NCBI GenBank assembly: GCA_032250735.1
Contig: JAVVEP010000007.1
Location: 62,001-126,000, forward strand
From: Gammaproteobacteria bacterium
GTDB lineage: Bacteria; Pseudomonadota; Gammaproteobacteria; SZUA-152
Length of the DNA stretch: 64,000 nt
Reading direction: 5' to 3'
Positions within the stretch are counted from its first letter, which is position 1. Every line of letters starts with the position of its first letter. Below, in pieces: positions 1-64,000 of the stretch. A model generated the notes under the pieces. That model searched no databases. It had not been told where the DNA came from and saw nothing but the letters and a program-made list of their open reading frames with translations. The translations under genes were made by a program, and so were the position numbers.

Positions 1-2139
1 CGTCTGGGCACCGATCTCAGCAACGACCATCCTATCTCGTTCACCTATGACACGGCCCTGGCACTCAAGGATGGTGAGCTGCGCGATCCGGCCAGCGAAC
101 CCGAGATCGGCAATCGTGCCCCGGGCGTACCGCGGCACATCCCGCTGGATAATGGCCAGGTGCAGTGTAATAGCTGCCACGACCCGCATATCCGTGACGA
201 GGCCGACCCGACCAAAAACATCAAATTCCTGCGTCTGAATCGCTTTCAGAAGGTCTCGCCCATCAGCACGACCTTTAACGAGGCCAACGACATCATCTGC
301 ATGGCCTGTCACGACAAGGACGGCTGGGTGGGCTCGGCCCATGCGACGGACACCGTCGCCAACGAAACCTATACCGATGCCGCGGCGGATCTGCGTGAGT
401 TCCCCCGCGGCACCGCGGTGTGGGAGAGTGCCTGCCTGACCTGTCATGACACCCACACCGTGCAGGGTTCACGGCGGCTGTTGCGCGAGGGTGTGGATGG
501 CCCCACCGGCGTCAGCGGCGAAAAGCTGGGTGGCAGCGCGGCGATTGAGGAGACCTGTTTTGCCTGTCATTCGAGTGATGGCGGCACCCTCACCTCGCAG
601 GGGCTGAACACCGAAGTGCCGGATATCAAGACCGACTTTAACCTTACCGGCACCTATGCCACCCACATGCCGTTGACCAATGACGAGCAGGTGGCCGGTG
701 TGGAAAAGCATGACATCGGTACCGTGCACATGGACTCTCAGGAGACCGGACAGCGCGGCAAGGATTTCATCGAGTCCCAGGCCTCGCTGGGCAAGGTCAG
801 TATGGGCGGCTCACTCAACAACCGGCATGCCGAATGCACCGACTGCCACAACCCGCATCGGGTCACCCGCCGGCGGCTGTTCAACGGCGATCACCTGTCC
901 GGTGGGCTGGACTCGGCGGGCACCCATGCCCACGACATCAGCGACCTTAACGCTGAGACTCCGTATTCCACCCACAACAACATCGCCTCCGGCGTGCTGC
1001 GCGGTACCTTTGGCGTGGAGCCGGTGTACAGCTCCAACAATTTTAATATTGAGCCGAGCAGCTTCACCATCAAGCGCGGCGATCCCGGCACCCCCGGTTT
1101 TGGCGGTGGCACCACCAATGTCACCGAGCCCTATGTGACGCGGGAGTACCAGATCTGCCTCAAGTGTCACTCCAACTATGCCTATGACACCCCGCCCGCC
1201 CTGGGCTTGAGTTCGGCCACCACCCCGTCGGGCATCAACAATATGACCCAGTACACCAACCAGGCGCGGGAATATAACTCACCCTCCAGCCACAAGGGGC
1301 GGGTGAGCCAGGGTGCCGATGGCGGCGCGGATTCCAGCTGGAACACCAATAACCACCGCAGCTGGCATCCGGTGCGGGACAACACCGGGCGGACGGCGGC
1401 CCTGCGTAATGCCGATGCCAACAACTGGCTGACGCCCTTTAACGCGGCGGTGGGCACCCAGACCATGTACTGCTCCGATTGCCACGGCTCCAACACCCCG
1501 ACGGGCACCGCCGATCCCGATGGCCCGGGTTATGAAAACGGTAATGTCTGGGGTCCGCACGGCTCCACCAACCCCTTCCTGCTGAAGGGGGACTGGAGCG
1601 GCAATGTGCCGGGCTCCAACCGCAATGACTACACCAATCGCCCCGGTACCGGGGAAAACACCGATTCGCGAGATCACCTGTGCTTCAAGTGCCACGACTA
1701 TGACGAATACGCCTCCACCGCCGGCTCCGGGGCCAGCGGTTTCGGCGGTGACGGGATGTGCGGCATGGGCTGCATGGGTGGCATGGGCGGGTCAACCAAC
1801 CTGCACCGCTTTCATATCAGCCGGATTACCAATTTCCGCTGTAACCTCTGCCATGTGGCGGTGCCCCATGGCTGGAAGAACAAGGCCTTCCTGGTGAACC
1901 TGAACGATGTGGGTCCCGAGGGTGGTTTTGGCTCCACGGGTAATCAGTTGCGTAATGGCACGACCAGCGGCTATGTCAACGGGCCGTACTACAATCGCGC
2001 CGCGCTCAAGGTGCGCAGCTTTGCGGTGAGTGGGAACTGGCAGCCCACCAACTGCGGCTCTTCCGGTTCCCCCGGTAATGGGGCCTCTGGGGTCACCTGG
2101 ATGGCCAATAGCAGCGAGGCCTGTGCCAACATGCCATAA
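1..2139 (+). CDS. Large multihaem c-type cytochrome (5' end outside window)
   Basis: The frame is open from the first base, so the N-terminus and signal peptide lie upstream; 712 residues are visible. Nine CxxCH motifs are seen (CNSCH, CMACH, CLTCH, CFACH, CTDCH, CLKCH, CSDCH, CFKCH, CNLCH), spaced as in doubled-CxxCH multihaem cytochromes. The first residues contain GTDLxNDHPI, a signature also found in the two pentahaem cytochromes at 21479-22453 and 23735-24550, where three haem sites precede it. By analogy two or three haem sites are missing here, giving about 11-12 in all (inference). The C-terminal part has a Gly/Met/Cys-rich insert (nt 1744-1790) that is not a haem site, and two further lone cysteines near the end. 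It is probably a periplasmic or surface electron-transfer protein. A double beta-propeller follows on the same strand. Confidence 0.92.
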   Translation, partial: RLGTDLSNDHPISFTYDTALALKDGELRDPASEPEIGNRAPGVPRHIPLDNGQVQCNSCHDPHIRDEADPTKNIKFLRLNRFQKVSPISTTFNEANDIICMACHDKDGWVGSAHATDTVANETYTDAAADLREFPRGTAVWESACLTCHDTHTVQGSRRLLREGVDGPTGVSGEKLGGSAAIEETCFACHSSDGGTLTSQGLNTEVPDIKTDFNLTGTYATHMPLTNDEQVAGVEKHDIGTVHMDSQETGQRGKDFIESQASLGKVSMGGSLNNRHAECTDCHNPHRVTRRRLFNGDHLSGGLDSAGTHAHDISDLNAETPYSTHNNIASGVLRGTFGVEPVYSSNNFNIEPSSFTIKRGDPGTPGFGGGTTNVTEPYVTREYQICLKCHSNYAYDTPPALGLSSATTPSGINNMTQYTNQAREYNSPSSHKGRVSQGADGGADSSWNTNNHRSWHPVRDNTGRTAALRNADANNWLTPFNAAVGTQTMYCSDCHGSNTPTGTADPDGPGYENGNVWGPHGSTNPFLLKGDWSGNVPGSNRNDYTNRPGTGENTDSRDHLCFKCHDYDEYASTAGSGASGFGGDGMCGMGCMGGMGGSTNLHRFHISRITNFRCNLCHVAVPHGWKNKAFLVNLNDVGPEGGFGSTGNQLRNGTTSGYVNGPYYNRAALKVRSFAVSGNWQPTNCGSSGSPGNGASGVTWMANSSEACANMP

Positions 2140-2324
2140 GCTGTCCCGGCAGCACCGGCGGGAGGTGGTTTTGTGCGGTATGTCTTTTTCCTGGTCGGGA
2201 CGTCCATTCATCCGTAAGACAGGCGGGCCGTTGAATCGAGGGCGTCGTGAGGGCGCGTGTCATGTATGAAATATCCGGGCCAGGCGTCGGTCGCCGCCCG
2301 AAAGGCGATACGGGAGAAAATGGC

Positions 2325-4496
2325 ATGCAGTGGTTAGGGCGCCTTTTTGCGCCATGGGTTGCGCCACGGGTTGCGCCGCTGGTTGGGGCGTTGCTACTGG
2401 GCCTGGGGATGAGCGCCGTTGCCGATGCGGCGGGCTTTGCCTTTGGCGTGAACGCGGAAGACTTTAGCCTCTCCAGCTATCGTGTGGACGGCGAGGGGCG
2501 TCTGCGGCATCTCGGCCATCGGCCCATCGACAAGGCCCCTTCCGCGGTGGTGATCGACCCGTCCGGCCGGTTTGTGGTGGCGGTCTCCAGCACCACCGAT
2601 CGGCTCATGGTATTTCGCCTGGATGCCGACAGCGGCGCCCTGCAGCCGGTGCCGGGCTCGCCCTTTGCCTCCGCTACCCGTTCCCCCTTTAGTCTGCGTT
2701 TTCACCCCTCGGGCCGTTTTGCCTACGTGGGTTCACGCTTCAGCGGGGTGGGGGCCTACTCGTTTGATCCTGACAGCGGTGCGCTCAGGCCCCTGCCGGG
2801 TTCCCCCTTTCCCGCCCAGCGCCGTACCCGGGAACTGGTCATCCATCCGACGGGTAAATTTTTATATGCGGTCAACGGCTACTCCAACAGCGTCTCGGCC
2901 TATCAGATAGATGAACGGACCGGTGGCCTGCGTGAGCTGTCCGGCTCGCCCTATTCGGTGGGCGACTTCGCCGCTATCGACTACCTCGGCAAAGGCATGC
3001 TGGACGTGCCACCGGAGGCGGGCGGTCTGCCGCACGCGATCGATATGGATCCGCAGGGGCGCTATATCATCACCCCCAACAAGGCGGCGGGCAGTGTCAG
3101 CGTGTTCCGTCTTGATGAGGCCAGCGGCGTGCCCGGCCTGGTCGAGGGCAGTCCCTTTTTTGTGGGGTTCAATCCTTACCGCGCACGCTTCCATCCCTCC
3201 GGACGCTTTGTGCTGACCACCCTGTGGGCCGAGGGCGCGGTGGCCGTGCACGCCGTGGACCGTGCCAGCGGGCGTCTGACGCCGGTGCCGGGCTCGCCGT
3301 TTTCCACCCAGTTGCAGACCCCGGTGGATCTGGCCTTCAATGCCGACGGCAGCCAGGTCTATGTGTCGAACTACGACAGCAACGAGATCAGCCTGTTTGA
3401 CCTGGACGCGGACAGTGGCGCGCTCCGTCACCGGGAGGGCCTGCAGACGCGGCTGTCCCCCTGGTCGCTGGTGGTGGCCCCGCCGACCACAACCCAGGCC
3501 CCGCCGCCAGCGGCGCTGATTGCCGCAGGGGAAGCGATGACGCTGGCGCGCCTCGAAGGGGCAGAGCTTGCGCCGGGGACGGTCGTCGCCGGCCGTGCGG
3601 ATGCCCTGGCCGTCGCGCCTGCTGGGCGTTTCGCCTATGCGCTGAACAGCGCCGAGAACAGTCTCATCACCCTGGCGGTGGATGCCCGGAGTGGGGTGAT
3701 CAGCGCGGTGCCGGATGGCCGGGTGCGGACCGGGTCCGGTGCGACGGATCTGGCCATCGATGTCAACGGCTGGTATCTCTACGTAACTAATTCCAGTGAT
3801 GCAACGATGTCGGTCTATTTTCTTGACCCGCAAACGGGCATCCCCGAGGCGGTCCAGGGCTCACCGATCCTCACCGGCAGGGGTCCCGTGGCCGTGAGTC
3901 TGGACCCGGCCGCGCGCTTCGCCTTTGTGGCGAATGCGCAGGCGGACAGCGTGTCGGTCTATCGCTACCTGAACAATGCGGCGCCGCTGATTTTCGAAGG
4001 CAGGAAATACGGCTCCCCCTTCGCCAGTGGCGGCAGGGAACCGCTGGCCCTGGCGGTGGAGCCGACCGGGCATTATGTCTATGTGGCCAATGCCGGCTCG
4101 AACGATATCGCGGTGTTCCGCATCCATAGCAAGACCGGCGCCCTGGCGGCCATACCGGGTTCGCCCTTTACAACCGGCCAGCGGCCGATGGCCCTGCTGG
4201 TGCATCCTGAAGGGCGCTGGCTGTATGCCGCCCACCAGGGCGATGCGAGTTTGAGCCTACACGGTATCGAGGCCGGGTTTGGTGCCCTGGCGGAAGAGCG
4301 ACGCACGGTGGCCCTGCCGCTGGTGCCGGTGGCAATCTGGTTTGACGAGGCGGAGGGTTCGCTGCTGGTGCTGGGCAAGGATCGACAGCGGCTGCTGAGC
4401 TACGCGGTGGACCCCCAGTCCGGCGGGCTTCACCTGCGCTCTGACCGGCGCCTCGCCCAGCCGGTCAATGATTTTGCCTGGCTGAAGGTTAAGTGA
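2325..4496 (+). CDS. Double seven-bladed beta-propeller protein (YncE/lactonase-like)
   Basis: 723 residues. The start at 2325 is preferred over in-frame codons further upstream because GGGAG lies 8 nt before it and the protein then opens with a clean signal peptide (charged start, hydrophobic LVGALLLGLGM, then ADA). The mature protein is a chain of about 14 units of roughly 45 residues. Most units carry a 'HPSGRF-AYV-N-x-V' core and a 'DxxSGAL-PVPGSPF' turn, typical of YncE-like and 6-phosphogluconolactonase-like propellers, so two tandem seven-bladed propellers are likely. The linker falls near residue 390-410 (TQAPPPAAL). No enzyme residues can be assigned. Secretion and its place after a multihaem cytochrome suggest a structural or binding role in an envelope complex (inference). 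Confidence 0.85.
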   Translation: MQWLGRLFAPWVAPRVAPLVGALLLGLGMSAVADAAGFAFGVNAEDFSLSSYRVDGEGRLRHLGHRPIDKAPSAVVIDPSGRFVVAVSSTTDRLMVFRLDADSGALQPVPGSPFASATRSPFSLRFHPSGRFAYVGSRFSGVGAYSFDPDSGALRPLPGSPFPAQRRTRELVIHPTGKFLYAVNGYSNSVSAYQIDERTGGLRELSGSPYSVGDFAAIDYLGKGMLDVPPEAGGLPHAIDMDPQGRYIITPNKAAGSVSVFRLDEASGVPGLVEGSPFFVGFNPYRARFHPSGRFVLTTLWAEGAVAVHAVDRASGRLTPVPGSPFSTQLQTPVDLAFNADGSQVYVSNYDSNEISLFDLDADSGALRHREGLQTRLSPWSLVVAPPTTTQAPPPAALIAAGEAMTLARLEGAELAPGTVVAGRADALAVAPAGRFAYALNSAENSLITLAVDARSGVISAVPDGRVRTGSGATDLAIDVNGWYLYVTNSSDATMSVYFLDPQTGIPEAVQGSPILTGRGPVAVSLDPAARFAFVANAQADSVSVYRYLNNAAPLIFEGRKYGSPFASGGREPLALAVEPTGHYVYVANAGSNDIAVFRIHSKTGALAAIPGSPFTTGQRPMALLVHPEGRWLYAAHQGDASLSLHGIEAGFGALAEERRTVALPLVPVAIWFDEAEGSLLVLGKDRQRLLSYAVDPQSGGLHLRSDRRLAQPVNDFAWLKVK

Positions 4497-4510
4497 TAAG
4501 TGCTGACCCG

Positions 4511-4662
4511 GTAGGGCGCAATAACCGAAGGGCATTGCGCCGAATATCTCGTCGGAGGCCGCTATGAATAACTGTTACGGTGAATTTTCAGAGCTATCAA
4601 TGCATTCTTGACCTGGGGAAATCTTTCATGCGGCGCAATGCCCTACGGTTATTGCGCCCTAC
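4511..4662. repeat. 152-bp palindromic-ended repeat, copy 1 (MITE-like)
   Basis: The element begins GTAGGGCGCAATAACC and ends with the reverse complement. The 32-nt arms (4511-4542 and 4631-4662) match at 31 of 32 positions and flank an 88-nt centre. A second copy lies at 4767-4918 in the same orientation. It has no coding capacity of its own. GTAGGG...CCCTAC elements of this sort are typical non-autonomous repeats in proteobacteria. Transcribed through, it would form a very long hairpin that may end the upstream transcript. The flanks share TGACCCG on the left side of both copies, and no clear target duplication is visible. The rest of 4497-4973 shows nothing else. Confidence 0.85.
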
Positions 4663-4766
4663 GCAGGTTGCCAGAGGATGTGCACAGGAAAATCGCCTGG
4701 GGCAATGTTAAACCGATACTGTCCAGGCAGGATTAGGTAGAGTGCTGAGTAACTGCCACTGACCCG

Positions 4767-4918
4767 GTAGGGCGCAATAATCGAAGGGCATTGCGCCGAA
4801 TATCTCGTCGGGGGCCGCTATGAATGATCGTTACGGTGAGTTTTCAGAGCCATCAACGCATTCCTGGCCTGGGGGGATCTTTCATGCGGCGCAATGCCCT
4901 TCGGTTATTGCGCCCTAC
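4767..4918. repeat. 152-bp palindromic-ended repeat, copy 2 (MITE-like)
   Basis: Same length and orientation as the copy at 4511-4662. Its arms 4767-4798 and 4887-4918 again match at 31 of 32 positions. The centre differs from copy 1 at about a dozen of 88 positions, so the two copies are not a very recent duplication, although the arms are conserved. A short reading frame across it (from about 4820) is a by-product of the repeat and is not taken as a gene. Confidence 0.85.
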
Positions 4919-4973
4919 GCACTAAGTGCTGGGGTGTGGTTTTTACTTAGTCCTCAGCACTCAGCACTATCTT

Positions 4974-5735
4974 TTACTCAGCACCCTGGTCCGGCGCGGC
5001 CGGTGCGTGTTGTAGCACATACACGATCGGCTCAAGCTCCTGCACGGGGGCATAGGCCATGTCCATACGCATAATCTTCAGTCCGTTTTCCTCAATCAGC
5101 TGTTTGGTCCGTGACAGGTTGTCCAGCGAGCCGGTCAGAAAATAGATCCTGCCCGTGGGGTTCAGGTGTTTGCCCGCAGCCTGAAAAAAACGTTCCTGCA
5201 ATTTCCAGTTACCCTGGGTCTGTTCATTCCAGGCATAGGGTATGCTTGAGATGATGACATCAAATTTCTCGGCAGCCCGAAGGGCGTCAAACAGATTGCT
5301 CCCCCGCACCGATATCTTGTCGGCTACCCCGTGTTTGCGGGCATTTTTCAGGGTGTTATCCAGCGCGATCTCATTGATGTCCATGGCCAGTACGTGACTC
5401 GCCTTTTCGGCCGCATAAATGGCCTGTATGCCTGAGCCGGTGCCCATGTCCAGTACCGACTCACCCTCATGTATCTCGGTGTGTTGCAGCAGGTACACAC
5501 TGAAAGAGGTCGGGCCCAGGACGGTGGGGTGGGAATAAAAAACTCTGTCATGGGCGCGGGTGAGGCGAAACACGATCGGGCCTTCTTGTTGGTGGCCCAT
5601 CTCAATCAGCTCATAGTCACCGGGGTGGTTCACCTTGATCCAGTTTTTATTCTGGCTGCAGCCACTGATGGCGAGCAGCGCAGCCAGTAGCGCCAGCAGA
5701 TAGAGTGCGTTTTTGCGCGTGGCAATAGTGTCCAT
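4974..5735 (-). CDS. Class I SAM methyltransferase with lipoprotein signal
   Basis: 253 residues. The N-terminus is a classical lipoprotein signal: MDTIATRKN, a hydrophobic LLALLAALLA stretch, then the lipobox ISGC at about residues 23-26. The body is a class I methyltransferase of the MTS/RsmC-PrmC type. DMGTGSGIQA is the SAM-binding motif I, MDINEIALDNT the acidic loop after strand 2, and SSIPYAW replaces the usual NPPY catalytic motif. An exported methyltransferase would be odd, because SAM is cytosolic; the segment may instead serve as an inner-membrane anchor with the domain inside. The gene stands alone, divergent from resB. Target unknown. Confidence 0.8.
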   Translation of the reverse strand: MDTIATRKNALYLLALLAALLAISGCSQNKNWIKVNHPGDYELIEMGHQQEGPIVFRLTRAHDRVFYSHPTVLGPTSFSVYLLQHTEIHEGESVLDMGTGSGIQAIYAAEKASHVLAMDINEIALDNTLKNARKHGVADKISVRGSNLFDALRAAEKFDVIISSIPYAWNEQTQGNWKLQERFFQAAGKHLNPTGRIYFLTGSLDNLSRTKQLIEENGLKIMRMDMAYAPVQELEPIVYVLQHAPAAPDQGAE

Positions 5736-5986
5736 ATAAAATCCAGAAGAATGTGGGGCTGAATCTCAGCAGTGCTTCGATGTTACGATGATCCCTGTTT
5801 CATCGCCATATTTGGCCCACAAGGCTCGCAGATTTTTCTGTGGCTAAGGGTTTTGTGTTGAACGATTGCCCGGGATTTGGGTCTTTCATTAGCGGTTGCC
5901 TCGCTGCGAGTACCGGGTAGGGTATACTTTTTGCGCGCTGTTCAGGCCGGTGGTCTGAATCACCCCGTTGGAGTCTTGTTGTTATC

Positions 5987-7003
5987 ATGCTGTCCGGATT
6001 GCGCCTGTTGGCGTCGCTGAAATTCACCCTGCTGGGAATGGTGTTGTTGGGCCTGGGGGCCGCTGCCAGCTATGGCAATCCTGTGGATGTTTCGGTGTGG
6101 GTGCTGATTGTGCCTCTGGCCTTGCTGGCGCTGAACCTGAGCGCGGCCATCATTACCAATCCGCGCATCAATCGGCAGCCGGGCCTGCTGATATTTCATG
6201 TCTGCCTGCTGGCCACGGTGTTGCTGGCCGGGGTGGGGCGCCTGACCCATCTCGATGCCCATCTCGAACTCGCCCAGAACGACAGCTTTCATAAAGATGC
6301 GCTCATGGAGGTGAACAAGGGCCCCTGGCATATCGGTAATCTGGATGCCGTCAGCTTTATTCAGGGGCCTTATACGGTGGATTATGCCGCCGGCCTGCAG
6401 CGCGGCCTGACCCACAGCACGGTGTATCTGCCGGGGCCGGATGGGGGCGTGGTGACCCGGGACGTGGGCGACGACCGGCCGCTGGTGCTGGAGCGCTATC
6501 GTTTTTACACCACCCACAATAAGGGTTTTGCGCCGATTCTCACCTGGCTGCCGATTCAGGGCGCGCCCATCACTGGCCACATCAATATGCCCTCGTATCC
6601 GCTGTTTGAGTACAAGCAGGATAATCAGTGGACGCCGCCCGGCAGTGAGGAAACGATCAAATTCTGGCTGCAGCTGCAGACCGGCATGACCCTGGAACAG
6701 CCCTGGGTGCTGGACGGCCGGAACTCGACCGGTACCCTGGTGGTCACAATCGGCGACCGGCGGGAGGAGCTGCAGGTGGGTGAGGAGGTGCAGCTGGAGC
6801 AGGGGCGTCTGCGTTACGAGGCGCTGACGACCTGGATGGGTTATCGCGTATTTTATGATCCCACCATACAATGGCTGTTCTGGGTCACGATTATTGGAGT
6901 ACTTGGCTTGACGCATTTTTTCTGGATCAAACTGAATCTGAAACCCTGGATGGATGAGGTCGATGCCGCGCCGCTTGCCAATGGCGATGAGGGGCGGGCA
7001 TGA
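5987..7003 (+). CDS. resB: ResB-like cytochrome c biogenesis protein (System II)
   Basis: 338 residues. Membrane segments lie near residues 8-30, 38-58 and 66-85, followed by a long periplasmic domain (about 90-285) and a final membrane helix near 290-310. This is the ResB/Ccs1 layout, although shorter than many ResB proteins. ResB works with CcsA/ResC to carry haem out and attach it to apocytochromes. The stop overlaps the next start in ATGA at 7000-7003, and the next gene is the CcsA partner, so the two form one unit. The 250-bp gap upstream holds the divergent promoters for this gene and the methyltransferase. Oddity: a full System I follows 2.3 kb downstream. Confidence 0.85.
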   Translation: MLSGLRLLASLKFTLLGMVLLGLGAAASYGNPVDVSVWVLIVPLALLALNLSAAIITNPRINRQPGLLIFHVCLLATVLLAGVGRLTHLDAHLELAQNDSFHKDALMEVNKGPWHIGNLDAVSFIQGPYTVDYAAGLQRGLTHSTVYLPGPDGGVVTRDVGDDRPLVLERYRFYTTHNKGFAPILTWLPIQGAPITGHINMPSYPLFEYKQDNQWTPPGSEETIKFWLQLQTGMTLEQPWVLDGRNSTGTLVVTIGDRREELQVGEEVQLEQGRLRYEALTTWMGYRVFYDPTIQWLFWVTIIGVLGLTHFFWIKLNLKPWMDEVDAAPLANGDEGRA

Positions 7004-7848
7004 ATGGCATGGCGGCCGAACAGCCCTGGCTGTGGGCCGGTCTCGCCGCCTACCTGCTGGCCACCCTGGTGGCGATGTGGGGCGTGTCGCCGCGCTCGGT
7101 GAATAGCCCGCTGGTGACCAGCCGGGGGCACGAAAAGCTGGTGCTGGGCTTTATCCTGCTGGGGGTGGTGCTGCTGACGGTGGCCATCATTGCCCGCTGG
7201 GATCGCATCGGCCACGGCCCGTGGATCAGCCTGTTTGAATTATTGATGAGCCAGATGTGGAGTCTGGGTCTGATCTTTGCCTTCCTATACTGGCGCCTGC
7301 CGGGCCTGCGCCCCAGCGCGGTGATCGTGCTGCCGGTGATGTGGATCCTGGGTAGCTGGGTGCTGACCCTGGAACCGGATGTCAGTCACTTTCCCGCCAC
7401 CTATTACAATGTCTGGAAGTGGGCCCATGTGGGCGTCGGCAAGGTGTTTCTGGCGCTGCTGCTGGCCGGCGTCGGTCTCGGCGGGGTGATGATCCTGCGC
7501 ACCACCGAGCGGGGTAGGATCTGGTTCCGCGCCATGCCGGTCGATGCGATCATCGACAAGCTGGCCTGGCGCCTGATGATGCTGGCCCTGGTCTTCGACA
7601 GCCTGATGCTGATCGCCGGGGCGGTGTGGGCGCAGGACGCCTGGGGGCGTTACTGGGCCTGGGACTCGCTGGAGACCTCGGCCTTCCTGACCTGGATCTT
7701 TCTGGCCATCGGTCTGCATGTGCGCCTCAGTTACCGGATCAAGCCCTGGGTCAGCGGGGCGATCATCATCGGCGTTTTCATCATGGCGTTCAGCACCTAT
7801 TTCGGTACCCCCTATCTGAGTCCGTCTGCCCACAAGGGGGTGGTGTGA
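7000..7848 (+). CDS. ccsA: CcsA/ResC-type haem-handling membrane protein (System II)
   Basis: 282 residues with about eight membrane helices. The tryptophan-rich WWD-type motif reads WGRYWAWDSLETSAFLTW (about residues 215-232) and is the haem-binding signature of the CcmC/CcmF/CcsA superfamily. Conserved histidines occur on both sides (for example KWAHVGVGK and GLHVRLSY). It is expected to pair with the ResB-like protein encoded just upstream to form the haem export and ligation complex. It overlaps both neighbours by a few bases (ATGA at 7000; TGATG at 7846-7850), so translation is likely coupled. Confidence 0.88.
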   Translation: MNGMAAEQPWLWAGLAAYLLATLVAMWGVSPRSVNSPLVTSRGHEKLVLGFILLGVVLLTVAIIARWDRIGHGPWISLFELLMSQMWSLGLIFAFLYWRLPGLRPSAVIVLPVMWILGSWVLTLEPDVSHFPATYYNVWKWAHVGVGKVFLALLLAGVGLGGVMILRTTERGRIWFRAMPVDAIIDKLAWRLMMLALVFDSLMLIAGAVWAQDAWGRYWAWDSLETSAFLTWIFLAIGLHVRLSYRIKPWVSGAIIIGVFIMAFSTYFGTPYLSPSAHKGVV

Positions 7849-8570
7849 TGCCGCAACCAATGTCACAACAGGTAATCCGGCACGACTTTGAGGCGCTGAC
7901 GGCAATTGTCTCGCTGGCGGCGGTGGTGGCCATCGTCGGCCTGCTGATGACCCTGCCTGCCTGGCAGGGGCAGTCGACCGCGAGCCGGGTGCAGGGCTAT
8001 TCCAAACCGGCCCATCTGGCCGGGCGGCCGCCGGCCGGCGGCCCTTTGAGCCCTGATTTGAGCCCTGAACAGGCGGCCCGGCAGGCCTTTCGCGGAGCCC
8101 TGAATGAGCCCCAGTCCGCCGCCGAACAGCAGGTGATGGAGCGCTTTCAGCAGGCGGTTTCGTTGTTGCATGCCAAGCGCTACGACTATGCCATCACCGC
8201 GCTGGATTCCGTGCTCAGCATCGCCCCGGACATGCCGGAGGCCTATGTCAACATGGGCTACGCCTTTTTGGGGCTGGAGGAATTCGGCCCGGCGCGCGGG
8301 GCGTTTGAAAAGGCCCTGGAGCTAAAGCTGGATCAGGTGAATGCCTACTACGGCCTGGCGATTGCCTTTGAGGGGCAGGGCGAGTTCGAGGCAGCCCTCG
8401 GGGCCATGCGCAGTTATATCCACCTTTCTCCGCCCGATGACCCCCATCTCGCCAAGGCCCGTTCGGCCCTGTGGGAATGGGAGGCGCAGCTGGGCCGTGT
8501 CGAGGGCGTGACCGTGGCCGGCGAGGATGAACCGAGGCCGCCGAAGCCATCGTGGTCGCAGCAACACTAA
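7848..8570 (+). CDS. Membrane-anchored TPR protein
   Basis: 240 residues. The start at 7848 overlaps the ccsA stop (TGATG). One membrane helix at about residues 17-38 (LTAIVSLAAVVAIVGLLM) is followed by a proline/glycine-rich linker and at least three tetratricopeptide-like units from about residue 100 (AKRYDYAITALDSVLSIAPDMPEAYVN and following). The domain probably faces the periplasm. In cytochrome maturation operons such TPR proteins (as CcmI in System I) bind apocytochrome. Here it sits between ccsA and a ResA-like thioredoxin, which suggests the same job for the System II set (inference). Confidence 0.75.
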   Translation: MPQPMSQQVIRHDFEALTAIVSLAAVVAIVGLLMTLPAWQGQSTASRVQGYSKPAHLAGRPPAGGPLSPDLSPEQAARQAFRGALNEPQSAAEQQVMERFQQAVSLLHAKRYDYAITALDSVLSIAPDMPEAYVNMGYAFLGLEEFGPARGAFEKALELKLDQVNAYYGLAIAFEGQGEFEAALGAMRSYIHLSPPDDPHLAKARSALWEWEAQLGRVEGVTVAGEDEPRPPKPSWSQQH

Positions 8571-9142
8571 CGCCCTGGCGGCGGTGGTTCCCGGCGGTGC
8601 GGTGGCTGATCGCGGTCATACTGTTGGCGGCGCTCAGCGCCTGTGAAGAGCCCCTCCCCCCCCTGAAAATCCGTATCGGTGAGAGCGTGCCGCCCCTGTC
8701 GGTGCGGGATCTGCGCCAGCAGCCTGCCACCCTCAAACCGAGCCCCGACAGACTGCTGATGATCAACGTCTGGGCCACCTGGTGTGGGCCCTGCCGTCAC
8801 GAAATGCCCAGTCTGCAACGCCTGGCCCAACGGCTGGGGGAGGAGCGCCTGGAGCTGGTCGGCCTGTCGGTGGATGGGGATGAGCACGTGGTGCGTGAAT
8901 ATCTCATCGAAAACGGCATCACCTTCCCCAGCCTGCTGGACAGCGACCTGAGCGAGGTGTTCGGGGTGCTGGGCGTGCGGGTCTATCCCTCCACCTTTTT
9001 TGTGCGACCCGACGGTACCCTGGTGAAGGTGGTCGAGGGCTGGCGGGAGTGGGATGCGCCGGCGCTGGTCGAATCCATTGAGGCCCTGCTGCCACCGCCG
9101 TTGTCCGCGCCGACGGTGGTGCAGGGCGCCGGCCAGGACTGA
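8552..9142 (+). CDS. resA: TlpA/ResA-like thioredoxin lipoprotein
   Basis: 196 residues from a GTG start that overlaps the end of the TPR gene by 19 nt; the exact start is uncertain. A lipobox (LSAC) follows the hydrophobic stretch LIAVILLAAL, so it is probably a lipoprotein facing the periplasm. The thioredoxin active site WCGPC lies in NVWATWCGPCRHEMPSL (about residues 70-86), with the cis-Pro region near GVRVYPSTFFV. ResA/TlpA proteins reduce the CxxCH cysteines of apocytochromes before haem attachment. It completes a ResA-ResB-ResC-like set. Confidence 0.83.
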   Translation: MVAATLTPWRRWFPAVRWLIAVILLAALSACEEPLPPLKIRIGESVPPLSVRDLRQQPATLKPSPDRLLMINVWATWCGPCRHEMPSLQRLAQRLGEERLELVGLSVDGDEHVVREYLIENGITFPSLLDSDLSEVFGVLGVRVYPSTFFVRPDGTLVKVVEGWREWDAPALVESIEALLPPPLSAPTVVQGAGQD

Positions 9143-9153
9143 TTCTCCACCCC

Positions 9154-9171
9154 GGAATCCCTGTGGATTCC
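9154..9171. terminator. Small hairpin after the System II operon
   Basis: A perfect 7-bp stem (GGAATCC/GGATTCC) with a 4-nt loop lies 12 nt after the resA-like stop. There is no clear T-run after it, so it is at best a weak or Rho-assisted terminator. Confidence 0.25.
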
Positions 9172-9332
9172 ATGGTCAAAATCGTTGAATTCAGCGGTCT
9201 TGTGAGTGGAGCTTGATGTCTCTTAAATGCTACACTGCGCGGCTTTTACGGGCTTGCTGTCCGCTTTCGTCGGCACAACACAACGCATAATGACGAAATA
9301 CCGTACGGACTTGAGAGGGGTGTATTGGTTCG

Positions 9333-9965
9333 ATGTTGGAAGTCCGCGATCTCGAATGCGTGCGAGGCGATCACTGCCTGTTCACCGGTTTGAATTTCCA
9401 GTTGCAGGGCGGGGAACTCCTGCGCCTGCGGGGGTCAAACGGTAGCGGCAAGACCAGTCTGTTGCGCACCCTGTGCGGATTGCTGGAGCCGGCGGCGGGC
9501 GAGGTGCTCTGGCAGGGCCACAATATTCGTACCCAACGGGATGAGTTTCATGCCGAGCTGCTGTATCTGGGGCATCACAACGGCATCAAGTCCGAACTGA
9601 CCGGGTTTGAAAACCTGTCCATCAGCAATGCCCTGCGGGGTGAGAGCCTGTCAGAAGAACAGATTTATGCAGCCCTGGGGCAGATCGGGCTGGCGGGTCG
9701 GGAGGATCTGCCGACCCAGGTGCTGTCGCAGGGACAGAAACGCCGCGTGGCCCTGGCCCGGTTGTTGTTGAGTGATGCCGCGCTGTGGGTGCTGGATGAG
9801 CCCTTTACCGCGCTGGATGCGGCGGCGGTGACACAGTTGGCCGGCCTGATCGAGGCGCATCTGCAGAAGGGGCGCATGGTGGTGTACACCACGCATCAGG
9901 AGGTGGCGATGCGTGCCGGCGCCTGCCGCGAAGTCGATCTTGACCGGGTGAAGACGGCGGTATGA
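9333..9965 (+). CDS. ccmA: CcmA, ATPase of the haem-chaperone release ABC transporter
   Basis: 210 residues, the usual length. Walker A is GSNGSGKTS (about residues 34-42), the ABC signature is LSQGQKRRVALARLLL, and Walker B is WVLDEPFTALD. CcmA with CcmB and the CcmC-D proteins uses ATP to release holo-CcmE. It is the first gene of the System I operon. The ATG is 12 nt after GAGAGGGG, so the ribosome site is not ideal. The ccmB start overlaps its stop (ATGA at 9962). Confidence 0.96.
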   Translation: MLEVRDLECVRGDHCLFTGLNFQLQGGELLRLRGSNGSGKTSLLRTLCGLLEPAAGEVLWQGHNIRTQRDEFHAELLYLGHHNGIKSELTGFENLSISNALRGESLSEEQIYAALGQIGLAGREDLPTQVLSQGQKRRVALARLLLSDAALWVLDEPFTALDAAAVTQLAGLIEAHLQKGRMVVYTTHQEVAMRAGACREVDLDRVKTAV

Positions 9966-10645
9966 AACAGACCAGCCTGTTTGATGCCTGGCGTGCGATG
10001 GTTGCGCGTGACCTGACCCTGGCGATGCGTCGGCGGGCGGATGTCCTCACCACCCTGTTCTTTTTCATTATCGTGGTGAGCCTGTTTCCGCTGGGGGTGA
10101 GCCCGGAGCTGGCGGTGTTGCGTGAAATCGCCCCGGGGGTGATCTGGGTGGCGGCGCTGCTGGCCTCGATGCTGTCGCTGGGCCGCCTGTTCGCGGACGA
10201 TTATCAGGACGGCAGCCTGGAGCAGATGCTGTTACTGCCGCAGCCGCTGTCGGTGCTGGTGCTGGGCAAGGTGTTGGCCCACTGGCTGGTGTCGGGTGTG
10301 CCGCTGGTGCTGCTGTCGCCACTGCTGGGTATGCAGCTGGGGCTGGATGGTGATGCCATCGTGTTATTGATGCTGACGCTGTTGCTGGGTACGCCGGTGT
10401 TGAGCCTGATCGGCTCCGTCGGCGCCGCACTAACCCTGGGGGTAAGGGGCGGCGGGGTGCTGGTTTCCCTGTTGGTGTTACCGTTGTATATTCCGGTGCT
10501 CATCTTTGGCACCGGCGCGGTGGATGCCGCGATTTCGGGGATGGCGTTTGATGGGCAGCTGTCCCTGTTAGGCGCCTTTCTGGTGCTGGCGATACTGTTG
10601 ACGCCACTGGCCACCTCGGCCGCGCTGCGCATCAGCGCGGAGTAG
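9962..10645 (+). CDS. ccmB: CcmB, membrane subunit of the CcmAB transporter
   Basis: 227 residues with six hydrophobic segments, matching CcmB. The N-terminal cytoplasmic stretch (MVARDLTLAMRRRADVL) precedes helix 1 and resembles the CcmA-binding part of the family. It is coupled to ccmA by a 4-nt overlap. A 129-bp gap separates it from ccmC, longer than other gaps in the operon. Confidence 0.94.
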   Translation: MKQTSLFDAWRAMVARDLTLAMRRRADVLTTLFFFIIVVSLFPLGVSPELAVLREIAPGVIWVAALLASMLSLGRLFADDYQDGSLEQMLLLPQPLSVLVLGKVLAHWLVSGVPLVLLSPLLGMQLGLDGDAIVLLMLTLLLGTPVLSLIGSVGAALTLGVRGGGVLVSLLVLPLYIPVLIFGTGAVDAAISGMAFDGQLSLLGAFLVLAILLTPLATSAALRISAE

Positions 10646-10748
10646 CGTCGGGCCAATGGGCGGGTAGCAGAAGTGTATGGAGCGGGTGTCGAGCGGACAT
10701 CATGAATTTTATAATGATAAATGAGCGTAAGTTGAATGGGTGTTAACT

Positions 10749-10772
10749 ATGGCTTTTAACGATGGTTTTTAA
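10749..10772 (+). other. Possible seven-codon leader ORF before ccmC
   Basis: A mini-ORF (MAFNDGF, stop at 10770-10772) ends two bases before the ccmC ATG. It is part of a threefold imperfect repeat of about 13 nt (ATGGCTTTTAACG, ATGGTTTTTAACA, ATGCTTTTTAAGA), the last copy being the ccmC start itself. ccmC lacks an evident Shine-Dalgarno site, so reinitiation after this leader is possible. It may also be chance. Confidence 0.25.
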
Positions 10773-10774
10773 CA

Positions 10775-11539
10775 ATGCTTTTTAAGAACAGCATCGCGTG
10801 GTACTACTTCTCCTCGCCGAAAAATTTCTATCCGCTGGCCGGTCGCCTGATCCCCTGGTTTTGGGCGGTGTCGATTGTCCTGATGGTGGTCGGGCTGTAC
10901 ATGAGCTTCTTCGTCGCGCCCACGGATTACAAGCAGGGCGAGAGCTATCGCATCATCTTTATCCATGTGCCGGCCGCCTGGATGTCGATGCTGATCTATC
11001 TGGTGATGGCCGGTTACGCCATCATCGGCATGGCCTGGAAGGTGCGCCTGGCAGAGATGATGGCCAGCGCCCTGGCCCCTACCGGGGCCATGTTTACCTT
11101 TATCGCGCTATGGACCGGGGCCTTCTGGGGCAAGCCCACCTGGGGTACCTACTGGGTGTGGGACGCGCGCCTGACCTCGGAGCTGATCCTGTTATTCCTG
11201 TACATCGGTTACATCTCGCTGCAGTCGGCGATCGATGACCCGCGCCGCGCATCGCGAGCCAGCGCCCTGTTGGCGATTGTGGGGGTGATCAACCTGCCAG
11301 TGATCTATTTCTCGGTGAAGTGGTGGAACACCCTGCACCAGGGCGCCTCGGTCAGTCCTACCATGGCGCCGAAGATGGCGACGATTATGCTCACGGCGAT
11401 GCTGATCATGACCATCGCCTTCTGGATGTATACCATCGCGGTGGTGTTGATGCGGGTGCGGCGTACCATCCTGGAGCGTGAGCGGCAGACGGTCTGGGTG
11501 AAAGAGCTGGTCACTGACCTCGCGGGAGAAAGACAATGA
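10775..11539 (+). CDS. ccmC: CcmC, haem delivery protein
   Basis: 254 residues with six membrane helices. The WWD motif WGTYWVWDARLTSELIL (about residues 126-142) and flanking histidines (IFIHVPAAW and WWNTLHQGAS) are the haem-binding features of CcmC, which loads haem onto CcmE in the periplasm. The start lacks a clear ribosome site (see the leader at 10749-10772). The stop overlaps the ccmD start (ATGA at 11536). Confidence 0.95.
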   Translation: MLFKNSIAWYYFSSPKNFYPLAGRLIPWFWAVSIVLMVVGLYMSFFVAPTDYKQGESYRIIFIHVPAAWMSMLIYLVMAGYAIIGMAWKVRLAEMMASALAPTGAMFTFIALWTGAFWGKPTWGTYWVWDARLTSELILLFLYIGYISLQSAIDDPRRASRASALLAIVGVINLPVIYFSVKWWNTLHQGASVSPTMAPKMATIMLTAMLIMTIAFWMYTIAVVLMRVRRTILERERQTVWVKELVTDLAGERQ

Positions 11540-11706
11540 GCGAATTTTTTGCCATGGGTGGACGTGGCTACTATATCTGGATGTCCTACGGCGTCACCGC
11601 CCTGTTTATGGTCGTTGAGGTGATCGCGCTGATGCGCAGCAAAAAGGCCACCCTGAAACAGCTGGCGCGTATGGTGCGGGCTGAGGCGCGGGGCAATTCG
11701 CAATAG
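11536..11706 (+). CDS. ccmD: CcmD, small haem exporter subunit
   Basis: 56 residues. It begins MSEFFAMGGRGYYIW, the family-typical opening, followed by one membrane helix (about 17-33) and a basic cytoplasmic tail (RSKKATLKQLAR). CcmD stabilises the CcmABC-CcmE complex. The position between ccmC and ccmE and the 4-nt overlap with ccmC settle the identity. Confidence 0.93.
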   Translation: MSEFFAMGGRGYYIWMSYGVTALFMVVEVIALMRSKKATLKQLARMVRAEARGNSQ

Positions 11707-11857
11707 CGATGGTGGTGTTGAGATATTATTGAGTCATCATGCTGCTGACGGTCTTGATTGAAGGGTATCCTTTCCATGCGCCTTGTTAGTAGATACAGAT
11801 CGCAGGTTGATACACAGTTGATACGCATCCAGTGGTAACGGATGCATGGGAGTAGTG

Positions 11858-12310
11858 ATGAAAACACGGCATAAACGCATGGCATTTATTCTGGTGGGGC
11901 TGGCAGGCCTGGCCGTGGCGGCGGGCCTGGTGCTCAACGCCCTGAATAGCAATCTGGCGCTGTATATCAGCCCCACCGATGTACTGGCCGGCAATATACC
12001 CAATGAAAAGGCCTTTCGGCTGGGTGGCATGGTGGTCGAAGGTAGTCTGAAACGACAGGACGATGGTCTGACCGTCCATTTTGATGTGACCGACAATGTC
12101 AAAACCGTGGCGGTGGCGTTTACCGGCATCCTGCCTGACCTGTTCAAGGAAGGCACCGGTGTGGTGGCCCAGGGCAGGATGGAGGACGGTATGTTCAAGG
12201 CCAGTGAAGTGTTGGCCAAGCATGATGAGAATTACATGTCGCCGGAAGTGGCGGCGATGCTGGAGAAGGGTGAAAAGGCCAACCAGGCCACCGGTACGAT
12301 AACCCCCTAA
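11858..12310 (+). CDS. ccmE: CcmE, periplasmic haem chaperone
   Basis: 150 residues. The start at 11858 is chosen over an ATG 12 nt upstream because GGGAG lies 5 nt before it and the protein then begins [10 protein letters not shown], as in the family. After an N-terminal membrane helix comes an OB-fold. The covalent haem-binding histidine lies in [13 protein letters not shown] (about residues 124-136), with the conserved tyrosine four residues on. The C-terminal tail is short. Confidence 0.95.
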
Positions 12311-12407
12311 GCCTCCCAGGGGCATAGGGTGAGTGCTAAATCAGGGACGGTGTTACGCGGTACCCAGTACACGCCCATCAGCTGAAGCTTAAACGAGGAT
12401 TGAAAAT

Positions 12408-14423
12408 ATGATTCCAGAAATCGGACATTTCGCGCTCATCATGGCGCTTTGCGTCGCGCTGGTGCAGGGGGTGGTTTCCATCGCGGGCGCACAAACGGGT
12501 ATGCGCTCCTGGATGGAGATTGCGCGACCGGCGGCCCAGATACAGTTCATTTTTGTGGTAGTGGCGTTTGGCTGTCTGATGTACGCCTTCATCAATAACG
12601 ATTTTTCGGTGAAGTATGTCGCCACCGTTTCCAATTCCATGTTGCCGGTGCAGTATCGTATCGCCGCCATCTGGGGCGGGCATGAGGGATCGTTACTGCT
12701 GTGGGCCCTGTTGCTGGCAATCTGGACCCTCGCAGTATCGCGCTTTTCGCGTAACCTGCCGCTGGATATGGTGTCACGCGTGATTGGCGTGATGGGGTTG
12801 ATCTCCGTCGGCTTCATCATGTTCATGCTGTTTACCTCGAATCCCTTTGACCGCCTGTTGCCTGCGGCGCTCGATGGTCGAGACCTCAATCCGCTGTTGC
12901 AGGATCCGGGTCTGATTATTCACCCGCCCATGCTGTACACCGGCTATGTGGGTTTCTCGGTGGCCTTCGCCTTCGCCATCGCCGCCTTGTTGGGTGGAAA
13001 TATGGACGCCACCTGGGCGCGCTGGTCGCGGCCCTGGACCACGGTGGCCTGGATATTCATGACCCTGGGTATCTCGCTGGGCAGCTGGTGGGCCTACTAC
13101 GAGTTAGGCTGGGGTGGCTGGTGGTTCTGGGATCCGGTCGAAAACGCCTCGTTCATGCCCTGGCTGGTGGGCACGGCGCTGGTGCATTCGCTGGCGGTGA
13201 CCGAAAAACGCGGCTGCTTCAAAAACTGGACGGTGTTGCTGGCGATCTTTGCCTTTTCGCTGAGCCTGCTGGGAACCTTCCTGGTGCGTTCCGGCGTACT
13301 GACCTCGGTGCATGCCTTTGCGACTGATCCCGAGCGCGGCATCTTCATTCTGGCCTTCCTGGTGATTGTGATTGGCGGTTCGCTGACCCTGTTTGCCTGG
13401 CGTGCGCCGAAGGTTGGTCTGGGCGGAAAGTTCGGCCTGGTCTCGCGCGAAAGCTTTTTGCTGGCCAATAACGTGATGCTGGTGGTGGCGGCGGGCGCAG
13501 TGCTGCTGGGCACCCTGTATCCCCTGTTGCTGGACGCCCTGGACATGGGCAAGATCTCGGTGGGCCCGCCCTATTTTGATACCGTGTTTCTCCCGTTGAT
13601 GGCGCCGATGATTTTCCTCATGGGACTGGGTCCCATCGCCCGCTGGAAACAGGCCAGTCTCCCCGATATGGCCAGCCGTATGAAATGGGCGGCGGCGGTG
13701 AGTCTGGTGATGGCATTGATTACGCCGTTGCTGATGGGTGAATGGTTTGCGCTCACCAGTCTGGGTTTTGCCCTGTCCTTCTGGATTTTCAGCAGCATCG
13801 TGGTCAGCGTGAATGAACGCCTTGGAAAAACGGCGGTAAATTCCAGCGCAGGTTTGCTGTCACGCATCGCCGGATTACCAAAATCCTATATCGGCATGAA
13901 TGTCGCGCATGTCGGTGTCGGCGTCTTCATTATGGGCGTCACCATGGTGAACAGTTATGAAGTCGAGAAAGACATGCGCATGGAGGTGGGTGATACCGTC
14001 GTCATGAGTAATTACACCTTCCGTTTTGACGGTGTAACCGAGGTAGAGGGGCCAAACTATACGGCCAATCGCGGCCAGATCCTGGTCACCGTGGACGGTA
14101 AAACCGAGACCGTATTGTTCCCGGAAAAGCGGGTCTATCGCGTACAGACCATGCCGATGACGGAGGCAGGTATTGATTCCGGTCTGTTCCGTGATCTGTA
14201 TGTGTCGCTGGGCGAACCGGTGGGCGGTGGTGCCTGGAGTGTGCGTGTTTATTACAAGCCGTTTGTGAACTGGATCTGGGGCGGCACCGTGTTGATGGGT
14301 ATCGGCGGAATGTTTGCCGTCAGTGATCGTCGTTATCGGCTCGCTTCACGCAGGCGCAAGGTGCAGGAAAAGACCACCGATCAACAGGTCGCCACTGCCC
14401 GGCTGGCGAAAGAGGAACAGTAA
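12408..14423 (+). CDS. ccmF: CcmF, haem lyase core subunit
   Basis: 671 residues, normal for CcmF. Many membrane helices; WGGHEGSLLLW near residue 87, and the WWD-type motif WWFWDPVENASFMPWL at about 239-254, which binds haem from CcmE. A large periplasmic loop lies near the C-terminus (about 535-620), then a last helix. CcmF with CcmH/I attaches haem to apocytochrome CxxCH sites. It is followed by ccmG after 2 nt. Confidence 0.96.
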   Translation: MIPEIGHFALIMALCVALVQGVVSIAGAQTGMRSWMEIARPAAQIQFIFVVVAFGCLMYAFINNDFSVKYVATVSNSMLPVQYRIAAIWGGHEGSLLLWALLLAIWTLAVSRFSRNLPLDMVSRVIGVMGLISVGFIMFMLFTSNPFDRLLPAALDGRDLNPLLQDPGLIIHPPMLYTGYVGFSVAFAFAIAALLGGNMDATWARWSRPWTTVAWIFMTLGISLGSWWAYYELGWGGWWFWDPVENASFMPWLVGTALVHSLAVTEKRGCFKNWTVLLAIFAFSLSLLGTFLVRSGVLTSVHAFATDPERGIFILAFLVIVIGGSLTLFAWRAPKVGLGGKFGLVSRESFLLANNVMLVVAAGAVLLGTLYPLLLDALDMGKISVGPPYFDTVFLPLMAPMIFLMGLGPIARWKQASLPDMASRMKWAAAVSLVMALITPLLMGEWFALTSLGFALSFWIFSSIVVSVNERLGKTAVNSSAGLLSRIAGLPKSYIGMNVAHVGVGVFIMGVTMVNSYEVEKDMRMEVGDTVVMSNYTFRFDGVTEVEGPNYTANRGQILVTVDGKTETVLFPEKRVYRVQTMPMTEAGIDSGLFRDLYVSLGEPVGGGAWSVRVYYKPFVNWIWGGTVLMGIGGMFAVSDRRYRLASRRRKVQEKTTDQQVATARLAKEEQ

Positions 14424-14425
14424 AG

Positions 14426-14998
14426 ATGTTGCGTTATATCGTGCCCCTGGTGGTGTTCTTGGTTGTTTCGGTATTTTTGTTAAAGGGGCTGGATCTTAAT
14501 CCGCGGGAGGTGCCATCCCCTTTTATCAATAAACCGGCACCGACTTTCAGTCTGCAAAAGCTGCACGCGCCGGAAACGCATTTTTCCACCCAGGATATGC
14601 TTGGTGAGGTGTGGCTGCTGAATGTGTGGGCCTCATGGTGTGTGGCCTGCCGTTCCGAGCATCCATTGCTGGTGCAGCTGTCGCGCGCCAACATAGTGCC
14701 TATTTATGGTTTGAACTATAAGGATCTGCCAAGTGAGGGCAAGCAGTGGCTGCAACAGCTGGGCAATCCTTATGTCGCCAGCATGATTGATTATGAAGGC
14801 AAGGTCGGTATTGATTATGGCGTTTATGGTGTGCCGGAAACCTTTGTGATCGACAAGCAGGGCATTATCCGCCACAAGGTCATTGGCCCGGTGACACCCG
14901 ACGCACTCGATGACTGCGTGTTGCCGCTGGTAAGGAAACTTCAGCAGGCCTCGGCGCAGCAGGTGGTTACCCGTGACACGGTGGAGGGTTGCGTATGA
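14426..14998 (+). CDS. ccmG: CcmG/DsbE, thiol-disulfide protein for cytochrome c
   Basis: 190 residues with an N-terminal membrane anchor (IVPLVVFLVVSVFLL), then a thioredoxin fold with the active site WCVAC in NVWASWCVACRSEHPLL and the family motif GVYGVPETFVID. CcmG keeps apocytochrome cysteines reduced. The stop overlaps the ccmH start (ATGA at 14995). The window thus has two periplasmic thioredoxins of this pathway, this one and the ResA-like protein at 8552-9142. Confidence 0.95.
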   Translation: MLRYIVPLVVFLVVSVFLLKGLDLNPREVPSPFINKPAPTFSLQKLHAPETHFSTQDMLGEVWLLNVWASWCVACRSEHPLLVQLSRANIVPIYGLNYKDLPSEGKQWLQQLGNPYVASMIDYEGKVGIDYGVYGVPETFVIDKQGIIRHKVIGPVTPDALDDCVLPLVRKLQQASAQQVVTRDTVEGCV

Positions 14999-15516
14999 GC
15001 CCGTTGAAAAACATTATTAGACTGTCCCTGTTTGTGTCGTTGGTGATGCTTGCACCGCTGAGTGTCGCCAAAGAGGCCGCGCCTATGGCGATGGACCCGG
15101 AGATGGAGAAGACCGTCAACGAGATCTCGGCGGAGTTGCGTTGCCTGGTCTGCCAGAATCAAACGATTGCGGACTCACATGCCGAGCTGGCCGTTGACCT
15201 GAAAAATCAGGTTCGCGAGATGGTGAAGCGTGGCCAGACACAGGAAGAAATTGTCGATTACATGGTGCAGCGTTACGGCGATTTTGTGCGCTATCGTCCA
15301 CCCATGAAGCCGAGCACGGTGCTGTTGTGGGCCGGGCCTTTTCTGTTGTTGCTGATCGGTCTGACGGTGTTGGTGATTAATTTGCGCAAGCGCACAACAC
15401 TGGTGACTGCTGACGGAGACCTGTCTGCGGAAGAAAGCGAACGACTCAAGGCATTGCTGGCATCCGAGCCGGAGCAACAAGCTGCCGCACAAAAAGATAA
15501 GGAAGATAAGTCATGA
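14995..15516 (+). CDS. ccmH: CcmH (CcmL/NrfF-type), apocytochrome thiol reductant
   Basis: 173 residues. It has a signal peptide, then LRCLVCQNQTIADSHAELA (about residues 44-62), whose CxxC pair is the hallmark of CcmH. A membrane helix follows at about 104-125 and a cytoplasmic tail. Unlike E. coli CcmH it lacks the TPR domain, which is encoded separately by the next gene, with a 4-nt overlap. Confidence 0.94.
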   Translation: MSPLKNIIRLSLFVSLVMLAPLSVAKEAAPMAMDPEMEKTVNEISAELRCLVCQNQTIADSHAELAVDLKNQVREMVKRGQTQEEIVDYMVQRYGDFVRYRPPMKPSTVLLWAGPFLLLLIGLTVLVINLRKRTTLVTADGDLSAEESERLKALLASEPEQQAAAQKDKEDKS

Positions 15517-16754
15517 TGGTGTTTTGGTTAGTTGCCGCATTGTTGATTGCCGCGGCCTTGTTGTTTTTGTTGCCGCCGCTGATTCAGCGCGGACAGCGTA
15601 GTGAAGATACGTTTGATCGCGACGAACTGAATCTCACCATCTTCAAGGACCAGGTGATGGAGCTTGAGCGCGACCTGTCAGTGGGGGTGTTGACGCAAGA
15701 GCAGTTTGATATGGCGAAACACGATCTGGAACGCGGTTTCCTGCAGGATAACAATGCAGCACCGGAAGCGCCGCTGACGCCGATGGATCGCGTTATCGGA
15801 CGCTCTGCCGCAGTGGTGATTACAATAGTGATCCCGATTTTGGCGGTGACGATTTACAATATGCTGGGCTCGGGCGAGGCGGGCCTGCATCCCGAAGATG
15901 CGCGCCCACAGGTGCAGGCAGAGGGGCATGAAGGCACTCTGGAGGAGCAGGTGCGCAAGCTGCAGGATCATCTGCAGCAGAACCCGGATGATGCGGAAGG
16001 CTGGACCATGCTGGGACGTTCCTACTATTTCCTTAAGCAGTACGGCGCTGCCGCAGAAACCTTTGCGCGGGCCTCTGCCTTGCAGCAGGATTCCAATGCG
16101 GAGCTGTTGGCGGATTATGCCGATGCGCTGGCTATGGCCAATGGCCGCAACATGGCGGGCAAGCCGTATGAGCTGGTGAAAAAGGCTCTGGCGATTCAGC
16201 CAAAATTCCAGAAGGCATTGTGGTTGGCCGGTACCGCGACCTACCAGTCGGGAAATTTTGAGGCCACCCTGGGATACTGGCAGCGGTTGCTGGAGATCTT
16301 CCCCAAGGGCTCGGAAAACTACCAGCAGATGCAGAAAAATATCGGTGAGATTCAGCAGAAGCTGGGCTTGCCGGTGGATGGGGTGGAGCAGGTTGCAAGT
16401 GTGGCTGGCCCGAGTATCTCCGGCGTCGTGCATCTGGATGAGTCTTTGATGTTGCAGGCCGCTGTGGGGGATACCCTGTTTGTCTATGCGCGCGCAGCGA
16501 CCGGTCCACGCATGCCGTTGGCGATTGTGCGTAAAACAGTGAAGGACCTGCCGCTGGAGTTTACCCTGGATGATTCCATGGCAATGAATCCCTCAATGAA
16601 ACTGTCGAGCTTTCAGCAGGTGGTGGTAGGCGCACGTATCTCCAAGAGCGGTAATGCCATGCCTCAGCCGGGCGACCTGCAGGCGGTGTCGCAGCCCATG
16701 GATGTTAATGCCGGGCAAAGAGTTGAACTGGTGATTAACGAGGTCGTTAACTAG
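15513..16754 (+). CDS. ccmI: CcmI, TPR apocytochrome chaperone
   Basis: 413 residues. Two N-terminal membrane segments (about 5-22 and 92-112) bracket a cytoplasmic loop. A periplasmic TPR region follows (about 150-270, for example DDAEGWTMLGRSYYFLKQYG), then a C-terminal domain (about 300-413) as in long CcmI proteins. CcmI holds the C-terminal helix of apocytochromes for CcmFH. It ends the classical System I operon, but co-directional genes follow closely. Confidence 0.92.
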   Translation: MMVFWLVAALLIAAALLFLLPPLIQRGQRSEDTFDRDELNLTIFKDQVMELERDLSVGVLTQEQFDMAKHDLERGFLQDNNAAPEAPLTPMDRVIGRSAAVVITIVIPILAVTIYNMLGSGEAGLHPEDARPQVQAEGHEGTLEEQVRKLQDHLQQNPDDAEGWTMLGRSYYFLKQYGAAAETFARASALQQDSNAELLADYADALAMANGRNMAGKPYELVKKALAIQPKFQKALWLAGTATYQSGNFEATLGYWQRLLEIFPKGSENYQQMQKNIGEIQQKLGLPVDGVEQVASVAGPSISGVVHLDESLMLQAAVGDTLFVYARAATGPRMPLAIVRKTVKDLPLEFTLDDSMAMNPSMKLSSFQQVVVGARISKSGNAMPQPGDLQAVSQPMDVNAGQRVELVINEVVN

Positions 16755-16821
16755 TGGTCTATGCGGAAAGTTCGGTAACCGATTGGTCGAGAATGTTATG
16801 TTCATGTGGAAGGAGAAAATA

Positions 16822-17136
16822 ATGAATCATTCAATCATTGTTGGTCGTTCACTGGTTTTCATGTTGTTGTTACTGTCTGCCTGCGCGGCGATGGCGGGCG
16901 ATCCCATAAAGGGTCGTGCCTTGTATGAGGTTCGATGTTCCGGTTGCCATGGCCCTGAAGGAATTCCCCAGGTCGGATCGATTCCCAATTTCAAGATGGG
17001 CGAAAAACTGATGCAGCCTGATCAGCAGTTGCTCAGTTTTGTGAAAAAGGGCAAGGGGGTGATGCCTGGCTTTAACGGCATACTTACCGATGTGGAAATT
17101 ATGGATATCATCGCCCACATCAGGACCTTCTTTTGA
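16822..17136 (+). CDS. Small monohaem cytochrome c
   Basis: 104 residues, starting at 16822 where AGGAG lies 6 nt upstream. It has a signal peptide (VFMLLLLSACAAMAG), then a class I cytochrome c fold: haem site CSGCH at about residues 39-43 and a likely Met ligand in GVMPGFNG (about 79-86). The cysteine in LLLLSAC could also be a lipobox, so anchoring is possible. The stop overlaps the start of the next gene, a propeller lipoprotein, so the two are probably co-translated. Confidence 0.88.
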   Translation: MNHSIIVGRSLVFMLLLLSACAAMAGDPIKGRALYEVRCSGCHGPEGIPQVGSIPNFKMGEKLMQPDQQLLSFVKKGKGVMPGFNGILTDVEIMDIIAHIRTFF

Positions 17137-18308
17137 TGCAAGTAACGGTAATGAAACCTCGTTTGTCGGCTCAGTCGGCGCGGTGGACGAGGCTCGGTGT
17201 AACAGCCGGTCTGCTGTTGTTTGTGGCGGCCTGTTCGAATGATGAGCCTGCCACAACGACGCCGGTGCCGGCATCGATGGCGCCGCCGGTAAGCTCTGTC
17301 CCGGTGTCGAAAAACACCAGTGGCTACCGGGTGGCTGACACCTTTAATGTGGGGGAGCGCGTCTATGTGCGTTCCATGGAAGTGGATGAAAAGCAAAATA
17401 CCCTGTGGGTGGGCACCAGTGTGGGGGCGATGGAGGTTGATATCGCCACACGTAACCTGGTGGCTACCTATACGCGCGAGCAAGGCCTGGCAAATGAATA
17501 CGTGTTTGGCATGCATATCGACAGCAAGGGCGATCGCTGGTTTGGTACCAATGGCGGGGGGATTTCTCGCCTGTCGGTGGCGCGGGAATGGAAAACCTTT
17601 TTCCCCATGCATGGTCTGGCGGATTACTGGGTCTATTCATTCACCGAGCAGGCTGATGGCACCTTGTGGATCGGTACCTGGGCGGGTCTGAACCGATTTG
17701 ACCCAAAAACCGAAACCTTTCACACCTACCTTGATGAGCTGGTGAATGAGTGGGTGTATGGTCTGGATGTGGATTCACAGCAGCGTCTCTGGGTGGGCAC
17801 CGAAGGCGGCATCAACATGTTTGATGGCACCAGCTGGAAAACCTGGACGCATGACGATGGTCTGGGTGCCGACAATGAACAGAACCTACCCCTCAGTACC
17901 AATACGGGTTTGGGTACGCGATCGCGGCATGACCTGAGCATCCTGTCGATGGATCAGCAAACCTATAATCCCAACTATGTCTTTGCCCTGCTGGTCGCCA
18001 GCGACGATAGCGTGTGGGCGGGCACCTGGGGCGGCGGTGTGAGCCGTTTCGACGGTAAAAGCTGGACCAATTACACCACCAGGGATGGCCTGGCCGGAAA
18101 CATTGTTTATAGTGTTGCCCAGGATGAAAAGGGTGGCATGTGGGTGGGCACCAATGCCGGGCTGTCGTATTTCGATGGCAAAGACTGGCATCTGTTCACC
18201 ACCACCGATGGCCTGCTGGACGATAATATCTATGCGGTGGCGCCCTCGGCCAACGGCCAGGTGTGGGTTGGCAGTCGTTCGGGTGTGACCCTGTTGGTTT
18301 CAGAGTAG
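17136..18308 (+). CDS. Seven-bladed propeller lipoprotein (two-component propeller repeats)
   Basis: 390 residues; the ATG at 17136 overlaps the cytochrome stop (TGATG). A second possible ATG is at 17151. The lipobox VAAC follows LLLFV near residue 31. Seven repeats each carry a W-x-G-T-x-x-G core (LWVGT, RWFGT, LWIGT, LWVGT, VWAGT, MWVGT, VWVGS), the Reg_prop type that normally forms the sensor domain of hybrid histidine kinases. No kinase or other signalling domain is attached, so this is a free-standing periplasmic propeller. Its coupling to a cytochrome c gene suggests a partner or scaffold role (inference). Confidence 0.85.
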   Translation: MQVTVMKPRLSAQSARWTRLGVTAGLLLFVAACSNDEPATTTPVPASMAPPVSSVPVSKNTSGYRVADTFNVGERVYVRSMEVDEKQNTLWVGTSVGAMEVDIATRNLVATYTREQGLANEYVFGMHIDSKGDRWFGTNGGGISRLSVAREWKTFFPMHGLADYWVYSFTEQADGTLWIGTWAGLNRFDPKTETFHTYLDELVNEWVYGLDVDSQQRLWVGTEGGINMFDGTSWKTWTHDDGLGADNEQNLPLSTNTGLGTRSRHDLSILSMDQQTYNPNYVFALLVASDDSVWAGTWGGGVSRFDGKSWTNYTTRDGLAGNIVYSVAQDEKGGMWVGTNAGLSYFDGKDWHLFTTTDGLLDDNIYAVAPSANGQVWVGSRSGVTLLVSE

Positions 18309-18483
18309 GGTTTCCGGGTAGGCTTGTCCGATTCTCCTTCGCGACGTTACAGTTCCGGGAATGAGAGCGAGGAAAAGTAGTTTTATTCACCGAGTGCCAT
18401 TGATGGGTCAGTGTTAATGGTTACCTGTCTTGCGGAATATGACGTGCGAAATATAACGTGCGCAACATGAATTGGAGGTTGTT

Positions 18484-19716
18484 GTGAATATTAGTTCAAA
18501 GGGTTTGGCGGTAGCCGTACTGGCCGTCGGTGGCTTGGTGATTGCGGCCTACAATTTTGGTAACAAGCAGGCAGATACAACAACCACTACAACGACTACG
18601 GCCGGTCCGATTACCCAGGGGCAGATGCCGCCGAATCATCCGAGCATGGAGGGTGCGCCCGCGGTCGATCTGCTGCCGGGGCAGCAGGAAAATACCGCCA
18701 AATTCGCGCATTTCCGTGTGGGGCAGCGAAATGTCAAGGGTATGCTGGCGGATGGCAACGAAGTCTGGGTGGGCACCTCCGGCGGCGTGATTCGCTATGA
18801 TCTGCAGACCAATGACTACAAGTTGTATGACGTGAAAAACAGCAGCCTGATTTCAAACGGCGTGTTTCATGTGAGCAAGATTCGCGGAAAGATTATGGTA
18901 GGTACCTACGGTGGCGGTTTGTCCGTCTACACGCCGGAAACAGATCAGTGGCAGAATTATAATATTCCGGATGGCCTGGCTGACCAGTTTGTCTATGACA
19001 TTGCCGAGGCAGAAAACGGCGATTACTGGATCGCAACCTGGTCGGGTGTCAATCGTGTACCGAACGGTAATTTCGCGGATACCGCTAAATGGGAGACCTT
19101 TACGGTTGAGAATACCCAGGGTGGTCTGCCGAATGACTGGGTCTATGGTGTAGAAGTAGGTAAGAATGGTGATATCTGGTTTGCCACCGAAGGCGGCCTG
19201 GCGCTCTACCGGGATAACAAATGGACTAACTGGAAACATGCGGATGGCCTGGGCGCACCTTATGAAAAGGTGAAAGATGATATCGCCTTTAGTAACGATC
19301 CGGCCAAGTCATCCAAACATCATGCGCAGCAAAAGGCGGAGCAGGGTCTGGGTGATATCAAGGTCGGTTACAACCCGAATTATATTGTCTCCATGGTGGT
19401 CGATGAGGATGGGGCTGTCTGGTGTGGTACCTGGGGCGCGGGTCTGTCGCGTTTTGATGGTAACAGCTGGAAGACCTACACCGTGAAAGAGGGGTTGCCG
19501 GGCAATCATGTATTCATGCTGAGCAAGAAGGCCGGTGGGGATATGTGGATTGGCACTGATAAGGGTCTGGCGCGCCCCACAGCCAACGGTTTTGCGGTGA
19601 TGACCAAGGCAGATGGCCTGTTTGCGGACAATGTGTTTTCACTGGCCGAGGCCACCGACGGAAGTCTGTGGGTCGGTAGCTTTGGTGGTGTGGCGAGAAT
19701 TGTTGATTACAATTAA
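18484..19716 (+). CDS. Seven-bladed propeller protein, paralogue of the upstream gene
   Basis: 410 residues from a GTG at 18484, with TTGGAGG about 6 nt upstream; an in-frame TTG at 18472 would include the ribosome site and is rejected. An N-terminal hydrophobic segment (LAVAVLAVGGLVIAAYNFG) without a lipobox cysteine is followed by a threonine-rich linker. Seven W-x-G-T-like cores again (VWVGT, IMVGT, YWIAT, IWFAT, VWCGT, MWIGT, LWVGS). The paralogue at 17136-18308 is close enough to suggest tandem duplication. Probably membrane-anchored in the periplasm. Partner unknown. Confidence 0.83.
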   Translation: MNISSKGLAVAVLAVGGLVIAAYNFGNKQADTTTTTTTTAGPITQGQMPPNHPSMEGAPAVDLLPGQQENTAKFAHFRVGQRNVKGMLADGNEVWVGTSGGVIRYDLQTNDYKLYDVKNSSLISNGVFHVSKIRGKIMVGTYGGGLSVYTPETDQWQNYNIPDGLADQFVYDIAEAENGDYWIATWSGVNRVPNGNFADTAKWETFTVENTQGGLPNDWVYGVEVGKNGDIWFATEGGLALYRDNKWTNWKHADGLGAPYEKVKDDIAFSNDPAKSSKHHAQQKAEQGLGDIKVGYNPNYIVSMVVDEDGAVWCGTWGAGLSRFDGNSWKTYTVKEGLPGNHVFMLSKKAGGDMWIGTDKGLARPTANGFAVMTKADGLFADNVFSLAEATDGSLWVGSFGGVARIVDYN

Positions 19717-19802
19717 GGGTGGCATGCGGGTCGGGTGAATTCCGATTATCATGGTCTGATTTGTATTTTTGATCGTTGCGTTGTAATCCTTGTTAAGACA
19801 AT

Positions 19803-19838
19803 AAGCCCTGCCTGGCGTGAATCCGGCAGGGCTTTTTT
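19803..19838 (+). terminator. Rho-independent terminator after the second propeller
   Basis: A perfect 10-bp stem (AAGCCCTGCC/GGCAGGGCTT) with a 12-nt loop runs into six T residues. It separates the ccm-propeller operon from the Kelch gene. Confidence 0.9.
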
Positions 19839-19872
19839 GTAAAGGCTGATTGAATTATCTGGGGTGGATGAG

Positions 19873-21249
19873 ATGAAGGGCTTTACTGGCAAAACAATAC
19901 AGATCGCGACATTTATCGTCAGCGTTGTGTTTCTGATGGCGTGCTCACCATCGGATGAAAATGCACCTGCACAGAACGTCGCAGCAACCCCGGCGCAGAT
20001 ATGGATTGCCGGCTGGAAAGAAACCAGTGCACTGAACGTGGCACGTGCCGGTGCGGCAATGGTGGTGAATAATGATTTCATTTATATGATTGGCGGTGTG
20101 GATGGCCGGCAATTCTTGCGTAGCAGTGAATACGCACCGATCCTGCCCGATGGCCGCATTGGCGAATGGCAGACGGGGCCGCGTCTGGTGGAGGAGCGCG
20201 GTTTTACCGAAGCGGTGGTGAATAATGGTTATGTCTACGTGGTTGGCGGCGGCAACGGGCCTAATGGTAAAAATCTGTTAACCACCGTCGAGCGCGCCAG
20301 GATTAATCCCGACGGCAGTCTTGGCCCGTGGCGGCAGGAAGGCCAGCGAACGGTGTTACCGCGCCGTTGCACCAAGCTGAGTCTGGTGGGTGACTATGTA
20401 TATTCCTTTGGTGGTTTCGGCGGCACCCTGCTCGACAGTGTAGAGTTCGCCAAAATTGCAGAGGATGGCAGTCTTGGTGCCTGGACGATGGCCAGTGATG
20501 CGATGACCCTGCCGCGTTACGTAAACAGTGTGAAATCGACCGATGGCATGACGTTCGTGATCGGTGGCCACGATCAGGACAAGGGTGTTGGAATTGCGGA
20601 TGTTGAATGGGCCAGGCCTCAGCAAAATGGCGATATCCGTGGCTGGGAGAAAACGCAGCCGCTGAATACGGGCCGCTATGGATTGGCCTCGGCCAAACAG
20701 GGGCAGACCATTTATGCCCTGGGTGGATTAACGGGGCTGGAATATCTGCGCAGTATCGAAAAAACACAAGTGTTGCCGGACGGTGGTCTGGCGCCGTGGC
20801 AGGAAACGACGCTAATGAGTGTGCCCCGTGCGACCTTTAGCGCGCTGACGCATAAGGGGTATTTTTACGTGCTGGGCGGGACGAATCGCGATGGCTATTT
20901 ACGCAGCGTGGAATACGCCGCCATCAATGAACAGGGCGATCTGGGTTTTATGGGCACGCAACAGGAGTCCGAGCAGTATCAGGCGCAACTTGAGGCAAAG
21001 CAGAAAAATGCGCCGGCACTTCCCAATCAGGGTGTGGTAAAGCAGTTGCTACACACCGAAATGTATAGCTATCTGGAAGTCTTGAGTCAGGGCGAGCGGG
21101 TGTGGATTGCCGGCCCAAAGACCGACTTGCCGGTGGGTACAGCCATTCGCTACAGCAAGGGTGTGTACATGACCAACTTTTACAGCAAAGAGCTTCAGCG
21201 GCCTTTTCCTGCGGTGACCTTTGTGAGTCGCATCGAACCGGTGCAGTAG
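19873..21249 (+). CDS. Kelch-propeller lipoprotein with C-terminal NrfJ-like domain
   Basis: 458 residues from the ATG at 19873; a GTG 9 nt upstream is possible. The lipobox MAC follows FIVSVVFL. Residues about 40-360 hold Kelch-like repeats (for example IYMIGGVDG, VYVVGGGNG, YVLGGTNRD), each with a 'LPDGxxGxW' connector. The C-terminal part (about 375-455) departs from this: HTEMYSYLEV, ERVWIAGP, LPVGTAIRY and VYMTNFYSKELQRPF follow the pattern of NrfJ-like small domains found with c-type cytochrome systems (recognised by pattern, not by search). It is thus a fusion of a propeller and a cytochrome-associated domain, and convergent with the pentahaem cytochrome gene. Confidence 0.8.
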   Translation: MKGFTGKTIQIATFIVSVVFLMACSPSDENAPAQNVAATPAQIWIAGWKETSALNVARAGAAMVVNNDFIYMIGGVDGRQFLRSSEYAPILPDGRIGEWQTGPRLVEERGFTEAVVNNGYVYVVGGGNGPNGKNLLTTVERARINPDGSLGPWRQEGQRTVLPRRCTKLSLVGDYVYSFGGFGGTLLDSVEFAKIAEDGSLGAWTMASDAMTLPRYVNSVKSTDGMTFVIGGHDQDKGVGIADVEWARPQQNGDIRGWEKTQPLNTGRYGLASAKQGQTIYALGGLTGLEYLRSIEKTQVLPDGGLAPWQETTLMSVPRATFSALTHKGYFYVLGGTNRDGYLRSVEYAAINEQGDLGFMGTQQESEQYQAQLEAKQKNAPALPNQGVVKQLLHTEMYSYLEVLSQGERVWIAGPKTDLPVGTAIRYSKGVYMTNFYSKELQRPFPAVTFVSRIEPVQ

Positions 21250-21389
21250 CGCCGGCGTTTGGGCCGATGTCATGCCGGAGATTGCGGGTTTTAGCTCGCA
21301 GGCGGGTCGCTTGTTGTGCATCAGCGCGGCCTGTCATCAGTCATTCGGCGATGGCCGGGCGGGGATATGCGGGCGAGATTGTAGGCGAT

Positions 21390-21427
21390 AAAAAAGGCCT
21401 CGCGGTTGACTACCGGAGGCCTTTTTT
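21390..21427. terminator. Bidirectional terminator between convergent genes
   Basis: A-run, stem GGCCTC/GAGGCC with a short loop, then T-run: AAAAAAGGCCTC at 21390-21401 pairs with GAGGCCTTTTTT at 21416-21427. It can end transcripts from the Kelch gene (+) and, read on the other strand, from the cytochrome operon (-). Confidence 0.9.
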
Positions 21428-21478
21428 ATGTTCGCCCTTTGGAGGCAAGAATCGTTCAGTAAGTCTCGTGCCTGTCTA

Positions 21479-22453
21479 CTACTTGGCGTGACAGGTCAGA
21501 CACAGCGCACTGGGCCCTGCGCTGACGATGCCGCTAGTACCCTCATGGGTTCCCGCGATACCGTTATTCACCCGCAGAAAGCTGGGATTGAAGCGGGTGC
21601 CGGCACCATTGGATGGGATGCCGTGCGGGTCATGACAGGAGGCGCATTCAACCTCTGGGCCATCACCGGTGTCGTAGAGCCGCACCTCATTTTTGTCGGC
21701 GTGGTTATTACCGTTGCCGTCAAAGAATGACATCCTGCCAGGGATAACCACATTTGGCTCGTTGAAGTCGGTATCCGTTCCGAAACTGACGGGGTACTGC
21801 ACACCGATCGGATGGTCGTTGCGCAGGTCGGTGCCCAGCATAAAGGCACTGTAATCCGGGGCGCCGAAGGGGTTGCCTGCGGTGTGGCAAAAGGCACAGC
21901 CTGAATTGGTGCTGCCGAGTTCGGGGCCAAGGGCGAAGTGATCACCGCTGGGTCCGGTGCCGGCGCCGGATGCCGCCCAGGTGTTCAGGAAGTCCATGTT
22001 CGATGTGCCGACCTGGTTGTTAGCGCCGCCACCAATAGGGCTCAGGCCGGAGCCGGGCATGTTGAGCACGGAGTCGATGGCGATAGTCCCGTCATGGCAT
22101 GACAGGCAGGTCAATGAATTTGGGCCGGGCAGACCGATGGGACGCATCAGGGTCGTCGGCTTGTCGTAGATGGTGTAATTGCCCGGATTTATGGTGCGGT
22201 TCCACAGCGGGGCCTGGATCTGTTTGTTGCCACCGTGTGGTGTATGGCAGTAGACGCAGATCGCACCGTAGTTGTTGCGGGCCAGATCCATGACCGAGCC
22301 GAGCGTGCTGTATGACACAGTAAGATTGTGGCGCGTATTGGCGATGCTGCCGATAGCGGATGCCTGTGAGGTGGGATCCCAGCCATCCGCCAGTGCCACT
22401 GTCCCTATGCTGAAAAGGCTCATGCCAAGGGCGAGTCTTGTAGTTGTTTTCAT
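21479..22453 (-). CDS. Pentahaem c-type cytochrome
   Basis: 324 residues from the ATG at 22453, which gives a compact signal peptide (MKTTTRLALGMSLF then ALA); an ATG five codons upstream is an alternative. Five haem sites: CVYCH, CLSCH, CAFCH, CASCH and CLTCH, the last three residues from the end (CHAK). CVYCHTPHGG, CLSCHDGT and LGTDLRNDHPI are shared in order with the cytochrome at 23735-24550, so the two are paralogues of the doubled-CxxCH family. Periplasmic electron carrier. It is the last gene of a minus-strand unit, 184 nt after the NHL protein. Confidence 0.93.
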   Translation of the reverse strand: MKTTTRLALGMSLFSIGTVALADGWDPTSQASAIGSIANTRHNLTVSYSTLGSVMDLARNNYGAICVYCHTPHGGNKQIQAPLWNRTINPGNYTIYDKPTTLMRPIGLPGPNSLTCLSCHDGTIAIDSVLNMPGSGLSPIGGGANNQVGTSNMDFLNTWAASGAGTGPSGDHFALGPELGSTNSGCAFCHTAGNPFGAPDYSAFMLGTDLRNDHPIGVQYPVSFGTDTDFNEPNVVIPGRMSFFDGNGNNHADKNEVRLYDTGDGPEVECASCHDPHGIPSNGAGTRFNPSFLRVNNGIAGTHEGTSGIVSAGPSALCLTCHAK

Positions 22454-22637
22454 AGTCAAACCCAGCATCCTTTCAAAATGTGTAAGTAATCACCGTCGAT
22501 CAATCCAGGCATTATTTTAGTCGTTTATCGGCACTGAAATCGGGTCTGTTCCACACTTTGTGTGATCAGTGTATGTCAGTACCGCATAAGCTGTCTTTAT
22601 AGCATGAGCCCACCGTGGCATGCAATCAGGGATGTTG

Positions 22638-23759
22638 CTAGCTCTTGGGCTTACGCAGATGTTCGCCACCCAGATAGCCACCATCCTTTTCAATCCCTGC
22701 GGGCCTGAAAACGTCCACCTTGCGATGGAATTGATCCACCATGTAGACACGTCCATCTTCATCCACGTCGATGCCCGCCGGCAACATGTACAGGCCAGGG
22801 TAGGGCTGCTGGCCGCGTTGGCCGATGAACATGAGCAATTCGGCCTTGTCATTGAAAATCTGGAAGTTGCCAAAGGCGGAGTCGACGACATAGATATTCC
22901 CTTCGGCATCGGTCGCTATACCCTTGGGACGTGCAAAATTCCCCACCTTGCGGCCGACGGTGCCAAAGCTGAATTTGTGGTCACCATCGGGGGTAAAGGC
23001 CTGCACACGGAAGTTGCCGCTGTCGGTAACATAAACGGTGCCGTCATCGGCGGTTGTGACCTGTAATGCGAGGTTGAACTCTCCATCTTCACGGCCGCGG
23101 GTGCCCACAGTCTTTTCCAGTTCGCCGGTTTTTGCATTGAAAATATAGAGGTGGTGTTCCTGGGTCGTAACGCCGCCCGTATCGATGACATAGGCACGCA
23201 GGCCATCCGGGCTTACGGCCACACCGGAGGGACGGCTCAAAATGCTGCGATCGCCAAAGGCGCGCAGGAATTCCCCATCCGCATTGAATACCACAATCCG
23301 CTTGGCCGAGTTGTCAGCAACGAAGATCTCGCCTTCTTTACTGACCTCGATGCCGATAGGCTTGGCAAGCGCGCCAGGGCCTTCGGTGCCGAATATCTTG
23401 AAATCTTTGCCGGGCACATCAAACATCAGCACGCCACGTTTAACCGTGTCAGTAACATAGATGCGGCCCTTATAAACGGCGACGCCATAAGGTTTGCCGA
23501 GACCGGTAGCGGTACCCACTGAGCCGGTGGCGAAAAGCTTCAGTTTGTCTGAGCCGGTTATCTCTTTCACATCGAAGCTGCTGCGGATCGTGCGCTCAAA
23601 AATGAAACGGGCGGGCTCGGGCGGTGGTGGGTAGACTAGGATATTTTCCTCGTGTCGGACCTCTTCACCGCCACAACCGACGAGTAGAAGGGTCGTGGCC
23701 AGTCCAAGCCAGATGAGTTTGCTAGTTGTTGTTTTTATTTTGCGTGGCAGGTGAAACAT
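22638..23759 (-). CDS. Six-bladed NHL-propeller lipoprotein
   Basis: 373 residues. The signal ends in the lipobox LVGC (about residues 26-29). A proline-rich linker (YPPPPEPARF) is followed by six NHL units with the core 'P-x-G-I/V-x-V-x-x-x-G-x-I-Y-V-x-D' (for example GRIYVTDTVKRGV, GEIFVADNSAKRI, GTVYVTDSGNFRV, GNIYVVDSAFGNF, GRVYMVDQFHRKV). Its start lies inside the end of the upstream pentahaem cytochrome gene (25-nt overlap), so the two are translationally coupled. NHL propellers between multihaem cytochromes suggest a protein-binding scaffold of an envelope electron-transfer complex (inference). Confidence 0.88.
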   Translation of the reverse strand: MFHLPRKIKTTTSKLIWLGLATTLLLVGCGGEEVRHEENILVYPPPPEPARFIFERTIRSSFDVKEITGSDKLKLFATGSVGTATGLGKPYGVAVYKGRIYVTDTVKRGVLMFDVPGKDFKIFGTEGPGALAKPIGIEVSKEGEIFVADNSAKRIVVFNADGEFLRAFGDRSILSRPSGVAVSPDGLRAYVIDTGGVTTQEHHLYIFNAKTGELEKTVGTRGREDGEFNLALQVTTADDGTVYVTDSGNFRVQAFTPDGDHKFSFGTVGRKVGNFARPKGIATDAEGNIYVVDSAFGNFQIFNDKAELLMFIGQRGQQPYPGLYMLPAGIDVDEDGRVYMVDQFHRKVDVFRPAGIEKDGGYLGGEHLRKPKS

Positions 23760-24550
23760 AAGACCTCAGCGTTAGCGCGTAGCAGCAGTTCCCGTGAAGG
23801 GTCATGCACGTTGTGGCAAGTCATGCATTCTACTTGGCCATTATATAATTTGACACCATTATCAAAGCCGTTCGGATTGTCAACGGGATGGAAGTCGTCA
23901 TCTTCAAAGCCGAGTCCGGCATAGCGCATCGAGATGGGATGATCATTTTGCAGGTCGGTGCCCAGCATTTTTACGGTGATGTCATGGGCCACATCGCCAT
24001 TATGACATTTGCCGCAGCTCTCGATATTGTCTTCCGGATTGATGCGCATGTGCATGGCATCATCAGCGGCGGGGTCAAAGGTGGCGGGTTTGAAGACCAC
24101 CATGTCCACGGCCATGGTGCCATCGTGACAGGAGAGGCACAGCATGCTGATCGGGTTCGGGCCGCTGGTCTTGTTGTCCAGGGTGACGCTGTCGTAGAGA
24201 TTATAATTGCTTAGTGCAGGCACGTAACGGTTCCAGCCATCGATGCCGCCAAAGTCTGCAGGCTCGGAACCGCCGGCTTCCGGGGGGATGTGACAATAGA
24301 CGCAGGAATAACCGTAATCGGAAAAGGCAACGCCGGCCATGGCGACCACGCCGGCACGATCATTGAGCCCGGTAAAATCGTGTTTCGATCCCAGAATCGG
24401 ATCGTCTGCACCGAGTACCGGGTCGCCGACAATGGCCTCCGCCGCAGCATAGGTGGCCCAGGCCAGCCCCAGCAACAGCAGGGTGAGGGCCATATAGTAG
24501 GTATGTGATCGACCTTTCGGCGAGGGAGGAGTATTTCGTTGCGACATCAT
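23735..24550 (-). CDS. Pentahaem c-type cytochrome
   Basis: 271 residues. The start at 24550 (or the adjacent ATG at 24547) is preferred because AAAAGG lies just upstream; longer in-frame starts add an unlikely leader. A signal/anchor segment (YMALTLLLLGLAWATYAAAEA) is followed by five haem sites: CVYCH, CLSCH, CGKCH, CMTCH and CFTCH, the last again at the very end (CHAK). GTDLQNDHPI sits between sites 3 and 4. It is a paralogue of the protein at 21479-22453 and first gene of the minus-strand unit. Confidence 0.92.
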   Translation of the reverse strand: MMSQRNTPPSPKGRSHTYYMALTLLLLGLAWATYAAAEAIVGDPVLGADDPILGSKHDFTGLNDRAGVVAMAGVAFSDYGYSCVYCHIPPEAGGSEPADFGGIDGWNRYVPALSNYNLYDSVTLDNKTSGPNPISMLCLSCHDGTMAVDMVVFKPATFDPAADDAMHMRINPEDNIESCGKCHNGDVAHDITVKMLGTDLQNDHPISMRYAGLGFEDDDFHPVDNPNGFDNGVKLYNGQVECMTCHNVHDPSRELLLRANAEVLCFTCHAK

Positions 24551-24855
24551 TGCGCCTTTTACCGTCTGTGGCAGTATGTTCAAGCCAATCTTCTGTAACA
24601 TCTTTTGTAACAATAGCGGACACAAATCCGTTTTTTGAATGCCCAAAAAGAGTTGATAAATCCGGGCATTAACGTCGCTATTAGCTGACTATACGTGAGG
24701 TTTAGAGTAGCGCAAAAGCCCTGTTTACGCCACAATCGGCGCGCTTTATCATGGATAGGCATATAATTACTATTTTGTGCCGGGCCGTTATGGCGGGTTG
24801 TCGCAGGATTCGGGTCAAATTGATCGGATGTACAGGTTTAAGGATGTTCAAAGTG
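24551..24855. promoter_or_regulatory. Divergent intergenic region between two cytochrome operons
   Basis: About 305 bp between divergent starts must hold promoters for both units. On the plus strand TATAAT at 24762-24767 matches a sigma70 -10 box, but no good -35 is at the right distance. No repeat or RNA gene seen. Confidence 0.4.
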
Positions 24856-26097
24856 ATGAAAAATCGTGTTGTTTTAGGCCTCGGCGGGCTGTTATTGGCG
24901 GGTTTTCTGGGCGGGGCCGGCACCGTGGCGGCGGCAGAGGCCGAAATGGATAAAAAGACCCTGGCGGCGATCTATCTGAAAAACTGCTCCATTTGCCATG
25001 GGGACAACGGGGATGCCAACACCCGGGCCCGTTCGGGCATGTTCCCTAAACCGCGTGATTTCACCACGGCCGAGGCAGCGATCGAGTTGACCCGTGAACG
25101 CATGATTAAATCGGTGACCGAGGGGCGTCCCGGTACGGCCATGGTGGGGCACAAGGGTCGTCTGTCACCCGAGCAGATCGAGGGTCTGGTGGACTATATC
25201 CGCGCCAACTTTATGCAGGTGGCCACGGCCGCAGTGGATCAGCCACCCGCGGCCGTGAGCGTGGGAGAAAAGGTGTACACCCAGAATTGTGCGGTCTGTC
25301 ATGGCGACAAGGGCAATACCGCCTTCTGGGCCCAAAACGGACTGAACCCGCCGCCCCGGGACTTTACCGCGCCCGAATCACTGAGCGTATTAACGCGCAG
25401 TCGCATGCTGGACTCGGTCACGAATGGCCGTCCCGGCACCGGCATGATGCCCTTCAAGTCGCGCCTGACGGGCGATGAAATCAGCGCGGTGGTGGGTTAT
25501 ATCCGCTTCAAGTTTATGGGCGTGGATCCGGGGGAGGATTCCGGTGCCGCACCCTTGGCCCTGGTGAAGTCGGTCGACAAGCCTGTCGCCGAGCCGGTTG
25601 AGTCGACGTCGCCTATGGCCGGTATCCCTGGCGTGGATGCCCCGCTGTCATCGGCGCGGCCGGCCACCTCCGATGCCAATGCACAGGCGCCGGTTGGCGG
25701 CCTGCCTGGCGCGCCGAGTGGGCATAGCATGGAGGCGGACATGTCCCTGCCGGTACCCAACGGCCTGAAGGGTGATCTGGCCTGGGCGCGCACATTTTAT
25801 ATGAGCAACTGTTTCGTCTGTCACGGGGTCACCGGCCAGGGTGATGGCCCGCGGGCCTATTTTAATATTCCACGACCGCGCAATTTCACCAGCGAGGCCG
25901 CCCGACAGGTGCTCAATCGGCCGCGCATTTTTGACAGCATCACCAAGGGGCGTGTCGCTACCGTAATGCCGGCCTGGGGCAAGGTGCTGACGGAACAGCA
26001 GATCGCCGGGCTCACCGAGTTTGTGTTTCAGACCTTCATCCGGCCCAGTGAGGCGGCGACGGCCCCCAGCCCAGCGGACAAAAAAAAAGCGCCGTAA
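24856..26097 (+). CDS. Trihaem c-type cytochrome ending at an A9 run
   Basis: 413 residues from the ATG at 24856 (signal peptide VVLGLGGLLLAGFLGG, cleavage near AAA-EA). Three cytochrome c domains: CSICH at about residue 44, CAVCH at 145 and CFVCH at 319. Each is followed by PRDF/PRNF and a 'RMxxSVTxGRPGTxM' segment that probably provides the Met ligand. A Pro/Ala-rich linker separates domains 2 and 3. The reading frame ends in DKKKAP after a run of nine A (26080-26088). One extra A would carry translation past the stop into the open frame downstream, which holds three more haem sites of the same style (next entry). Confidence 0.9.
   Translation: MKNRVVLGLGGLLLAGFLGGAGTVAAAEAEMDKKTLAAIYLKNCSICHGDNGDANTRARSGMFPKPRDFTTAEAAIELTRERMIKSVTEGRPGTAMVGHKGRLSPEQIEGLVDYIRANFMQVATAAVDQPPAAVSVGEKVYTQNCAVCHGDKGNTAFWAQNGLNPPPRDFTAPESLSVLTRSRMLDSVTNGRPGTGMMPFKSRLTGDEISAVVGYIRFKFMGVDPGEDSGAAPLALVKSVDKPVAEPVESTSPMAGIPGVDAPLSSARPATSDANAQAPVGGLPGAPSGHSMEADMSLPVPNGLKGDLAWARTFYMSNCFVCHGVTGQGDGPRAYFNIPRPRNFTSEAARQVLNRPRIFDSITKGRVATVMPAWGKVLTEQQIAGLTEFVFQTFIRPSEAATAPSPADKKKAP
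26080..26088 (+). other. A9 run, possible slippage or frameshift site
   Basis: Nine A residues lie in the lysine codons just before the trihaem stop. With ten A the frame continues as DKKKSAVITEPL into the downstream ORF without a stop. A9 tracts are known to promote transcriptional slippage in bacteria. A sequencing indel or a recent frameshift mutation would look the same. Confidence 0.5.
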
Positions 26098-27125
26098 TCA
26101 CTGAGCCCTTATCGTCCTCGAATGTCCGGCATGAAAAAGACCGGCACGAAAAAGGACGGGGCATCTACAACTTCCGTTGTTATTTCTGCCACGGTTATTC
26201 GGGAGATGCCAAAACCCTGGCGGCGACCTATCTGACCCCCCGTCCGCGGAGCTTTATCGCCACCGGGATTGCTGACCTGAGTCGCGAGGCGATGATAACG
26301 GCGGTCACCGAGGGGCGTGCCGGTACGGCCATGCAGGGCTTTGCCAACACGATTACGGCAGAGGATATTGAGCTGGTGGTGGATTTCGTGCGCGAGGAGT
26401 TCATGCGCAACAAGGCCGCAAACACCGCCTACCACACCCCCGAAAACGGCTGGCCCAATCATCGGCAATACGCCCCCGCCTTTCCCTTTGCCCTGGGCGA
26501 ACTGGCCATCGATCAGCCCGCCGCTCAACTCACGCCGGAGCAGCTGCTGGGGCGGCGTATCTTCATGCAGAGTTGTGTGACCTGCCATGATCGTGGTCGC
26601 GTCGAAGACGAAGGGGCGATCTGGGATCCGCGCCCGGTATCCTATCCGCGTAATCAATACTCGCATCGCCAGGATGAAACGCCCACGGCAGGTGAGAATG
26701 GGGGCCTGAGTCCAGGCCGTGGGGATGATGCGAAAACCGATACTGTCAGCAGTGCCAGCCCCTACGCGCGTCACGAAACACCTCCCGTGCTACAGAATCC
26801 AACCGCAGCGGAAACCGAGGGTGAGGCCCTGTTCCAGAAAAATTGCGCCTTTTGCCATGCCCCGGATGGCACCGGCAAAAACTGGATTGGCAGTTTTCTC
26901 GAACCCCATCCGCGCAATCTTACCGACCCTGAAAATATGCGTGACATGAGCGCCGAACGGCTGCGCGAGGTGATCCGCAATGGCCTGCCTAACACTACCA
27001 TGTCGGCCTGGAAATCGGTGCTCAACGAGGCGCAAATCGACAGCCTCGTTGCCTACATCCATAAGGCCTTTCACCCCCTTAAGGGAATCGATGTTCAGAG
27101 GCTTGACAGCGGAACGGCCAAGTAA
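26082..27125 (+). CDS. Trihaem cytochrome c segment without its own start codon
   Basis: The frame is open from 26052 to the stop at 27125. No ATG, GTG or TTG occurs in it before 26292, yet the first haem site CYFCH lies earlier, at 26178-26192 (context IYNFRCYFCHGYSGDAK). Starting at 26292 would cut that domain. Further haem sites are CVTCH (26574) and CAFCH (26844), each with the 'PRPRSF/PRNL ... TxGRAGTAM / NGLPNTTM' pattern of the upstream trihaem protein. There is also no signal peptide, so on its own the product could not be exported. The simplest reading is one hexahaem protein broken by a one-base deficit in the A9 run. A start in another frame (ATG 26122 or 26131) would instead need an extra G in the run at 26157-26160. 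Confidence 0.75.
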   Translation, partial: KKSAVITEPLSSSNVRHEKDRHEKGRGIYNFRCYFCHGYSGDAKTLAATYLTPRPRSFIATGIADLSREAMITAVTEGRAGTAMQGFANTITAEDIELVVDFVREEFMRNKAANTAYHTPENGWPNHRQYAPAFPFALGELAIDQPAAQLTPEQLLGRRIFMQSCVTCHDRGRVEDEGAIWDPRPVSYPRNQYSHRQDETPTAGENGGLSPGRGDDAKTDTVSSASPYARHETPPVLQNPTAAETEGEALFQKNCAFCHAPDGTGKNWIGSFLEPHPRNLTDPENMRDMSAERLREVIRNGLPNTTMSAWKSVLNEAQIDSLVAYIHKAFHPLKGIDVQRLDSGTAK

Positions 27126-27240
27126 GATAGTCAGTCTGTCGGTTTTTCGACAGTGATGGACATATAACAATATAAGTCGTTCATTATATTCACTTAACTT
27201 TTTTTGTTAAGTCGTTTTGACAGTCATTAGGAGGAAGGTA

Positions 27241-27693
27241 ATGTTTAAATTCGCAGCCAAAGGGTCAGCGTTGCTCATCGCGCTTGCACTGACCATGGGC
27301 GGTATGCAAGGTGCCGTCGCGGCAGACAAACCGTTTGCCGAAAAGAAAGTCGTGTTACAGATCTCCGATCCCAATCCCTTCAAGCAGACTCTGGTACTGA
27401 ATGTCGCCAGTAATGTGCTGAAGGAATATGGACCGGATAAGGTCGAGGTCGAGATCGTGGCCTTCGGTCCCGGTGTTCGTCTGTTGTTTGCCGACAATGA
27501 CAATGCCGGCCGGCTCAAGAGCCTGGTGGAAGGTTCGGGTGTGAGATTACACGCCTGCAGCAATACCATTGCAAACATGACGAAGCAGCTGGGTTACAAA
27601 CCGGAAATCAATCCCCTGGCCACTTCACCCGGCCCTGGCGTGATCCGCATTGTCGACCTGGTGAGTCAGGGCTACATCCTGGTCAAACCCTGA
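27241..27693 (+). CDS. Periplasmic DsrE-family protein
   Basis: 150 residues; AGGAGGAAG just before the ATG at 27241. It has a signal peptide (ALLIALALTMGGMQGAVAA). The body is a DsrE/F-like fold (KVVLQISD, VEIVAFGPGVRLL), with the conserved cysteine in LHACSNTIANM (about residues 107-117), the position that carries sulfur in DsrE proteins, and a C-terminal 'LVSQGYILVKP'. Exported members of this family often accompany cytochrome operons. A role in sulfur or thiol chemistry is possible but not shown. It sits between the trihaem cytochromes and a porin. Confidence 0.85.
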   Translation: MFKFAAKGSALLIALALTMGGMQGAVAADKPFAEKKVVLQISDPNPFKQTLVLNVASNVLKEYGPDKVEVEIVAFGPGVRLLFADNDNAGRLKSLVEGSGVRLHACSNTIANMTKQLGYKPEINPLATSPGPGVIRIVDLVSQGYILVKP

Positions 27694-27751
27694 TCTCATA
27701 ACCGTAATTAGCGATCGATACTAAAAAAAGCATTTTTAGGGAGGAGTACAG

Positions 27752-29143
27752 ATGAAACAGGCACTTAAAAAGGCTGCCCTGGCAGTCGCGTGCGCCGGCG
27801 GTATGGCCGCCACCATGCAGGTAGAGGCAGCCAATTGGCTGATGTTACAGGGTACGGAGCCGTCTTCAGCGGCTGGCCGCGCCAAGGTTTGGGGGTTCTT
27901 GCAGCCGACTTATACTTCCATGAAGGGTACTGAAGTGGCAGCCGGACCATGGACCGGTAGCGAGGCCCAGTTCAATCAACAGACCCCGCACGTGACGACG
28001 AATAAAGGTTTTGATATCCGCCGAGCCCGGGTCGGTGTGCGCGGCCAGGGCTTCCCGCTGGACCCGAAGGTCAACTATTTTTTCCTCGCCGAGTTTGGCA
28101 GTAACGGTATTACCTGGCCAGGGGGTGGCGGTGGTTCGGCCATGATCGACCACGCCAGTGTGACCCTGAACCACATCCCCGGTGCGCGTATCCGTGCCGG
28201 TCTGTTCAAGGTGCCGATGTCGGAAGAAATGTTGCAGGCCATCCACGTGTTTGACTACATCAACTTCACCACCTTTGGTTTCCAGCAACTGCTGGAGCGT
28301 TTTATGGACGCCGATGGCGCCCAGGTTGGAACGACTCCTCCTACTAACTTCGGTGGCCTGAATGCACCAAACGGACCTGTGGGTGCCGTGCGTGACCAGG
28401 GTATCCAGGTGTTTGATGCTTTCAAGACCGGCGGCTGGGAGACCAGTTATGCGCTAATGGTCGGCAACGGCAATGGCATCAACCGTGCCGACAATAACGA
28501 TACGCTGGACAAGTATTTCTACCTGTCGACGGAGAAGGTATATGGCGGTAAAGGCCCAAGGGTAGAGAGCCTGAAACTCTATGCCTGGTCGCTGAGTGGT
28601 GAGCGTCAAATTACTCTCAATACCGATGCAACTAAAAATGCGAGTAGTGGTGTGACAGAAACCTTTGACCGTAAACGAAGCGGTATTGGTATGACATTCC
28701 GCAAGGGACCCTATCGGGCGGCGGCTGAGATCCTGCGTGCGGACGGCATGATTTTTAATGGTACCGATGGTGGCGCCGTGGCTGGTTCTGTCGCTACAGT
28801 GGGGCCTGCGCCTGTTGTTGGCAATATCGCGGGTTTCAATATGCTGCCGGATGACAAGGCCGATGCCTATTATGTGCACCTCGGTTATGCCGTCAACCGC
28901 AACCTGGAGCTGGATGTCCGTTATGACACCATGAATCGTGGTACCGAGACGGATGCCGGCGAACGCAAATTCACTACTACCACCCTGGGTGCACAGTGGT
29001 TCTTCAACCTGAAAAACCGTCTGACGATCAACTATGAGATCCGCAAGGCCGAGGCACCCAACCTGCCTTCGACTAACAATGCAAACCTGATCCTGGACGA
29101 GATGGACAACCGCCTGTCTCTGCAGATCACCAGCATTTTCTAG
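27752..29143 (+). CDS. Outer-membrane porin-like beta-barrel
   Basis: 463 residues, with GGGAGGAG upstream. Signal peptide ending AEA-A. Alternating aromatic strands (for example WGFLQPTYTSM, FDIRRARVGVRG, YFFLAEFGS, LELDVRYDTMN, LGAQWFFNL) and the C-terminal phenylalanine in LQITSIF mark a BAM-folded barrel. RRARVGVRG and LNHIPGARIRAGLFKVP resemble phosphate-selective porin O/P-type proteins. Next to exported multihaem cytochromes it could be the sheath of a porin-cytochrome conduit (as MtrB is for MtrA), but it is shorter than MtrB and lacks visible homology, so a plain solute porin is equally possible. Confidence 0.83.
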   Translation: MKQALKKAALAVACAGGMAATMQVEAANWLMLQGTEPSSAAGRAKVWGFLQPTYTSMKGTEVAAGPWTGSEAQFNQQTPHVTTNKGFDIRRARVGVRGQGFPLDPKVNYFFLAEFGSNGITWPGGGGGSAMIDHASVTLNHIPGARIRAGLFKVPMSEEMLQAIHVFDYINFTTFGFQQLLERFMDADGAQVGTTPPTNFGGLNAPNGPVGAVRDQGIQVFDAFKTGGWETSYALMVGNGNGINRADNNDTLDKYFYLSTEKVYGGKGPRVESLKLYAWSLSGERQITLNTDATKNASSGVTETFDRKRSGIGMTFRKGPYRAAAEILRADGMIFNGTDGGAVAGSVATVGPAPVVGNIAGFNMLPDDKADAYYVHLGYAVNRNLELDVRYDTMNRGTETDAGERKFTTTTLGAQWFFNLKNRLTINYEIRKAEAPNLPSTNNANLILDEMDNRLSLQITSIF

Positions 29144-29162
29144 GCTGTATCTGTCTTAGTGT

Positions 29163-29244
29163 GTAGGGTGCACCCGCAGGGCATAAAGGCATTGCCCACC
29201 AAATGCGAGTAGTGAACGCCAATGGTGGGCGGTGCCCACCCTAC
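29163..29244. repeat. Short GTAGGG...CCCTAC palindromic repeat
   Basis: About 82 bp with imperfect inverted ends: GTAGGGTGCACCC at the left, and at the right the complement of GTAGGGTGGGCACC. It has the same outer GTAGGG/CCCTAC as the two elements at 4511 and 4767 but a different interior. It lies in the 336-bp gap between the porin and argC, which otherwise holds only the terminator at 29299. Confidence 0.65.
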
Positions 29245-29298
29245 AAGGCTTAGTCGGTACGAATAAAATAATAAGGCCAATGGATGGCCACGCAACTG

Positions 29299-29326
29299 AG
29301 CCTCGGCAGTGCCGGGGCTTTTTTTT
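29299..29326 (+). terminator. Rho-independent terminator
   Basis: A 9-bp stem (AGCCTCGGC/GCCGGGGCT, one G-T pair) with an AGT loop and a run of eight T. It closes the cytochrome-DsrE-porin operon before argC. Confidence 0.88.
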
Positions 29327-29479
29327 GCCCGCTTTTTATACCGACAATTGGTGTGTGCTTTTGTGGCGATAGACGCCATCACCCGTGGTATGCCGAGCAG
29401 TACATTGCCGATTAACACTATCGCTTTGCGGCGCTAGCCCTTACCATTAACGGCTCAAATTGAAGGGGGTGGTCAGGGT

Positions 29480-30529
29480 ATGGTGAAGGTCGGTATTGTC
29501 GGCGGCACGGGGTACACGGGGGTGGAATTGCTGCGCCTGCTGGCGACCCATCCCGAGGTGGAGCTGGCGCTGATTACCTCTCGTTCCGAGGCCGGGATGC
29601 CGGTGGCGGAGATGTTTCCCAACCTGCGGGGGCATGTCGATCTCCGCTTTACGGCCCCCGATCCGGCCGCGCTGGCGGCCTGCGATGTGGTGTTTTTTGC
29701 CACCCCCAACGGGGTGGCCATGCAGTCGGTGCCCGCGCTGCTGGAGGCCGGGGTAAAGGTGATCGATCTGGCGGCCGACTTCCGGCTCAAGGACGCCGAT
29801 CAGTGGGCGCAGTGGTATGACCAGCCCCATGCCTGCCCGCAGTTGCTCGACGAAGCGGTGTACGGCCTGCCCGAGGTGAACCGTGCGGCCATTGCCAGGG
29901 CACGCCTGATCGCCAATCCGGGCTGTTATCCTACTGCCGTACAGCTCGGCCTGTTGCCGCTGCTGGAAAAGGGGCTGGTGGATACCGGTCGTCTGATCGC
30001 CGATTGCAAATCCGGGGTCAGCGGCGCGGGCCGCAAGGCGAGTGTGGGCGCACTGCTGTGCGAGGCCGGTGAAAGCCTCAAGGCCTATGGGGTGCCGGGG
30101 CATCGGCACTGGCCGGAGATCCGTCAGGGCCTGAAGGCGGCGATTGAGGGGGAGGTCGGCCTGACCTTTGTGCCGCATCTTACCCCGATGCTGCGCGGCA
30201 TCCATGCGACCCTGTACGCCACGCTGATCGACAGCGCCAACCCGGCCGCCACCGAGGCCGCTCTGCAAGCCTTATTCGAGGCGCGTTATGCCAGCGAGCC
30301 GTTTGTGGATGTGTTGCCCGCCGGTAGTCATCCAGAGACCCGTAGCGTGAGGGGCGCCAATACCTGTCGTATTGCGGTGCATCGTCCGCAGGGGGGGGAT
30401 ACCGTGGTGGTGTTGTCGGTGATCGATAACCTGGTGAAAGGCGCCGCCGGGCAGGCCGTGCAGAATATGAATATCATCTGCGGTCTGGCGGAGACGACCG
30501 GACTCACCGGTATCGCACTGATACCGTAA
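29480..30529 (+). CDS. argC: N-acetyl-gamma-glutamyl-phosphate reductase
   Basis: 349 residues, the usual length. The NADP-binding [14 protein letters not shown] lies at the N-terminus. The catalytic cysteine is in [17 protein letters not shown] (about residues 148-164), and GAGRKASVG and [12 protein letters not shown] are further family signatures. It catalyses the third step of arginine synthesis. It stands first in a small same-strand group with the next two genes. Confidence 0.96.
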
Positions 30530-30657
30530 ATGGAAGGCTGGCGTGGCGGTCTCACTTTTCTCAAAGACCGGGCGGGACCCGAGTGGAATCCAGATGAAAC
30601 CCAGACGGGCCGCCGTATTCGCCGAGAGTTTGTTTGTAAAGCATTGAGTAGTGACCT

Positions 30658-31374
30658 ATGTCGTCGAAACTGATCATCAAATCACACCACCCGCGGCGTT
30701 ACCGTGCCAAACTCGGTGCGCTGTTGCTGCTGCTGGCCGTGATTGCCTGGGCCGTTTTCGAGTACGGTTTTTCGCGGGCCGGCTATGATAATAGCTATCT
30801 GCTGGAGGAGCGGGCGCGTCTGACCGAGCTGCTGGAGCAGGAACAAAAGCGGACTCAGGAACTGCGCGCCCAGCTTGCGGTGCTGGAGCGGGCCGCACAG
30901 GTCGACAGGCAGGCCTATGGCTCGGTTGAGGTGTCGCAGAAACAGGTCCAGGATGAGATGCTGGAGCTGAAAGAAGAGGTCGCCTTTTATCGGGGTATCG
31001 TAGCGCCGACCGAAACGGCCAGTGGGCTGGATATCCCCAGTTTCCGGGTGACAGAAATCGGCGAGCCGGGGGTGTATCGATTTAAGGTGGTGTTTACCCA
31101 GATGAAGTCGAACCAGCGTCTGGTGAGCGGTTACGCGAAGGTGGTGTTTGAGGGCGTGAAGGATGGCGCACAGATGCAGCTAAGCCTGAAGGAGGCATCC
31201 GGAGGCGCCCTGGACAGACTCAAATTGCGCTTTAAATATTTTCAGAACAACGAAGGCGAGATTGTGCTACCCAAGGGTTTTTTGCCCTCCCGGGTGCTGG
31301 TGGAGCTGGTGCCCGGCGACAAGGGTGAGGCCGCAGTCAAGAAAACCTTCGACTGGTCGGATATCATAAAGTGA
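30658..31374 (+). CDS. DUF6776-type membrane coiled-coil protein
   Basis: 238 residues. One N-terminal membrane helix (LGALLLLLAVIAWAVF, about 20-38) is followed by a coiled coil (about 48-115, rich in Glu/Leu/Gln heptads) and a C-terminal beta-rich domain (about 120-238, ending in TFDWSDIIK). This layout matches an uncharacterised gammaproteobacterial family that is often next to a bactofilin gene, as here (31 nt away). Family named from memory of its layout. A link to bactofilin-based cell-shape or envelope structures is inference. Confidence 0.75.
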   Translation: MSSKLIIKSHHPRRYRAKLGALLLLLAVIAWAVFEYGFSRAGYDNSYLLEERARLTELLEQEQKRTQELRAQLAVLERAAQVDRQAYGSVEVSQKQVQDEMLELKEEVAFYRGIVAPTETASGLDIPSFRVTEIGEPGVYRFKVVFTQMKSNQRLVSGYAKVVFEGVKDGAQMQLSLKEASGGALDRLKLRFKYFQNNEGEIVLPKGFLPSRVLVELVPGDKGEAAVKKTFDWSDIIK

Positions 31375-31405
31375 AGTGTTTACTGACACCGAGGAGTTGA
31401 TACAC

Positions 31406-31834
31406 ATGTTTTTTGGGAAAAACAAGAACCGCCGCAATGCCCAGATTGATACCCTGATCGGCAGCAGTACGGAATTGAAGGGCGATGTGTACTTCAAGGA
31501 TGGCCTGCATATTGATGGGGTGGTGAAGGGGAATGTGGTGGCCAAGGGGGAGCACTCCATGCTGACCATGAGCGAGCAGGGTCGCATCGAGGGCGAGGTG
31601 CGGGTAAAGAATATTGTGCTCAATGGTGAGGTGGTGGGTGACGTGTACGCCTCTGAATACATTGAACTTGCGCCGGCGGCACGCGTCACAGGCAATGTGT
31701 ATTACAACCTGATCGAGATGGCGATGGGGGCCGAGGTGAACGGTAACCTGGTGCACCGGGTGGACGTGCCGACAGAAGAGCCGGAGCCCCGCGTGCCGGC
31801 GAGTGATAACGGGCTGGCGGCAGACGGCGGCTAA
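31406..31834 (+). CDS. Bactofilin
   Basis: 142 residues from the ATG at 31406, with GAGGAG 9 nt upstream. The core (about residues 15-110) is a beta-helix repeat of the bactofilin (DUF583) type: DTLIGSSTELKGDVYFKDG, LHIDGVVKGNV, GRIEGEVRVKNIVLNGEVVGDVYA. The tails are short and probably disordered. Bactofilins form nucleotide-free filaments at the membrane and help to place cell-wall enzymes. An M23 peptidase, their common partner, lies 3 kb away. Confidence 0.92.
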   Translation: MFFGKNKNRRNAQIDTLIGSSTELKGDVYFKDGLHIDGVVKGNVVAKGEHSMLTMSEQGRIEGEVRVKNIVLNGEVVGDVYASEYIELAPAARVTGNVYYNLIEMAMGAEVNGNLVHRVDVPTEEPEPRVPASDNGLAADGG

Positions 31835-31893
31835 TACTTGATTAAATTGGTCGGAAATGATCTACTGTCGAACAAGTTTAGCGATGGCTTATA

Positions 31894-31928
31894 TTAGGCC
31901 CTTACAGTATTAAGGCCTACGGGCCTAA
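31894..31928. promoter_or_regulatory. Inverted repeat in the erpA upstream region
   Basis: TTAGGCCC at 31894-31901 and GGGCCTAA at 31921-31928 form a perfect 8-bp inverted repeat with a 19-nt spacer, 24 nt before the erpA start. It could be an operator or a leader hairpin. No known regulator can be named. Confidence 0.35.
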
Positions 31929-31952
31929 CAAGACAGAATGGTGGAATTGGAA

Positions 31953-32297
31953 ATGAGTGCAGAAAATGACGAACTGTTGGTCGTGACCCAAAACGCGGCT
32001 GAAAAGGTGAAGACCCTGATTGCCGAGGAAGGTAACGATGCGCTGAAGTTGCGCGTGTATGTGACCGGCGGCGGCTGTTCCGGCTTCCAGTATGGTTTCT
32101 CGTTTGATGAAAATATTAATGATGGCGACACCGCGATCGAAAAAGACGGCGTCACCTTTCTGGTGGATCCGATGAGTTATCAATATCTGATGGGCGCCGA
32201 GCTGGATTATCAGGAAGGCCTGCAGGGTGCGCAGTTCCTGATCAAGAACCCCAATGCCAGCGCGACCTGCGGCTGTGGGTCATCATTCTCGATTTAG
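31953..32297 (+). CDS. erpA: ErpA, iron-sulfur cluster insertion protein
   Basis: 114 residues from the ATG at 31953, the same length as the E. coli protein; an ATG five codons earlier is possible. An A-type carrier with the three cluster cysteines: [11 protein letters not shown] (about residue 42) and the C-terminal [11 protein letters not shown]. It passes Fe-S clusters to apoproteins, for example isoprenoid and respiratory enzymes. Confidence 0.95.
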
Positions 32298-32336
32298 CTA
32301 ACACATAAAGTCAGGCCGGTATCGGCTGATCGAATC

Positions 32337-32365
32337 GAAAAGGGAGGCATACGCCTCCCTTTTTT
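32337..32365 (+). terminator. Rho-independent terminator after erpA
   Basis: Stem GGGAGGC/GCCTCCC with a 4-nt loop, flanked by an A-run on the left and a run of six T on the right. The A and T runs would also allow action on the other strand. Confidence 0.9.
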
Positions 32366-32420
32366 GTTTGCTATGCTATGGCCCACTATCAATAGCGCAC
32401 ACTATTTGCGGAGACACTAT

Positions 32421-33578
32421 ATGAGCGAATACCTGCCCGGCCTTGCCGGTGTACCGGCTACCAAATCGAATATTTCTGATATCGACGGCGAGGCAGGCGT
32501 GTTGTTTTATCGTGGCTACCCTATCGAACAACTTGCCGAATACAGCAGCTTTGAAGAAACCACCTTGCTGTTGCTGGATGGCGAGCTACCCACCGCGGCC
32601 GAACTGGCGGAGTTTGATCAGGACCTGCGCGATAATCGTCGCCTCAAATATCACATCGGCGAACTGATGAAGTCCTTGCCGGCGACGGGACACCCCATGG
32701 ATATGTTGCAGACGGCGGTGGCCAGCCTGTCGATGTTTTATCCGGGCAACGAGTGTCTTACCGGTGCGGATGTCTGCGAAGACCTGAATTACATTCACAA
32801 TATGACCGTGAAACTGATCTCGCGCATGAGCACCATCGTTGCCATGTGGGAGCACCTGCGCAATGGTTATGAGCCACCGGCACCTCGGCAAGACCTCACC
32901 TATGCCGAAAATTTCCTGTACATGCTGAATGGCAAGGAGGTGGATCCGCTGTTGTCGCGGATCATGGATGTCTGCCTTATTTTGCATGCGGAGCACACCA
33001 TCAATGCCTCCACCTTCTCTACCCTGGTGACGGGGTCGACCCTGGCCAGCCCCTACAGCGTGGTGGCCGCCGCGATCGGTACGCTGTCCGGCCCGCTGCA
33101 CGGCGGCGCCAATCAGCGCGTGCTGGAGATGCTCACCGAGATTGGTTCACCCTCCCGCGCCGCGGCCTATGTCGATCAAAAACTGAAGAACAAGGAGGTG
33201 ATCTGGGGGATGGGGCATCGCGAATACAAAACCAAGGACCCCCGCGCCACTATCCTGCAAGGCCTGGTCGCAAAACTGAAGGACTCCAGGGGGGGAGAGA
33301 TGAATCCGTTAATGGAGATCGCACTGGAAGTGGAGCGGGTGGTGGAGGATCGTCTGGCCCACAAGGGTGTATACCCGAATGTGGATTTCTATTCGGGGAT
33401 TTTATATCAGGAGATGGGGATTCCCGCCGATCAGTTCACGGCGATATTTGCGATCTCGCGCTCTGCGGGTTGGCTGGCGCACTGGCGTGAGCAGTTGGCG
33501 GATAATCGAATCTTTCGTCCTACCCAGGTCTACACCGGCCATCCACGGCGCGATTATCGGCCGATCACACAGCGCTAG
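32421..33578 (+). CDS. gltA: Citrate synthase
   Basis: 385 residues from the ATG at 32421 (GCGGAG upstream). Catalytic and binding motifs: LHAEHTINASTFST, GPLHGGANQRVLEM, GMGHREYKTKDPRA and YPNVDFYSG, with the catalytic aspartate in the last. It condenses acetyl-CoA with oxaloacetate. The length is that of the compact dimeric form found in many bacteria; 2-methylcitrate synthase is a close relative, but no prp genes are nearby, so citrate synthase is preferred. Monocistronic. Confidence 0.9.
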   Translation: MSEYLPGLAGVPATKSNISDIDGEAGVLFYRGYPIEQLAEYSSFEETTLLLLDGELPTAAELAEFDQDLRDNRRLKYHIGELMKSLPATGHPMDMLQTAVASLSMFYPGNECLTGADVCEDLNYIHNMTVKLISRMSTIVAMWEHLRNGYEPPAPRQDLTYAENFLYMLNGKEVDPLLSRIMDVCLILHAEHTINASTFSTLVTGSTLASPYSVVAAAIGTLSGPLHGGANQRVLEMLTEIGSPSRAAAYVDQKLKNKEVIWGMGHREYKTKDPRATILQGLVAKLKDSRGGEMNPLMEIALEVERVVEDRLAHKGVYPNVDFYSGILYQEMGIPADQFTAIFAISRSAGWLAHWREQLADNRIFRPTQVYTGHPRRDYRPITQR

Positions 33579-33623
33579 TCGCGCCTCCTGCCTTCGTCGA
33601 GTGTCAGTCGCACTGGTCGCGGA

Positions 33624-34745
33624 CTAATTCGCCGGGTAAATGCCGCCCAGCACCACCGGTCGTCGGGCACCCGTAACGGCCGGTAGATTGCCGGGGCGGT
33701 GGGCGATAGTTTCGCGTGCCAGCCAGGCGAAGGCGACCGCCTCCACCCACTCCGCGGGCAGACCGTACGCGTCGCTGCTACTGACCGTCGCGGCCTGAAA
33801 TTGCCGTGCAAGGCGTCGCATCAGGTCGCTGTTGCGCGCGCCACCACCACACACCACAACCTCCTGCGGCGCATACCCAGATACCGCCGCCTGAATGCTA
33901 TGGGCGGTGAGTTCACTCAGGGTGGCCTGCACATCGGCGGGATCGACGACCTGCCCGAAATGCTCCAGTTGCTGCTCAAGCCACGCCAGATTGAAGTGTT
34001 CGCGGCCGGTGGAGCGGGGCCCCTGGCGGGAAAAAAAATCATCCTGTAAGAAACTGTCCAGCAGTTGCGGATGCACGCTGCCGGCGGCGGCCCACTGGCC
34101 GTCGTTGTCGTAGGCCTGTTGCCGATGGCGCTGAATCCAGGCGTCCAGCAACACATTACCCGGCCCCGTGTCGAAGCCGGTGACCGGGCTTTCGGTCGGC
34201 TGCGGTGCGGGTGTCTGGGCCGGTAACAGGGTGACATTGGCCATGCCGCCGATGTTGATGATCAGGCGTGACTGCGAAGCGGAGCTGAACATCGCCGCAT
34301 GGAAGGCCGGCGCCAGTGGCGCTCCCTGTCCGCCGGCGGCCATGTCACGGCGACGAAAATCGGCCACCGTGGTGATGCCGGTGAGTTCGGCCAGGGTGTT
34401 GGGGTCACCAATTTGTAACGTGAAGTGGTTATCCGGGCGGTGGCGGATGGTCTGGCCATGGCTGCCGATGGCGTGAACCTGGGCAGGGCTGATGGCGGAC
34501 TTTTCCAGCAACTGTTTGACGGCAGCCGCGAAGCTTGTGGCCAGTTGAATATCGAGGCGGCCGAGCTGTTCTATTTCGTTGTCGCCCGGTGTGCACAGGG
34601 TCTGAATGGCCCCCCGTAGCGCGGCGGACAGGGGGTAGTTTATTGCGCAAACCAGGTGGGGTGTGGGGGTGCTGAAATCGACCAGTGCCGCATCAAGGGC
34701 GTCGAGACTGGTGCCGGACATGAGCCCGATATAGTACTCAGCCAT
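33624..34745 (-). CDS. anmK: Anhydro-N-acetylmuramic acid kinase
   Basis: 373 residues, normal for AnmK. The N-terminal GLMSGTSLDALDAALVDF is the phosphate-binding signature. Further motifs are GSHGQTIRHRP, NIGGMANVTLLP, FDTGPGNVLLDAW and VVCGGGARNSDLMRRL. It recycles peptidoglycan by turning anhydro-MurNAc into MurNAc-6-phosphate. It lies 8 nt downstream of an M23 peptidase gene, a common pairing in gammaproteobacteria near tyrS. Confidence 0.96.
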   Translation of the reverse strand: MAEYYIGLMSGTSLDALDAALVDFSTPTPHLVCAINYPLSAALRGAIQTLCTPGDNEIEQLGRLDIQLATSFAAAVKQLLEKSAISPAQVHAIGSHGQTIRHRPDNHFTLQIGDPNTLAELTGITTVADFRRRDMAAGGQGAPLAPAFHAAMFSSASQSRLIINIGGMANVTLLPAQTPAPQPTESPVTGFDTGPGNVLLDAWIQRHRQQAYDNDGQWAAAGSVHPQLLDSFLQDDFFSRQGPRSTGREHFNLAWLEQQLEHFGQVVDPADVQATLSELTAHSIQAAVSGYAPQEVVVCGGGARNSDLMRRLARQFQAATVSSSDAYGLPAEWVEAVAFAWLARETIAHRPGNLPAVTGARRPVVLGGIYPAN

Positions 34746-34753
34746 GCCGGTGG

Positions 34754-36277
34754 TTACGGATTTTCTGCCTGATCATTCAATGCCACGGTGGTGCGTTGCA
34801 GCACGTCCAGCAATGCAACCAGGCCGCGCGACTTGTTGAGAAAGTCGGATTTATATTTGGCGGTGATGGGCGCGGCATCCGGCAGCTGCACGGTCAGCGG
34901 ATTGCGGTGCACGCCGTTGACGCGGAATTCGTAGTGCAGATGCGGGCCGGTGGAGCGGCCGGTGCTACCGACATAACCGATGACCTCTCCCTGACGTACC
35001 TGTTTGCCGCGGCGGCTGCCGGGTTTAATCCGCGACATATGGGCGTACAGGGTGCTGTATTTCCCGCCATGCTGGATGATCACCGTTTTACCGTAACCGC
35101 CCTTGCGTCCAACGAATAGCAGCTTGCCGTCACCGGCCGCCTTGATCGGCGTGCCGCTGGGGGCGGCGTAGTCCACGCCGTGATGGTTTTTGGTGGTGTT
35201 CAGGGTGGGGTGGTGACGCTTGCCAAAGCGCGAGCTGATACGGGTGAAGTCCACTGGTGTGCGCAGGAAGGCCTTGCGCATGCTGCGGCCATCGGGCGAG
35301 TAATAATCGGCGCGATTCGCCGCATCCACATAACGCAATGCGCGATAGCTTTTGCCGCGATTCACAAACTCCGCCGCGAGAATATTGCCATCGGCCTGTT
35401 TTTTTCCATCCAGGTACAGCTCTTCGTAGACCAGGGTGAAATGGTCGCCGCTGCGAATGTCTAACGCGAAATCGACGTCCCAGCCGAATATCCCCGCCAG
35501 CTCCATGATGAGGTTGTCCGACATGCCCGCTGCCTGGCCGGCCAGAAATAGAGAGGAATCTATGACCGCGGTGGTGTTGGTGACACGGACTTCCATCTCC
35601 CGCGCGTCAGTGGCAACAATAAACTCATCGTGTTCGTTGCGGGTGACGTTTAGGGTATTGAGCGGGTCGCTGATATAAACCAGTTGTTGCAGCTCGCCAT
35701 CCTCGATCCTGAATTTGAATTGCTGGCCCGGCATCAGGCGCTTGAGTGAGGCGGTCGCCTTGTCGGCACGCATCACGCGGTCCAGTTGCTGCGGGCTCAG
35801 TCCCTGGCGCGCAAAGATCAGCGCCAGACTGTCGCCACTCTTGACGGTGGCGTGGTGCCAGTTGTGAGCGGATTCTGTGTCGGTATCCGTGCCGTGGTCG
35901 AGCAGCGGGCTGCCTGTTTCGGTGCCGGTTGCGGTAAAAGCACCCTCAGGCAGGGCCAGCGGCAGGCTGATGCGGGCCAGGGGAATATTGACGGGCGTGT
36001 CAGCGGCGTTTGTCGTTACGGGGGCCGCTGACGGGTCGCTTATGGCTGGGCCGGCATCGAGGGCCAGGGTTTCGTTGCGCGTCGCCTTGGCATTGTCGGT
36101 GCTGAAAAAGAAGATGCCGCCCAGAATCGCCACGCTGGCGGCCAGCCCCAGCCAGTGAGCCTTTCCCACCACCCGCCCTGATGAGGCGTCGGTCCGCGAA
36201 ACCTTATTCATCAGCGTGGACTTATAGTCCCGGCCCATGACGGACGTGCGTTGTGGGTTGTGAGAAGAATTGTTCAT
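34754..36277 (-). CDS. M23 peptidoglycan endopeptidase (MepM-like)
   Basis: 507 residues. One membrane helix (about 47-65), a long linker, a LysM/OapA-like segment (about 145-190, HHATVKSGDSLALIFARQGL) and a middle domain precede the M23 catalytic domain. In that domain HHGVDYAAPSGTPI and GPHLHYEFRVNG (about 440-455) hold the zinc ligands (H-x3-D and HxH). It cuts cross-links in the cell wall in the periplasm during growth. It forms an operon with anmK. Confidence 0.93.
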   Translation of the reverse strand: MNNSSHNPQRTSVMGRDYKSTLMNKVSRTDASSGRVVGKAHWLGLAASVAILGGIFFFSTDNAKATRNETLALDAGPAISDPSAAPVTTNAADTPVNIPLARISLPLALPEGAFTATGTETGSPLLDHGTDTDTESAHNWHHATVKSGDSLALIFARQGLSPQQLDRVMRADKATASLKRLMPGQQFKFRIEDGELQQLVYISDPLNTLNVTRNEHDEFIVATDAREMEVRVTNTTAVIDSSLFLAGQAAGMSDNLIMELAGIFGWDVDFALDIRSGDHFTLVYEELYLDGKKQADGNILAAEFVNRGKSYRALRYVDAANRADYYSPDGRSMRKAFLRTPVDFTRISSRFGKRHHPTLNTTKNHHGVDYAAPSGTPIKAAGDGKLLFVGRKGGYGKTVIIQHGGKYSTLYAHMSRIKPGSRRGKQVRQGEVIGYVGSTGRSTGPHLHYEFRVNGVHRNPLTVQLPDAAPITAKYKSDFLNKSRGLVALLDVLQRTTVALNDQAENP

Positions 36278-36590
36278 AAATCAAACAGGTGTTGTGTGCC
36301 GTTGTGATCGGTAGGGTGGCCAGGATTGTTGCATATGTGCGTTAACCTATTGGTGCCAACCCTGAATGTTTCGATGAGTGCGGTAAAAGCGCACCCAAAA
36401 AACCGATGGGCCGATTGATCGGATGGTTTTGTTATATATCGGTCGCCGATGACAGTCAATGAACATAAAAATGTGAAATGCTCGCGGTTTAACCGATTCT
36501 TTTCACTAATTTTATACATTGTAGCAATAAGCGCTTCAATCATAAGCCAGAAAGGCTGTGGCTGGCTAGGAGCCTGTCGGGCCCGGGTGG
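36278..36590. other. 313-bp gap without a gene
   Basis: It lies between the M23 peptidase start and the stop of the diguanylate cyclase gene, both on the minus strand, and so should hold the promoter of the M23-anmK unit. It is AT-richer than its surroundings. The only structure noticed is a weak imperfect hairpin around 36398-36430. No ORF with a ribosome site and no RNA gene seen. Confidence 0.5.
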
Positions 36591-37577
36591 TCAGCCCCCA
36601 TCCTTGTCGACATCGGGATGGTAGCGGGTGGTGCAGTTACGGCCGTTTTCCTTGGATTTGTAGAGCCCGAGATCGGCCTCGGCGATGAGTTGTGGATAGG
36701 CCGCCGTGGTGTCGCGCAATTCGGTGACGCCGAGGCTGATGGTGATGGACAACATCTCACCTTCCGCCTCAATGGGCGCGCTGGCGATGGCCTTGCGCAG
36801 GCGTTCGGCGACCACTACGGCCCCCTCGATATCGGTTTCCGGTAAGGCGATGATGAATTCCTCGCCGCCATAACGTCCCAGGACATCGGTGTCACGCAGG
36901 GCCTCGCTAAGACGCCCGGAGACGACCCGCAGCACCGCATCACCGGCGAGGTGGCCGTAGGTGTCGTTGACCTTCTTGAAGAAGTCGATGTCGGTGAGAA
37001 TTACGGAAAATGGGTTGCCATAGCGGCGCGCACGATCATATTCATGGGAGATGGTTTCTTCGATATAGCGCCGATTGAAGAGTTTGGTCAGGCCATCCTT
37101 GTTGCTGAGTTCGCGCAGTTTTTCCGTGGTTTCCTGTAGTTTCGATTGATAGATGCTGGTGTCAGTGACATCGAGTAGTGTGAAGCAGATAAACTGCACT
37201 TCGCCTGCATCGTCCTTGACCGGCATCAGGGTGCAGTCCTGACGCATGCAGTCGACGCCGCCGGTCACGGGACGGTTGTGGGCAAACCTGAACAGATAGG
37301 GGCGTTGTTCCCAGGAGCTGAAGGAAAAGTTCTTGAGGATGAAGACATTCTCGATCTTTCGATCCAGCCATTTCTGCGGTAATTCGGGGAAGGCCTCAAA
37401 CAGATTGCGGCCGATCACCGTGTCTGCCTTGTGCTCGCTGTTGATCTCCATGAACTGATTCCACAGCACGATCTCGCGTTCACGGTTGATGACAAAAATG
37501 CCGACGTTGGCACGCTCGACAATAAAATTCAGCAGCGTGGATAGGTTATCGGGGATGTTGTCTGCAGGCTCTGACAT
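36591..37577 (-). CDS. PAS-GGDEF diguanylate cyclase
   Basis: 328 residues from the ATG at 37577; an ATG at 37613 would add 12 residues that look non-coding. An N-terminal PAS domain (about 10-125, ERANVGIFVINREREIV) is followed by a short helix and a GGDEF domain (about 160-325). The active site is RYGGEEF, and the metal-binding aspartate is in ILTDIDFFKKVND, so the enzyme should be active. It makes cyclic di-GMP. It is the third gene of a unit with a response regulator and a CheC-like protein. Confidence 0.92.
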   Translation of the reverse strand: MSEPADNIPDNLSTLLNFIVERANVGIFVINREREIVLWNQFMEINSEHKADTVIGRNLFEAFPELPQKWLDRKIENVFILKNFSFSSWEQRPYLFRFAHNRPVTGGVDCMRQDCTLMPVKDDAGEVQFICFTLLDVTDTSIYQSKLQETTEKLRELSNKDGLTKLFNRRYIEETISHEYDRARRYGNPFSVILTDIDFFKKVNDTYGHLAGDAVLRVVSGRLSEALRDTDVLGRYGGEEFIIALPETDIEGAVVVAERLRKAIASAPIEAEGEMLSITISLGVTELRDTTAAYPQLIAEADLGLYKSKENGRNCTTRYHPDVDKDGG

Positions 37578-37602
37578 GAAAGGATGATGGCTGGCGTAAC
37601 GC

Positions 37603-38217
37603 CTAAATGGCATCCATGAAATCGTCGAGAATACTCCGCAGGGTGTCGATGGCCTCTTCGGTCATAAACATCAATATGTGGCACTTGAAGTCGCGACCCT
37701 CGACGGTGAAGTTGACCTCCATCAGCAGGGCGTGCGACCAGGAGAGTTGTTCGGGTATCAGCACCTGATCCAGCGGTTTGCGTTCCGCCATCAGCGAGGG
37801 AGCCGAGAAGCTGAGATCGGTCTCCAGGGTTTCGGCGATGCCGGTAATGATTGCGCCGACCAGGAGATTGCTGACCTCCAGCAATAGTTCCTGTTCAGCG
37901 GACTGATCCAGGTCGGTGTCGTAGCCCATGAGGTCGGCCAGATCGTCCGCCCCGGACTGGGCAAACACCACAATCGCCTCGCCCCGCAGAGAATTGGAAA
38001 AGGCCTGCCGCACCGCCGAGATTTCGGCATTGGTATCCACCATCTCGGTAACGGTGCTGATCACATCCTTCACCGTCACCAGGCGGATGCGAGGCACCGA
38101 TAGCTCCACAAAGTTGCCGAGGATGCGGGCCAGCGAGTCGCCGGCCTGACCCATGGCGATATTCACCACCTCTTGCAGGGCGTCGTTCTGGTCTTCCGTA
38201 TAGGCTTGCATGGTCAT
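37603..38217 (-). CDS. CheC/CheX-like phosphatase
   Basis: 204 residues from the ATG at 38217; longer starts overlap the upstream gene. Two CheC-type helices with the conserved E-x2-N pattern are seen: DALQEVVNIAMGQAGDSL (about residues 10-27) and LLLEVSNLLVGAIITGIAE (about 110-128). CheC proteins remove phosphate from CheY-like receivers. The gene directly follows one for such a receiver (7 nt), which is the likely substrate. Confidence 0.85.
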   Translation of the reverse strand: MTMQAYTEDQNDALQEVVNIAMGQAGDSLARILGNFVELSVPRIRLVTVKDVISTVTEMVDTNAEISAVRQAFSNSLRGEAIVVFAQSGADDLADLMGYDTDLDQSAEQELLLEVSNLLVGAIITGIAETLETDLSFSAPSLMAERKPLDQVLIPEQLSWSHALLMEVNFTVEGRDFKCHILMFMTEEAIDTLRSILDDFMDAI

Positions 38218-38224
38218 GGTGGTG

Positions 38225-38590
38225 TCAGATGATTCCGTATTCGCGCAGTACATTTTCGATGTCCGTGGTTTTTACCGGCTTTTTGATGAAGGCCATCGCG
38301 CCGAGTTTTTTCACCCGTTGCTGGGCCTCGGGCTGAATGTCGGCGGAAATGACAATCACGAAGGTGTTGAGTTGTTCTTTTTGCAGGTGCTCCAGGGTCT
38401 CGTAGCCGTCCATCACCGGCATGGTGAGGTCGAGGAACATGATCTCTGCCTTGCCCTCACGATAGGCGGCCAGGGCCTCCACCCCGTTTTCCGCCTGGGT
38501 AATGTCCACCTTCCAGCTGGGCGGCAGGGCGCGAATGACCATCTTGCGGGAAATTTTCGAGTCATCGACGACGGTAATGGGGACAGCCAT
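38225..38590 (-). CDS. CheY-like single-domain response regulator
   Basis: 121 residues, a lone receiver. The acidic pair is VVDDSKISR (about 8-10), the phosphorylated aspartate lies in MFLDLTMPVMDG (about residue 54), and the conserved lysine is in AFIKKPVKT. No output domain. With the downstream CheC-like phosphatase and diguanylate cyclase it forms a small signalling unit. No kinase is encoded here. Confidence 0.92.
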   Translation of the reverse strand: MAVPITVVDDSKISRKMVIRALPPSWKVDITQAENGVEALAAYREGKAEIMFLDLTMPVMDGYETLEHLQKEQLNTFVIVISADIQPEAQQRVKKLGAMAFIKKPVKTTDIENVLREYGII

Positions 38591-38795
38591 AGTGTGTTCA
38601 GATCTCTTTGTTGGTTTTCTTTGTTATTGGGTGCCGTCAACAGGCCGTTCAAGCGCATTTATTGCATGACCTTGACTATCGGCAGGCAGTGGGGAGGCTT
38701 TAGCAGGATTTTGGCTGCCCCGCCGGTCGATGAGGATTTGCGCGGTATCGCAGGGAACGCCCGGCAAAAATCGCCCGGGTGCGGTGAATATTCGC

Positions 38796-38801
38796 TATAA
38801 T
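38796..38801 (+). promoter_or_regulatory. Possible -10 box of tyrS
   Basis: TATAAT in TTCGCTATAATCCGC, 42 nt before the tyrS ATG. No good -35 hexamer at 16-18 nt, so the call rests on the -10 match and position alone. Confidence 0.4.
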
Positions 38802-38842
38802 CCGCAGCCGCTTTCCCCCTGAAAACCATTCGAGAGACGATT

Positions 38843-40042
38843 ATGTCAGCAGTCAACCAGGCCCTGGAGCAGATCAAACGCGGCGCGGAAGAGTTACTCC
38901 TTGAGGCAGAGCTGAAGACCAAGCTGGAGCGGGGCAAACCGCTGCGCATCAAGGCCGGCTTTGATCCGACCGCGCCGGATCTGCATCTGGGGCATACCGT
39001 GCTCATCAACAAGCTGCGCCAGTTCCAGGATCTGGGCCATGAGGTACTGTTCCTGATCGGCGACTTTACCGGCATGATCGGTGACCCTACTGGCAAGAAT
39101 GCCACCCGCCCGCCGCTGACCCGCGATGAGGTGATCGAGAATGCGCGCACCTACGAGCAGCAGATCTTCAAGATCCTCGATCCGGAAAAGACCCTGGTGA
39201 TGTTCAATTCCAGCTGGATGAATGCGATGAACACCGCCGAGCTGATCCAGCTGGCGGCCAAGCATACCGTGGCGCGCATGCTGGAGCGCGATGATTTCAG
39301 CAAGCGTTATAAAACCGGCCAGCCCATCGCGATCCACGAATTCCTGTATCCGCTGATCCAGGGATACGACTCGGTGGCGATGAAGGCGGATGTGGAGCTG
39401 GGCGGTACTGACCAGAAATTCAACCTGCTGGTGGGGCGTGAGTTGCAGAAGGCCTTTGGCCAGGAGCCACAGGTGGTGCTCACCATGCCCTTGCTGGAGG
39501 GGCTGGACGGGGTGCAGAAGATGTCCAAGTCACTGGGCAACTACATCGGTATCGATGAGCCGGCTGACGAGATGTTTGGCAAGCTGATGTCGATCTCTGA
39601 CCCGCTGATGTGGCGCTATTTTGAACTGCTGAGTTTCCGGCCGATGAGCGAGATCGAGGGATTCAAACAGCAGGTGGCGGAAGGCACCAATCCCCGCGAC
39701 ATAAAGTTCCTGTTATGTGAAGAGATTATTACGCGGTTTCACGATCAGGCGGCGGCCGATAGCGCCAGGGAAGCCTTTATCGCCCGCTTTCAGAAGGGTG
39801 CCATGCCGGACGAAATGCCGGAGATCGAATTGCAGTCCAGCGAGGGCCATCTGGTGATTGGCAACCTGTTGAAGCAGGCCGATCTGGTGGGCAGCACCTC
39901 GGACGCCATGCGCATGATCAAGCAGGGTGCGGTGCGTATCGACGGTGAGCGCGTCGACGATGAGCGGCTTAGCATCGCCGCCGGCAGCCAGCATGTCTAT
40001 CAGGTCGGTAAACGCCGTTTTGCGCGGGTGACCGTGAAATAG
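38843..40042 (+). CDS. tyrS: Tyrosyl-tRNA synthetase
   Basis: 399 residues. Class I synthetase: the HIGH motif is HLGHT (about residues 49-53) and the KMSKS motif is intact (about 230-234). [17 protein letters not shown] is the tyrosine site signature. A C-terminal S4 RNA-binding domain (about 335-399) follows. It belongs to the long TyrZ-like group common in proteobacteria. Confidence 0.96.
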
Positions 40043-40106
40043 CCTTCCGGTCGGCGGGCGTATTACACCCCGCCAATGCTTCAGTGCTCAGCAGGTCAGA
40101 CCGCGT

Positions 40107-40694
40107 TCAGCTGATATCCATCTCGTCCATTAGCGCGGCCAGCCGTTCCAGTCGTTGTAACGGATCATCTAACTGTAAGAAGTATTGTTTCTGTTCGAGT
40201 CGGATCGGCAACAGTTCAGCCAGCCGGCTGCTGACCCAGCTGGCGTCGTCGTATCTTTTTTCCATTTTGATGAAGGGATAATCCAGCTGCTCCAGCAGTT
40301 TGCGCAGGGTGTCTGCGATGCGCACGTACGGCTTGGGCAGGGGGCCGGAATTTTCATTTTCCAGCAGGATCACCTCGGCCGTGGTCAGCTGGTTGGCCTG
40401 CACCTGTTGCGAAATGATCTTGAAACGCTGCCGACCCTGGGCGGTGATGCCGAGCAGGCCATCGGACTGCTGGTTGAAATAACTGATCTCGCTGAGGGTG
40501 CCGACCTCGTAGGTGTCGGCGGCCTTGCCCACCTCGGATCCCTCGCGGATCAGACACACACCAAAACCTTTCTGGTTTTTCATGCAGTCGCTCACCATGT
40601 CGAGATAGCGCGGTTCGAAGATGCGCAATGGCAGCGTGCCGCCGGGGAACAGCACGGCGTGCAGGGGAAACAGGGGGATGATGAGTTTGCTCAT
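40107..40694 (-). CDS. LON substrate-binding-domain protein
   Basis: 195 residues. The opening IIPLFPLHAVLFPGGTLPLRIFEPRY is the start of a Lon N-terminal domain; no ATPase or protease domain follows, so it is one of the stand-alone LON-domain proteins. The C-terminal part is helical. Function unknown. Convergent with tyrS. Confidence 0.9.
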   Translation of the reverse strand: MSKLIIPLFPLHAVLFPGGTLPLRIFEPRYLDMVSDCMKNQKGFGVCLIREGSEVGKAADTYEVGTLSEISYFNQQSDGLLGITAQGRQRFKIISQQVQANQLTTAEVILLENENSGPLPKPYVRIADTLRKLLEQLDYPFIKMEKRYDDASWVSSRLAELLPIRLEQKQYFLQLDDPLQRLERLAALMDEMDIS

Positions 40695-40717
40695 GGTTTT
40701 TCGGGTAACGGTCTGGC

Positions 40718-41359
40718 CTATTCCGTTTCTGCCCCCCAGCGCGGTATCAGCTCATGCTCCAGCCTGAGGTGGTCCATGATGCGGGCGACGACAAAGTCTA
40801 TCAGGTCTGCAATGCCGGTGGGGTGGTGATAAAAGCCGGGACTGGCCGGCATGATCGTCACCCCCAGCTGCGCGAGCTTGAGCATGTTTTCCAGGTGTAT
40901 GGCGGACACCGGCATTTCGCGGTGCAGCAGTATCAGCTGGCGGCGCTCCTTGAGCATCACATCAGCGGCGCGCTCGATCAGGTCCTTGCTGGCCCCCACG
41001 GCGATGGCGGACAGGGTCGCGGAGCTGCAGGGGCAAACCACCATGGCCCGGGCGGTGTTGGAGCCGCTGGCCAGCGAGGCGGTCCACTGTTCCCGGGAGA
41101 AGACCGTCAGCTGTCCCTGCGCCGCGCCGTAACGGGCGGCCAGAAAGGCCTGCTGTTCGGCGGCCCGGCCGGGCAGGGCGAGATCGGTTTCGGTGGCGAT
41201 CACCACCTGCGCGGCGGCCGAGATCAGCAGCTTGACCCGCACCCCGGCGGCGAGCAGGCAGTCCAGCAACCGCAGCCCGTATTGCACGCCCGAGGCGCCG
41301 GTAATGGCGAGGGTGATGGTGTCGGCGGTGGTGGTTGGGGTGACGGCGGCTGGCGACAT
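40718..41359 (-). CDS. ubiX: UbiX flavin prenyltransferase
   Basis: 213 residues. FMN-binding [17 protein letters not shown] at the N-terminus, [19 protein letters not shown] in the middle and [10 protein letters not shown] near the C-terminus are all typical. It makes prenyl-FMN for the decarboxylase UbiD in ubiquinone synthesis. It lies between mpl and the LON-domain gene, a frequent gammaproteobacterial order. Confidence 0.95.
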
Positions 41360-41368
41360 TAGGCTGGC

Positions 41369-42739
41369 TTACACACGGTTGGTTTTCAAATAGCCTAGCA
41401 GTTTCTCATGCAGTCCACCAAAGGCGCCGTTGCTCATGATCAGGATGTGGTCGCCGCGGCGGGCGCTGGCGGCAAGCTGGCGGGCGAGGGCGTCGACATC
41501 GGCAAAGGTTTGGGCCCGCGCGCCCAGATGCCGAGTGACGGCGGAGGCATCCCAGTCCATGTCCGCCGGGGTGTACAGCAGCACTTCGTCGGCCGCCTCC
41601 AGCGAAGGGCCCAGCGTGTCCTTGTGCACCCCCAGGCGCATGGTGTTGGAACGGGGTTCCAGTACCGCGATGATGCGGCCGGCGGACCCGACCCTGGCGC
41701 GCAGGCCGCCGAGGGTGGTCTTGATGGCCGTGGGATGGTGGGCGAAATCGTCGTACACGGTGATGCCGTCGATCACGCCGCGGATCTCCATGCGCCGTTT
41801 CGGGCTCTGAAAACTGCACAGCGCCTCGATGGCGTGGTGGGTCGGCACCCCGGCGTGACGGGCGGCGGCAATGGCGGCGATGGCATTGTTGACGTTGTGC
41901 TGGCCCAGTGAGTCCCAGCGCACGGTGCCCTGGGACCGAGCGCCGAAAAAGACCTCGAACTCGCTGCCATCGGCCTGCCGGAGTCGGGCGTACCAGCCCT
42001 CCCCCGGTTGATCGCTGATCGCCTCGACGGGCGTCCAGCAGCCCATCGCCAGTACCCGCTGGATGTGCGGTTCGGACTGCGGGGCGATGATCAGGCCGTT
42101 GCCGGGCACGGTGCGCACCAGGTGGTGGAACTGGCGTTCGATGGCCTCGATGTCGGGGAAAATGTCGGCGTGGTCGTATTCCAGGTTGTTCAGCACCACC
42201 GTGCGGGGTCGGTAGTGCACGAATTTGGAACGCTTGTCGAAAAAGGCGGTGTCGTATTCGTCGGCCTCCACCACAAAAAACGGCGCCCGCCCGGCACGGG
42301 CGGAGAGCCCGAAGTTGCGCGGCACACCGCCGATCAAAAATCCCGGTGCCAGCCCGGCATCCTCCAGGATCCAGGCCAGCATGGAGGCCGTGGTGGTCTT
42401 GCCGTGGGTGCCGGCGACCGCCAGAACCCAGCGGTCTTTGAGCAGGTAGTCGGCCAGAAAGGCCGGCCCGGAGGTATAGGGCAGGCCGCGCGCCAGCACG
42501 CATTCCACCGCGGGATTGCCACGGGAGAGGGCGTTGCCGATGACCACCAGGTCCGGTGCGGGATCCAGCTGGGAGGGATCGAAGCCCTCAGTGAGGGTGA
42601 TGCCGGCGTCGGCCAGCTGGGTGCTCATGGGCGGATAGACATTCTGGTCCGCACCGCTGACCTCGAAGCCCAGCTCACGCGCCAGCAGCGCGATGCCGCC
42701 CATGAAGGTGCCACAGATGCCCAGAATATGGATGTGCAT
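41369..42739 (-). CDS. mpl: Mpl, murein tripeptide ligase
   Basis: 456 residues from the ATG at 42739, with AGGAG 7 nt upstream. Mur-ligase fold: HILGICGTFMGGIALLARELG, ATP loop AVAGTHGKTTTASMLAW (about 106-122), and DDFAHHPTAIKTTL (about 330-343). It joins recycled L-Ala-D-Glu-mDAP to UDP-MurNAc. With anmK and the M23 peptidase, the window holds several wall-recycling genes. Confidence 0.95.
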   Translation of the reverse strand: MHIHILGICGTFMGGIALLARELGFEVSGADQNVYPPMSTQLADAGITLTEGFDPSQLDPAPDLVVIGNALSRGNPAVECVLARGLPYTSGPAFLADYLLKDRWVLAVAGTHGKTTTASMLAWILEDAGLAPGFLIGGVPRNFGLSARAGRAPFFVVEADEYDTAFFDKRSKFVHYRPRTVVLNNLEYDHADIFPDIEAIERQFHHLVRTVPGNGLIIAPQSEPHIQRVLAMGCWTPVEAISDQPGEGWYARLRQADGSEFEVFFGARSQGTVRWDSLGQHNVNNAIAAIAAARHAGVPTHHAIEALCSFQSPKRRMEIRGVIDGITVYDDFAHHPTAIKTTLGGLRARVGSAGRIIAVLEPRSNTMRLGVHKDTLGPSLEAADEVLLYTPADMDWDASAVTRHLGARAQTFADVDALARQLAASARRGDHILIMSNGAFGGLHEKLLGYLKTNRV

Positions 42740-42749
42740 CGTCCGTCTC

Positions 42750-43268
42750 CTAGCCAACGGCCGTGCCGGCGATCTGCAGCGCCACCATGACGCGGATCGA
42801 GGTGTAGATATAGAGCAGGGCGATGCCGGAACCGATCCACATGGGCACCTCGACCGCGTGGCGCAGGATGTGGCCCAGCACCACGATGTTCCAGATGATC
42901 AGCACCAGCAGCAACAGGGAAAGGCTGCTGGGGTCGTCGGCATTGACCTGTTGCAGGTAGGCCACCAGTGGCCAGCCGATGAGTTCAAACACGGTGCCGG
43001 TGGCGGCAAAGGCGGTCACGGTCTGTGTGCCGCGGCCCTGATAACCACGAATCCACAGCGGCAGGTAGGCGAGTCCGATCAACAGCACGGTGTCGACCCC
43101 GGCCGACAGCAGGGCCAGCCCCGCGCTTTGGTCCAGCATGGCAATCACCAGACCCATCAGCAGGTAGCTGCCGATGGAAAGCAGCATCAGAAATCGTGAG
43201 CAGGGCAGATCCTGCGGTGCGGCGCGCAGACGCATGAGGTTAAGGATCAGTAGAAATAGTGCGTTCAT
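42750..43268 (-). CDS. Membrane protein of unknown function
   Basis: 172 residues from the ATG at 43268; longer starts add a charged non-coding-like leader. About five hydrophobic helices, with short loops (for example LMLLSIGSYLLMGLVIAML). No motif recognised. It stands 10 nt upstream of mpl and is probably co-transcribed. It resembles small Yip1-like membrane proteins in size only. Confidence 0.7.
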   Translation of the reverse strand: MNALFLLILNLMRLRAAPQDLPCSRFLMLLSIGSYLLMGLVIAMLDQSAGLALLSAGVDTVLLIGLAYLPLWIRGYQGRGTQTVTAFAATGTVFELIGWPLVAYLQQVNADDPSSLSLLLLVLIIWNIVVLGHILRHAVEVPMWIGSGIALLYIYTSIRVMVALQIAGTAVG

Positions 43269-43428
43269 GCTGCTGGTTGACCCTTTCTGCCGGTGTCGAT
43301 TTTTCAAGGTCGTACCATGTTGATTCAGACCATGGAATAATGAGCGACATCATAGCGCGACAAGTGCGTTATCCGATAGTGAGCAATTACGGTCAACGCG
43401 TCGCCAACCAAAGAGAGTAATAGAGAAT

Positions 43429-44583
43429 ATGCCCGAACTTCCCGATCAACCCCTGTTTATTGATACCGAGCGCGGCCTGGCCGAACTGTGTGACAAACTG
43501 CGCGGCCAGCCGGTGCTGGCGCTGGACACCGAATTCCTGCGCGAAAAGACCTACTACGCCCAGTTATGTCTGTTACAGGTGGCCGCCGAGGGGGTGATCG
43601 CCTGTGTCGACCCGCTGGCGCTGGATCTCGATCCCCTGCTGGACATTATCTATGACCCGTCGGTGGTGAAGGTGATGCACAGTGCGCGGCAGGACATGGA
43701 GATCTTTTATGATCTGCGCGGCGATGTGCCGCGTCCCCTGTTTGACTCGCAGATCGCCGCCACCCTGATGGGCTTTGGAGAACAGGTGGGTTATGCCAAT
43801 CTGGTGCAGCAGATGCTGGGCGTGAACCTGGATAAAATGGCCACCCGCACCGACTGGAGCCAGCGCCCGCTGGATGCCGAGCAGGTCAGCTATGCCGCCG
43901 ATGATGTGCGCTATCTGTTCGCCGTCTATCACCAGCAGGTGGAGGAACTGGGCAGCAAGGGCCGGCTGCAGTGGCTGCAGAAAGACTTTGACGAGATGAG
44001 TGATCTGGCCACCTATGCGCCGGCGGCGGAAAACCTGTGGAAGCGGGTGCGCGGCGCACAAAAGCTGTCTTCGGCACAGCTGGCCGTGTTACGCGGCCTG
44101 GCGATCTGGCGCGAGGCGCGGGCGCAGGCCAGCAACCGGCCGCGACGCTGGATCTTCAAGGATGAGGTGATGGTGGATCTGGCGCGTCGTTCGCCGCAGC
44201 AGATCGAGGATATGGCGAAGATTCGCGGCATCGAGGAGCGGGATCTGAAGCGCCACGGCGAGGCCCTGCTGAAGGTCATCGCCGAGGCGCGGGCCACCGA
44301 TCCCGCGAGCTGGCCAACGCGCCCCAAGAGTCAGCGTCTGGCGCCGGAGCAGGATGCCGTGGTGGATCTGCTGCTGGCGGTGCTGCGGCTGCGCGGAAAC
44401 GAGCACGATGTCAGCCCGGCCCTGCTGGCCAGCCGCAAGCAGCTGGAGGCGCTGGTGGTGGGCGATGAGGAAAGCCTGCTGCTGCACGGTTGGCGCGCCG
44501 TCCTGGTCGGCAATGAGCTGCAGGCGGTGCTGTCGGGGGAAAAGGCGGTGCGGGTGGCGGATGGTCAGCTGCTGGTGAGCTGA
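43429..44583 (+). CDS. rnd: Ribonuclease D
   Basis: 384 residues. The DEDD exonuclease residues are in LALDTEFLREKTYY, HSARQDMEIFYD and QVSYAADDVRYLFAVY. An HRDC domain (about 215-290) follows, and the C-terminal domain matches the usual length. It trims the 3' ends of tRNA precursors and other stable RNAs. Confidence 0.95.
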   Translation: MPELPDQPLFIDTERGLAELCDKLRGQPVLALDTEFLREKTYYAQLCLLQVAAEGVIACVDPLALDLDPLLDIIYDPSVVKVMHSARQDMEIFYDLRGDVPRPLFDSQIAATLMGFGEQVGYANLVQQMLGVNLDKMATRTDWSQRPLDAEQVSYAADDVRYLFAVYHQQVEELGSKGRLQWLQKDFDEMSDLATYAPAAENLWKRVRGAQKLSSAQLAVLRGLAIWREARAQASNRPRRWIFKDEVMVDLARRSPQQIEDMAKIRGIEERDLKRHGEALLKVIAEARATDPASWPTRPKSQRLAPEQDAVVDLLLAVLRLRGNEHDVSPALLASRKQLEALVVGDEESLLLHGWRAVLVGNELQAVLSGEKAVRVADGQLLVS

Positions 44584-44640
44584 ACGCCCGGAGGTGATCG
44601 GTGTGGTGTTGCCGGTTGACGAAAGCCTGGCGATTGTCCG

Positions 44641-45555
44641 TTACATAAAGTACTGATGTTGTCCCAGCCCGCTATCGTGGGCCTGGCTGATGATGTCGTC
44701 AAAATCCACACTGCTCAGGCCGAGGTATTCCAGAATGGGTTTGCCCGCCTGGTTCCATTCGAGATTATTGGGTTGCCCGCCGATGCAGCGGTACAGGCCA
44801 CTGACATGTTCGGCCATTTTGAGAATGGCCAGCAGTGTCTTGTCTTCGCTGTCCGGGATGCCGGGGTCCTGAAAGATTTCCACATTGTGATGCTGGGAGA
44901 TGAGGTTGCACAGATGGGTGGGTAGCCTCCAGGCGCGGGCCACAAAAAAGCCCACCACGGCGTGATTGGTATCCATCAGCCGGTTTTCGGTATCGACGAT
45001 GCGCGGTGACGGCTTCTCGTAGGATTCGCGCATCACCTCCGCATAATTGTCGTATTTCAGCATCAGCAGGGGGATGCCCACGTTGTGGAACAGGCCCAGG
45101 GCATAGGCATGGTCGGGGCGTGAAAAGCTCAGCCGCTGCGCGATCAACACGCTGCTGTGGGCCACGTCGCTGGCGGAATCCCAGAAGCCATTCATGGCGG
45201 CAAACAGCCGGTCCGGGATATCCTCCATGTTCATCATTTCATTGCGCAGGCTGAGGGTGTTGATGATGCGCATCAGGGTGTTCATGCCCAGCATCATCAC
45301 GGCCTTGGAGATGGAGGTGATCTCGCCGCCGCCCCCGTAAATCCCGGCATTGATGGTCTTCAATACTCCGCCCGCCAGACCGGCATCGCCGGAGATTAGT
45401 GTCGCCATCGCGTTGAGATCAGGGTCCGGCATGGCCATTTCCATCTGCAGATCAACAATGACCTGCGGGGGCGAAGGAATGGTGGCGCCGCGCAGGATGG
45501 CGTCGACCTGTTCCTGGCTCATGGACGCTGGATCGAGGAGTGGCGGATTGTTCAT
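44641..45555 (-). CDS. HDOD-domain signalling protein
   Basis: 304 residues. The HDOD domain (about 20-220) begins IPSPPQVIVDLQMEMAMPD and continues with NAMATLISGDAGLAGGVLKTIN and YALGLFHNVGIPLL. The catalytic HD pair of true phosphohydrolases is not kept, as usual for HDOD. Such proteins act in regulation, often with cyclic di-GMP. Convergent with rnd. Confidence 0.88.
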   Translation of the reverse strand: MNNPPLLDPASMSQEQVDAILRGATIPSPPQVIVDLQMEMAMPDPDLNAMATLISGDAGLAGGVLKTINAGIYGGGGEITSISKAVMMLGMNTLMRIINTLSLRNEMMNMEDIPDRLFAAMNGFWDSASDVAHSSVLIAQRLSFSRPDHAYALGLFHNVGIPLLMLKYDNYAEVMRESYEKPSPRIVDTENRLMDTNHAVVGFFVARAWRLPTHLCNLISQHHNVEIFQDPGIPDSEDKTLLAILKMAEHVSGLYRCIGGQPNNLEWNQAGKPILEYLGLSSVDFDDIISQAHDSGLGQHQYFM

Positions 45556-45747
45556 GGTGTTTGTGTGCTATTGATTATGGGACGTCAGGGATAAATACGG
45601 ATCACGGGGAAAATGACGGCCAGCGGGGTAAAATCTTGAATGCTTTCTGGAAGCGGCCTGCGCCGGCAGGCTCCCGGGCATTATCCATTTCATTGCCGGT
45701 GATACCCGTTACACTGCGCATATGAATATTGCACGGCACAAAAGATT

Positions 45748-46941
45748 ATGGCGCTGCTTATGCTAATGAAGGCAGGCTATGACTTCCCCTGGCATGAGGG
45801 CAACGAATTTGGGTTGTTGGTCGATGGCAATGAGATTTTTGACGCCATGCTCGCCTGTATCGATGCGGCGCAGGCGCAGATCCTGCTGGAAATGTATCTG
45901 GTGGAATCCGGCGCGCTGATGGACCGCTTTATCAGCGCCTGGGCCGAGGCCGTAAAGCGTGGTGTGGATGTCTATTTATTGTTTGATGATTTCGGCGCGC
46001 ACGATCTGACCGTCCTGGACCGGCAGCGTATCCAGCAGGCCGGCATCGGGCTGGTGATGTACAACCCGTTACGCTATGGCGAGCTGCGCCGAAACCTGTT
46101 GCGTGATCATCGCAAGCTGATGGTGGTGGATGGTGCCACGGCGTTTATCGGCGGCATGGGGCTGGCGGATGCGTTTGACGTGACCAGCAATCCCGCGACC
46201 TATTGGCACGATACGGCGGTGCAGGTGCGGGGCCCGGTGGTGGCGGATTGGCATACGGTGTTCCAGGATAACTGGCGCTACTGGATGCGGCAGTCGCTGC
46301 CTGAGCCCGGTGCGAAATATGCCCGCAGCGATGCCGTGCAGGGGAATGGCGGCTTTGATCAGGCCGGCCATCTCTGTGGTGGGCGCCGTTTTGGGGCGGC
46401 GGTCATTCAGCGGTCCTTTCTTAAGCGGGTGCGCACGGCCGAGCGCCATGTGTGGATGATGACGGCCTATTTCGCCCCCTCTCGCAGCCTGTTACGGGCC
46501 CTGAAGAAGGCGGCGCGGCGCGGCGTGGATGTGCGTCTGGTATGTCCGGGCCCGATCTCTGACCACCCGGCAGTACGCTATGCCGGACACCGTTATTACT
46601 ATTACCTGCTGCGAGCGGGGGTGCGTATCTTCGAATACCAGCCGCGGTTTTTACATGCCAAGGTGCTGCTGTGTGATGACTGGACCTCGCTGGGTTCCAG
46701 TAATGTGGACAGCTGGAACCTGCGCTGGAACCTGGAGGCGAACCAGGAGATTGAAAACAGTCGATTTGCCGCGCGCATCCGTGAGCTGTTTGCAACCGAT
46801 ATTGCCGCCAGTGAGGAGTGTCGGCTGGAGGCCTGGCTGATACGTCCCCGTTATCGTCGCCTGCTGGAGTGGTTCTGGAGCAGAATGGCGCGCTGGCTTG
46901 ACGCGGTTACGATCCGCCTGCGGCGCCATAACCGTAAATAG
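45748..46941 (+). CDS. Cardiolipin synthase-like phospholipase D protein
   Basis: 397 residues, with two PLD motifs: DHRKLMVVDG (about residues 118-127) and LHAKVLLCDD (about 304-313), each H-x-K-x4-D, plus the downstream GSSNVDSWN. There is no N-terminal membrane helix, so it resembles ClsB-type cardiolipin synthases. Several ATG codons lie within the first seven residues, so the start is uncertain by a few codons. Confidence 0.9.
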   Translation: MALLMLMKAGYDFPWHEGNEFGLLVDGNEIFDAMLACIDAAQAQILLEMYLVESGALMDRFISAWAEAVKRGVDVYLLFDDFGAHDLTVLDRQRIQQAGIGLVMYNPLRYGELRRNLLRDHRKLMVVDGATAFIGGMGLADAFDVTSNPATYWHDTAVQVRGPVVADWHTVFQDNWRYWMRQSLPEPGAKYARSDAVQGNGGFDQAGHLCGGRRFGAAVIQRSFLKRVRTAERHVWMMTAYFAPSRSLLRALKKAARRGVDVRLVCPGPISDHPAVRYAGHRYYYYLLRAGVRIFEYQPRFLHAKVLLCDDWTSLGSSNVDSWNLRWNLEANQEIENSRFAARIRELFATDIAASEECRLEAWLIRPRYRRLLEWFWSRMARWLDAVTIRLRRHNRK

Positions 46942-46966
46942 AAGCCTGCCCAGGTGCCGGTCGGAT

Positions 46967-47359
46967 TTAGTGCAGGGTGTGCGGCAAGGCCAGGGTAAAG
47001 GCGGGGATATCGGCGTCAAAGGCCAGGCCGTCGTCAGTGACCATCTGGTAGCTGCCCTGCATGCTGCCCACCGGGGTCTCAAGCACCGTGCCGCTGGTGT
47101 ATTCGAAACTTTCGCCGGGGCGCAGGTAGGGTTTCTCGCCCACCACACCCTCACCGTGCACCTCCTGCACATTGCCATTGGCGTCGGTGATGATCCAGTG
47201 GCGCGTCATCAGCTTTGCGGCGACATTGCCCGCATTATAGAGCGTCACATTGTAGGAAAAGACGAAACGCTCCTGCTCCGGCGCGGATTGCTCTGCGAGA
47301 TAATGGGTTTTGACATTGACCTCGATAAGGTTGTCATCGACGGTTTTTATACGCTTCAT
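46967..47359 (-). CDS. apaG: ApaG
   Basis: 130 residues. It shows the family pattern: FVFSYNVTLYNAG, LMTRHWIITDANG, VVGEKPYLRPGESFEYTSG and GSMQGSYQMV. ApaG is a small fibronectin-III-like protein linked to diadenosine tetraphosphate metabolism and magnesium/cobalt resistance. It is not next to apaH here. Confidence 0.95.
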   Translation of the reverse strand: MKRIKTVDDNLIEVNVKTHYLAEQSAPEQERFVFSYNVTLYNAGNVAAKLMTRHWIITDANGNVQEVHGEGVVGEKPYLRPGESFEYTSGTVLETPVGSMQGSYQMVTDDGLAFDADIPAFTLALPHTLH

Positions 47360-47517
47360 AGGTGTTGTCTCGTTGGTTCCGGCATGGCCCCGACGTCAGG
47401 GCCGGCGGGAAGCGTCTGTGGAATAGATCTGCCCGAATTGGGCCGTAAAAAAATTGTTAACAACAGCGAAAAACGGTATGGCTCCATGACTCAAGTATAG
47501 TCATTGCGCCACATCCC

Positions 47518-49011
47518 TCAGGGCGTTTCCGGCTGGCTGACGACGGCCGGTGTGTCACCGCTCACGGCCGGAGCCGGCTGGGGCGCGTGCGGGTCCTGCT
47601 GCGGCGCATCGCGCACGGCGAGTATCACCCCGCTGGGCTGACGGCTGAGGGTGATGGTGGCATCGGTCAGCTCGCGGAAATTTTTTGCCAGCTGGGTATT
47701 GTCCGGATCGTTGTGGTTGAAGATGAGATGGGTGATGCCCTTGATCATCGCCAGCTGCTCGCTCGCGGAGTCGGCCGCGGGCGGCAGCGGCAGCACGTCG
47801 GCCCGCACCGCCAGCATGGTGCGGGCCGGCCACTGGCTGGCGGCCAGAAAGTGCCGTTCGGGATCGGCGGCCTCGGGGACCAGTTCCTGGATCAGTTCAT
47901 CGGTGGGGGGCAGCAGACCGCTCTCCAGGCGCACGCCGTGGGCCTTGTCGGTCTGCATGAAGAGGGTGGCCAGCACCAGCAGCCCGGCCATCACCAGACC
48001 CCGCTGGCCGATAAAGCCGGCGTGTATGCCCAGCGCCAGATTGGCCCGGATCAGTAGTGGCGTGCCGCAATACAGGATCACCACCAGCGCCAGCAGGGCC
48101 CAGTTGGTGTCGGCGACGAACAACCCGATCAGCAGGGCCAGCAGCAGGCTGGTGCCGAACAGGTCGTCCAGCAGGGCGCGGCCCTGTTTGGCCAGCACGG
48201 TGATCAGCAGCAGGGCGGCAAGGATGCCGGGCACCAGGCTGACCTCTTCAATCAGCCCGGCGGTATTGCCGAGCAGGGCCAGGCTTAGCGAGTAAAACGG
48301 GTTTTCCAGCCAGTTGAGGGCGATCCAGCCGGTCTGCATGGCAAGGATGATGCCGGAGGCGATGGCGAGCCCGGTCCAGACCTGTTTTTTCTGCTGCTGC
48401 GAGTTAGGGCCGGACTTGGGGTTTCTGTGCCAGTGCCAGGCCAGGGCCAGCGGATAGGCCAGCCCCATGGGATGCAGGGTGATGCTGATCGCCACCAGCA
48501 GAGTCTGCACAAAATACAGGCTGGAAATGCTGTGTTCGGAGGCGCGGTAACGGGCATCGAGGATCCAGCCGAGGCCGAAGGCGCCGATGAGGTACGGCCC
48601 CACGCCCATGCTGTCGGCCTGCTGCAATAGCATCGGCGAGATCAGCAACAGGCCGGTGGCGATCAGGGCGGCCTCGTCGGCATAGGATTCGGCGCGGCTT
48701 TTTGCCCAGTGGTACAACAACATGGTGGCGCCAAAACAGACCATCAGGGTGAAGACCTTGGCGGCGACCATGCTGCCCGACCAGTACAGCCCCAGTGGGA
48801 TGAACAGCAGGGCGCGGAAATCCGGGCCACCATAGGTGGTGACCGGGTTGACGACCTGGTCGACTACCGACCAGTTGAGCAGCAGCGCCATGGCGGCGCC
48901 CTCATCCAGTCCGTAGGGGGCGAAACTCACCAGGCCAAACCACAGAATCGCGCCGCCCCAGGCACACATAATGGCAATGGCCCATAGTCGCGGGGAAATC
49001 TTGTCAAGCAT
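47518..49011 (-). CDS. Multi-spanning membrane protein, possible GT-C glycosyltransferase
   Basis: 497 residues. About ten or more hydrophobic helices, a first outer loop with YGLDEGAAM (an acidic pair in the place where GT-C/ArnT-like enzymes keep theirs), then a soluble C-terminal domain (about 370-497) ending in a Pro-rich tail. The resemblance to glycosyltransferase family 39 is weak. It is downstream of the channel and VWA genes on the same strand, with a 194-nt gap. Confidence 0.6.
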   Translation of the reverse strand: MLDKISPRLWAIAIMCAWGGAILWFGLVSFAPYGLDEGAAMALLLNWSVVDQVVNPVTTYGGPDFRALLFIPLGLYWSGSMVAAKVFTLMVCFGATMLLYHWAKSRAESYADEAALIATGLLLISPMLLQQADSMGVGPYLIGAFGLGWILDARYRASEHSISSLYFVQTLLVAISITLHPMGLAYPLALAWHWHRNPKSGPNSQQQKKQVWTGLAIASGIILAMQTGWIALNWLENPFYSLSLALLGNTAGLIEEVSLVPGILAALLLITVLAKQGRALLDDLFGTSLLLALLIGLFVADTNWALLALVVILYCGTPLLIRANLALGIHAGFIGQRGLVMAGLLVLATLFMQTDKAHGVRLESGLLPPTDELIQELVPEAADPERHFLAASQWPARTMLAVRADVLPLPPAADSASEQLAMIKGITHLIFNHNDPDNTQLAKNFRELTDATITLSRQPSGVILAVRDAPQQDPHAPQPAPAVSGDTPAVVSQPETP

Positions 49012-49116
49012 CAGAAGGTCTCTTTGAAGGCATTGGGTATCGTTAATCAGACATCGGGCGCGGCCCGCAAGCCGATCATTCTACAATAACTGGCGGGTGC
49101 GGGGTATGCGAATCCG

Positions 49117-49140
49117 TGTGCCTGTGCCTGTGCCTGTGCG
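49117..49140. repeat. Short tandem hexamer repeat
   Basis: Three TGTGCC units and a fourth TGTGCG, in the gap between the VWA gene and the membrane-protein gene. Copy number may vary between strains. No regulatory role can be shown. Confidence 0.6.
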
Positions 49141-49205
49141 TGGGATGCGGCCATGCGCAGGCTGTCGACATCCGGGGTAAGCCCTGGCGCAGAGGGTGAA
49201 CAGAA

Positions 49206-49988
49206 CTACTTCAGCTCCAGATGCAGCATCTTGCCGCCGGTTTCATCGGCCAGTTTCTGGTAATGCCAGGTGGTGTCGGGATTGTCGCGGCCGATGGGCA
49301 GGGTGTAGACCGGGCTGGGGATATGGAAATAGTGGATGCGGTCGGCAGGGGGCTCGTCGCCGATGAGCAGATAGGCGCCGGGTATAGGGGCGTGTTCGGC
49401 GGCGTAGGTGAAACCGTGGCCGATGGTCTCATTGGCGCCGATGAAGGGTGCGCCCTCCATCAGCCGGTCAAACATGGCGCCCATGGTGCCGCGGTAGGTG
49501 TCGGCCTTGCCGTCGGAGAACCAGGTGAGCGCATCGAGCTTCTTGCCGGAGCGGATGACGATGATGCGCAATATGGGAATGAGAAATTCGCTAACCCCGT
49601 GCATGGAGCCGGTGGCGTCGACCAGCAGGTGCAGGCTGTCGCCGGGCAGATCGCGCAGGCCCTTGACGAAGACGTCGAAATCCTTGCGATTTTTACCCTT
49701 GTCGAGGCCGCTGGCGGCCAGCGCCTTCTCCATCTGGCCGTCGGGCGACAGGCTGGCGAGGGCATCCATGTTGGCCATCAGCCGTGTGCGATCGGCCTTG
49801 GCCTGGTCGAGCTCGGCCTGCAGGTTGGCGATGGCATCCTTGAGTCGGGGCGCCTGATACTGCTCGGCCATGCGCGCGGTGATGAGAATGGTGACCAACA
49901 GAAAAATGAACGTCGCCAGCATCAGCAGGGCGATGTCGGAAAACATCTCGTAGATATTGGGCGGGGATGAGCGGCGTTTCTTGCGCAT
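49206..49988 (-). CDS. Membrane-anchored VWA-domain protein
   Basis: 260 residues. A basic start (MRKKRRSS) and one membrane helix (about 20-38, LLMLATFIFLLVTILI) are followed by a coiled segment (about 50-75) and a VWA fold. LLVDATGSMHG (about residues 117-127) is the MIDAS D-x-T-G-S motif, with LIGDEPP providing a later acidic residue. The topology of short N-terminal tail, single helix and outer domain is that of MotB/ExbD/TolR, but the usual peptidoglycan- or TonB-binding domain is replaced by VWA. It follows a MotA/ExbB-type channel gene (30 nt), its likely partner. Confidence 0.83.
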   Translation of the reverse strand: MRKKRRSSPPNIYEMFSDIALLMLATFIFLLVTILITARMAEQYQAPRLKDAIANLQAELDQAKADRTRLMANMDALASLSPDGQMEKALAASGLDKGKNRKDFDVFVKGLRDLPGDSLHLLVDATGSMHGVSEFLIPILRIIVIRSGKKLDALTWFSDGKADTYRGTMGAMFDRLMEGAPFIGANETIGHGFTYAAEHAPIPGAYLLIGDEPPADRIHYFHIPSPVYTLPIGRDNPDTTWHYQKLADETGGKMLHLELK

Positions 49989-50018
49989 GGTGGTGAGTGG
50001 GTTTGCGGGTGCGGTGGG

Positions 50019-50993
50019 CTATTTGCGTCGGTTGCCAAACAGATAGCCGAGCAGGCCACGTTCGGCCTGCTTGAGTTTGATCTCCAGTGCCAGGGTCTTT
50101 ACGTAGGCCTCGCGTAGCCTGACCATCTCGCGCAGGTGATCGATGTCCATGTCCTGGCCGGGTTGTTTGATCTCGGTGGCGAATTCGCTCATCGCCTGGC
50201 GGGTGTTGGTGAGCAGTTTATGCAGGCCTTCGATGTTGCGGCTCATGTCGCTGATGTCGGCATTGATCAGGCGCAGGTCGCGTTCCAGCGAGGGTTTGAG
50301 GTCGGCGGAACAATACACCAGACAAACGCGGGTCAGCGTGTCTTCCAGGCTTTCGACGCCATTTTCGTCAATATGGGCGAAGATGCGCAGCAGCACACCG
50401 CCCAGCACCGCACCCAGCAAGGTGGTGTAGAAGGCGGTGCCCATGCCGGCCATGGCGCCACGCAGGCCGGATAACAGCTGGTCCTGATCCTGGCCCAGTG
50501 AATCCAGCGAGTTGGTGAGACCGGTGAGGGTCAGGGTGAGGCCCACCACGGTGCCGATCAGACCCAGGGTGATTAACAGGTTGCCGATGATCTCCAGGGC
50601 ATGGGCGGTGCGCTGGTAAATGGAGAACTCCACATCCACCAGGGCCTCGATGTTGAGTTCGCCATTATTGTTGACGATGGCGCGCAGTGAGCGAAAGAAT
50701 TCCGCCACACAACCCCTTTTATCGACCTGCGCGATGCCCAGCCAGCCATCACGTTTGGCCACCTCTTCCAGCCCATCGATCCTGACCGACTCCAGGGTAA
50801 GCAGGACGGTCAGCACAAAGCTGGTGGCAACCCCCATGCCGAACAGGCCGATAATGGCCCAGGTGATACGGCTGGGGTCGCGTTGGATGAAATCCCATAC
50901 CTCGGTATCCAGGTAAAGCCCCAGGTAGATGATGACGGCGGCGGCCGCCCAGATGACCCATAACACCAGGGTCCGGTATCCTCGTTGCACCAT
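50019..50993 (-). CDS. MotA/TolQ/ExbB-type proton channel subunit
   Basis: 324 residues. Helices lie near residues 8-28, 42-66, 135-160 and 185-215. The segment from LEIIGNLLITLGLIGTVVGL to GLRGAMAGMGTAFYTTLLGAVLGGVLL is the MotA/TolQ/ExbB core. The C-terminus has two helical stretches (about 230-300) that are probably cytoplasmic. It is the first gene of the unit with the VWA protein; stators of this type use the ion gradient to move or strain their partner. No tonB, tol or flagellar genes are nearby. Confidence 0.87.
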   Translation of the reverse strand: MVQRGYRTLVLWVIWAAAAVIIYLGLYLDTEVWDFIQRDPSRITWAIIGLFGMGVATSFVLTVLLTLESVRIDGLEEVAKRDGWLGIAQVDKRGCVAEFFRSLRAIVNNNGELNIEALVDVEFSIYQRTAHALEIIGNLLITLGLIGTVVGLTLTLTGLTNSLDSLGQDQDQLLSGLRGAMAGMGTAFYTTLLGAVLGGVLLRIFAHIDENGVESLEDTLTRVCLVYCSADLKPSLERDLRLINADISDMSRNIEGLHKLLTNTRQAMSEFATEIKQPGQDMDIDHLREMVRLREAYVKTLALEIKLKQAERGLLGYLFGNRRK

Positions 50994-51304
50994 GGCAGGA
51001 TTAGCTCAATATGTCTGTGTTGAAGTAGGGGGCCAGGTCTTCTTGTGGCACCTGAATCGAATCTGCATTCTGTCCTGAGTATGTTGTGGGCTTGCGGCAA
51101 GGTCAAACACCGGAGGTGTTGGCCGCTGATCGGTAAATGCGCCCTATAACCTAATAAAATACTCAGTTAAATCAATCTCGTTTGAGTCTGGTAAGTTGGC
51201 GGAAACGTGATATATACTGAGCGCCGTTTGCTTGTCCGGTCATTGGTAATCGTGATATACATGGCCGCTAATTTTATAGGCACTGATCTGGGAGGGGTTT
51301 GGAA
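50994..51304. promoter_or_regulatory. 311-bp divergent intergenic region
   Basis: It lies between the minus-strand channel gene and the plus-strand small membrane protein at 51305, so both promoters should be here. AT-rich around 51145-51200. No clear hexamer pair, repeat or RNA gene is seen. Confidence 0.4.
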
Positions 51305-51400
51305 ATGGGTATTGACGCTACAATAGGGCTTATTTATCTGGTCGTGACCATCGTGTCATTTTTTGTTGCATCCTTGCTGTTGAAAAAGGGTTCTTCCTGA
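51305..51400 (+). CDS. 31-residue single-helix membrane protein
   Basis: ATG with GGGAGGGG upstream; it begins MGIDATIGLIYLVVTIVS and ends KKGSS. The product is one membrane helix with a lysine-containing inner end. It resembles in size and layout the 30-residue protein at 55814-55906 beside the oxidase and CcoQ-like small subunits. Co-directional with the cytochrome c4 gene 225 nt on. Real but function unproven. Confidence 0.6.
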   Translation: MGIDATIGLIYLVVTIVSFFVASLLLKKGSS

Positions 51401-51625
51401 GAACCTGTTTGTTGTTTGGCGTATGAGTTTTTGCTGTAGCTCCTGGGGTGTTGGCAAATAACGTAATACGCTGGGCAGGTCTGCTGAGAAGGTCCAAATA
51501 TAAAGAGGCAGATTTGTTCGCGGTTGGTGGGTCACAGTTGATCAAATAAATAAAGGCGTGAGCCGGGCAAATAATAATCGAATTGCCTAATACGAATTAA
51601 CAATTGGTTGGGAGGGAGTGTTCCT

Positions 51626-52351
51626 ATGCATTTCATAATAAAAGCATCAGCGGTTGCGACACTGTTTGCTGCATCTGCAGCGTTTGCCTCTGGTGCAAGC
51701 CAGGGCAATATCGAAAACGGTAAAAATATCTACATGAATGGTAAAGGTGATGTGCCTGCCTGTAACAGTTGCCATGGCCAGGACGCCATGGGTGACGACG
51801 CCATGGGTACGCCGCGTCTGGCAGGTCAGGGCCATGTCTTCCTGGTGAAGCAGCTCGAAGATTTCGCCACCGACAAGCGTACAGATACCACCATGTTTAT
51901 CATGAACAGCAATGCCAAGGGCCTCAGCGCCCAGGATCGTGTTGATGTAGCCGCCTACGCCAACAGCCTGAGTAAAGAGCTGGCGTCCTCCGACATGGCC
52001 CAGGTTAAAGAGTTGGGTAACCCGGTAGGTGTGCGCCATCTGGGTAAATCCCTGGTGATGTATGGCGCCACAGAACGGGGTATTACCTCCTGTTACAGCT
52101 GTCACGGATTCAACGGACGCGGTGCCGCGCCGGTTTATCCGATGATCGGCGGTCAGAAATATGTCTACCTGGTCAATCAGCTGAAGAAATGGCGTGACGG
52201 TAGTCGTGCCAATGACCCCATGGGCCAGATGCGCGCCGTTGCCAAGCACATGACGGATGAGGATATTCATAACGCCGCGACCTACCTGACGTCTGCTCCC
52301 CGCACCACTGAGGGTAATGCACGCGTACCTGCTGATTATCCTGAGCATTAA
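51626..52351 (+). CDS. Dihaem cytochrome c4-like protein
   Basis: 241 residues from the ATG at 51626 (GGGAGGGAG upstream). A signal peptide ends AFA-SG. Two class I cytochrome domains: CNSCHG at about residue 46 and CYSCHG at 156, with Met ligands probably in MFIMNSNAKG and PMGQMRAVA. Cytochromes c4 pass electrons to cbb3-type oxidases, whose genes follow 4 kb downstream. Confidence 0.92.
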   Translation: MHFIIKASAVATLFAASAAFASGASQGNIENGKNIYMNGKGDVPACNSCHGQDAMGDDAMGTPRLAGQGHVFLVKQLEDFATDKRTDTTMFIMNSNAKGLSAQDRVDVAAYANSLSKELASSDMAQVKELGNPVGVRHLGKSLVMYGATERGITSCYSCHGFNGRGAAPVYPMIGGQKYVYLVNQLKKWRDGSRANDPMGQMRAVAKHMTDEDIHNAATYLTSAPRTTEGNARVPADYPEH

Positions 52352-52371
52352 TTTTCAGTATTTTTGGTGTG

Positions 52372-52402
52372 AAAAAGGGCGGATATATTCCGCCCTTTTT
52401 TT
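52372..52402 (+). terminator. Rho-independent terminator after cytochrome c4
   Basis: AAAAAGGGCGGA pairs with TCCGCCCTTTTTTT around a short AT loop. Strong stem and T-run. Confidence 0.92.
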
Positions 52403-52594
52403 GTTTGCCTTTTTATTCTCATTAGTGCTGTGCATCCTTAGTATCTCGCCCCACCGGTAGTTTTCTTATTGGGCCTTTTTTCTGGTAGAATTTCCGCGCT
52501 GAAGTGTTTCTGACTTTGTGGTCGTCGCATCACTTTAGCGTATATTTTTTTTGCCTGCAGCCGGGCTCCATCGGATAGCGGTAACCATCAAATT

Positions 52595-53254
52595 ATGTCA
52601 AAACAAAATCAGTCGTTGAAAAGCGGTGAAAAGATCCTGTTCGGGATTGTCGCGGTATTTATGGGTTTGGCCGTTATCGGTTACGCCGCCCTGGAGACGT
52701 ATCGCCTGTCACGGGATGAGCCCTTGTATGTAAACAAGACCCATTATAATTTCACGGAAGAGGGGCATCAGGGGTCGGCTTTATTTCGCAAATCTCGCTG
52801 TACCGCCTGCCACCGCGCCCTGCGTAATGGCACCAATATGGGGCTGTCACTGGACGGCGTGGGTTCATTGCGTAGCCTGGACTGGCTGGTCGCCTTTCTG
52901 GCGGATCCGGAGGCGACCTATGGCGCACGGACCTTTGATCATGGGCCGGCCCCCAAGGAGGCCGCTTACGTGGCATTGATGCCGGAAAAGGAGCGGTATG
53001 CCATTGCCGTATTTATCTCCCAGCTGAAGTCGGAGCAAGGGTCGTCATCGGCCCCCATGCCGCCTGAGGGGCGATCTGATTTCATTGATAATATGATTGG
53101 GGCGTGGGCCCCGGCAGACTGGAAAGAGCGCTTCCAGGACATTCGCACCAAGCCGCCAGCAGCAGAGCCGTCAGACAAAAGCCAGGAGCCGCAATCAGTG
53201 GCGCCTGCTTCTCAGCCATTGAATCAGTCTCGGGAGTCGAACAGTGAACAGTAG
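52595..53254 (+). CDS. Membrane-anchored monohaem cytochrome c
   Basis: 219 residues. One membrane helix (about 18-38, ILFGIVAVFMGLAVIGY), then a cytochrome c domain with CTACH at about residues 69-73 and a Met ligand probably in YVALMPEKER. The tail (about 180-219) is Pro/Ser-rich and likely unstructured. It is similar in layout to the protein at 59952-60443 (GEKILFGIVAVF versus GEKGILLGIVVF; LDGVGSLR versus LDGMGSMR), so the two are probably paralogues. First gene of a module with a short oxidase subunit I and a thioredoxin-like lipoprotein. Confidence 0.88.
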   Translation: MSKQNQSLKSGEKILFGIVAVFMGLAVIGYAALETYRLSRDEPLYVNKTHYNFTEEGHQGSALFRKSRCTACHRALRNGTNMGLSLDGVGSLRSLDWLVAFLADPEATYGARTFDHGPAPKEAAYVALMPEKERYAIAVFISQLKSEQGSSSAPMPPEGRSDFIDNMIGAWAPADWKERFQDIRTKPPAAEPSDKSQEPQSVAPASQPLNQSRESNSEQ

Positions 53255-53777
53255 TCATCAGGAGCCGTGGGTCCAGGACACGGAATACACGCGTTATACC
53301 CTATGGTTTATTTATGCCTGCATTATCTACAGCATCATCGGATTTTCCTGGGGGGCGTTAATGGGTGGCATCTCCGAATTCCGCTACTTTGTCGACCATC
53401 GGCTGCACGGCAACCTGATCGTGCGCGCTCATACCCATATCAATTTGCTGGGCTGGGTGGAGATGGCAATCTTTGGCGCGGTCTATTACATTATCCCGCG
53501 CCTGGTGAAGCGCCCCATCTACAGTCTGCGATTAGTGCGGCTGCATTTCTGGACGCATAACTTTGGGCTTATCGGCATGGTGGTGTTTTTTACCGCGGCC
53601 GGTGTGCTGGGTGGTTTGACCAGCGAAACGGGCACGCCGGAGCAGGTTGAGGCGGTGGTGAAACCACTGCTGGCAACCATGGGCATTTTTGGCTCCCTGG
53701 TACTGCTGGCGAATTTTATCTGGGCATACAACCTGTTTCGTACCTGTGCCGGCTGGGAAAGGCGGAGTGAATCATGA
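53244..53777 (+). CDS. Half-size cbb3-type oxidase subunit I homologue
   Basis: 177 residues from a GTG overlapping the previous gene by 11 nt, with GGGAG upstream. Four to five membrane helices. The segment RAHTHINLLGWVEMAIFGAVYYIIPR and the following RPIYSLRLVRLHFWTHNFGL match the CcoN core (compare AHAHLALLGF and NFHFW in the CcoN at 55946). The full set of haem and copper ligands of a twelve-helix oxidase cannot fit. It may bind one haem b through the HTH and HFWTH histidines (inference). It is intact at both ends, with overlaps to both neighbours, so it is not a decayed fragment. Confidence 0.82.
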   Translation: MNSSHQEPWVQDTEYTRYTLWFIYACIIYSIIGFSWGALMGGISEFRYFVDHRLHGNLIVRAHTHINLLGWVEMAIFGAVYYIIPRLVKRPIYSLRLVRLHFWTHNFGLIGMVVFFTAAGVLGGLTSETGTPEQVEAVVKPLLATMGIFGSLVLLANFIWAYNLFRTCAGWERRSES

Positions 53778-54334
53778 AAAAACTGCGATGGTTTGGTCTG
53801 TGCCTGCTGGTTTTGCTGACCGGCTGCATTTTTGATGATGGCACCTACAAGGTAGGGATGACGGTACCGAGCCTGCGCACCAAAACGCTCGAAGATGTGG
53901 GCGGTGATTTAACGCGCATTACCACCTATCGCTATCCCGATAAGCGCATGTATCAGCATTCACTGGATGAGGCGCTGCTCAAGGAGCAGGTGATCGTGTT
54001 GGTTTTTGCAACACCTGGGCATTGCACGCAATGTGACAAGCACCTGCAGATGCTGAAGGCTGCGCTGGATAAATTTGAGGATGATGTGCTGTTTCTACAT
54101 ATGGATCAGTATCAAAATCCAGAGGCCTTTAATGCGTTTAAGGTGATCGGCGATCCGTGGACGTTTATCATTGATACCAAACAAACGGTGCGCGTGAAAC
54201 GTGCGGGGCGCATGTTGCTGCGTGAGGTGGATGTGATGGTTGCCAGCTTGCTGAAGGAAGGCGCTGCGCAGGAAACCGTTTCGCAACAAGGCGATATACA
54301 GAAAAGCGATTCACAGAAAAATACGGCAGGTTAA
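53774..54334 (+). CDS. SCO/thioredoxin-like lipoprotein
   Basis: 186 residues; ATGA overlap with the previous gene. The lipobox LTGC follows GLCLLVLL. The domain has a thioredoxin-like core with CTQC in ATPGHCTQCDKHL (about residues 80-92) and a cis-Pro region in GDPWTFIIDT. SCO-type or TlpA-type proteins supply copper or reduce sites in oxidases and cytochromes. Its place in an oxidase-like module fits assembly of the two genes upstream. Confidence 0.75.
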   Translation: MKKLRWFGLCLLVLLTGCIFDDGTYKVGMTVPSLRTKTLEDVGGDLTRITTYRYPDKRMYQHSLDEALLKEQVIVLVFATPGHCTQCDKHLQMLKAALDKFEDDVLFLHMDQYQNPEAFNAFKVIGDPWTFIIDTKQTVRVKRAGRMLLREVDVMVASLLKEGAAQETVSQQGDIQKSDSQKNTAG

Positions 54335-54337
54335 TTC

Positions 54338-54790
54338 GTGGCGAAGTCGGAAGTGTTTAATCTGGGGCAGGATCGTAAGGGCGTGACCTGGGATGCCTTG
54401 ATGTATGTGCCAACCGTTGCCGGGTTGGGTACCGGCGCGCTGATGTTCTGGTATGACCAGAATCAGAACCTGTCGTACCTGCTGTTTTTTCTCGCCTGTT
54501 TCTTTTTCTACCAGGGGCTGCATCGCATCCTGGGTCGGTTGATGCTGTTGCCCCGCTCGCCCGTATCGCTGGATGTATCCAGGCAAGGTGTGTCGATGAC
54601 CCTGCGCAATGGCGAAACGGTGGATCTGGTGAAGAATCTCCGCTATTACTCCGATCATGCCGGCAAATCGTTTGGTCTGACAGGGATGGATATGACCGGT
54701 GCCAAGCGCCAATATGTCTTTCATCGGGGTCAGTTTGTTGATGGGGCGGCCTATGGAAGGATTGGCGATGCCTTGAAGGTGTTTGCCTAA
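54338..54790 (+). CDS. Small membrane protein of unknown function
   Basis: 150 residues from a GTG 3 nt after the previous stop. Two close membrane helices (about 25-42 and 48-66) precede a soluble domain (about 75-150, MTLRNGETVDLVKNLRYYSD) with a PH-like strand pattern. No family recognised. The last gene of the anchored-cytochrome module. Confidence 0.68.
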   Translation: MAKSEVFNLGQDRKGVTWDALMYVPTVAGLGTGALMFWYDQNQNLSYLLFFLACFFFYQGLHRILGRLMLLPRSPVSLDVSRQGVSMTLRNGETVDLVKNLRYYSDHAGKSFGLTGMDMTGAKRQYVFHRGQFVDGAAYGRIGDALKVFA

Positions 54791-54923
54791 GACGGATTTT
54801 CCGAGGTGGTCTGTCAATATTATGGCGGTTTGCAGCGGTAGAGCTGCTGAGTCGAGGGTGCTGTCGTATATCGCTGGGAGGCGGGCACTGTCCAGTGCTC
54901 CCACGTACCCCTACCTGGATCGC

Positions 54924-55118
54924 TCAGTGTGACCTGCGCTGTCGCACAATATCCCATCCCATGAATGCCACGATAATCGCGCCCACGATACAGGCCGCAG
55001 TGATGATCCATTGCTCGGTCTCTGGCGAAACGAGACCGCCGATCAGCATGTGCAGTGAATAACCCAGAATAAAAATTGAGCTCACTGCCACCAGTGCAAG
55101 GAGGATGATTTCTTTCAT
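54924..55118 (-). CDS. 64-residue two-helix membrane protein
   Basis: Begins MKEIILLALVAVSSIFILGYSLHML, with a second helix IITAACIVGAIIVAFMGW and a basic end (RQRRSH). No clear ribosome site upstream. Hypothetical, divergent from the oxidase cluster. Confidence 0.6.
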   Translation of the reverse strand: MKEIILLALVAVSSIFILGYSLHMLIGGLVSPETEQWIITAACIVGAIIVAFMGWDIVRQRRSH

Positions 55119-55502
55119 GAATAATGGGTGCTATTGGGCTTTAGGTAGCGGCCATTTTAGCAGAAAGGAATGCAATCGCCGAGCAGTCATTATCCGCAGC
55201 AATTGACTCGGGTATTTGCTTGATTCGTAACAAATTTGTTAAGTGCAAATGAGTAATAAGATTGGTCCCGTTTTCCCCCTGCTAAGGCTTGACCCCTGCA
55301 ATAACATGTGACACGATTCCGTGCCATGATTCCCCGGCTACCATTGCGGGTGATTATTGTAGGGAGGGGGGCTTCCTGTTTAATTTTGGTCTAAAGACAC
55401 GAGCAGTCGGGTACAGCAGTCAAGTACAACGTGCATCGTGTTTTACGCTCTCCATGTAATAATCCCAAATAAAATAAAATGTTGGTTATCAGGAGGTGAG
55501 GG
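55119..55502. other. 384-bp intergenic region before the oxidase operon
   Basis: Divergent promoter region with no gene. It holds the FNR-like box and overlapping palindrome listed separately, and a strong AGGAGGTGAGG ribosome site at its right end. No -35/-10 pair stands out. Confidence 0.5.
55220..55233. promoter_or_regulatory. FNR/ANR-like box overlapping a 14-bp palindrome
   Basis: TTGATTCGTAACAA matches the FNR consensus TTGAT-N4-ATCAA at nine of ten fixed positions. The perfect palindrome TAACAAATTTGTTA (55228-55241) overlaps it. cbb3-type oxidase operons are commonly activated by FNR/ANR under low oxygen. The site is about 270 bp before the first oxidase-cluster gene and about 100 bp before the divergent small gene, so either could be the target. 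Confidence 0.45.
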
Positions 55503-55760
55503 ATGAAAAATCCACTAATGCTTTCTCTCGTTGGGGGAATGTTGACGGGCATGGGTAATGGTAGTGTGTTTGGTGCCGCTCTTATGTGCTTTCTTGGTCG
55601 GGGTCAGTTCGAAGACTGGGGCGGCTGGGGTAGCATGGCTTATGATCCGGCCACGTTCACGGGCTTTATTGATTGGTCGATGATTGTGTTTGGCATCGCC
55701 TTCTTTTTGATCCTTAGAGTTGCTGTAGGTCGTCATTTGGAAATCGAATCCAAGGCGTGA
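55503..55760 (+). CDS. 85-residue membrane protein at head of oxidase operon
   Basis: A strong AGGAGGTGAGG site precedes the ATG. Two helices (about 5-30, LSLVGGMLTGMGNGSVFGAAL, and 57-75, WSMIVFGIAFFLIL) are joined by a Trp/Gly-rich loop (FEDWGGWGSM). No family recognised. It lies 53 nt before the 30-residue gene and the ccoN-like gene, all with similar GGGAGG sites, so probably an accessory oxidase subunit. Confidence 0.72.
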   Translation: MKNPLMLSLVGGMLTGMGNGSVFGAALMCFLGRGQFEDWGGWGSMAYDPATFTGFIDWSMIVFGIAFFLILRVAVGRHLEIESKA

Positions 55761-55813
55761 TTCATTTTTTGTGTTTGAAAAAGTGTTCGATTTAATTTTG
55801 GGGAGGATTTGAA

Positions 55814-55906
55814 ATGGCTACCTTTGCTGGAATGATGGGGATTTTGTTAGCGCTCAGTTTTATGTGGTTCAGCTGGTTTTTGCTGATGCCACGCAGTAAG
55901 AAGTAA
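55814..55906 (+). CDS. 30-residue single-helix protein before ccoN
   Basis: ATG with GGGAGG 7 nt upstream. One membrane helix (GILLALSFMWFSWFLLM) ends in a basic tail (PRSKK). CcoQ-like small subunits have this build, though they normally follow ccoO. It is 39 nt before ccoN. Short, but position and ribosome site support it. Confidence 0.65.
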   Translation: MATFAGMMGILLALSFMWFSWFLLMPRSKK

Positions 55907-55945
55907 TTTTGGTTGATTCAGAAAAAATAACCTGGGAGGGTAAAG

Positions 55946-57352
55946 ATGTTTAAATACCTGTTTGCGAAAGCGGAAGATATCCCGGCTGGATCAGCCGCGG
56001 TCTATTTCGGATTTTCGTCTATTATTTGGTTTGTAATTGGAACCGGTTTAGGTTCTTTCAATGCGGCGAAGCTCGCGTTTCCTGATTTTGTGACTGGCAG
56101 TGAAATCCTGTCGTTTGGCCACATGCGTCAGGTTCACGTGTTGGCCGTTATTCTTGGCTGGATTTCCATGGCCTTTGCGATGGCGATGATGTACATCACG
56201 CCGGCGTTGGGTAACACCAAGCTTTGGTCTGAAAAGCTGGGTGTATGGAACTGCTTCCTTTGGAATATTGGTCTGTCTCTTGGTCTGTTCCTGTTGTGGA
56301 TGGGCGTGAGTTCCGGTCGTGAATATTCCGATATGCCTTTCGTTATCGACGTGGTTGTGATTCTGGGCCTGCTGACACCGCTGTGTGTCAATGTGTTCAT
56401 GACGATCAAGACGCGTCGTACACAGGGCATCTACACTACCAACTGGTTCTTCGGTGCCGCCACATTCATGGTGATCATCGTGTTCACCGTTGGTAATTCA
56501 CCCGAGTTCTTCCAGCTGACAGGTCTGACTGAGGCGTACCTGACCTGGTGGTTTGCCCATAATGTGCTGGGTCTGTGGATTACACCAGTTGCTGCTGCTA
56601 TCTCTTACTACGTGGTGCCAAAGGTAACCGGTAACCCGCTGTACTCGCATCGCATTGGTCATTTGCACTTCTGGTCTGTTGTGGTGTTCTATTCCACGCC
56701 GGCTGCGCATCACCTGATGTCTGCACCTCTGCCTGAATGGCTGAAGTCTTTCGCGTCAGTGGAAGGTGTGCTGATCCTGGTGCCGGCTATCGCCTTTGTG
56801 TCTAACTTGCTGCTCACCATGACCGGTAAATGGCGCATGTTTGTGGAAAATATCGAAATCAAATTCACCATCACGGGTGTGTTGATGGCGATTCCGCTGA
56901 ATATGCAAGGTGGTTTCCAGCAGACACGTGCCATCAACTGGTATATTCACGGTACTGGCTGGATCGTGGCCCACGCCCATTTGGCGTTGTTGGGTTTTTC
57001 CACCTTCCTGGAGGCGGCTGCCGTCTACTACGGCTTGCAGACTCTGCTGCGTCGCAAACTGTATTCGTTAGGTTTGGCCAACTTCCATTTCTGGATGTTG
57101 CTGATTGGCTTTACCACCTACTGGATCTCAATAACCATCGCTGGTCTGATTCAAGGTGCAGGCAAAATCTACGAAGTACCGTATATCGATGTCGTCATCG
57201 CCGAACATCCTTACATGATTGCGCGTTGGGTTGGCGGCACCATGGTGTTCCTTGGTAACTGCGTATGGCTTTACAACATGTACAAGACTGCCCGTGCCGG
57301 TACTGCGATACCTGCAGGTCGTTTGCCGCATGAGCTAGCCTACGAACGTTAA
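55946..57352 (+). CDS. ccoN: cbb3-type cytochrome c oxidase subunit I
   Basis: 468 residues, about twelve helices. All key residues of C-type haem-copper oxidases are seen: low-spin haem histidine H64 (MRQVH); CuB ligands H205 (WFAHN) and H255-H256 (PAAHH); the cross-linking tyrosine Y249, six residues before the HH pair; and the haem ligands H343/H345 (VAHAH). The tyrosine argues for oxygen reduction and against a nitric oxide reductase. Loop sequences differ from ordinary CcoN (TPAAHH in place of GPHH), so this is a divergent branch. GGGAGG upstream. Confidence 0.92.
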   Translation: MFKYLFAKAEDIPAGSAAVYFGFSSIIWFVIGTGLGSFNAAKLAFPDFVTGSEILSFGHMRQVHVLAVILGWISMAFAMAMMYITPALGNTKLWSEKLGVWNCFLWNIGLSLGLFLLWMGVSSGREYSDMPFVIDVVVILGLLTPLCVNVFMTIKTRRTQGIYTTNWFFGAATFMVIIVFTVGNSPEFFQLTGLTEAYLTWWFAHNVLGLWITPVAAAISYYVVPKVTGNPLYSHRIGHLHFWSVVVFYSTPAAHHLMSAPLPEWLKSFASVEGVLILVPAIAFVSNLLLTMTGKWRMFVENIEIKFTITGVLMAIPLNMQGGFQQTRAINWYIHGTGWIVAHAHLALLGFSTFLEAAAVYYGLQTLLRRKLYSLGLANFHFWMLLIGFTTYWISITIAGLIQGAGKIYEVPYIDVVIAEHPYMIARWVGGTMVFLGNCVWLYNMYKTARAGTAIPAGRLPHELAYER

Positions 57353-57379
57353 TAGAATAATTAAGGGGAGGAATTAACC

Positions 57380-58330
57380 GTGGCTTTTAGAGAATATAAA
57401 ATCGGAACCCGAATGTTCGGTTTAGCGTTCGGTACATCCATGTTTATTACGTTGTACATGCCAGCAGTGGATATTCAGAATGTATCCGCGACATCCATTG
57501 CGATGGATCGTCAGTTGTCATTTGGTCGAGTGGGTGGTTTCAGCTACGAAGATCCGTTTCTTCAGGGTGATGCCAAGCCAATTACGGTACAGATAAGCCA
57601 GGATCCCAAGACGGGGGCTGCCATTGAATCGACGCGCGCTTTTGTTTATGAAGCCAACGTGCCGTTTCCTAATGGTATCCGCCATCCGCGGATTCTGGGT
57701 AAAGCACCGTCCGCAGCAAGCGCTTCCAAAGGCCGTATTGCGGAGGCATCTGAAGCGCAGGGAGCCGTTTTCCTTGTACGGGAAACCATAGAGGGTGGTG
57801 TAGCGGTGCCGTACATTGAAAATGCAACGGCAACCCGTGGCTGGACACCTGCTGCGACGTTGTCGAAAGCCAGTGATTCACAGCGCCTGCTGGTTGGTAA
57901 GGGTAAAATCATGTTTGTCCGTGAAGGCTGCTGGTGGTGTCACACCTTGTTGCCGGAACAGACGCAGGATTGGCAGTACTTCGGTGCACCGCCTATGCTG
58001 GGAGACTTTAACGGTGAGTCACCAACCGCATTTGGTTCTGACCGCAAGGCGCCTGATTTGACGCACGTGGGTTCGCGTAACTCCTCACGTGAATGGATGA
58101 TGATGCACTTCTTCAATCCTCGTCTGGTTCAGTCGCATTCCATCATGCCTCGCTATGATTACCTGTGGGGTGAGAAGGATGCTAGCGGAAATACCATTGA
58201 CTATGATGGCTGGCGTACTGCCTATACGGCATATGCTGCTGGCGAGTCGATCTATCCGCCAGAGGTTCCGGTGCCGGCTGCTGACAGTGAAGCCCGTGCG
58301 TTAATCGACTTTGTTCTGAACATGAAATAA
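57380..58330 (+). CDS. ccoO: cbb3-type oxidase subunit II (CcoO), monohaem, enlarged
   Basis: 316 residues from a GTG with GGGGAGGAA upstream. An N-terminal anchor (about 12-30) is followed by about 130 residues not found in ordinary CcoO, then the haem domain: VREGCWWCHTLLPEQ (haem site C184-H188), KAPDLTHVGSRNS and the Met-ligand region SHSIMPRYDYLW. Standard CcoO is about 200 residues, so the insert is the odd feature. The haem domain makes the assignment firm. Confidence 0.9.
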   Translation: MAFREYKIGTRMFGLAFGTSMFITLYMPAVDIQNVSATSIAMDRQLSFGRVGGFSYEDPFLQGDAKPITVQISQDPKTGAAIESTRAFVYEANVPFPNGIRHPRILGKAPSAASASKGRIAEASEAQGAVFLVRETIEGGVAVPYIENATATRGWTPAATLSKASDSQRLLVGKGKIMFVREGCWWCHTLLPEQTQDWQYFGAPPMLGDFNGESPTAFGSDRKAPDLTHVGSRNSSREWMMMHFFNPRLVQSHSIMPRYDYLWGEKDASGNTIDYDGWRTAYTAYAAGESIYPPEVPVPAADSEARALIDFVLNMK

Positions 58331-58341
58331 GGGGAGTAGAC

Positions 58342-58980
58342 ATGGCTTGGAAATTTGATAACCCACTGCACACCCTGTGTACGGACGATCAGAATGAAAA
58401 GGCGAAGGCCGTTTGGGAAGGTGAAAGCCTGGGCGGGATTACGGAAGACAATAATCGTCTGCCCCCACCCATCATCGGCATCTTGTTGCTGACGATCGTC
58501 ACGGCATTCCTGATTACCTTTCCGCTTTGGGGCCAACGCCCGAATGCGGCTATCTACGAAGAATACATTGCATTGATGGATTCTCCGGCGATTCAGGGTA
58601 AGAGCGATGCGGAAGCGATGGAATACATGGTAAATAAGGTCAAGGCAGATGGTTCCAAGTGGGCTCATTTGCAGGAGCGTCATCCCTTAGAAATGGATGA
58701 TCTTCGCCTGATCAAGGACGCGATCATCGAGCTTAAGCAGCAAAAGGCCGATCTGCGTGAGTTCAATATATTGGGCGATGCTGTGGTTATGGCCAATTTT
58801 GAAGGTAACTGGATCACTGATCCTAATACCGGCGAGATTCGTCGTGAACGCGTGCAGCCCTGGTGGGATAAGGGATATACCATTGACATTTTCTTCATCG
58901 TCTTTTTCTGCCTGGGTGTGATGATTGCCGTAAAGCGCCTGCCTGATTATGGCTGGGAGCCGAAACACTTTGGTCACTAA
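58342..58980 (+). CDS. Haem-free subunit with FixP_N-like segment
   Basis: 212 residues. The N-terminus (TEDNNRLPPPIIGILLLTIVTAF, about 35-58) resembles the FixP/CcoP N-terminal domain: a short acidic/asparagine stretch, a double proline and one helix. A middle helical domain lacks any CxxCH. A second helix (about 182-200, IDIFFIVFFCLGVMIAV) closes the protein. It stands where ccoP should be. Probably the haem-free equivalent of CcoP, with the haem carried by another protein such as 59952-60443 (inference). Confidence 0.7.
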   Translation: MAWKFDNPLHTLCTDDQNEKAKAVWEGESLGGITEDNNRLPPPIIGILLLTIVTAFLITFPLWGQRPNAAIYEEYIALMDSPAIQGKSDAEAMEYMVNKVKADGSKWAHLQERHPLEMDDLRLIKDAIIELKQQKADLREFNILGDAVVMANFEGNWITDPNTGEIRRERVQPWWDKGYTIDIFFIVFFCLGVMIAVKRLPDYGWEPKHFGH

Positions 58981-59009
58981 ATTCTAGGAATTCGAGAGGA
59001 GAAGCAATC

Positions 59010-59141
59010 ATGATAGATCTTGATAATGGCCCATTGGCAATGTTGATTTGGATACTGCTGGTTTACACCGCACCTTTTATCTATAGTTTTTATGTTGATA
59101 AAACGGATCAGGGCAAGCCGGGTATCGGTGATTACGGTTGA
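59010..59141 (+). CDS. 43-residue single-helix membrane protein
   Basis: ATG with GAGAGGAG upstream. It begins MIDLDNGPLAMLIWILLVY, with one helix (about 9-28), then DKTDQGKPGIGDYG. It lies 29 nt after the FixP_N-like gene and before a strong hairpin. Likely a small oxidase subunit. No family named. Confidence 0.7.
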   Translation: MIDLDNGPLAMLIWILLVYTAPFIYSFYVDKTDQGKPGIGDYG

Positions 59142-59169
59142 TTTAGACGTTCTAAATTGATTGGTTGGA

Positions 59170-59207
59170 GGCCAGGGCCATGTCGGGAAACCGACATGGC
59201 CCTGGCC
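59170..59207. terminator. Perfect 17-bp hairpin with GAAA loop
   Basis: The 17-nt arms at 59170-59186 and 59191-59207 are exactly complementary around the tetraloop GAAA. No T-run follows directly (GTTTAG), so it is either an imperfect terminator or a stabilising/attenuating structure between the two parts of the oxidase cluster. Confidence 0.7.
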
Positions 59208-59324
59208 GTTTAGCTGTTGATATTTTTTACGGTCAATGGACTTAACATGGTAAAATGATTGTCCAAGTGAGTTCAACGGTGTCTCCCGCATCGGCTATTT
59301 TCCTTGAGTGTGTGCTGTAGAAAT

Positions 59325-59666
59325 ATGATTCCTGAAGTAATAAAAACGGTGGTTGACACAGTATTTTCTCGGTTGCCAGTAAGCGAGTTGATAGGAGTTG
59401 CTCTTTCGGTAAAAGAGGGTTCAGGGCCGTTTGGTGTTGATACCAGCATCGAGGGTATGAAATCTCAGGAGTTTAGCGTCGGAATATTTTATTTTCTGAT
59501 TGCCTCCATCATTGTTTTTACGATTTTTGTATTCATGTTTATGTTAAAAGGGAAATCGTCCAGTTTGAAGCGGGGCGAAATGATAATGTTTGTCTGGATT
59601 CTGCTGGGTATCGTTGTGGCGGTGGGATTTGGGGCGGCACAAATGCTTCACGGATATTTGTTTTAG
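59325..59666 (+). CDS. 113-residue membrane protein in the oxidase cluster
   Basis: From the ATG at 59325; a TTG 21 nt upstream is possible. An N-terminal soluble/amphipathic stretch (about 1-50) is followed by two helices (about 54-74, FYFLIASIIVFTIFVFMF, and 86-106). No family recognised. The stop is followed after a few bases by the GTG of the CcoS-like gene, with the AGGAGGTG site overlapping the stop. Confidence 0.72.
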   Translation: MIPEVIKTVVDTVFSRLPVSELIGVALSVKEGSGPFGVDTSIEGMKSQEFSVGIFYFLIASIIVFTIFVFMFMLKGKSSSLKRGEMIMFVWILLGIVVAVGFGAAQMLHGYLF

Positions 59667-59676
59667 GAGGTGTAAG

Positions 59677-59952
59677 GTGGCTGAGTTTTTTAATTCGTTT
59701 GAAGATGGTTGGACAATTTACCTTTGGTTGGTTGCGGGCGCGGCGATTGTGTTGACGGCAATCTATTGGGTGCGTTGGGCTGCGCAGAATGATCAGTTTG
59801 ATGAGGATATCAAATACGTTGTATTCGATGAAAATGACCGAGACAAGATGGCGCCAGAAGAGTTTGAAAAAGCGATGAAGGTAAATCGTGATCAGGAAGC
59901 CTTGCGTAAGGTGTATCTGGAAAAAGAGGCTGCGAGAAAACAGAAATCCTGA
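59677..59952 (+). CDS. CcoS-like small oxidase assembly protein
   Basis: 91 residues from a GTG preceded by AGGAGG; earlier in-frame starts run through the previous gene and are rejected. One helix (about 15-35, TIYLWLVAGAAIVLTAIYW) is followed by WAAQNDQFDEDIKYVVFDEN, the CcoS pattern (helix, then 'QFDD...ILFDDD'). The charged tail (to residue 91) is longer than in CcoS (about 50). CcoS is needed for cofactor insertion into cbb3 oxidases. Confidence 0.7.
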   Translation: MAEFFNSFEDGWTIYLWLVAGAAIVLTAIYWVRWAAQNDQFDEDIKYVVFDENDRDKMAPEEFEKAMKVNRDQEALRKVYLEKEAARKQKS

Positions 59953-60443
59953 TGATGAAAAAAGGTGAAAAAGGTATTCTTCTCGGGATTGTCGTCTTTG
60001 CGGTGATTGCAATGGCTGTTAAGGGCTGGATGGCGGGTCAGCAGACAGAAAAGGATCCGGGGATCCCTTTCTACAGTACCGCGTCGGAACAGCTGGCCTC
60101 TGAGGCATCTGTCCTTTACCGGAAATACAATTGTCGTGATTGTCATGCCTTGTGGGGGCTGCGTAATATTATGCAGGCGGTTCCTGCGCCATCGTTAGAC
60201 GGCATGGGTTCGATGCGTGATGAACAGTGGTTATACGATTATTTTTCGGCAAAAGATCCTCAGTCAATCATTCCCTCCAGACTTAAAGAAAGATTCCGTA
60301 TGCCATCTTATGCTGATATCCCGGAGGCCGATCGGCGAGTGCTTGCCCAGTATATTGCCAGTTTGAAAGTGGAAGACTGGTATCTGGAAGAAACTAAAAA
60401 GACTGCCTATGAGAAACTCACTGGCAAGGAATATCAGCAATGA
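59952..60443 (+). CDS. Membrane-anchored monohaem cytochrome c of the oxidase cluster
   Basis: 163 residues; the ATG overlaps the preceding TGA. One helix (about 9-27, ILLGIVVFAVIAMAVKGWM), then CRDCH at residues 61-65 and a Met ligand likely in FRMPSYADIPEADRR. It is a paralogue of the anchored cytochrome at 52595-53254. In this cluster it can take the place of the haem c domains of CcoP. Confidence 0.88.
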   Translation: MMKKGEKGILLGIVVFAVIAMAVKGWMAGQQTEKDPGIPFYSTASEQLASEASVLYRKYNCRDCHALWGLRNIMQAVPAPSLDGMGSMRDEQWLYDYFSAKDPQSIIPSRLKERFRMPSYADIPEADRRVLAQYIASLKVEDWYLEETKKTAYEKLTGKEYQQ

Positions 60444-60961
60444 TATTCCGCGTGCACTGGTATTCATTCTGGATCGCCCTGCTGGTTGGTTGCCTGGTGA
60501 ATGTGTTTGGTGACTGGCTGTTTGGTGTCCGAATCGAATTGTTTTGGGGGCTGCAGACGTTTAATTTTCTGTGGTTCCTGCAGCTTTTTGTATGGCCAGT
60601 GGTTGTGGGTATTTCAGTATCGTATGTCTATGGTCTGGGTGGAAAGTGGATTGCAATATTTCCACCCCTTATCGTGCGATTTGCTGCCTATTACCAGACC
60701 GTCGAATATATCGGTGTGCCCGAGGGTGCCGCCTTGATGCCGTTAGGCTGGTGGGGCTTTTTCGTCATCCTGGCGATGGAGGCCGCTATGATTGGTGGCG
60801 TGCTGGGTGAGATTATGAATAAACGGGTATATGGCTGGAAGAAGGCGCGACATGTATCGGATGGCGAGACCGATACGGTCGCCACCGGGGAGCCGGAAAC
60901 ACGAACGACGTTGACTGGCGGCCGGCTGAGTGCCGATAAAAATGCCGATTCTGGAGTCTAG
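60440..60961 (+). CDS. Four-helix membrane protein of unknown function
   Basis: 173 residues, ATGA overlap with the previous gene. Helices lie near 8-28, 40-65, 68-88 and 98-122, rich in Trp/Phe (FNFLWFLQLFVWPVVVG). The tail (about 135-173) is polar. No family recognised. Coupling on both sides places it within the oxidase operon. Confidence 0.72.
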   Translation: MIFRVHWYSFWIALLVGCLVNVFGDWLFGVRIELFWGLQTFNFLWFLQLFVWPVVVGISVSYVYGLGGKWIAIFPPLIVRFAAYYQTVEYIGVPEGAALMPLGWWGFFVILAMEAAMIGGVLGEIMNKRVYGWKKARHVSDGETDTVATGEPETRTTLTGGRLSADKNADSGV

Positions 60962-60962
60962 A

Positions 60963-62060
60963 GTGGCAATGCAGCACAAGGAAAAAACTTATCAAATCAA
61001 GCTGACGTCGCAAGAACAGCAGAAACGTGAGCGCTATCTTGCGGCCACCATAATTACCTGCATTGCTGCAGCAATGGTCTTTGGGGCCCTACATGTGGTG
61101 AAACTGGGTGCAAACCGTATGGCCGATATGAAAGATCGCGCCACCTATGATTTGGCCGATATGAAAGATCACATCCGCGCCGCTGGTGAGGACATCGAGC
61201 GTCACCGCCACCATGAATCGCAGAAGCAGGCGACCAGGACCTATGCCTGGAATGAGGTCGAGGCGTTACTGACGCCCGAGCAGTGGGCAGACATAAGTAC
61301 TGAAGTGTCGATTCCGGCAGGGCCGTTTTTGATGGGTACCGATTCGGAGCGGGCGGATAAATTTAATCGTCCCCAACACGAGGTTGTATTGCCTGAGTAC
61401 CAGATTGACAAATATCCGGTGACCTATGCGGAGTATGCGCGCTTTGTAGTTATGACGAAGCATCGCCCACCCCTCGACTGGACCGAGGGGACAATCCCGG
61501 ACGGAAAGACGTTGTACCCGGTAACCATGGTGGCATGGAATGACGCGGTTGATTACTGTGCCTGGGCAGGAAAACGCTTGCCCACGGAGGCCGAATGGGA
61601 GAAGGCGGCTCGGGGTACAGATGGGCGTCGCTGGCCCTGGGGTAACACGATGGATGCCAGCAGGTTGAATACCTATTATCACGTCGGTTCGAGCACGCAA
61701 GTCATGAAATATAAAGCCGGTGTAAGCCCGTATGGCGTTTACGATTTGGCCGGTAATGTGAGCGAATGGACGGCCAGTGATTTCACCCCATATCAGGGTT
61801 CGACTGAAGACAGTGATGTGTTTCAGCCTAAAAAAATGCAGGCCACCAGTGCGGCAGATCGTGGTATGAAAGTGGCGGACCTGGTGGCCGTGGATGGTGT
61901 TTACAAGGTTCGGCGCGGTGGCTCCTGGAAGAGCGATCCATTTTCGACATCCGCGTATCACCGGAACTTCTCGCTTCCCTATTATGCCTCAGACTTTTTC
62001 GGGTTTCGTTGCGCCAGAAATGCGCCAGCAACAGCTGACCCTCAAATGATAACCAAGTGA
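60963..62060 (+). CDS. Anchored FGE-sulfatase (SUMF1)-fold protein
   Basis: 365 residues from a GTG with GGAG upstream; an ATG two codons on is an alternative. One membrane helix (about 24-42) and a polar stretch are followed by the formylglycine-generating-enzyme fold (about 115-360): VSIPAGPFLMGTDSERAD, YPVTYAEYARFV, GKRLPTEAEWEKAARG, YDLAGNVSEWTASDF and a final RRGGSWKSD/FFGFRCARN. The catalytic cysteine pair of true FGE is not apparent. Such domains occur in NirV and in modifying enzymes. Here it sits in an oxidase operon, so a binding or assembly role is more likely than sulfatase activation. Confidence 0.87.
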   Translation: MAMQHKEKTYQIKLTSQEQQKRERYLAATIITCIAAAMVFGALHVVKLGANRMADMKDRATYDLADMKDHIRAAGEDIERHRHHESQKQATRTYAWNEVEALLTPEQWADISTEVSIPAGPFLMGTDSERADKFNRPQHEVVLPEYQIDKYPVTYAEYARFVVMTKHRPPLDWTEGTIPDGKTLYPVTMVAWNDAVDYCAWAGKRLPTEAEWEKAARGTDGRRWPWGNTMDASRLNTYYHVGSSTQVMKYKAGVSPYGVYDLAGNVSEWTASDFTPYQGSTEDSDVFQPKKMQATSAADRGMKVADLVAVDGVYKVRRGGSWKSDPFSTSAYHRNFSLPYYASDFFGFRCARNAPATADPQMITK

Positions 62061-62297
62061 GTGCCTCCAGTGCGTAAATTGTTCATCCAGATTCCGTTGT
62101 TCATGTTGTTGTTTACGCTGATGTCGTCTGCCTACGCGGTGGACAGTTATCGCTATGCCCATGTGACGATTGAGACACCCTGGGCAATATTTATATTTCT
62201 GTTGTTAATCATACTTTTGCCTTTTGTGTTGATGGCCGTGCTGTACTGGTATTTCGCCACCAAAAAGTCAGATGGGGAAAGTGCTGAGCATGAGTAA
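62061..62297 (+). CDS. 78-residue membrane protein
   Basis: GTG directly after the preceding TGA; a GTG 9 nt on is possible. Two hydrophobic stretches: a signal-like one (LFMLLFTLMSSAYAV) and a helix (about 41-65, IFIFLLLIILLPFVLMAVLYW), then an acidic tail. The stop overlaps the start of the next gene. Unknown function. Confidence 0.7.
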   Translation: MPPVRKLFIQIPLFMLLFTLMSSAYAVDSYRYAHVTIETPWAIFIFLLLIILLPFVLMAVLYWYFATKKSDGESAEHE

Positions 62298-62712
62298 CAT
62301 GGTTGTGCGCCTGATCTGGCTGGTTGTGTTGCTGGGTAGTTTTCCGGCATTGAGTGTGGCCGATGAAAACACGGAATCGTCTCCAGTGGTATCGGAAGCC
62401 CAATCGCAACAAAAAGATTTATCGCGGCTGGAAGATAGTGAACAGCAGAGTGCAAGCGTAATTCAGTCTTTCGACTCTGATCGGTCGGCAAAAAGCGCGC
62501 TGGTAGCGATTGAAGATCAAACCAAGCGTCTGGTGATGTTTTTTATGGGTGTGCCGCTGCTGATTTTCTTGATTGCAACGGCCGCCCTGGGTGTGGCCAT
62601 GGGGGTTTATGGTAAGCCTGTATTCGTTGCCCATATGGTATGTGCCGGTCTGAGTCTCACCTTGGCCCTCGGGCATGCCGTTGTTGGGATTGTCTGGTTT
62701 TATCCCTTTTAA
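62290..62712 (+). CDS. 140-residue membrane protein at end of oxidase operon
   Basis: From the ATG at 62290, overlapping the previous gene by 8 nt; GGGGAAAG upstream. Signal peptide (LIWLVVLLGSFPALSVA), a Gln/Ser-rich helical region (about 25-75) and two helices (about 78-100 and 106-136), the last reading LSLTLALGHAVVGIVWFYPF. No family recognised. Last gene of the cluster. Confidence 0.72.
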   Translation: MSNMVVRLIWLVVLLGSFPALSVADENTESSPVVSEAQSQQKDLSRLEDSEQQSASVIQSFDSDRSAKSALVAIEDQTKRLVMFFMGVPLLIFLIATAALGVAMGVYGKPVFVAHMVCAGLSLTLALGHAVVGIVWFYPF

Positions 62713-62826
62713 GGTCGTGCACAGCATGATTACTGTTTGCGTGGGCTTTTAAAGACATCAATAGATTATTAACATTATTCGCGCATTTATTTTCCTACGT
62801 TTCTGCTAACTGACGGCCGGCTTCTC

Positions 62827-64000
62827 ATGCAACAGGTTCTTGTTACACGTCGGCTCGGCCTTATCCTGATTTCGCTTTACCTGGTCTCTGGTGCGGCGGG
62901 TCTCTGTTATGAAATCCTCTGGACACGCATGTTGTCGTTGCAGTTTGGCGTCAGCATTTTTGGCGTGGTGGCTACCGTTACCGCCTACATGGCAGGCCTG
63001 GGGGCGGGCAGTCTGATAGGTGCATACTGGAGCCGTAGGACAGCGCGACCTTTACGTCTGTTCGCATGGCTGGAGCTGTCGATCGCCATCGCGGCACTGC
63101 TGATACCCATGATGTTTCAGTTTCTGGACGGACAATTTTCCCTGCTGGCCGGCAGCATGGGCTATTCGGGCTGGCTGGGCTTGCAGATTATTGTGGTGAC
63201 CCTGGTATTGATGGTGCCCGCCCTGGCCATGGGGGCCGGTTTTCCATTGGTGCTCTCTGCGGTGCAGAATACGAAAATCACCCTGGGCGGACTGTATGGT
63301 ATTAACGCACTAGGCGGGGCCATCGGCGCATTGTTGCCGCTGTGGTTGTTACCCAACCTGGGCTGGTTGTCCTCACTGCGAGCGGTTGCGGTGCTGGGTT
63401 GTATGGTGGCTGTGATCGCACTGTTTTTGTCCTGGCGACATGAGGCCAGCGAGCGTGTGTCGGATGAGCCTGTCATACAACGGCCAGCCATAAAATGGTT
63501 GCTGATTTATGCCGGGGTTGGCGGCGGCGCGTTGATGCTGGAAATTGGCTGGACGCGTCTGTTCGGGATGGTGATGTTGCGTACGGAATATGTGCTAGCC
63601 ATTATCCTCGCCGTCTTTTTGCTGGGTATTGGCTTTGGTAGTCTGCTGGCCCGCTACCTCACCCAACGTATCTGGTTCACGCTGTTGCCCATTATCGCCT
63701 GCGGTTTTGCAATTCTGAGTCTGTGGTGGTTGCCGGTGCTGTCGGCCTGGCTCGAAGAGGGGCGATTCTCTTCGCTGTCAGCGGCGCTGTGGCTACAGGG
63801 GTCCGCGGTGGTCAGCCTGACTCTGCCGGTAACGCTGGTGCTGGGTGCATGGTTGCCCCTGCTGGCCATGCGCCTGGGTGATCGCTTTCAGAGTGGCGTC
63901 TGGCTTTATGGTGCCAATTCCTTGGGCGCCGCAGGCGGGGCTTTGCTGGCAGGTTTCGTGTTGATCCCGAGCATCGGCAGTAGTGCCACGGTCGCCACCG
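62827..64000 (+). CDS. Membrane spermidine-synthase-like protein, N-terminal part (3' end outside window)
   Basis: The frame is open from the ATG at 62827 to the end of the window (391 codons). About eleven or twelve helices in an MFS-like order. SGAAGLCYEILWTRMLSL near the start and GGALMLEIGWTRLFG in the middle are the paired signatures of the membrane-bound SpeE-like family, whose methyltransferase-fold domain normally follows at the C-terminus, beyond this window. Function in this family is largely unknown. Not obviously part of the oxidase operon (114-nt gap). Confidence 0.82.
   Translation, partial: MQQVLVTRRLGLILISLYLVSGAAGLCYEILWTRMLSLQFGVSIFGVVATVTAYMAGLGAGSLIGAYWSRRTARPLRLFAWLELSIAIAALLIPMMFQFLDGQFSLLAGSMGYSGWLGLQIIVVTLVLMVPALAMGAGFPLVLSAVQNTKITLGGLYGINALGGAIGALLPLWLLPNLGWLSSLRAVAVLGCMVAVIALFLSWRHEASERVSDEPVIQRPAIKWLLIYAGVGGGALMLEIGWTRLFGMVMLRTEYVLAIILAVFLLGIGFGSLLARYLTQRIWFTLLPIIACGFAILSLWWLPVLSAWLEEGRFSSLSAALWLQGSAVVSLTLPVTLVLGAWLPLLAMRLGDRFQSGVWLYGANSLGAAGGALLAGFVLIPSIGSSATVAT

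Follow-up and report, generated by a model that had tools for sequence, protein, structure and literature searches.

The window, a stretch of 64,000 nucleotides of contig JAVVEP010000007.1 (positions 62,001–126,000, forward strand; assembly GCA_032250735.1) from a Gammaproteobacteria bacterium (SZUA-152), contains at 55503–62712 a gene cluster that codes for a C-family (cbb3-like) haem-copper oxidase (Table 1). This cluster and the relatives that share its kind of CcoN are referred to here as the window type. A search for the same gene order elsewhere, suggested in a preliminary description of this DNA, finds the cluster in Gammaproteobacteria MAGs, Zetaproteobacteria, Gallionella, Sideroxydans and Ferrovum, with the core genes present in every readable relative (64/64, 71/71, 70/70, 69/69, 68/68 and 68/68). 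Among the 80 best relatives, the named carriers include Ferrovum myxofaciens P3G (locus L102) and MAGs bearing the names Mariprofundus, Sideroxydans and Gallionella. Both micro-ORFs had been overlooked in the preliminary description, which also ended before the spermidine-synthase-like and later genes.

Table 1. Features of the oxidase locus, in window coordinates. In locus counts (x/y), y is the number of relatives whose DNA could be read at that gene's place.
Feature	Position	Strand	Evidence and conservation
Dihaem cytochrome c of upstream block, two CxxCH motifs, likely electron carrier in the periplasm	51608..52351	+	expected place in 34/50 named loci reaching there
Monohaem cytochrome c, hydrophobic N-terminus	52595..53254	+	upstream block; 44/53 loci
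Short COX1-like protein, 177 aa, resembles C-terminal third of CcoN	53244..53777	+	COX1 profile 303–426, E=1.1e-17; 43/55 loci
Thioredoxin-like protein, CxxC, lipoprotein-like N-terminus	53774..54334	+	44/56 loci
Conserved protein of upstream block	54338..54790	+	44/56 loci
Small hydrophobic protein, opposite strand, conserved in upstream block	54924..55118	-	45/57 loci
85-aa protein, two hydrophobic stretches, first core gene	55503..55760	+	64/64 loci
Micro-protein 1, 30 aa, one hydrophobic stretch	55814..55906	+	71/71 loci
CcoN-like catalytic subunit, separate subfamily	55946..57352	+	70/70 loci
CcoO-like subunit with a single haem c (CWWCH); extra domain of ~119 residues follows first helix	57380..58330	+	69/69 loci
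Haem-free FixP_N-like protein, CcoP position	58342..58980	+	68/68 loci
Micro-protein 2, 43 aa, one hydrophobic stretch	59010..59141	+	68/68 loci
Hairpin between core and downstream genes	59170..59207	+	17 bp, -41.7 kcal/mol
Small membrane protein, start uncertain, conserved part about 59450–59666	59304..59666	+	62/66 loci, alignment
Small membrane protein resembling CcoS (FixS), motif QFDEDIKY conserved, inferred GTG start	59677..59952	+	62/66 loci
Monohaem cytochrome c, hydrophobic N-terminus	59952..60443	+	Cytochrom_C E=5.6e-5; 61/64 loci
Multi-pass membrane protein	60440..60961	+	56/63 loci
FGE-fold protein, hydrophobic N-terminus	60930..62060	+	FGE-sulfatase E=7.5e-54; 55/59 loci
Small membrane protein, conserved VDSYRYxHVTxxTPW motif	62061..62297	+	55/59 loci
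Small membrane protein, two conserved His (HMxxAG...AHA)	62272..62712	+	55/59 loci
Spermidine-synthase-like membrane protein, 873 aa, extends past window end	62827..64000	+	49/54 loci

The CcoN-like product matches the COX1 profile (E=2.3e-74) and scores 217.9 bits against TIGR00780, below the cut-off of 583. Residues H60, H207, Y251, H257, H258, H345 and H347 (3mk7 numbering), which we take to be the six haem/CuB ligands and the cross-link tyrosine at its C-family position, are kept in the 76 window-type rows (H60 in 75, with one gap), in line with the complete active site initially described. Window-type CcoN shares 30–31% identity with the ordinary CcoN of the host genome and forms a clade of its own (42/42 rows, SH-aLRT 100). 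The window sequence falls outside the 32 ordinary rows, although a standard ccoNOQP exists on contig C22 of the host genome, and the proposal of a distinct oxidase subfamily thus stands. Profile scores separate the near-complete window-type rows (793–963 bits) from every other full-length oxidase row (at most 298 bits). The stem of the clade measures 3.45 changes per site under Pseudomonadota-only sampling; when the tree is rooted on two NOR rows, the clade lies with other C-family rows, a placement in which long branches meet and sampling is again confined to Pseudomonadota.

NorB lacks the C-family cross-link tyrosine and has FeB with a glutamate ligand instead. Both NOR rows, one annotated as such and the other judged by its norQ/norD-like neighbours, have Gly at the Tyr251 position, whereas 76/76 window-type sequences keep this tyrosine together with the CuB histidines; moreover, the oxidase is accompanied by relatives of CcoS and CcoG, which serve in cbb3 assembly. 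These features make it very improbable that the enzyme works like the NOR branch, with NO or some other small oxidant as its substrate in place of O2, a reading that would draw on the short COX1-like protein encoded upstream and on denitrification genes in some Zetaproteobacteria (PMC8114936, in excerpt).

In the CcoO-like subunit, the FixO match is limited to residues 173–266 (E=9e-18). Since profile position 174 corresponds to 3mk7_B residue 55 in the alignment, the insert amounts to about 119 residues; its presence had been correctly noted, its length of roughly 130 residues had not. A single CxxCH occurs in the CcoO of 80/80 relatives, as expected of the monohaem subunit described before, and the five best Foldseek matches are CcoO chains (E 4.9e-4 to 3.4e-3), with low TM-scores. 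The CcoP position is indeed held by a haem-free protein, CxxCH being absent from 77/77 P proteins. FixP_N matches this protein with E=0.004 in the window alone, under Pfam's cut-off, and at E≤0.01 in 29/37 members of the P-protein family. Its conserved Glu35, within the FixP_N motif GGIxE(D/N)NN, suggests that the protein may have been retained because its job is structural or lies in proton uptake.

The oxidase could be of the ordinary cbb3 kind, encoded by an unusual operon, with its dihaem CcoP supplied by a standard ccoNOQP elsewhere in the genome. The copy on C22 is separate, ordinary and complete, and among 78 Zetaproteobacteria genomes, where the window type is present in 41 and absent from 37, both oxidase types occur together in 21. 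However, in the 20 Zetaproteobacteria genomes where the window type occurs without an ordinary ccoN, 13 of which are at least 90% complete, full-length CcoP was found in none (0/20). The window-type oxidase is independent of CcoP at the genome level. The existence of these CcoP-free genomes largely refutes supply from elsewhere, which the separate CcoN clade, with its 30–31% identity to ordinary CcoN, and the haem-free FixP_N-like protein at the CcoP place in 68/68 loci likewise render highly improbable.

Downstream of the core, the strong hairpin reported ahead of the cytochrome is present, with the genes at 59304 and 59677 standing between the two; it was not among the terminator-like elements returned by a terminator scan. 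In 49/64 relatives, the stretch from the end of the P gene to 150 nt inside the next ORF contains a 44-nt window below -20 kcal/mol, a raw count without shuffled control. For the protein at 59677, FixS is the sole match (E=0.016), and in three relatives scanned it is the best match in two (3.4e-4 and 5.3e-4) and the second in the third, all below the 23.1-bit cut-off. The separate, anchored haem c protein corresponds to the cytochrome at 59952, which has one CxxCH in 65/65 relatives; the downstream block that includes it is absent from three Zetaproteobacteria loci (L096, L098 and L100). The six further small membrane proteins and the FGE-domain protein listed initially are likewise present and conserved. 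Formylglycine-generating enzymes have a catalytic cysteine pair. No such close Cys pair was found in the FGE-fold protein, whose Cys columns (at least 5 of 61 rows) lie at residues 44 (60 rows), 210 (42) and 361 (58). Beyond the window follow a protein with weak similarity to the haem-free P protein and, in 47/53 loci, a ferredoxin-type membrane protein related to CcoG (Fer4_18 3.3e-11, Fer4_5 6.8e-9; 22% identity to C22 CcoG, E=9e-13), in which the FixG_C domain, found in C22 CcoG, was not found.

Ordinary cbb3 oxidases (CcoNOQP; Pseudomonas stutzeri 3MK7/5DJQ and the C22 copy) and the window type have in common the CcoN active site, the CcoO haem c domain, a FixP_N-like N-terminal part and CcoG- and CcoS-related helpers. 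Unlike them, the window type is without dihaem CcoP, carries the CcoO insert and the S240G/Y317A/E323Q replacements in a CcoN of 30–31% identity, and adds two micro-proteins, the FGE-fold protein and other extra genes. From sequence, we consider it likely that the cluster encodes an O2 reductase of the haem-copper C (cbb3) family belonging to a separate subfamily without CcoP, with entry through a single-haem CcoO, a rebuilt proton path and dedicated extra proteins. Electrons would come from outside or from the periplasm and, in part of the carriers, Fe(II) would be their source, via a porin cytochrome of Cyc2 type and cytochromes of the periplasm. The electrons would enter at the single haem c of CcoO, probably aided by the anchored cytochrome at 59952, and pass to haem b and then to haem b3–CuB with its cross-linked tyrosine, where O2 would be reduced. 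The haem-free FixP_N-like protein would have a structural role or one in proton uptake, and the small, CcoS-like, CcoG-related and FGE-fold proteins may be dedicated subunits or assembly factors.

The presumed proton-path residues are a further point of difference. Positions 240, 317 and 323 are Ser, Tyr and Glu in 32/32 ordinary CcoN and Gly, Ala and Gln in 76/76 window-type sequences. We take Ser240 and Tyr317 to be K-channel residues of CcoN, and likewise presume a role for Glu323. With the usual K-channel residues gone, protons should therefore take a rebuilt path, a proposal built on these presumed channel residues and the Glu motif rather than on a structure. In its full form, the proposal is tentative and rather unlikely: the haem domain of CcoP would have been discarded and its N-terminal proton-entry Glu kept, the K-channel Ser/Tyr/Glu replaced, and a new path formed by His235 and His239, present in 76/76 sequences, with dedicated micro-subunits, the enzyme being adapted to donors outside the cell, for example Fe(II). 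The invariance of the three replacements (76/76) might instead mean that pumping has been lost, O2 being reduced with electrons and protons and none pumped. This is unlikely, however, given that the periplasmic cavity residues Arg57 and Glu122 (PMC3431322) are kept, that Glu125 is Asp in 76/76, that the FixP_N Glu persists and that the two histidines could serve the rebuilt path.

Two cbb3 forms have been described in Zetaproteobacteria and Gallionellaceae (McAllister 2020, PMC7029218; Zhou 2022, PMC8788666; Hoover 2023, PMC10734462, after Ducluzeau 2008; all in excerpt), and in Sideroxydans ES-1 they are said to differ in subunit composition (PMC8788666, in part). The window type may correspond to the published 'proximal' form, the two being matched by description. 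In Ferrovum strain JA12, which is alike by description and whose relative F. myxofaciens P3G has a window-type cluster, only cbb3 subunits I and II were found, and co-localised c-type cytochromes were proposed to replace subunit III; the sections of that account at hand make no mention of a haem-free FixP_N-like protein, micro-proteins, insert or channel residues (PMC4725956). In Candidatus Tenderia electrophaga, an ordinary ccoNOPQ is expressed at a low level beside a second oxidase of high expression, 'complex IV-2', which resembles the window type by its excerpted description only (PMC5371394). The subfamily is distinct, but its lineage is not unseen, because the parts of these publications consulted already describe iron oxidisers with two cbb3 forms and the lack of subunit III in Ferrovum. 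Added here are the two micro-proteins, the CcoS-like gene, Gly and Ala at Ser240 and Tyr317, and the kept FixP_N Glu. In the excerpts consulted, the oxidases of Mariprofundus PV-1 (PMC3179512) and Ferrovum (PMC4725956) are annotated as cbb3 and given, by analogy, cbb3 O2 affinity and cbb3 proton pumping, respectively. If many iron oxidisers (41/78 Zetaproteobacteria genomes) use a CcoP-free enzyme with altered proton-path residues, both assumptions should be put to the test. Window-type CcoN together with long CcoO is a specific sequence signature of the cluster, which also constitutes a natural experiment on which cbb3 parts are required for electron entry, proton uptake and assembly.

Multihaem cytochromes lie near the window start, and the dihaem cytochrome at 51608 is possibly Cyc1-like. 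In Sideroxydans ES-1, a Cyc1 homologue stands beside a cbb3 cluster, and the 'proximal' ccoNO is upregulated on Fe(II)-citrate (PMC8788666, in excerpt). Cyc2-like porin cytochromes occur in 19/33 genomes with the oxidase versus 44/336 without (p=2.7e-8, the genomes not being independent) and, minus the four genomes that gave profile rows, in 16/30 versus 43/335 (p=8.1e-7, with the same non-independence), an enrichment of about eight- to nine-fold as an odds ratio. The Cyc2-like search gave no match in 14/33 carriers, and 44 Cyc2-like genomes are without the window-type oxidase. Zetaproteobacteria are held to be iron-oxidising as a whole class (PMC7029218, in part), and 37/78 of their genomes are without the oxidase, which is therefore not required for iron oxidation. 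The window type might accordingly be a general microaerobic or extracellular-electron oxidase, linked to iron by shared habitat and ancestry. The Zetaproteobacteria that manage without it, the carriers without a Cyc2-like match, the spread of the family over many Gammaproteobacteria MAGs of unknown physiology and the multihaem cytochromes, which point to broader extracellular electron traffic, make this a real possibility. It is still the less probable side of the question, since, within the 80 best relatives, the single strain with a name and the MAGs with a genus name all come from genera of known iron oxidisers, and Cyc2-like genes are enriched in carriers. The Cyc2-like match of the host genome is weak with a single query (3.0e-6), and this genome later itself became a row of the Cyc2 profile; at locus L107, the oxidase is followed 6.7 kb downstream by a Cyc2-like gene.

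The gene cluster at 55503-62712 of the window, which spans 62001-126000 of contig C7, belongs to an assembly of 3.43 Mb (99% complete) whose nearest named relatives are Gammaproteobacteria MAGs. It encodes a CcoN-like and a CcoO-like subunit, a haem-free FixP_N-like protein (hereafter P), a monohaem cytochrome c, a protein with an FGE domain and six small membrane proteins, several genes overlapping; the interleaving of small membrane proteins with an FGE-fold protein, proposed in a preliminary description of this DNA, is borne out. Membrane anchors and hydrophobic stretches were called by eye, those of the micro-proteins additionally by a simple hydropathy filter. Besides this CcoN, the genome encodes a single full-length haem-copper oxidase subunit I, which belongs to a standard ccoNOQP on contig C22, where O matches FixO, Q FixQ, P FixP_N plus two cytochrome domains, G FixG_C and H FixH. 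The two CcoN share 30-31% identity.

A maximum-likelihood tree of 78 CcoN rows, sampled from Pseudomonadota only and excluding fragments shorter than 380 residues, places 42 window-type sequences (of 76, after thinning) on one side of a single branch with a support of 100. The stem of this clade measures 3.45 changes per site and the program warns of long branches. Against a distinct oxidase subfamily the preliminary description had set two findings: an ordinary ccoNOQP elsewhere in the genome, which is present, and a CcoN nested inside ordinary CcoN, which is not found. The possibility that the window-type oxidase borrows CcoP from an ordinary operon is answered by the Zetaproteobacteria, in which the long CcoO occurs in 41 of 78 genomes and is missing from 37. 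Twenty of the 41 carriers have no ordinary ccoN, and full-length CcoP (E<1e-30) is found in none of these (0/20), 13 of which are at least 90% complete; weaker matches in these genomes, at about 1e-11 to 1e-15, reach no further than the cytochrome part and were not included in the count. CcoP is present in 20 of the 21 genomes with both oxidase types. Borrowing is therefore rejected.

The window-type cluster is genuine, coherent and well conserved. When 84,980 species genomes were searched with the CcoO alignment, 210 relatives came up, of which the best 80 were kept as named loci; these are not independent of one another. Carriers among these best 80 of 210 are Gammaproteobacteria MAGs, Zetaproteobacteria (Mariprofundus among them), Ferrovum, Sideroxydans and Gallionella, as well as a Burkholderiales MAG from peat and MAGs of other Proteobacteria. 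The cluster recurs among them, with a core universal in loci long enough to show it (gene at 55503, 64/64; N, 70/70; O, 69/69; P, 68/68). Successive downstream genes are retained in 62/66, 62/66, 61/64, 56/63, 55/59, 55/59, 55/59 and 49/54 loci of sufficient length, and three Zetaproteobacteria loci, L096, L098 and L100, retain the core but no downstream block. An upstream block (dihaem c, monohaem c, short COX1-like and thioredoxin-like proteins, and others) occupies its expected place in 34/50 to 45/57 loci. It is absent there from the Ferrovum, Sideroxydans and Gallionella loci that extend so far, the Sideroxydans locus having some of its genes nearby on the opposite strand; the dihaem c is also absent from its expected place in several Zetaproteobacteria loci. 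Profiles for CcoN and the short COX1-like protein hit each other's targets, as do those for the two monohaem cytochromes, so the counts given are recounts under filters on position and length. Viral contigs scanned with the CcoO protein and a CcoN alignment gave no relatives. The cluster is flanked by two short COX1-like proteins, each similar to the C-terminal third of CcoN (see table). One genome, G005, has two cluster copies (L016 and L017), whose CcoO are 91% and 80% identical to that of the window; one copy may be foreign, the assembly being listed as 5% contaminated.

Window-type CcoN retains Tyr251 and the ligands of haem and CuB in 76/76 sequences (one gap, at H60; 3mk7 numbering), which upholds the earlier claim of a complete active site with its cross-link tyrosine and leads us to reject a reading as NO reductase. 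S240G, Y317A, E323Q and E125D separate 76/76 window-type from 32/32 ordinary CcoN. Position 338 is Gly in the window type and Tyr in 31/32 ordinary CcoN, and window-type CcoN has histidines at 235 and 239. Ser240 and Tyr317 are presumably part of the C-family K-channel. Arg57 and Glu122, residues of the periplasmic cavity according to PMC3431322, are retained. Two plasmid-borne loci carry further divergent C-family CcoN types: L143, on Paraburkholderia pBN2, has a cation P-type ATPase and a small cytochrome c beside it, and L147 is on Sinorhizobium meliloti pSymA. Both have Gln at 323, yet retain Ser240 and Tyr317, so Gln323 is no marker of the window type.

A haem-free protein at the CcoP position is confirmed, with no CxxCH in any P protein (0/77). 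Its match to FixP_N is weak for the window alone (E=0.004) and is seen in 29/37 family members. A PDB profile search with P returned three matches only (E 1-1.4), and Foldseek with its model (pTM 0.57) nothing better than E=1.4. Glu35 of the motif GGIxE(D/N)NN is present in 76/76 readable rows (78 in total); we take the matching Glu of CcoP to be a proton entrance. Retention of this Glu alongside loss of the haem domain suggests that P serves proton uptake or structure.

The CcoO insert is present, at about 119 residues rather than the roughly 130 claimed, since alignment to known CcoO begins at residue 174, equivalent to position 55 of 3mk7_B. An AlphaFold model (44 sequences) gives residues 61-180 as an alpha/beta domain with block means of 86-97; residues 188-204 and 215-232, past the haem site, are poorly predicted. 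Foldseek with this model found only CcoO chains above noise (five matches better than E=0.01; next, E=0.21), leaving the insert without a PDB counterpart.

A hairpin of 17 bp (-41.7 kcal/mol) follows a micro-ORF between the core and the downstream genes. The strength attributed to it stands, but two genes intervene before the cytochrome said to lie behind it. Hairpins below -20 kcal/mol occur in the same stretch of 49/64 relatives, a raw count with no shuffled control. The terminator scan used found no T-run of an intrinsic terminator in it, and promoter- and terminator-like sites in 54800-63000 do not exceed shuffles (7 vs 10.4 and 11 vs 9.4). Speculatively, the hairpin could help to set core and accessory genes at different expression levels.

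Micro-protein 1 occurs in 71/71 relatives, 57 via one regular expression and the remaining 14 among 65 found by a second, and micro-protein 2 in 68/68 loci examined (77 loci hold P); neither matched Pfam. The FGE-fold protein has no Cys pair, and FGE activity is rejected on that ground; it is conserved alongside the oxidase though without the FGE cysteines, and possibly has a structural or assembly role. The genes that continue past the end of the window encode a spermidine-synthase-like protein, a CcoG-related ferredoxin-type membrane protein (22% identity to CcoG, without a FixG_C domain; 47/53 loci) and a protein that has no FixP_N match but resembles P over 55 residues (pairwise E=5e-7).

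Coordinates of features in and around the cluster (window positions unless a locus is named)
Feature	Position	Remarks
Multihaem cytochrome region	160-29143	near window start
Short COX1-like protein	53244-53777	
Micro-protein 1	55814-55906	30 aa; precedes ccoN; ribosome-binding-like site in front; overlooked in the preliminary description
Haem-free P	58342-58980	
Micro-protein 2	59010-59141	43 aa; after P; overlooked in the preliminary description
CcoS-like protein	59677-59952	resembles CcoS
FGE-fold protein	60930-62060	
Short COX1-like protein of a relative	L031:17617-18222	

This lineage has been glimpsed in print; its anatomy was not found described in the accessible parts of the literature searched. 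Published accounts report 'proximal' and 'distal' cbb3 forms in Zetaproteobacteria (PMC7029218), either form in most Gallionellaceae (PMC10734462), and subunits I and II only, plus co-localised cytochromes, in Ferrovum JA12 (PMC4725956). Sideroxydans ES-1 is described as having two cbb3 clusters with different sets of subunits; the proximal one is upregulated on Fe(II)-citrate, the distal one on thiosulfate (PMC8788666). In the accessible literature, neither the haem-free P nor the micro-proteins or channel changes were found described; a search on missing ccoP gave nothing on this cluster among the matches listed, and one combining cbb3 or ccoN with formylglycine-generating proteins found no papers.

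Among the best 80 relatives, the only named strain and every MAG with a genus name belong to genera known as iron oxidisers. Among all loci fetched at that point, L107 alone carries a Cyc2-like ORF on the oxidase stretch, and a profile was built from this ORF and its matches; the search also picks up porin cytochromes that are perhaps not true Cyc2. Cyc2-like proteins occur in 63/369 class genomes, 19/33 with the oxidase and 44/336 without (p=2.7e-8, relatedness ignored), or 16/30 and 43/335 once the four profile-source genomes are removed (p=8.1e-7, relatedness ignored). In the 57 nearest genomes, the counts are 16/20 with strong CcoO matches (E<1e-100) vs 3/37. These figures support an association of the oxidase with iron oxidation (Cyc2) as a tendency and not a rule, given the 37 Zetaproteobacteria genomes without the oxidase. 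In porin cytochromes of L155-L165, from genomes of the window's family, the residues ahead of the haem site read FA(R/H/T)K, not FARQ as in Cyc2-like proteins. The region near the window start encodes a porin, beta-propeller proteins, multihaem cytochromes and CcmF, for cytochrome c maturation, a gene set that suggests extracellular electron transfer.
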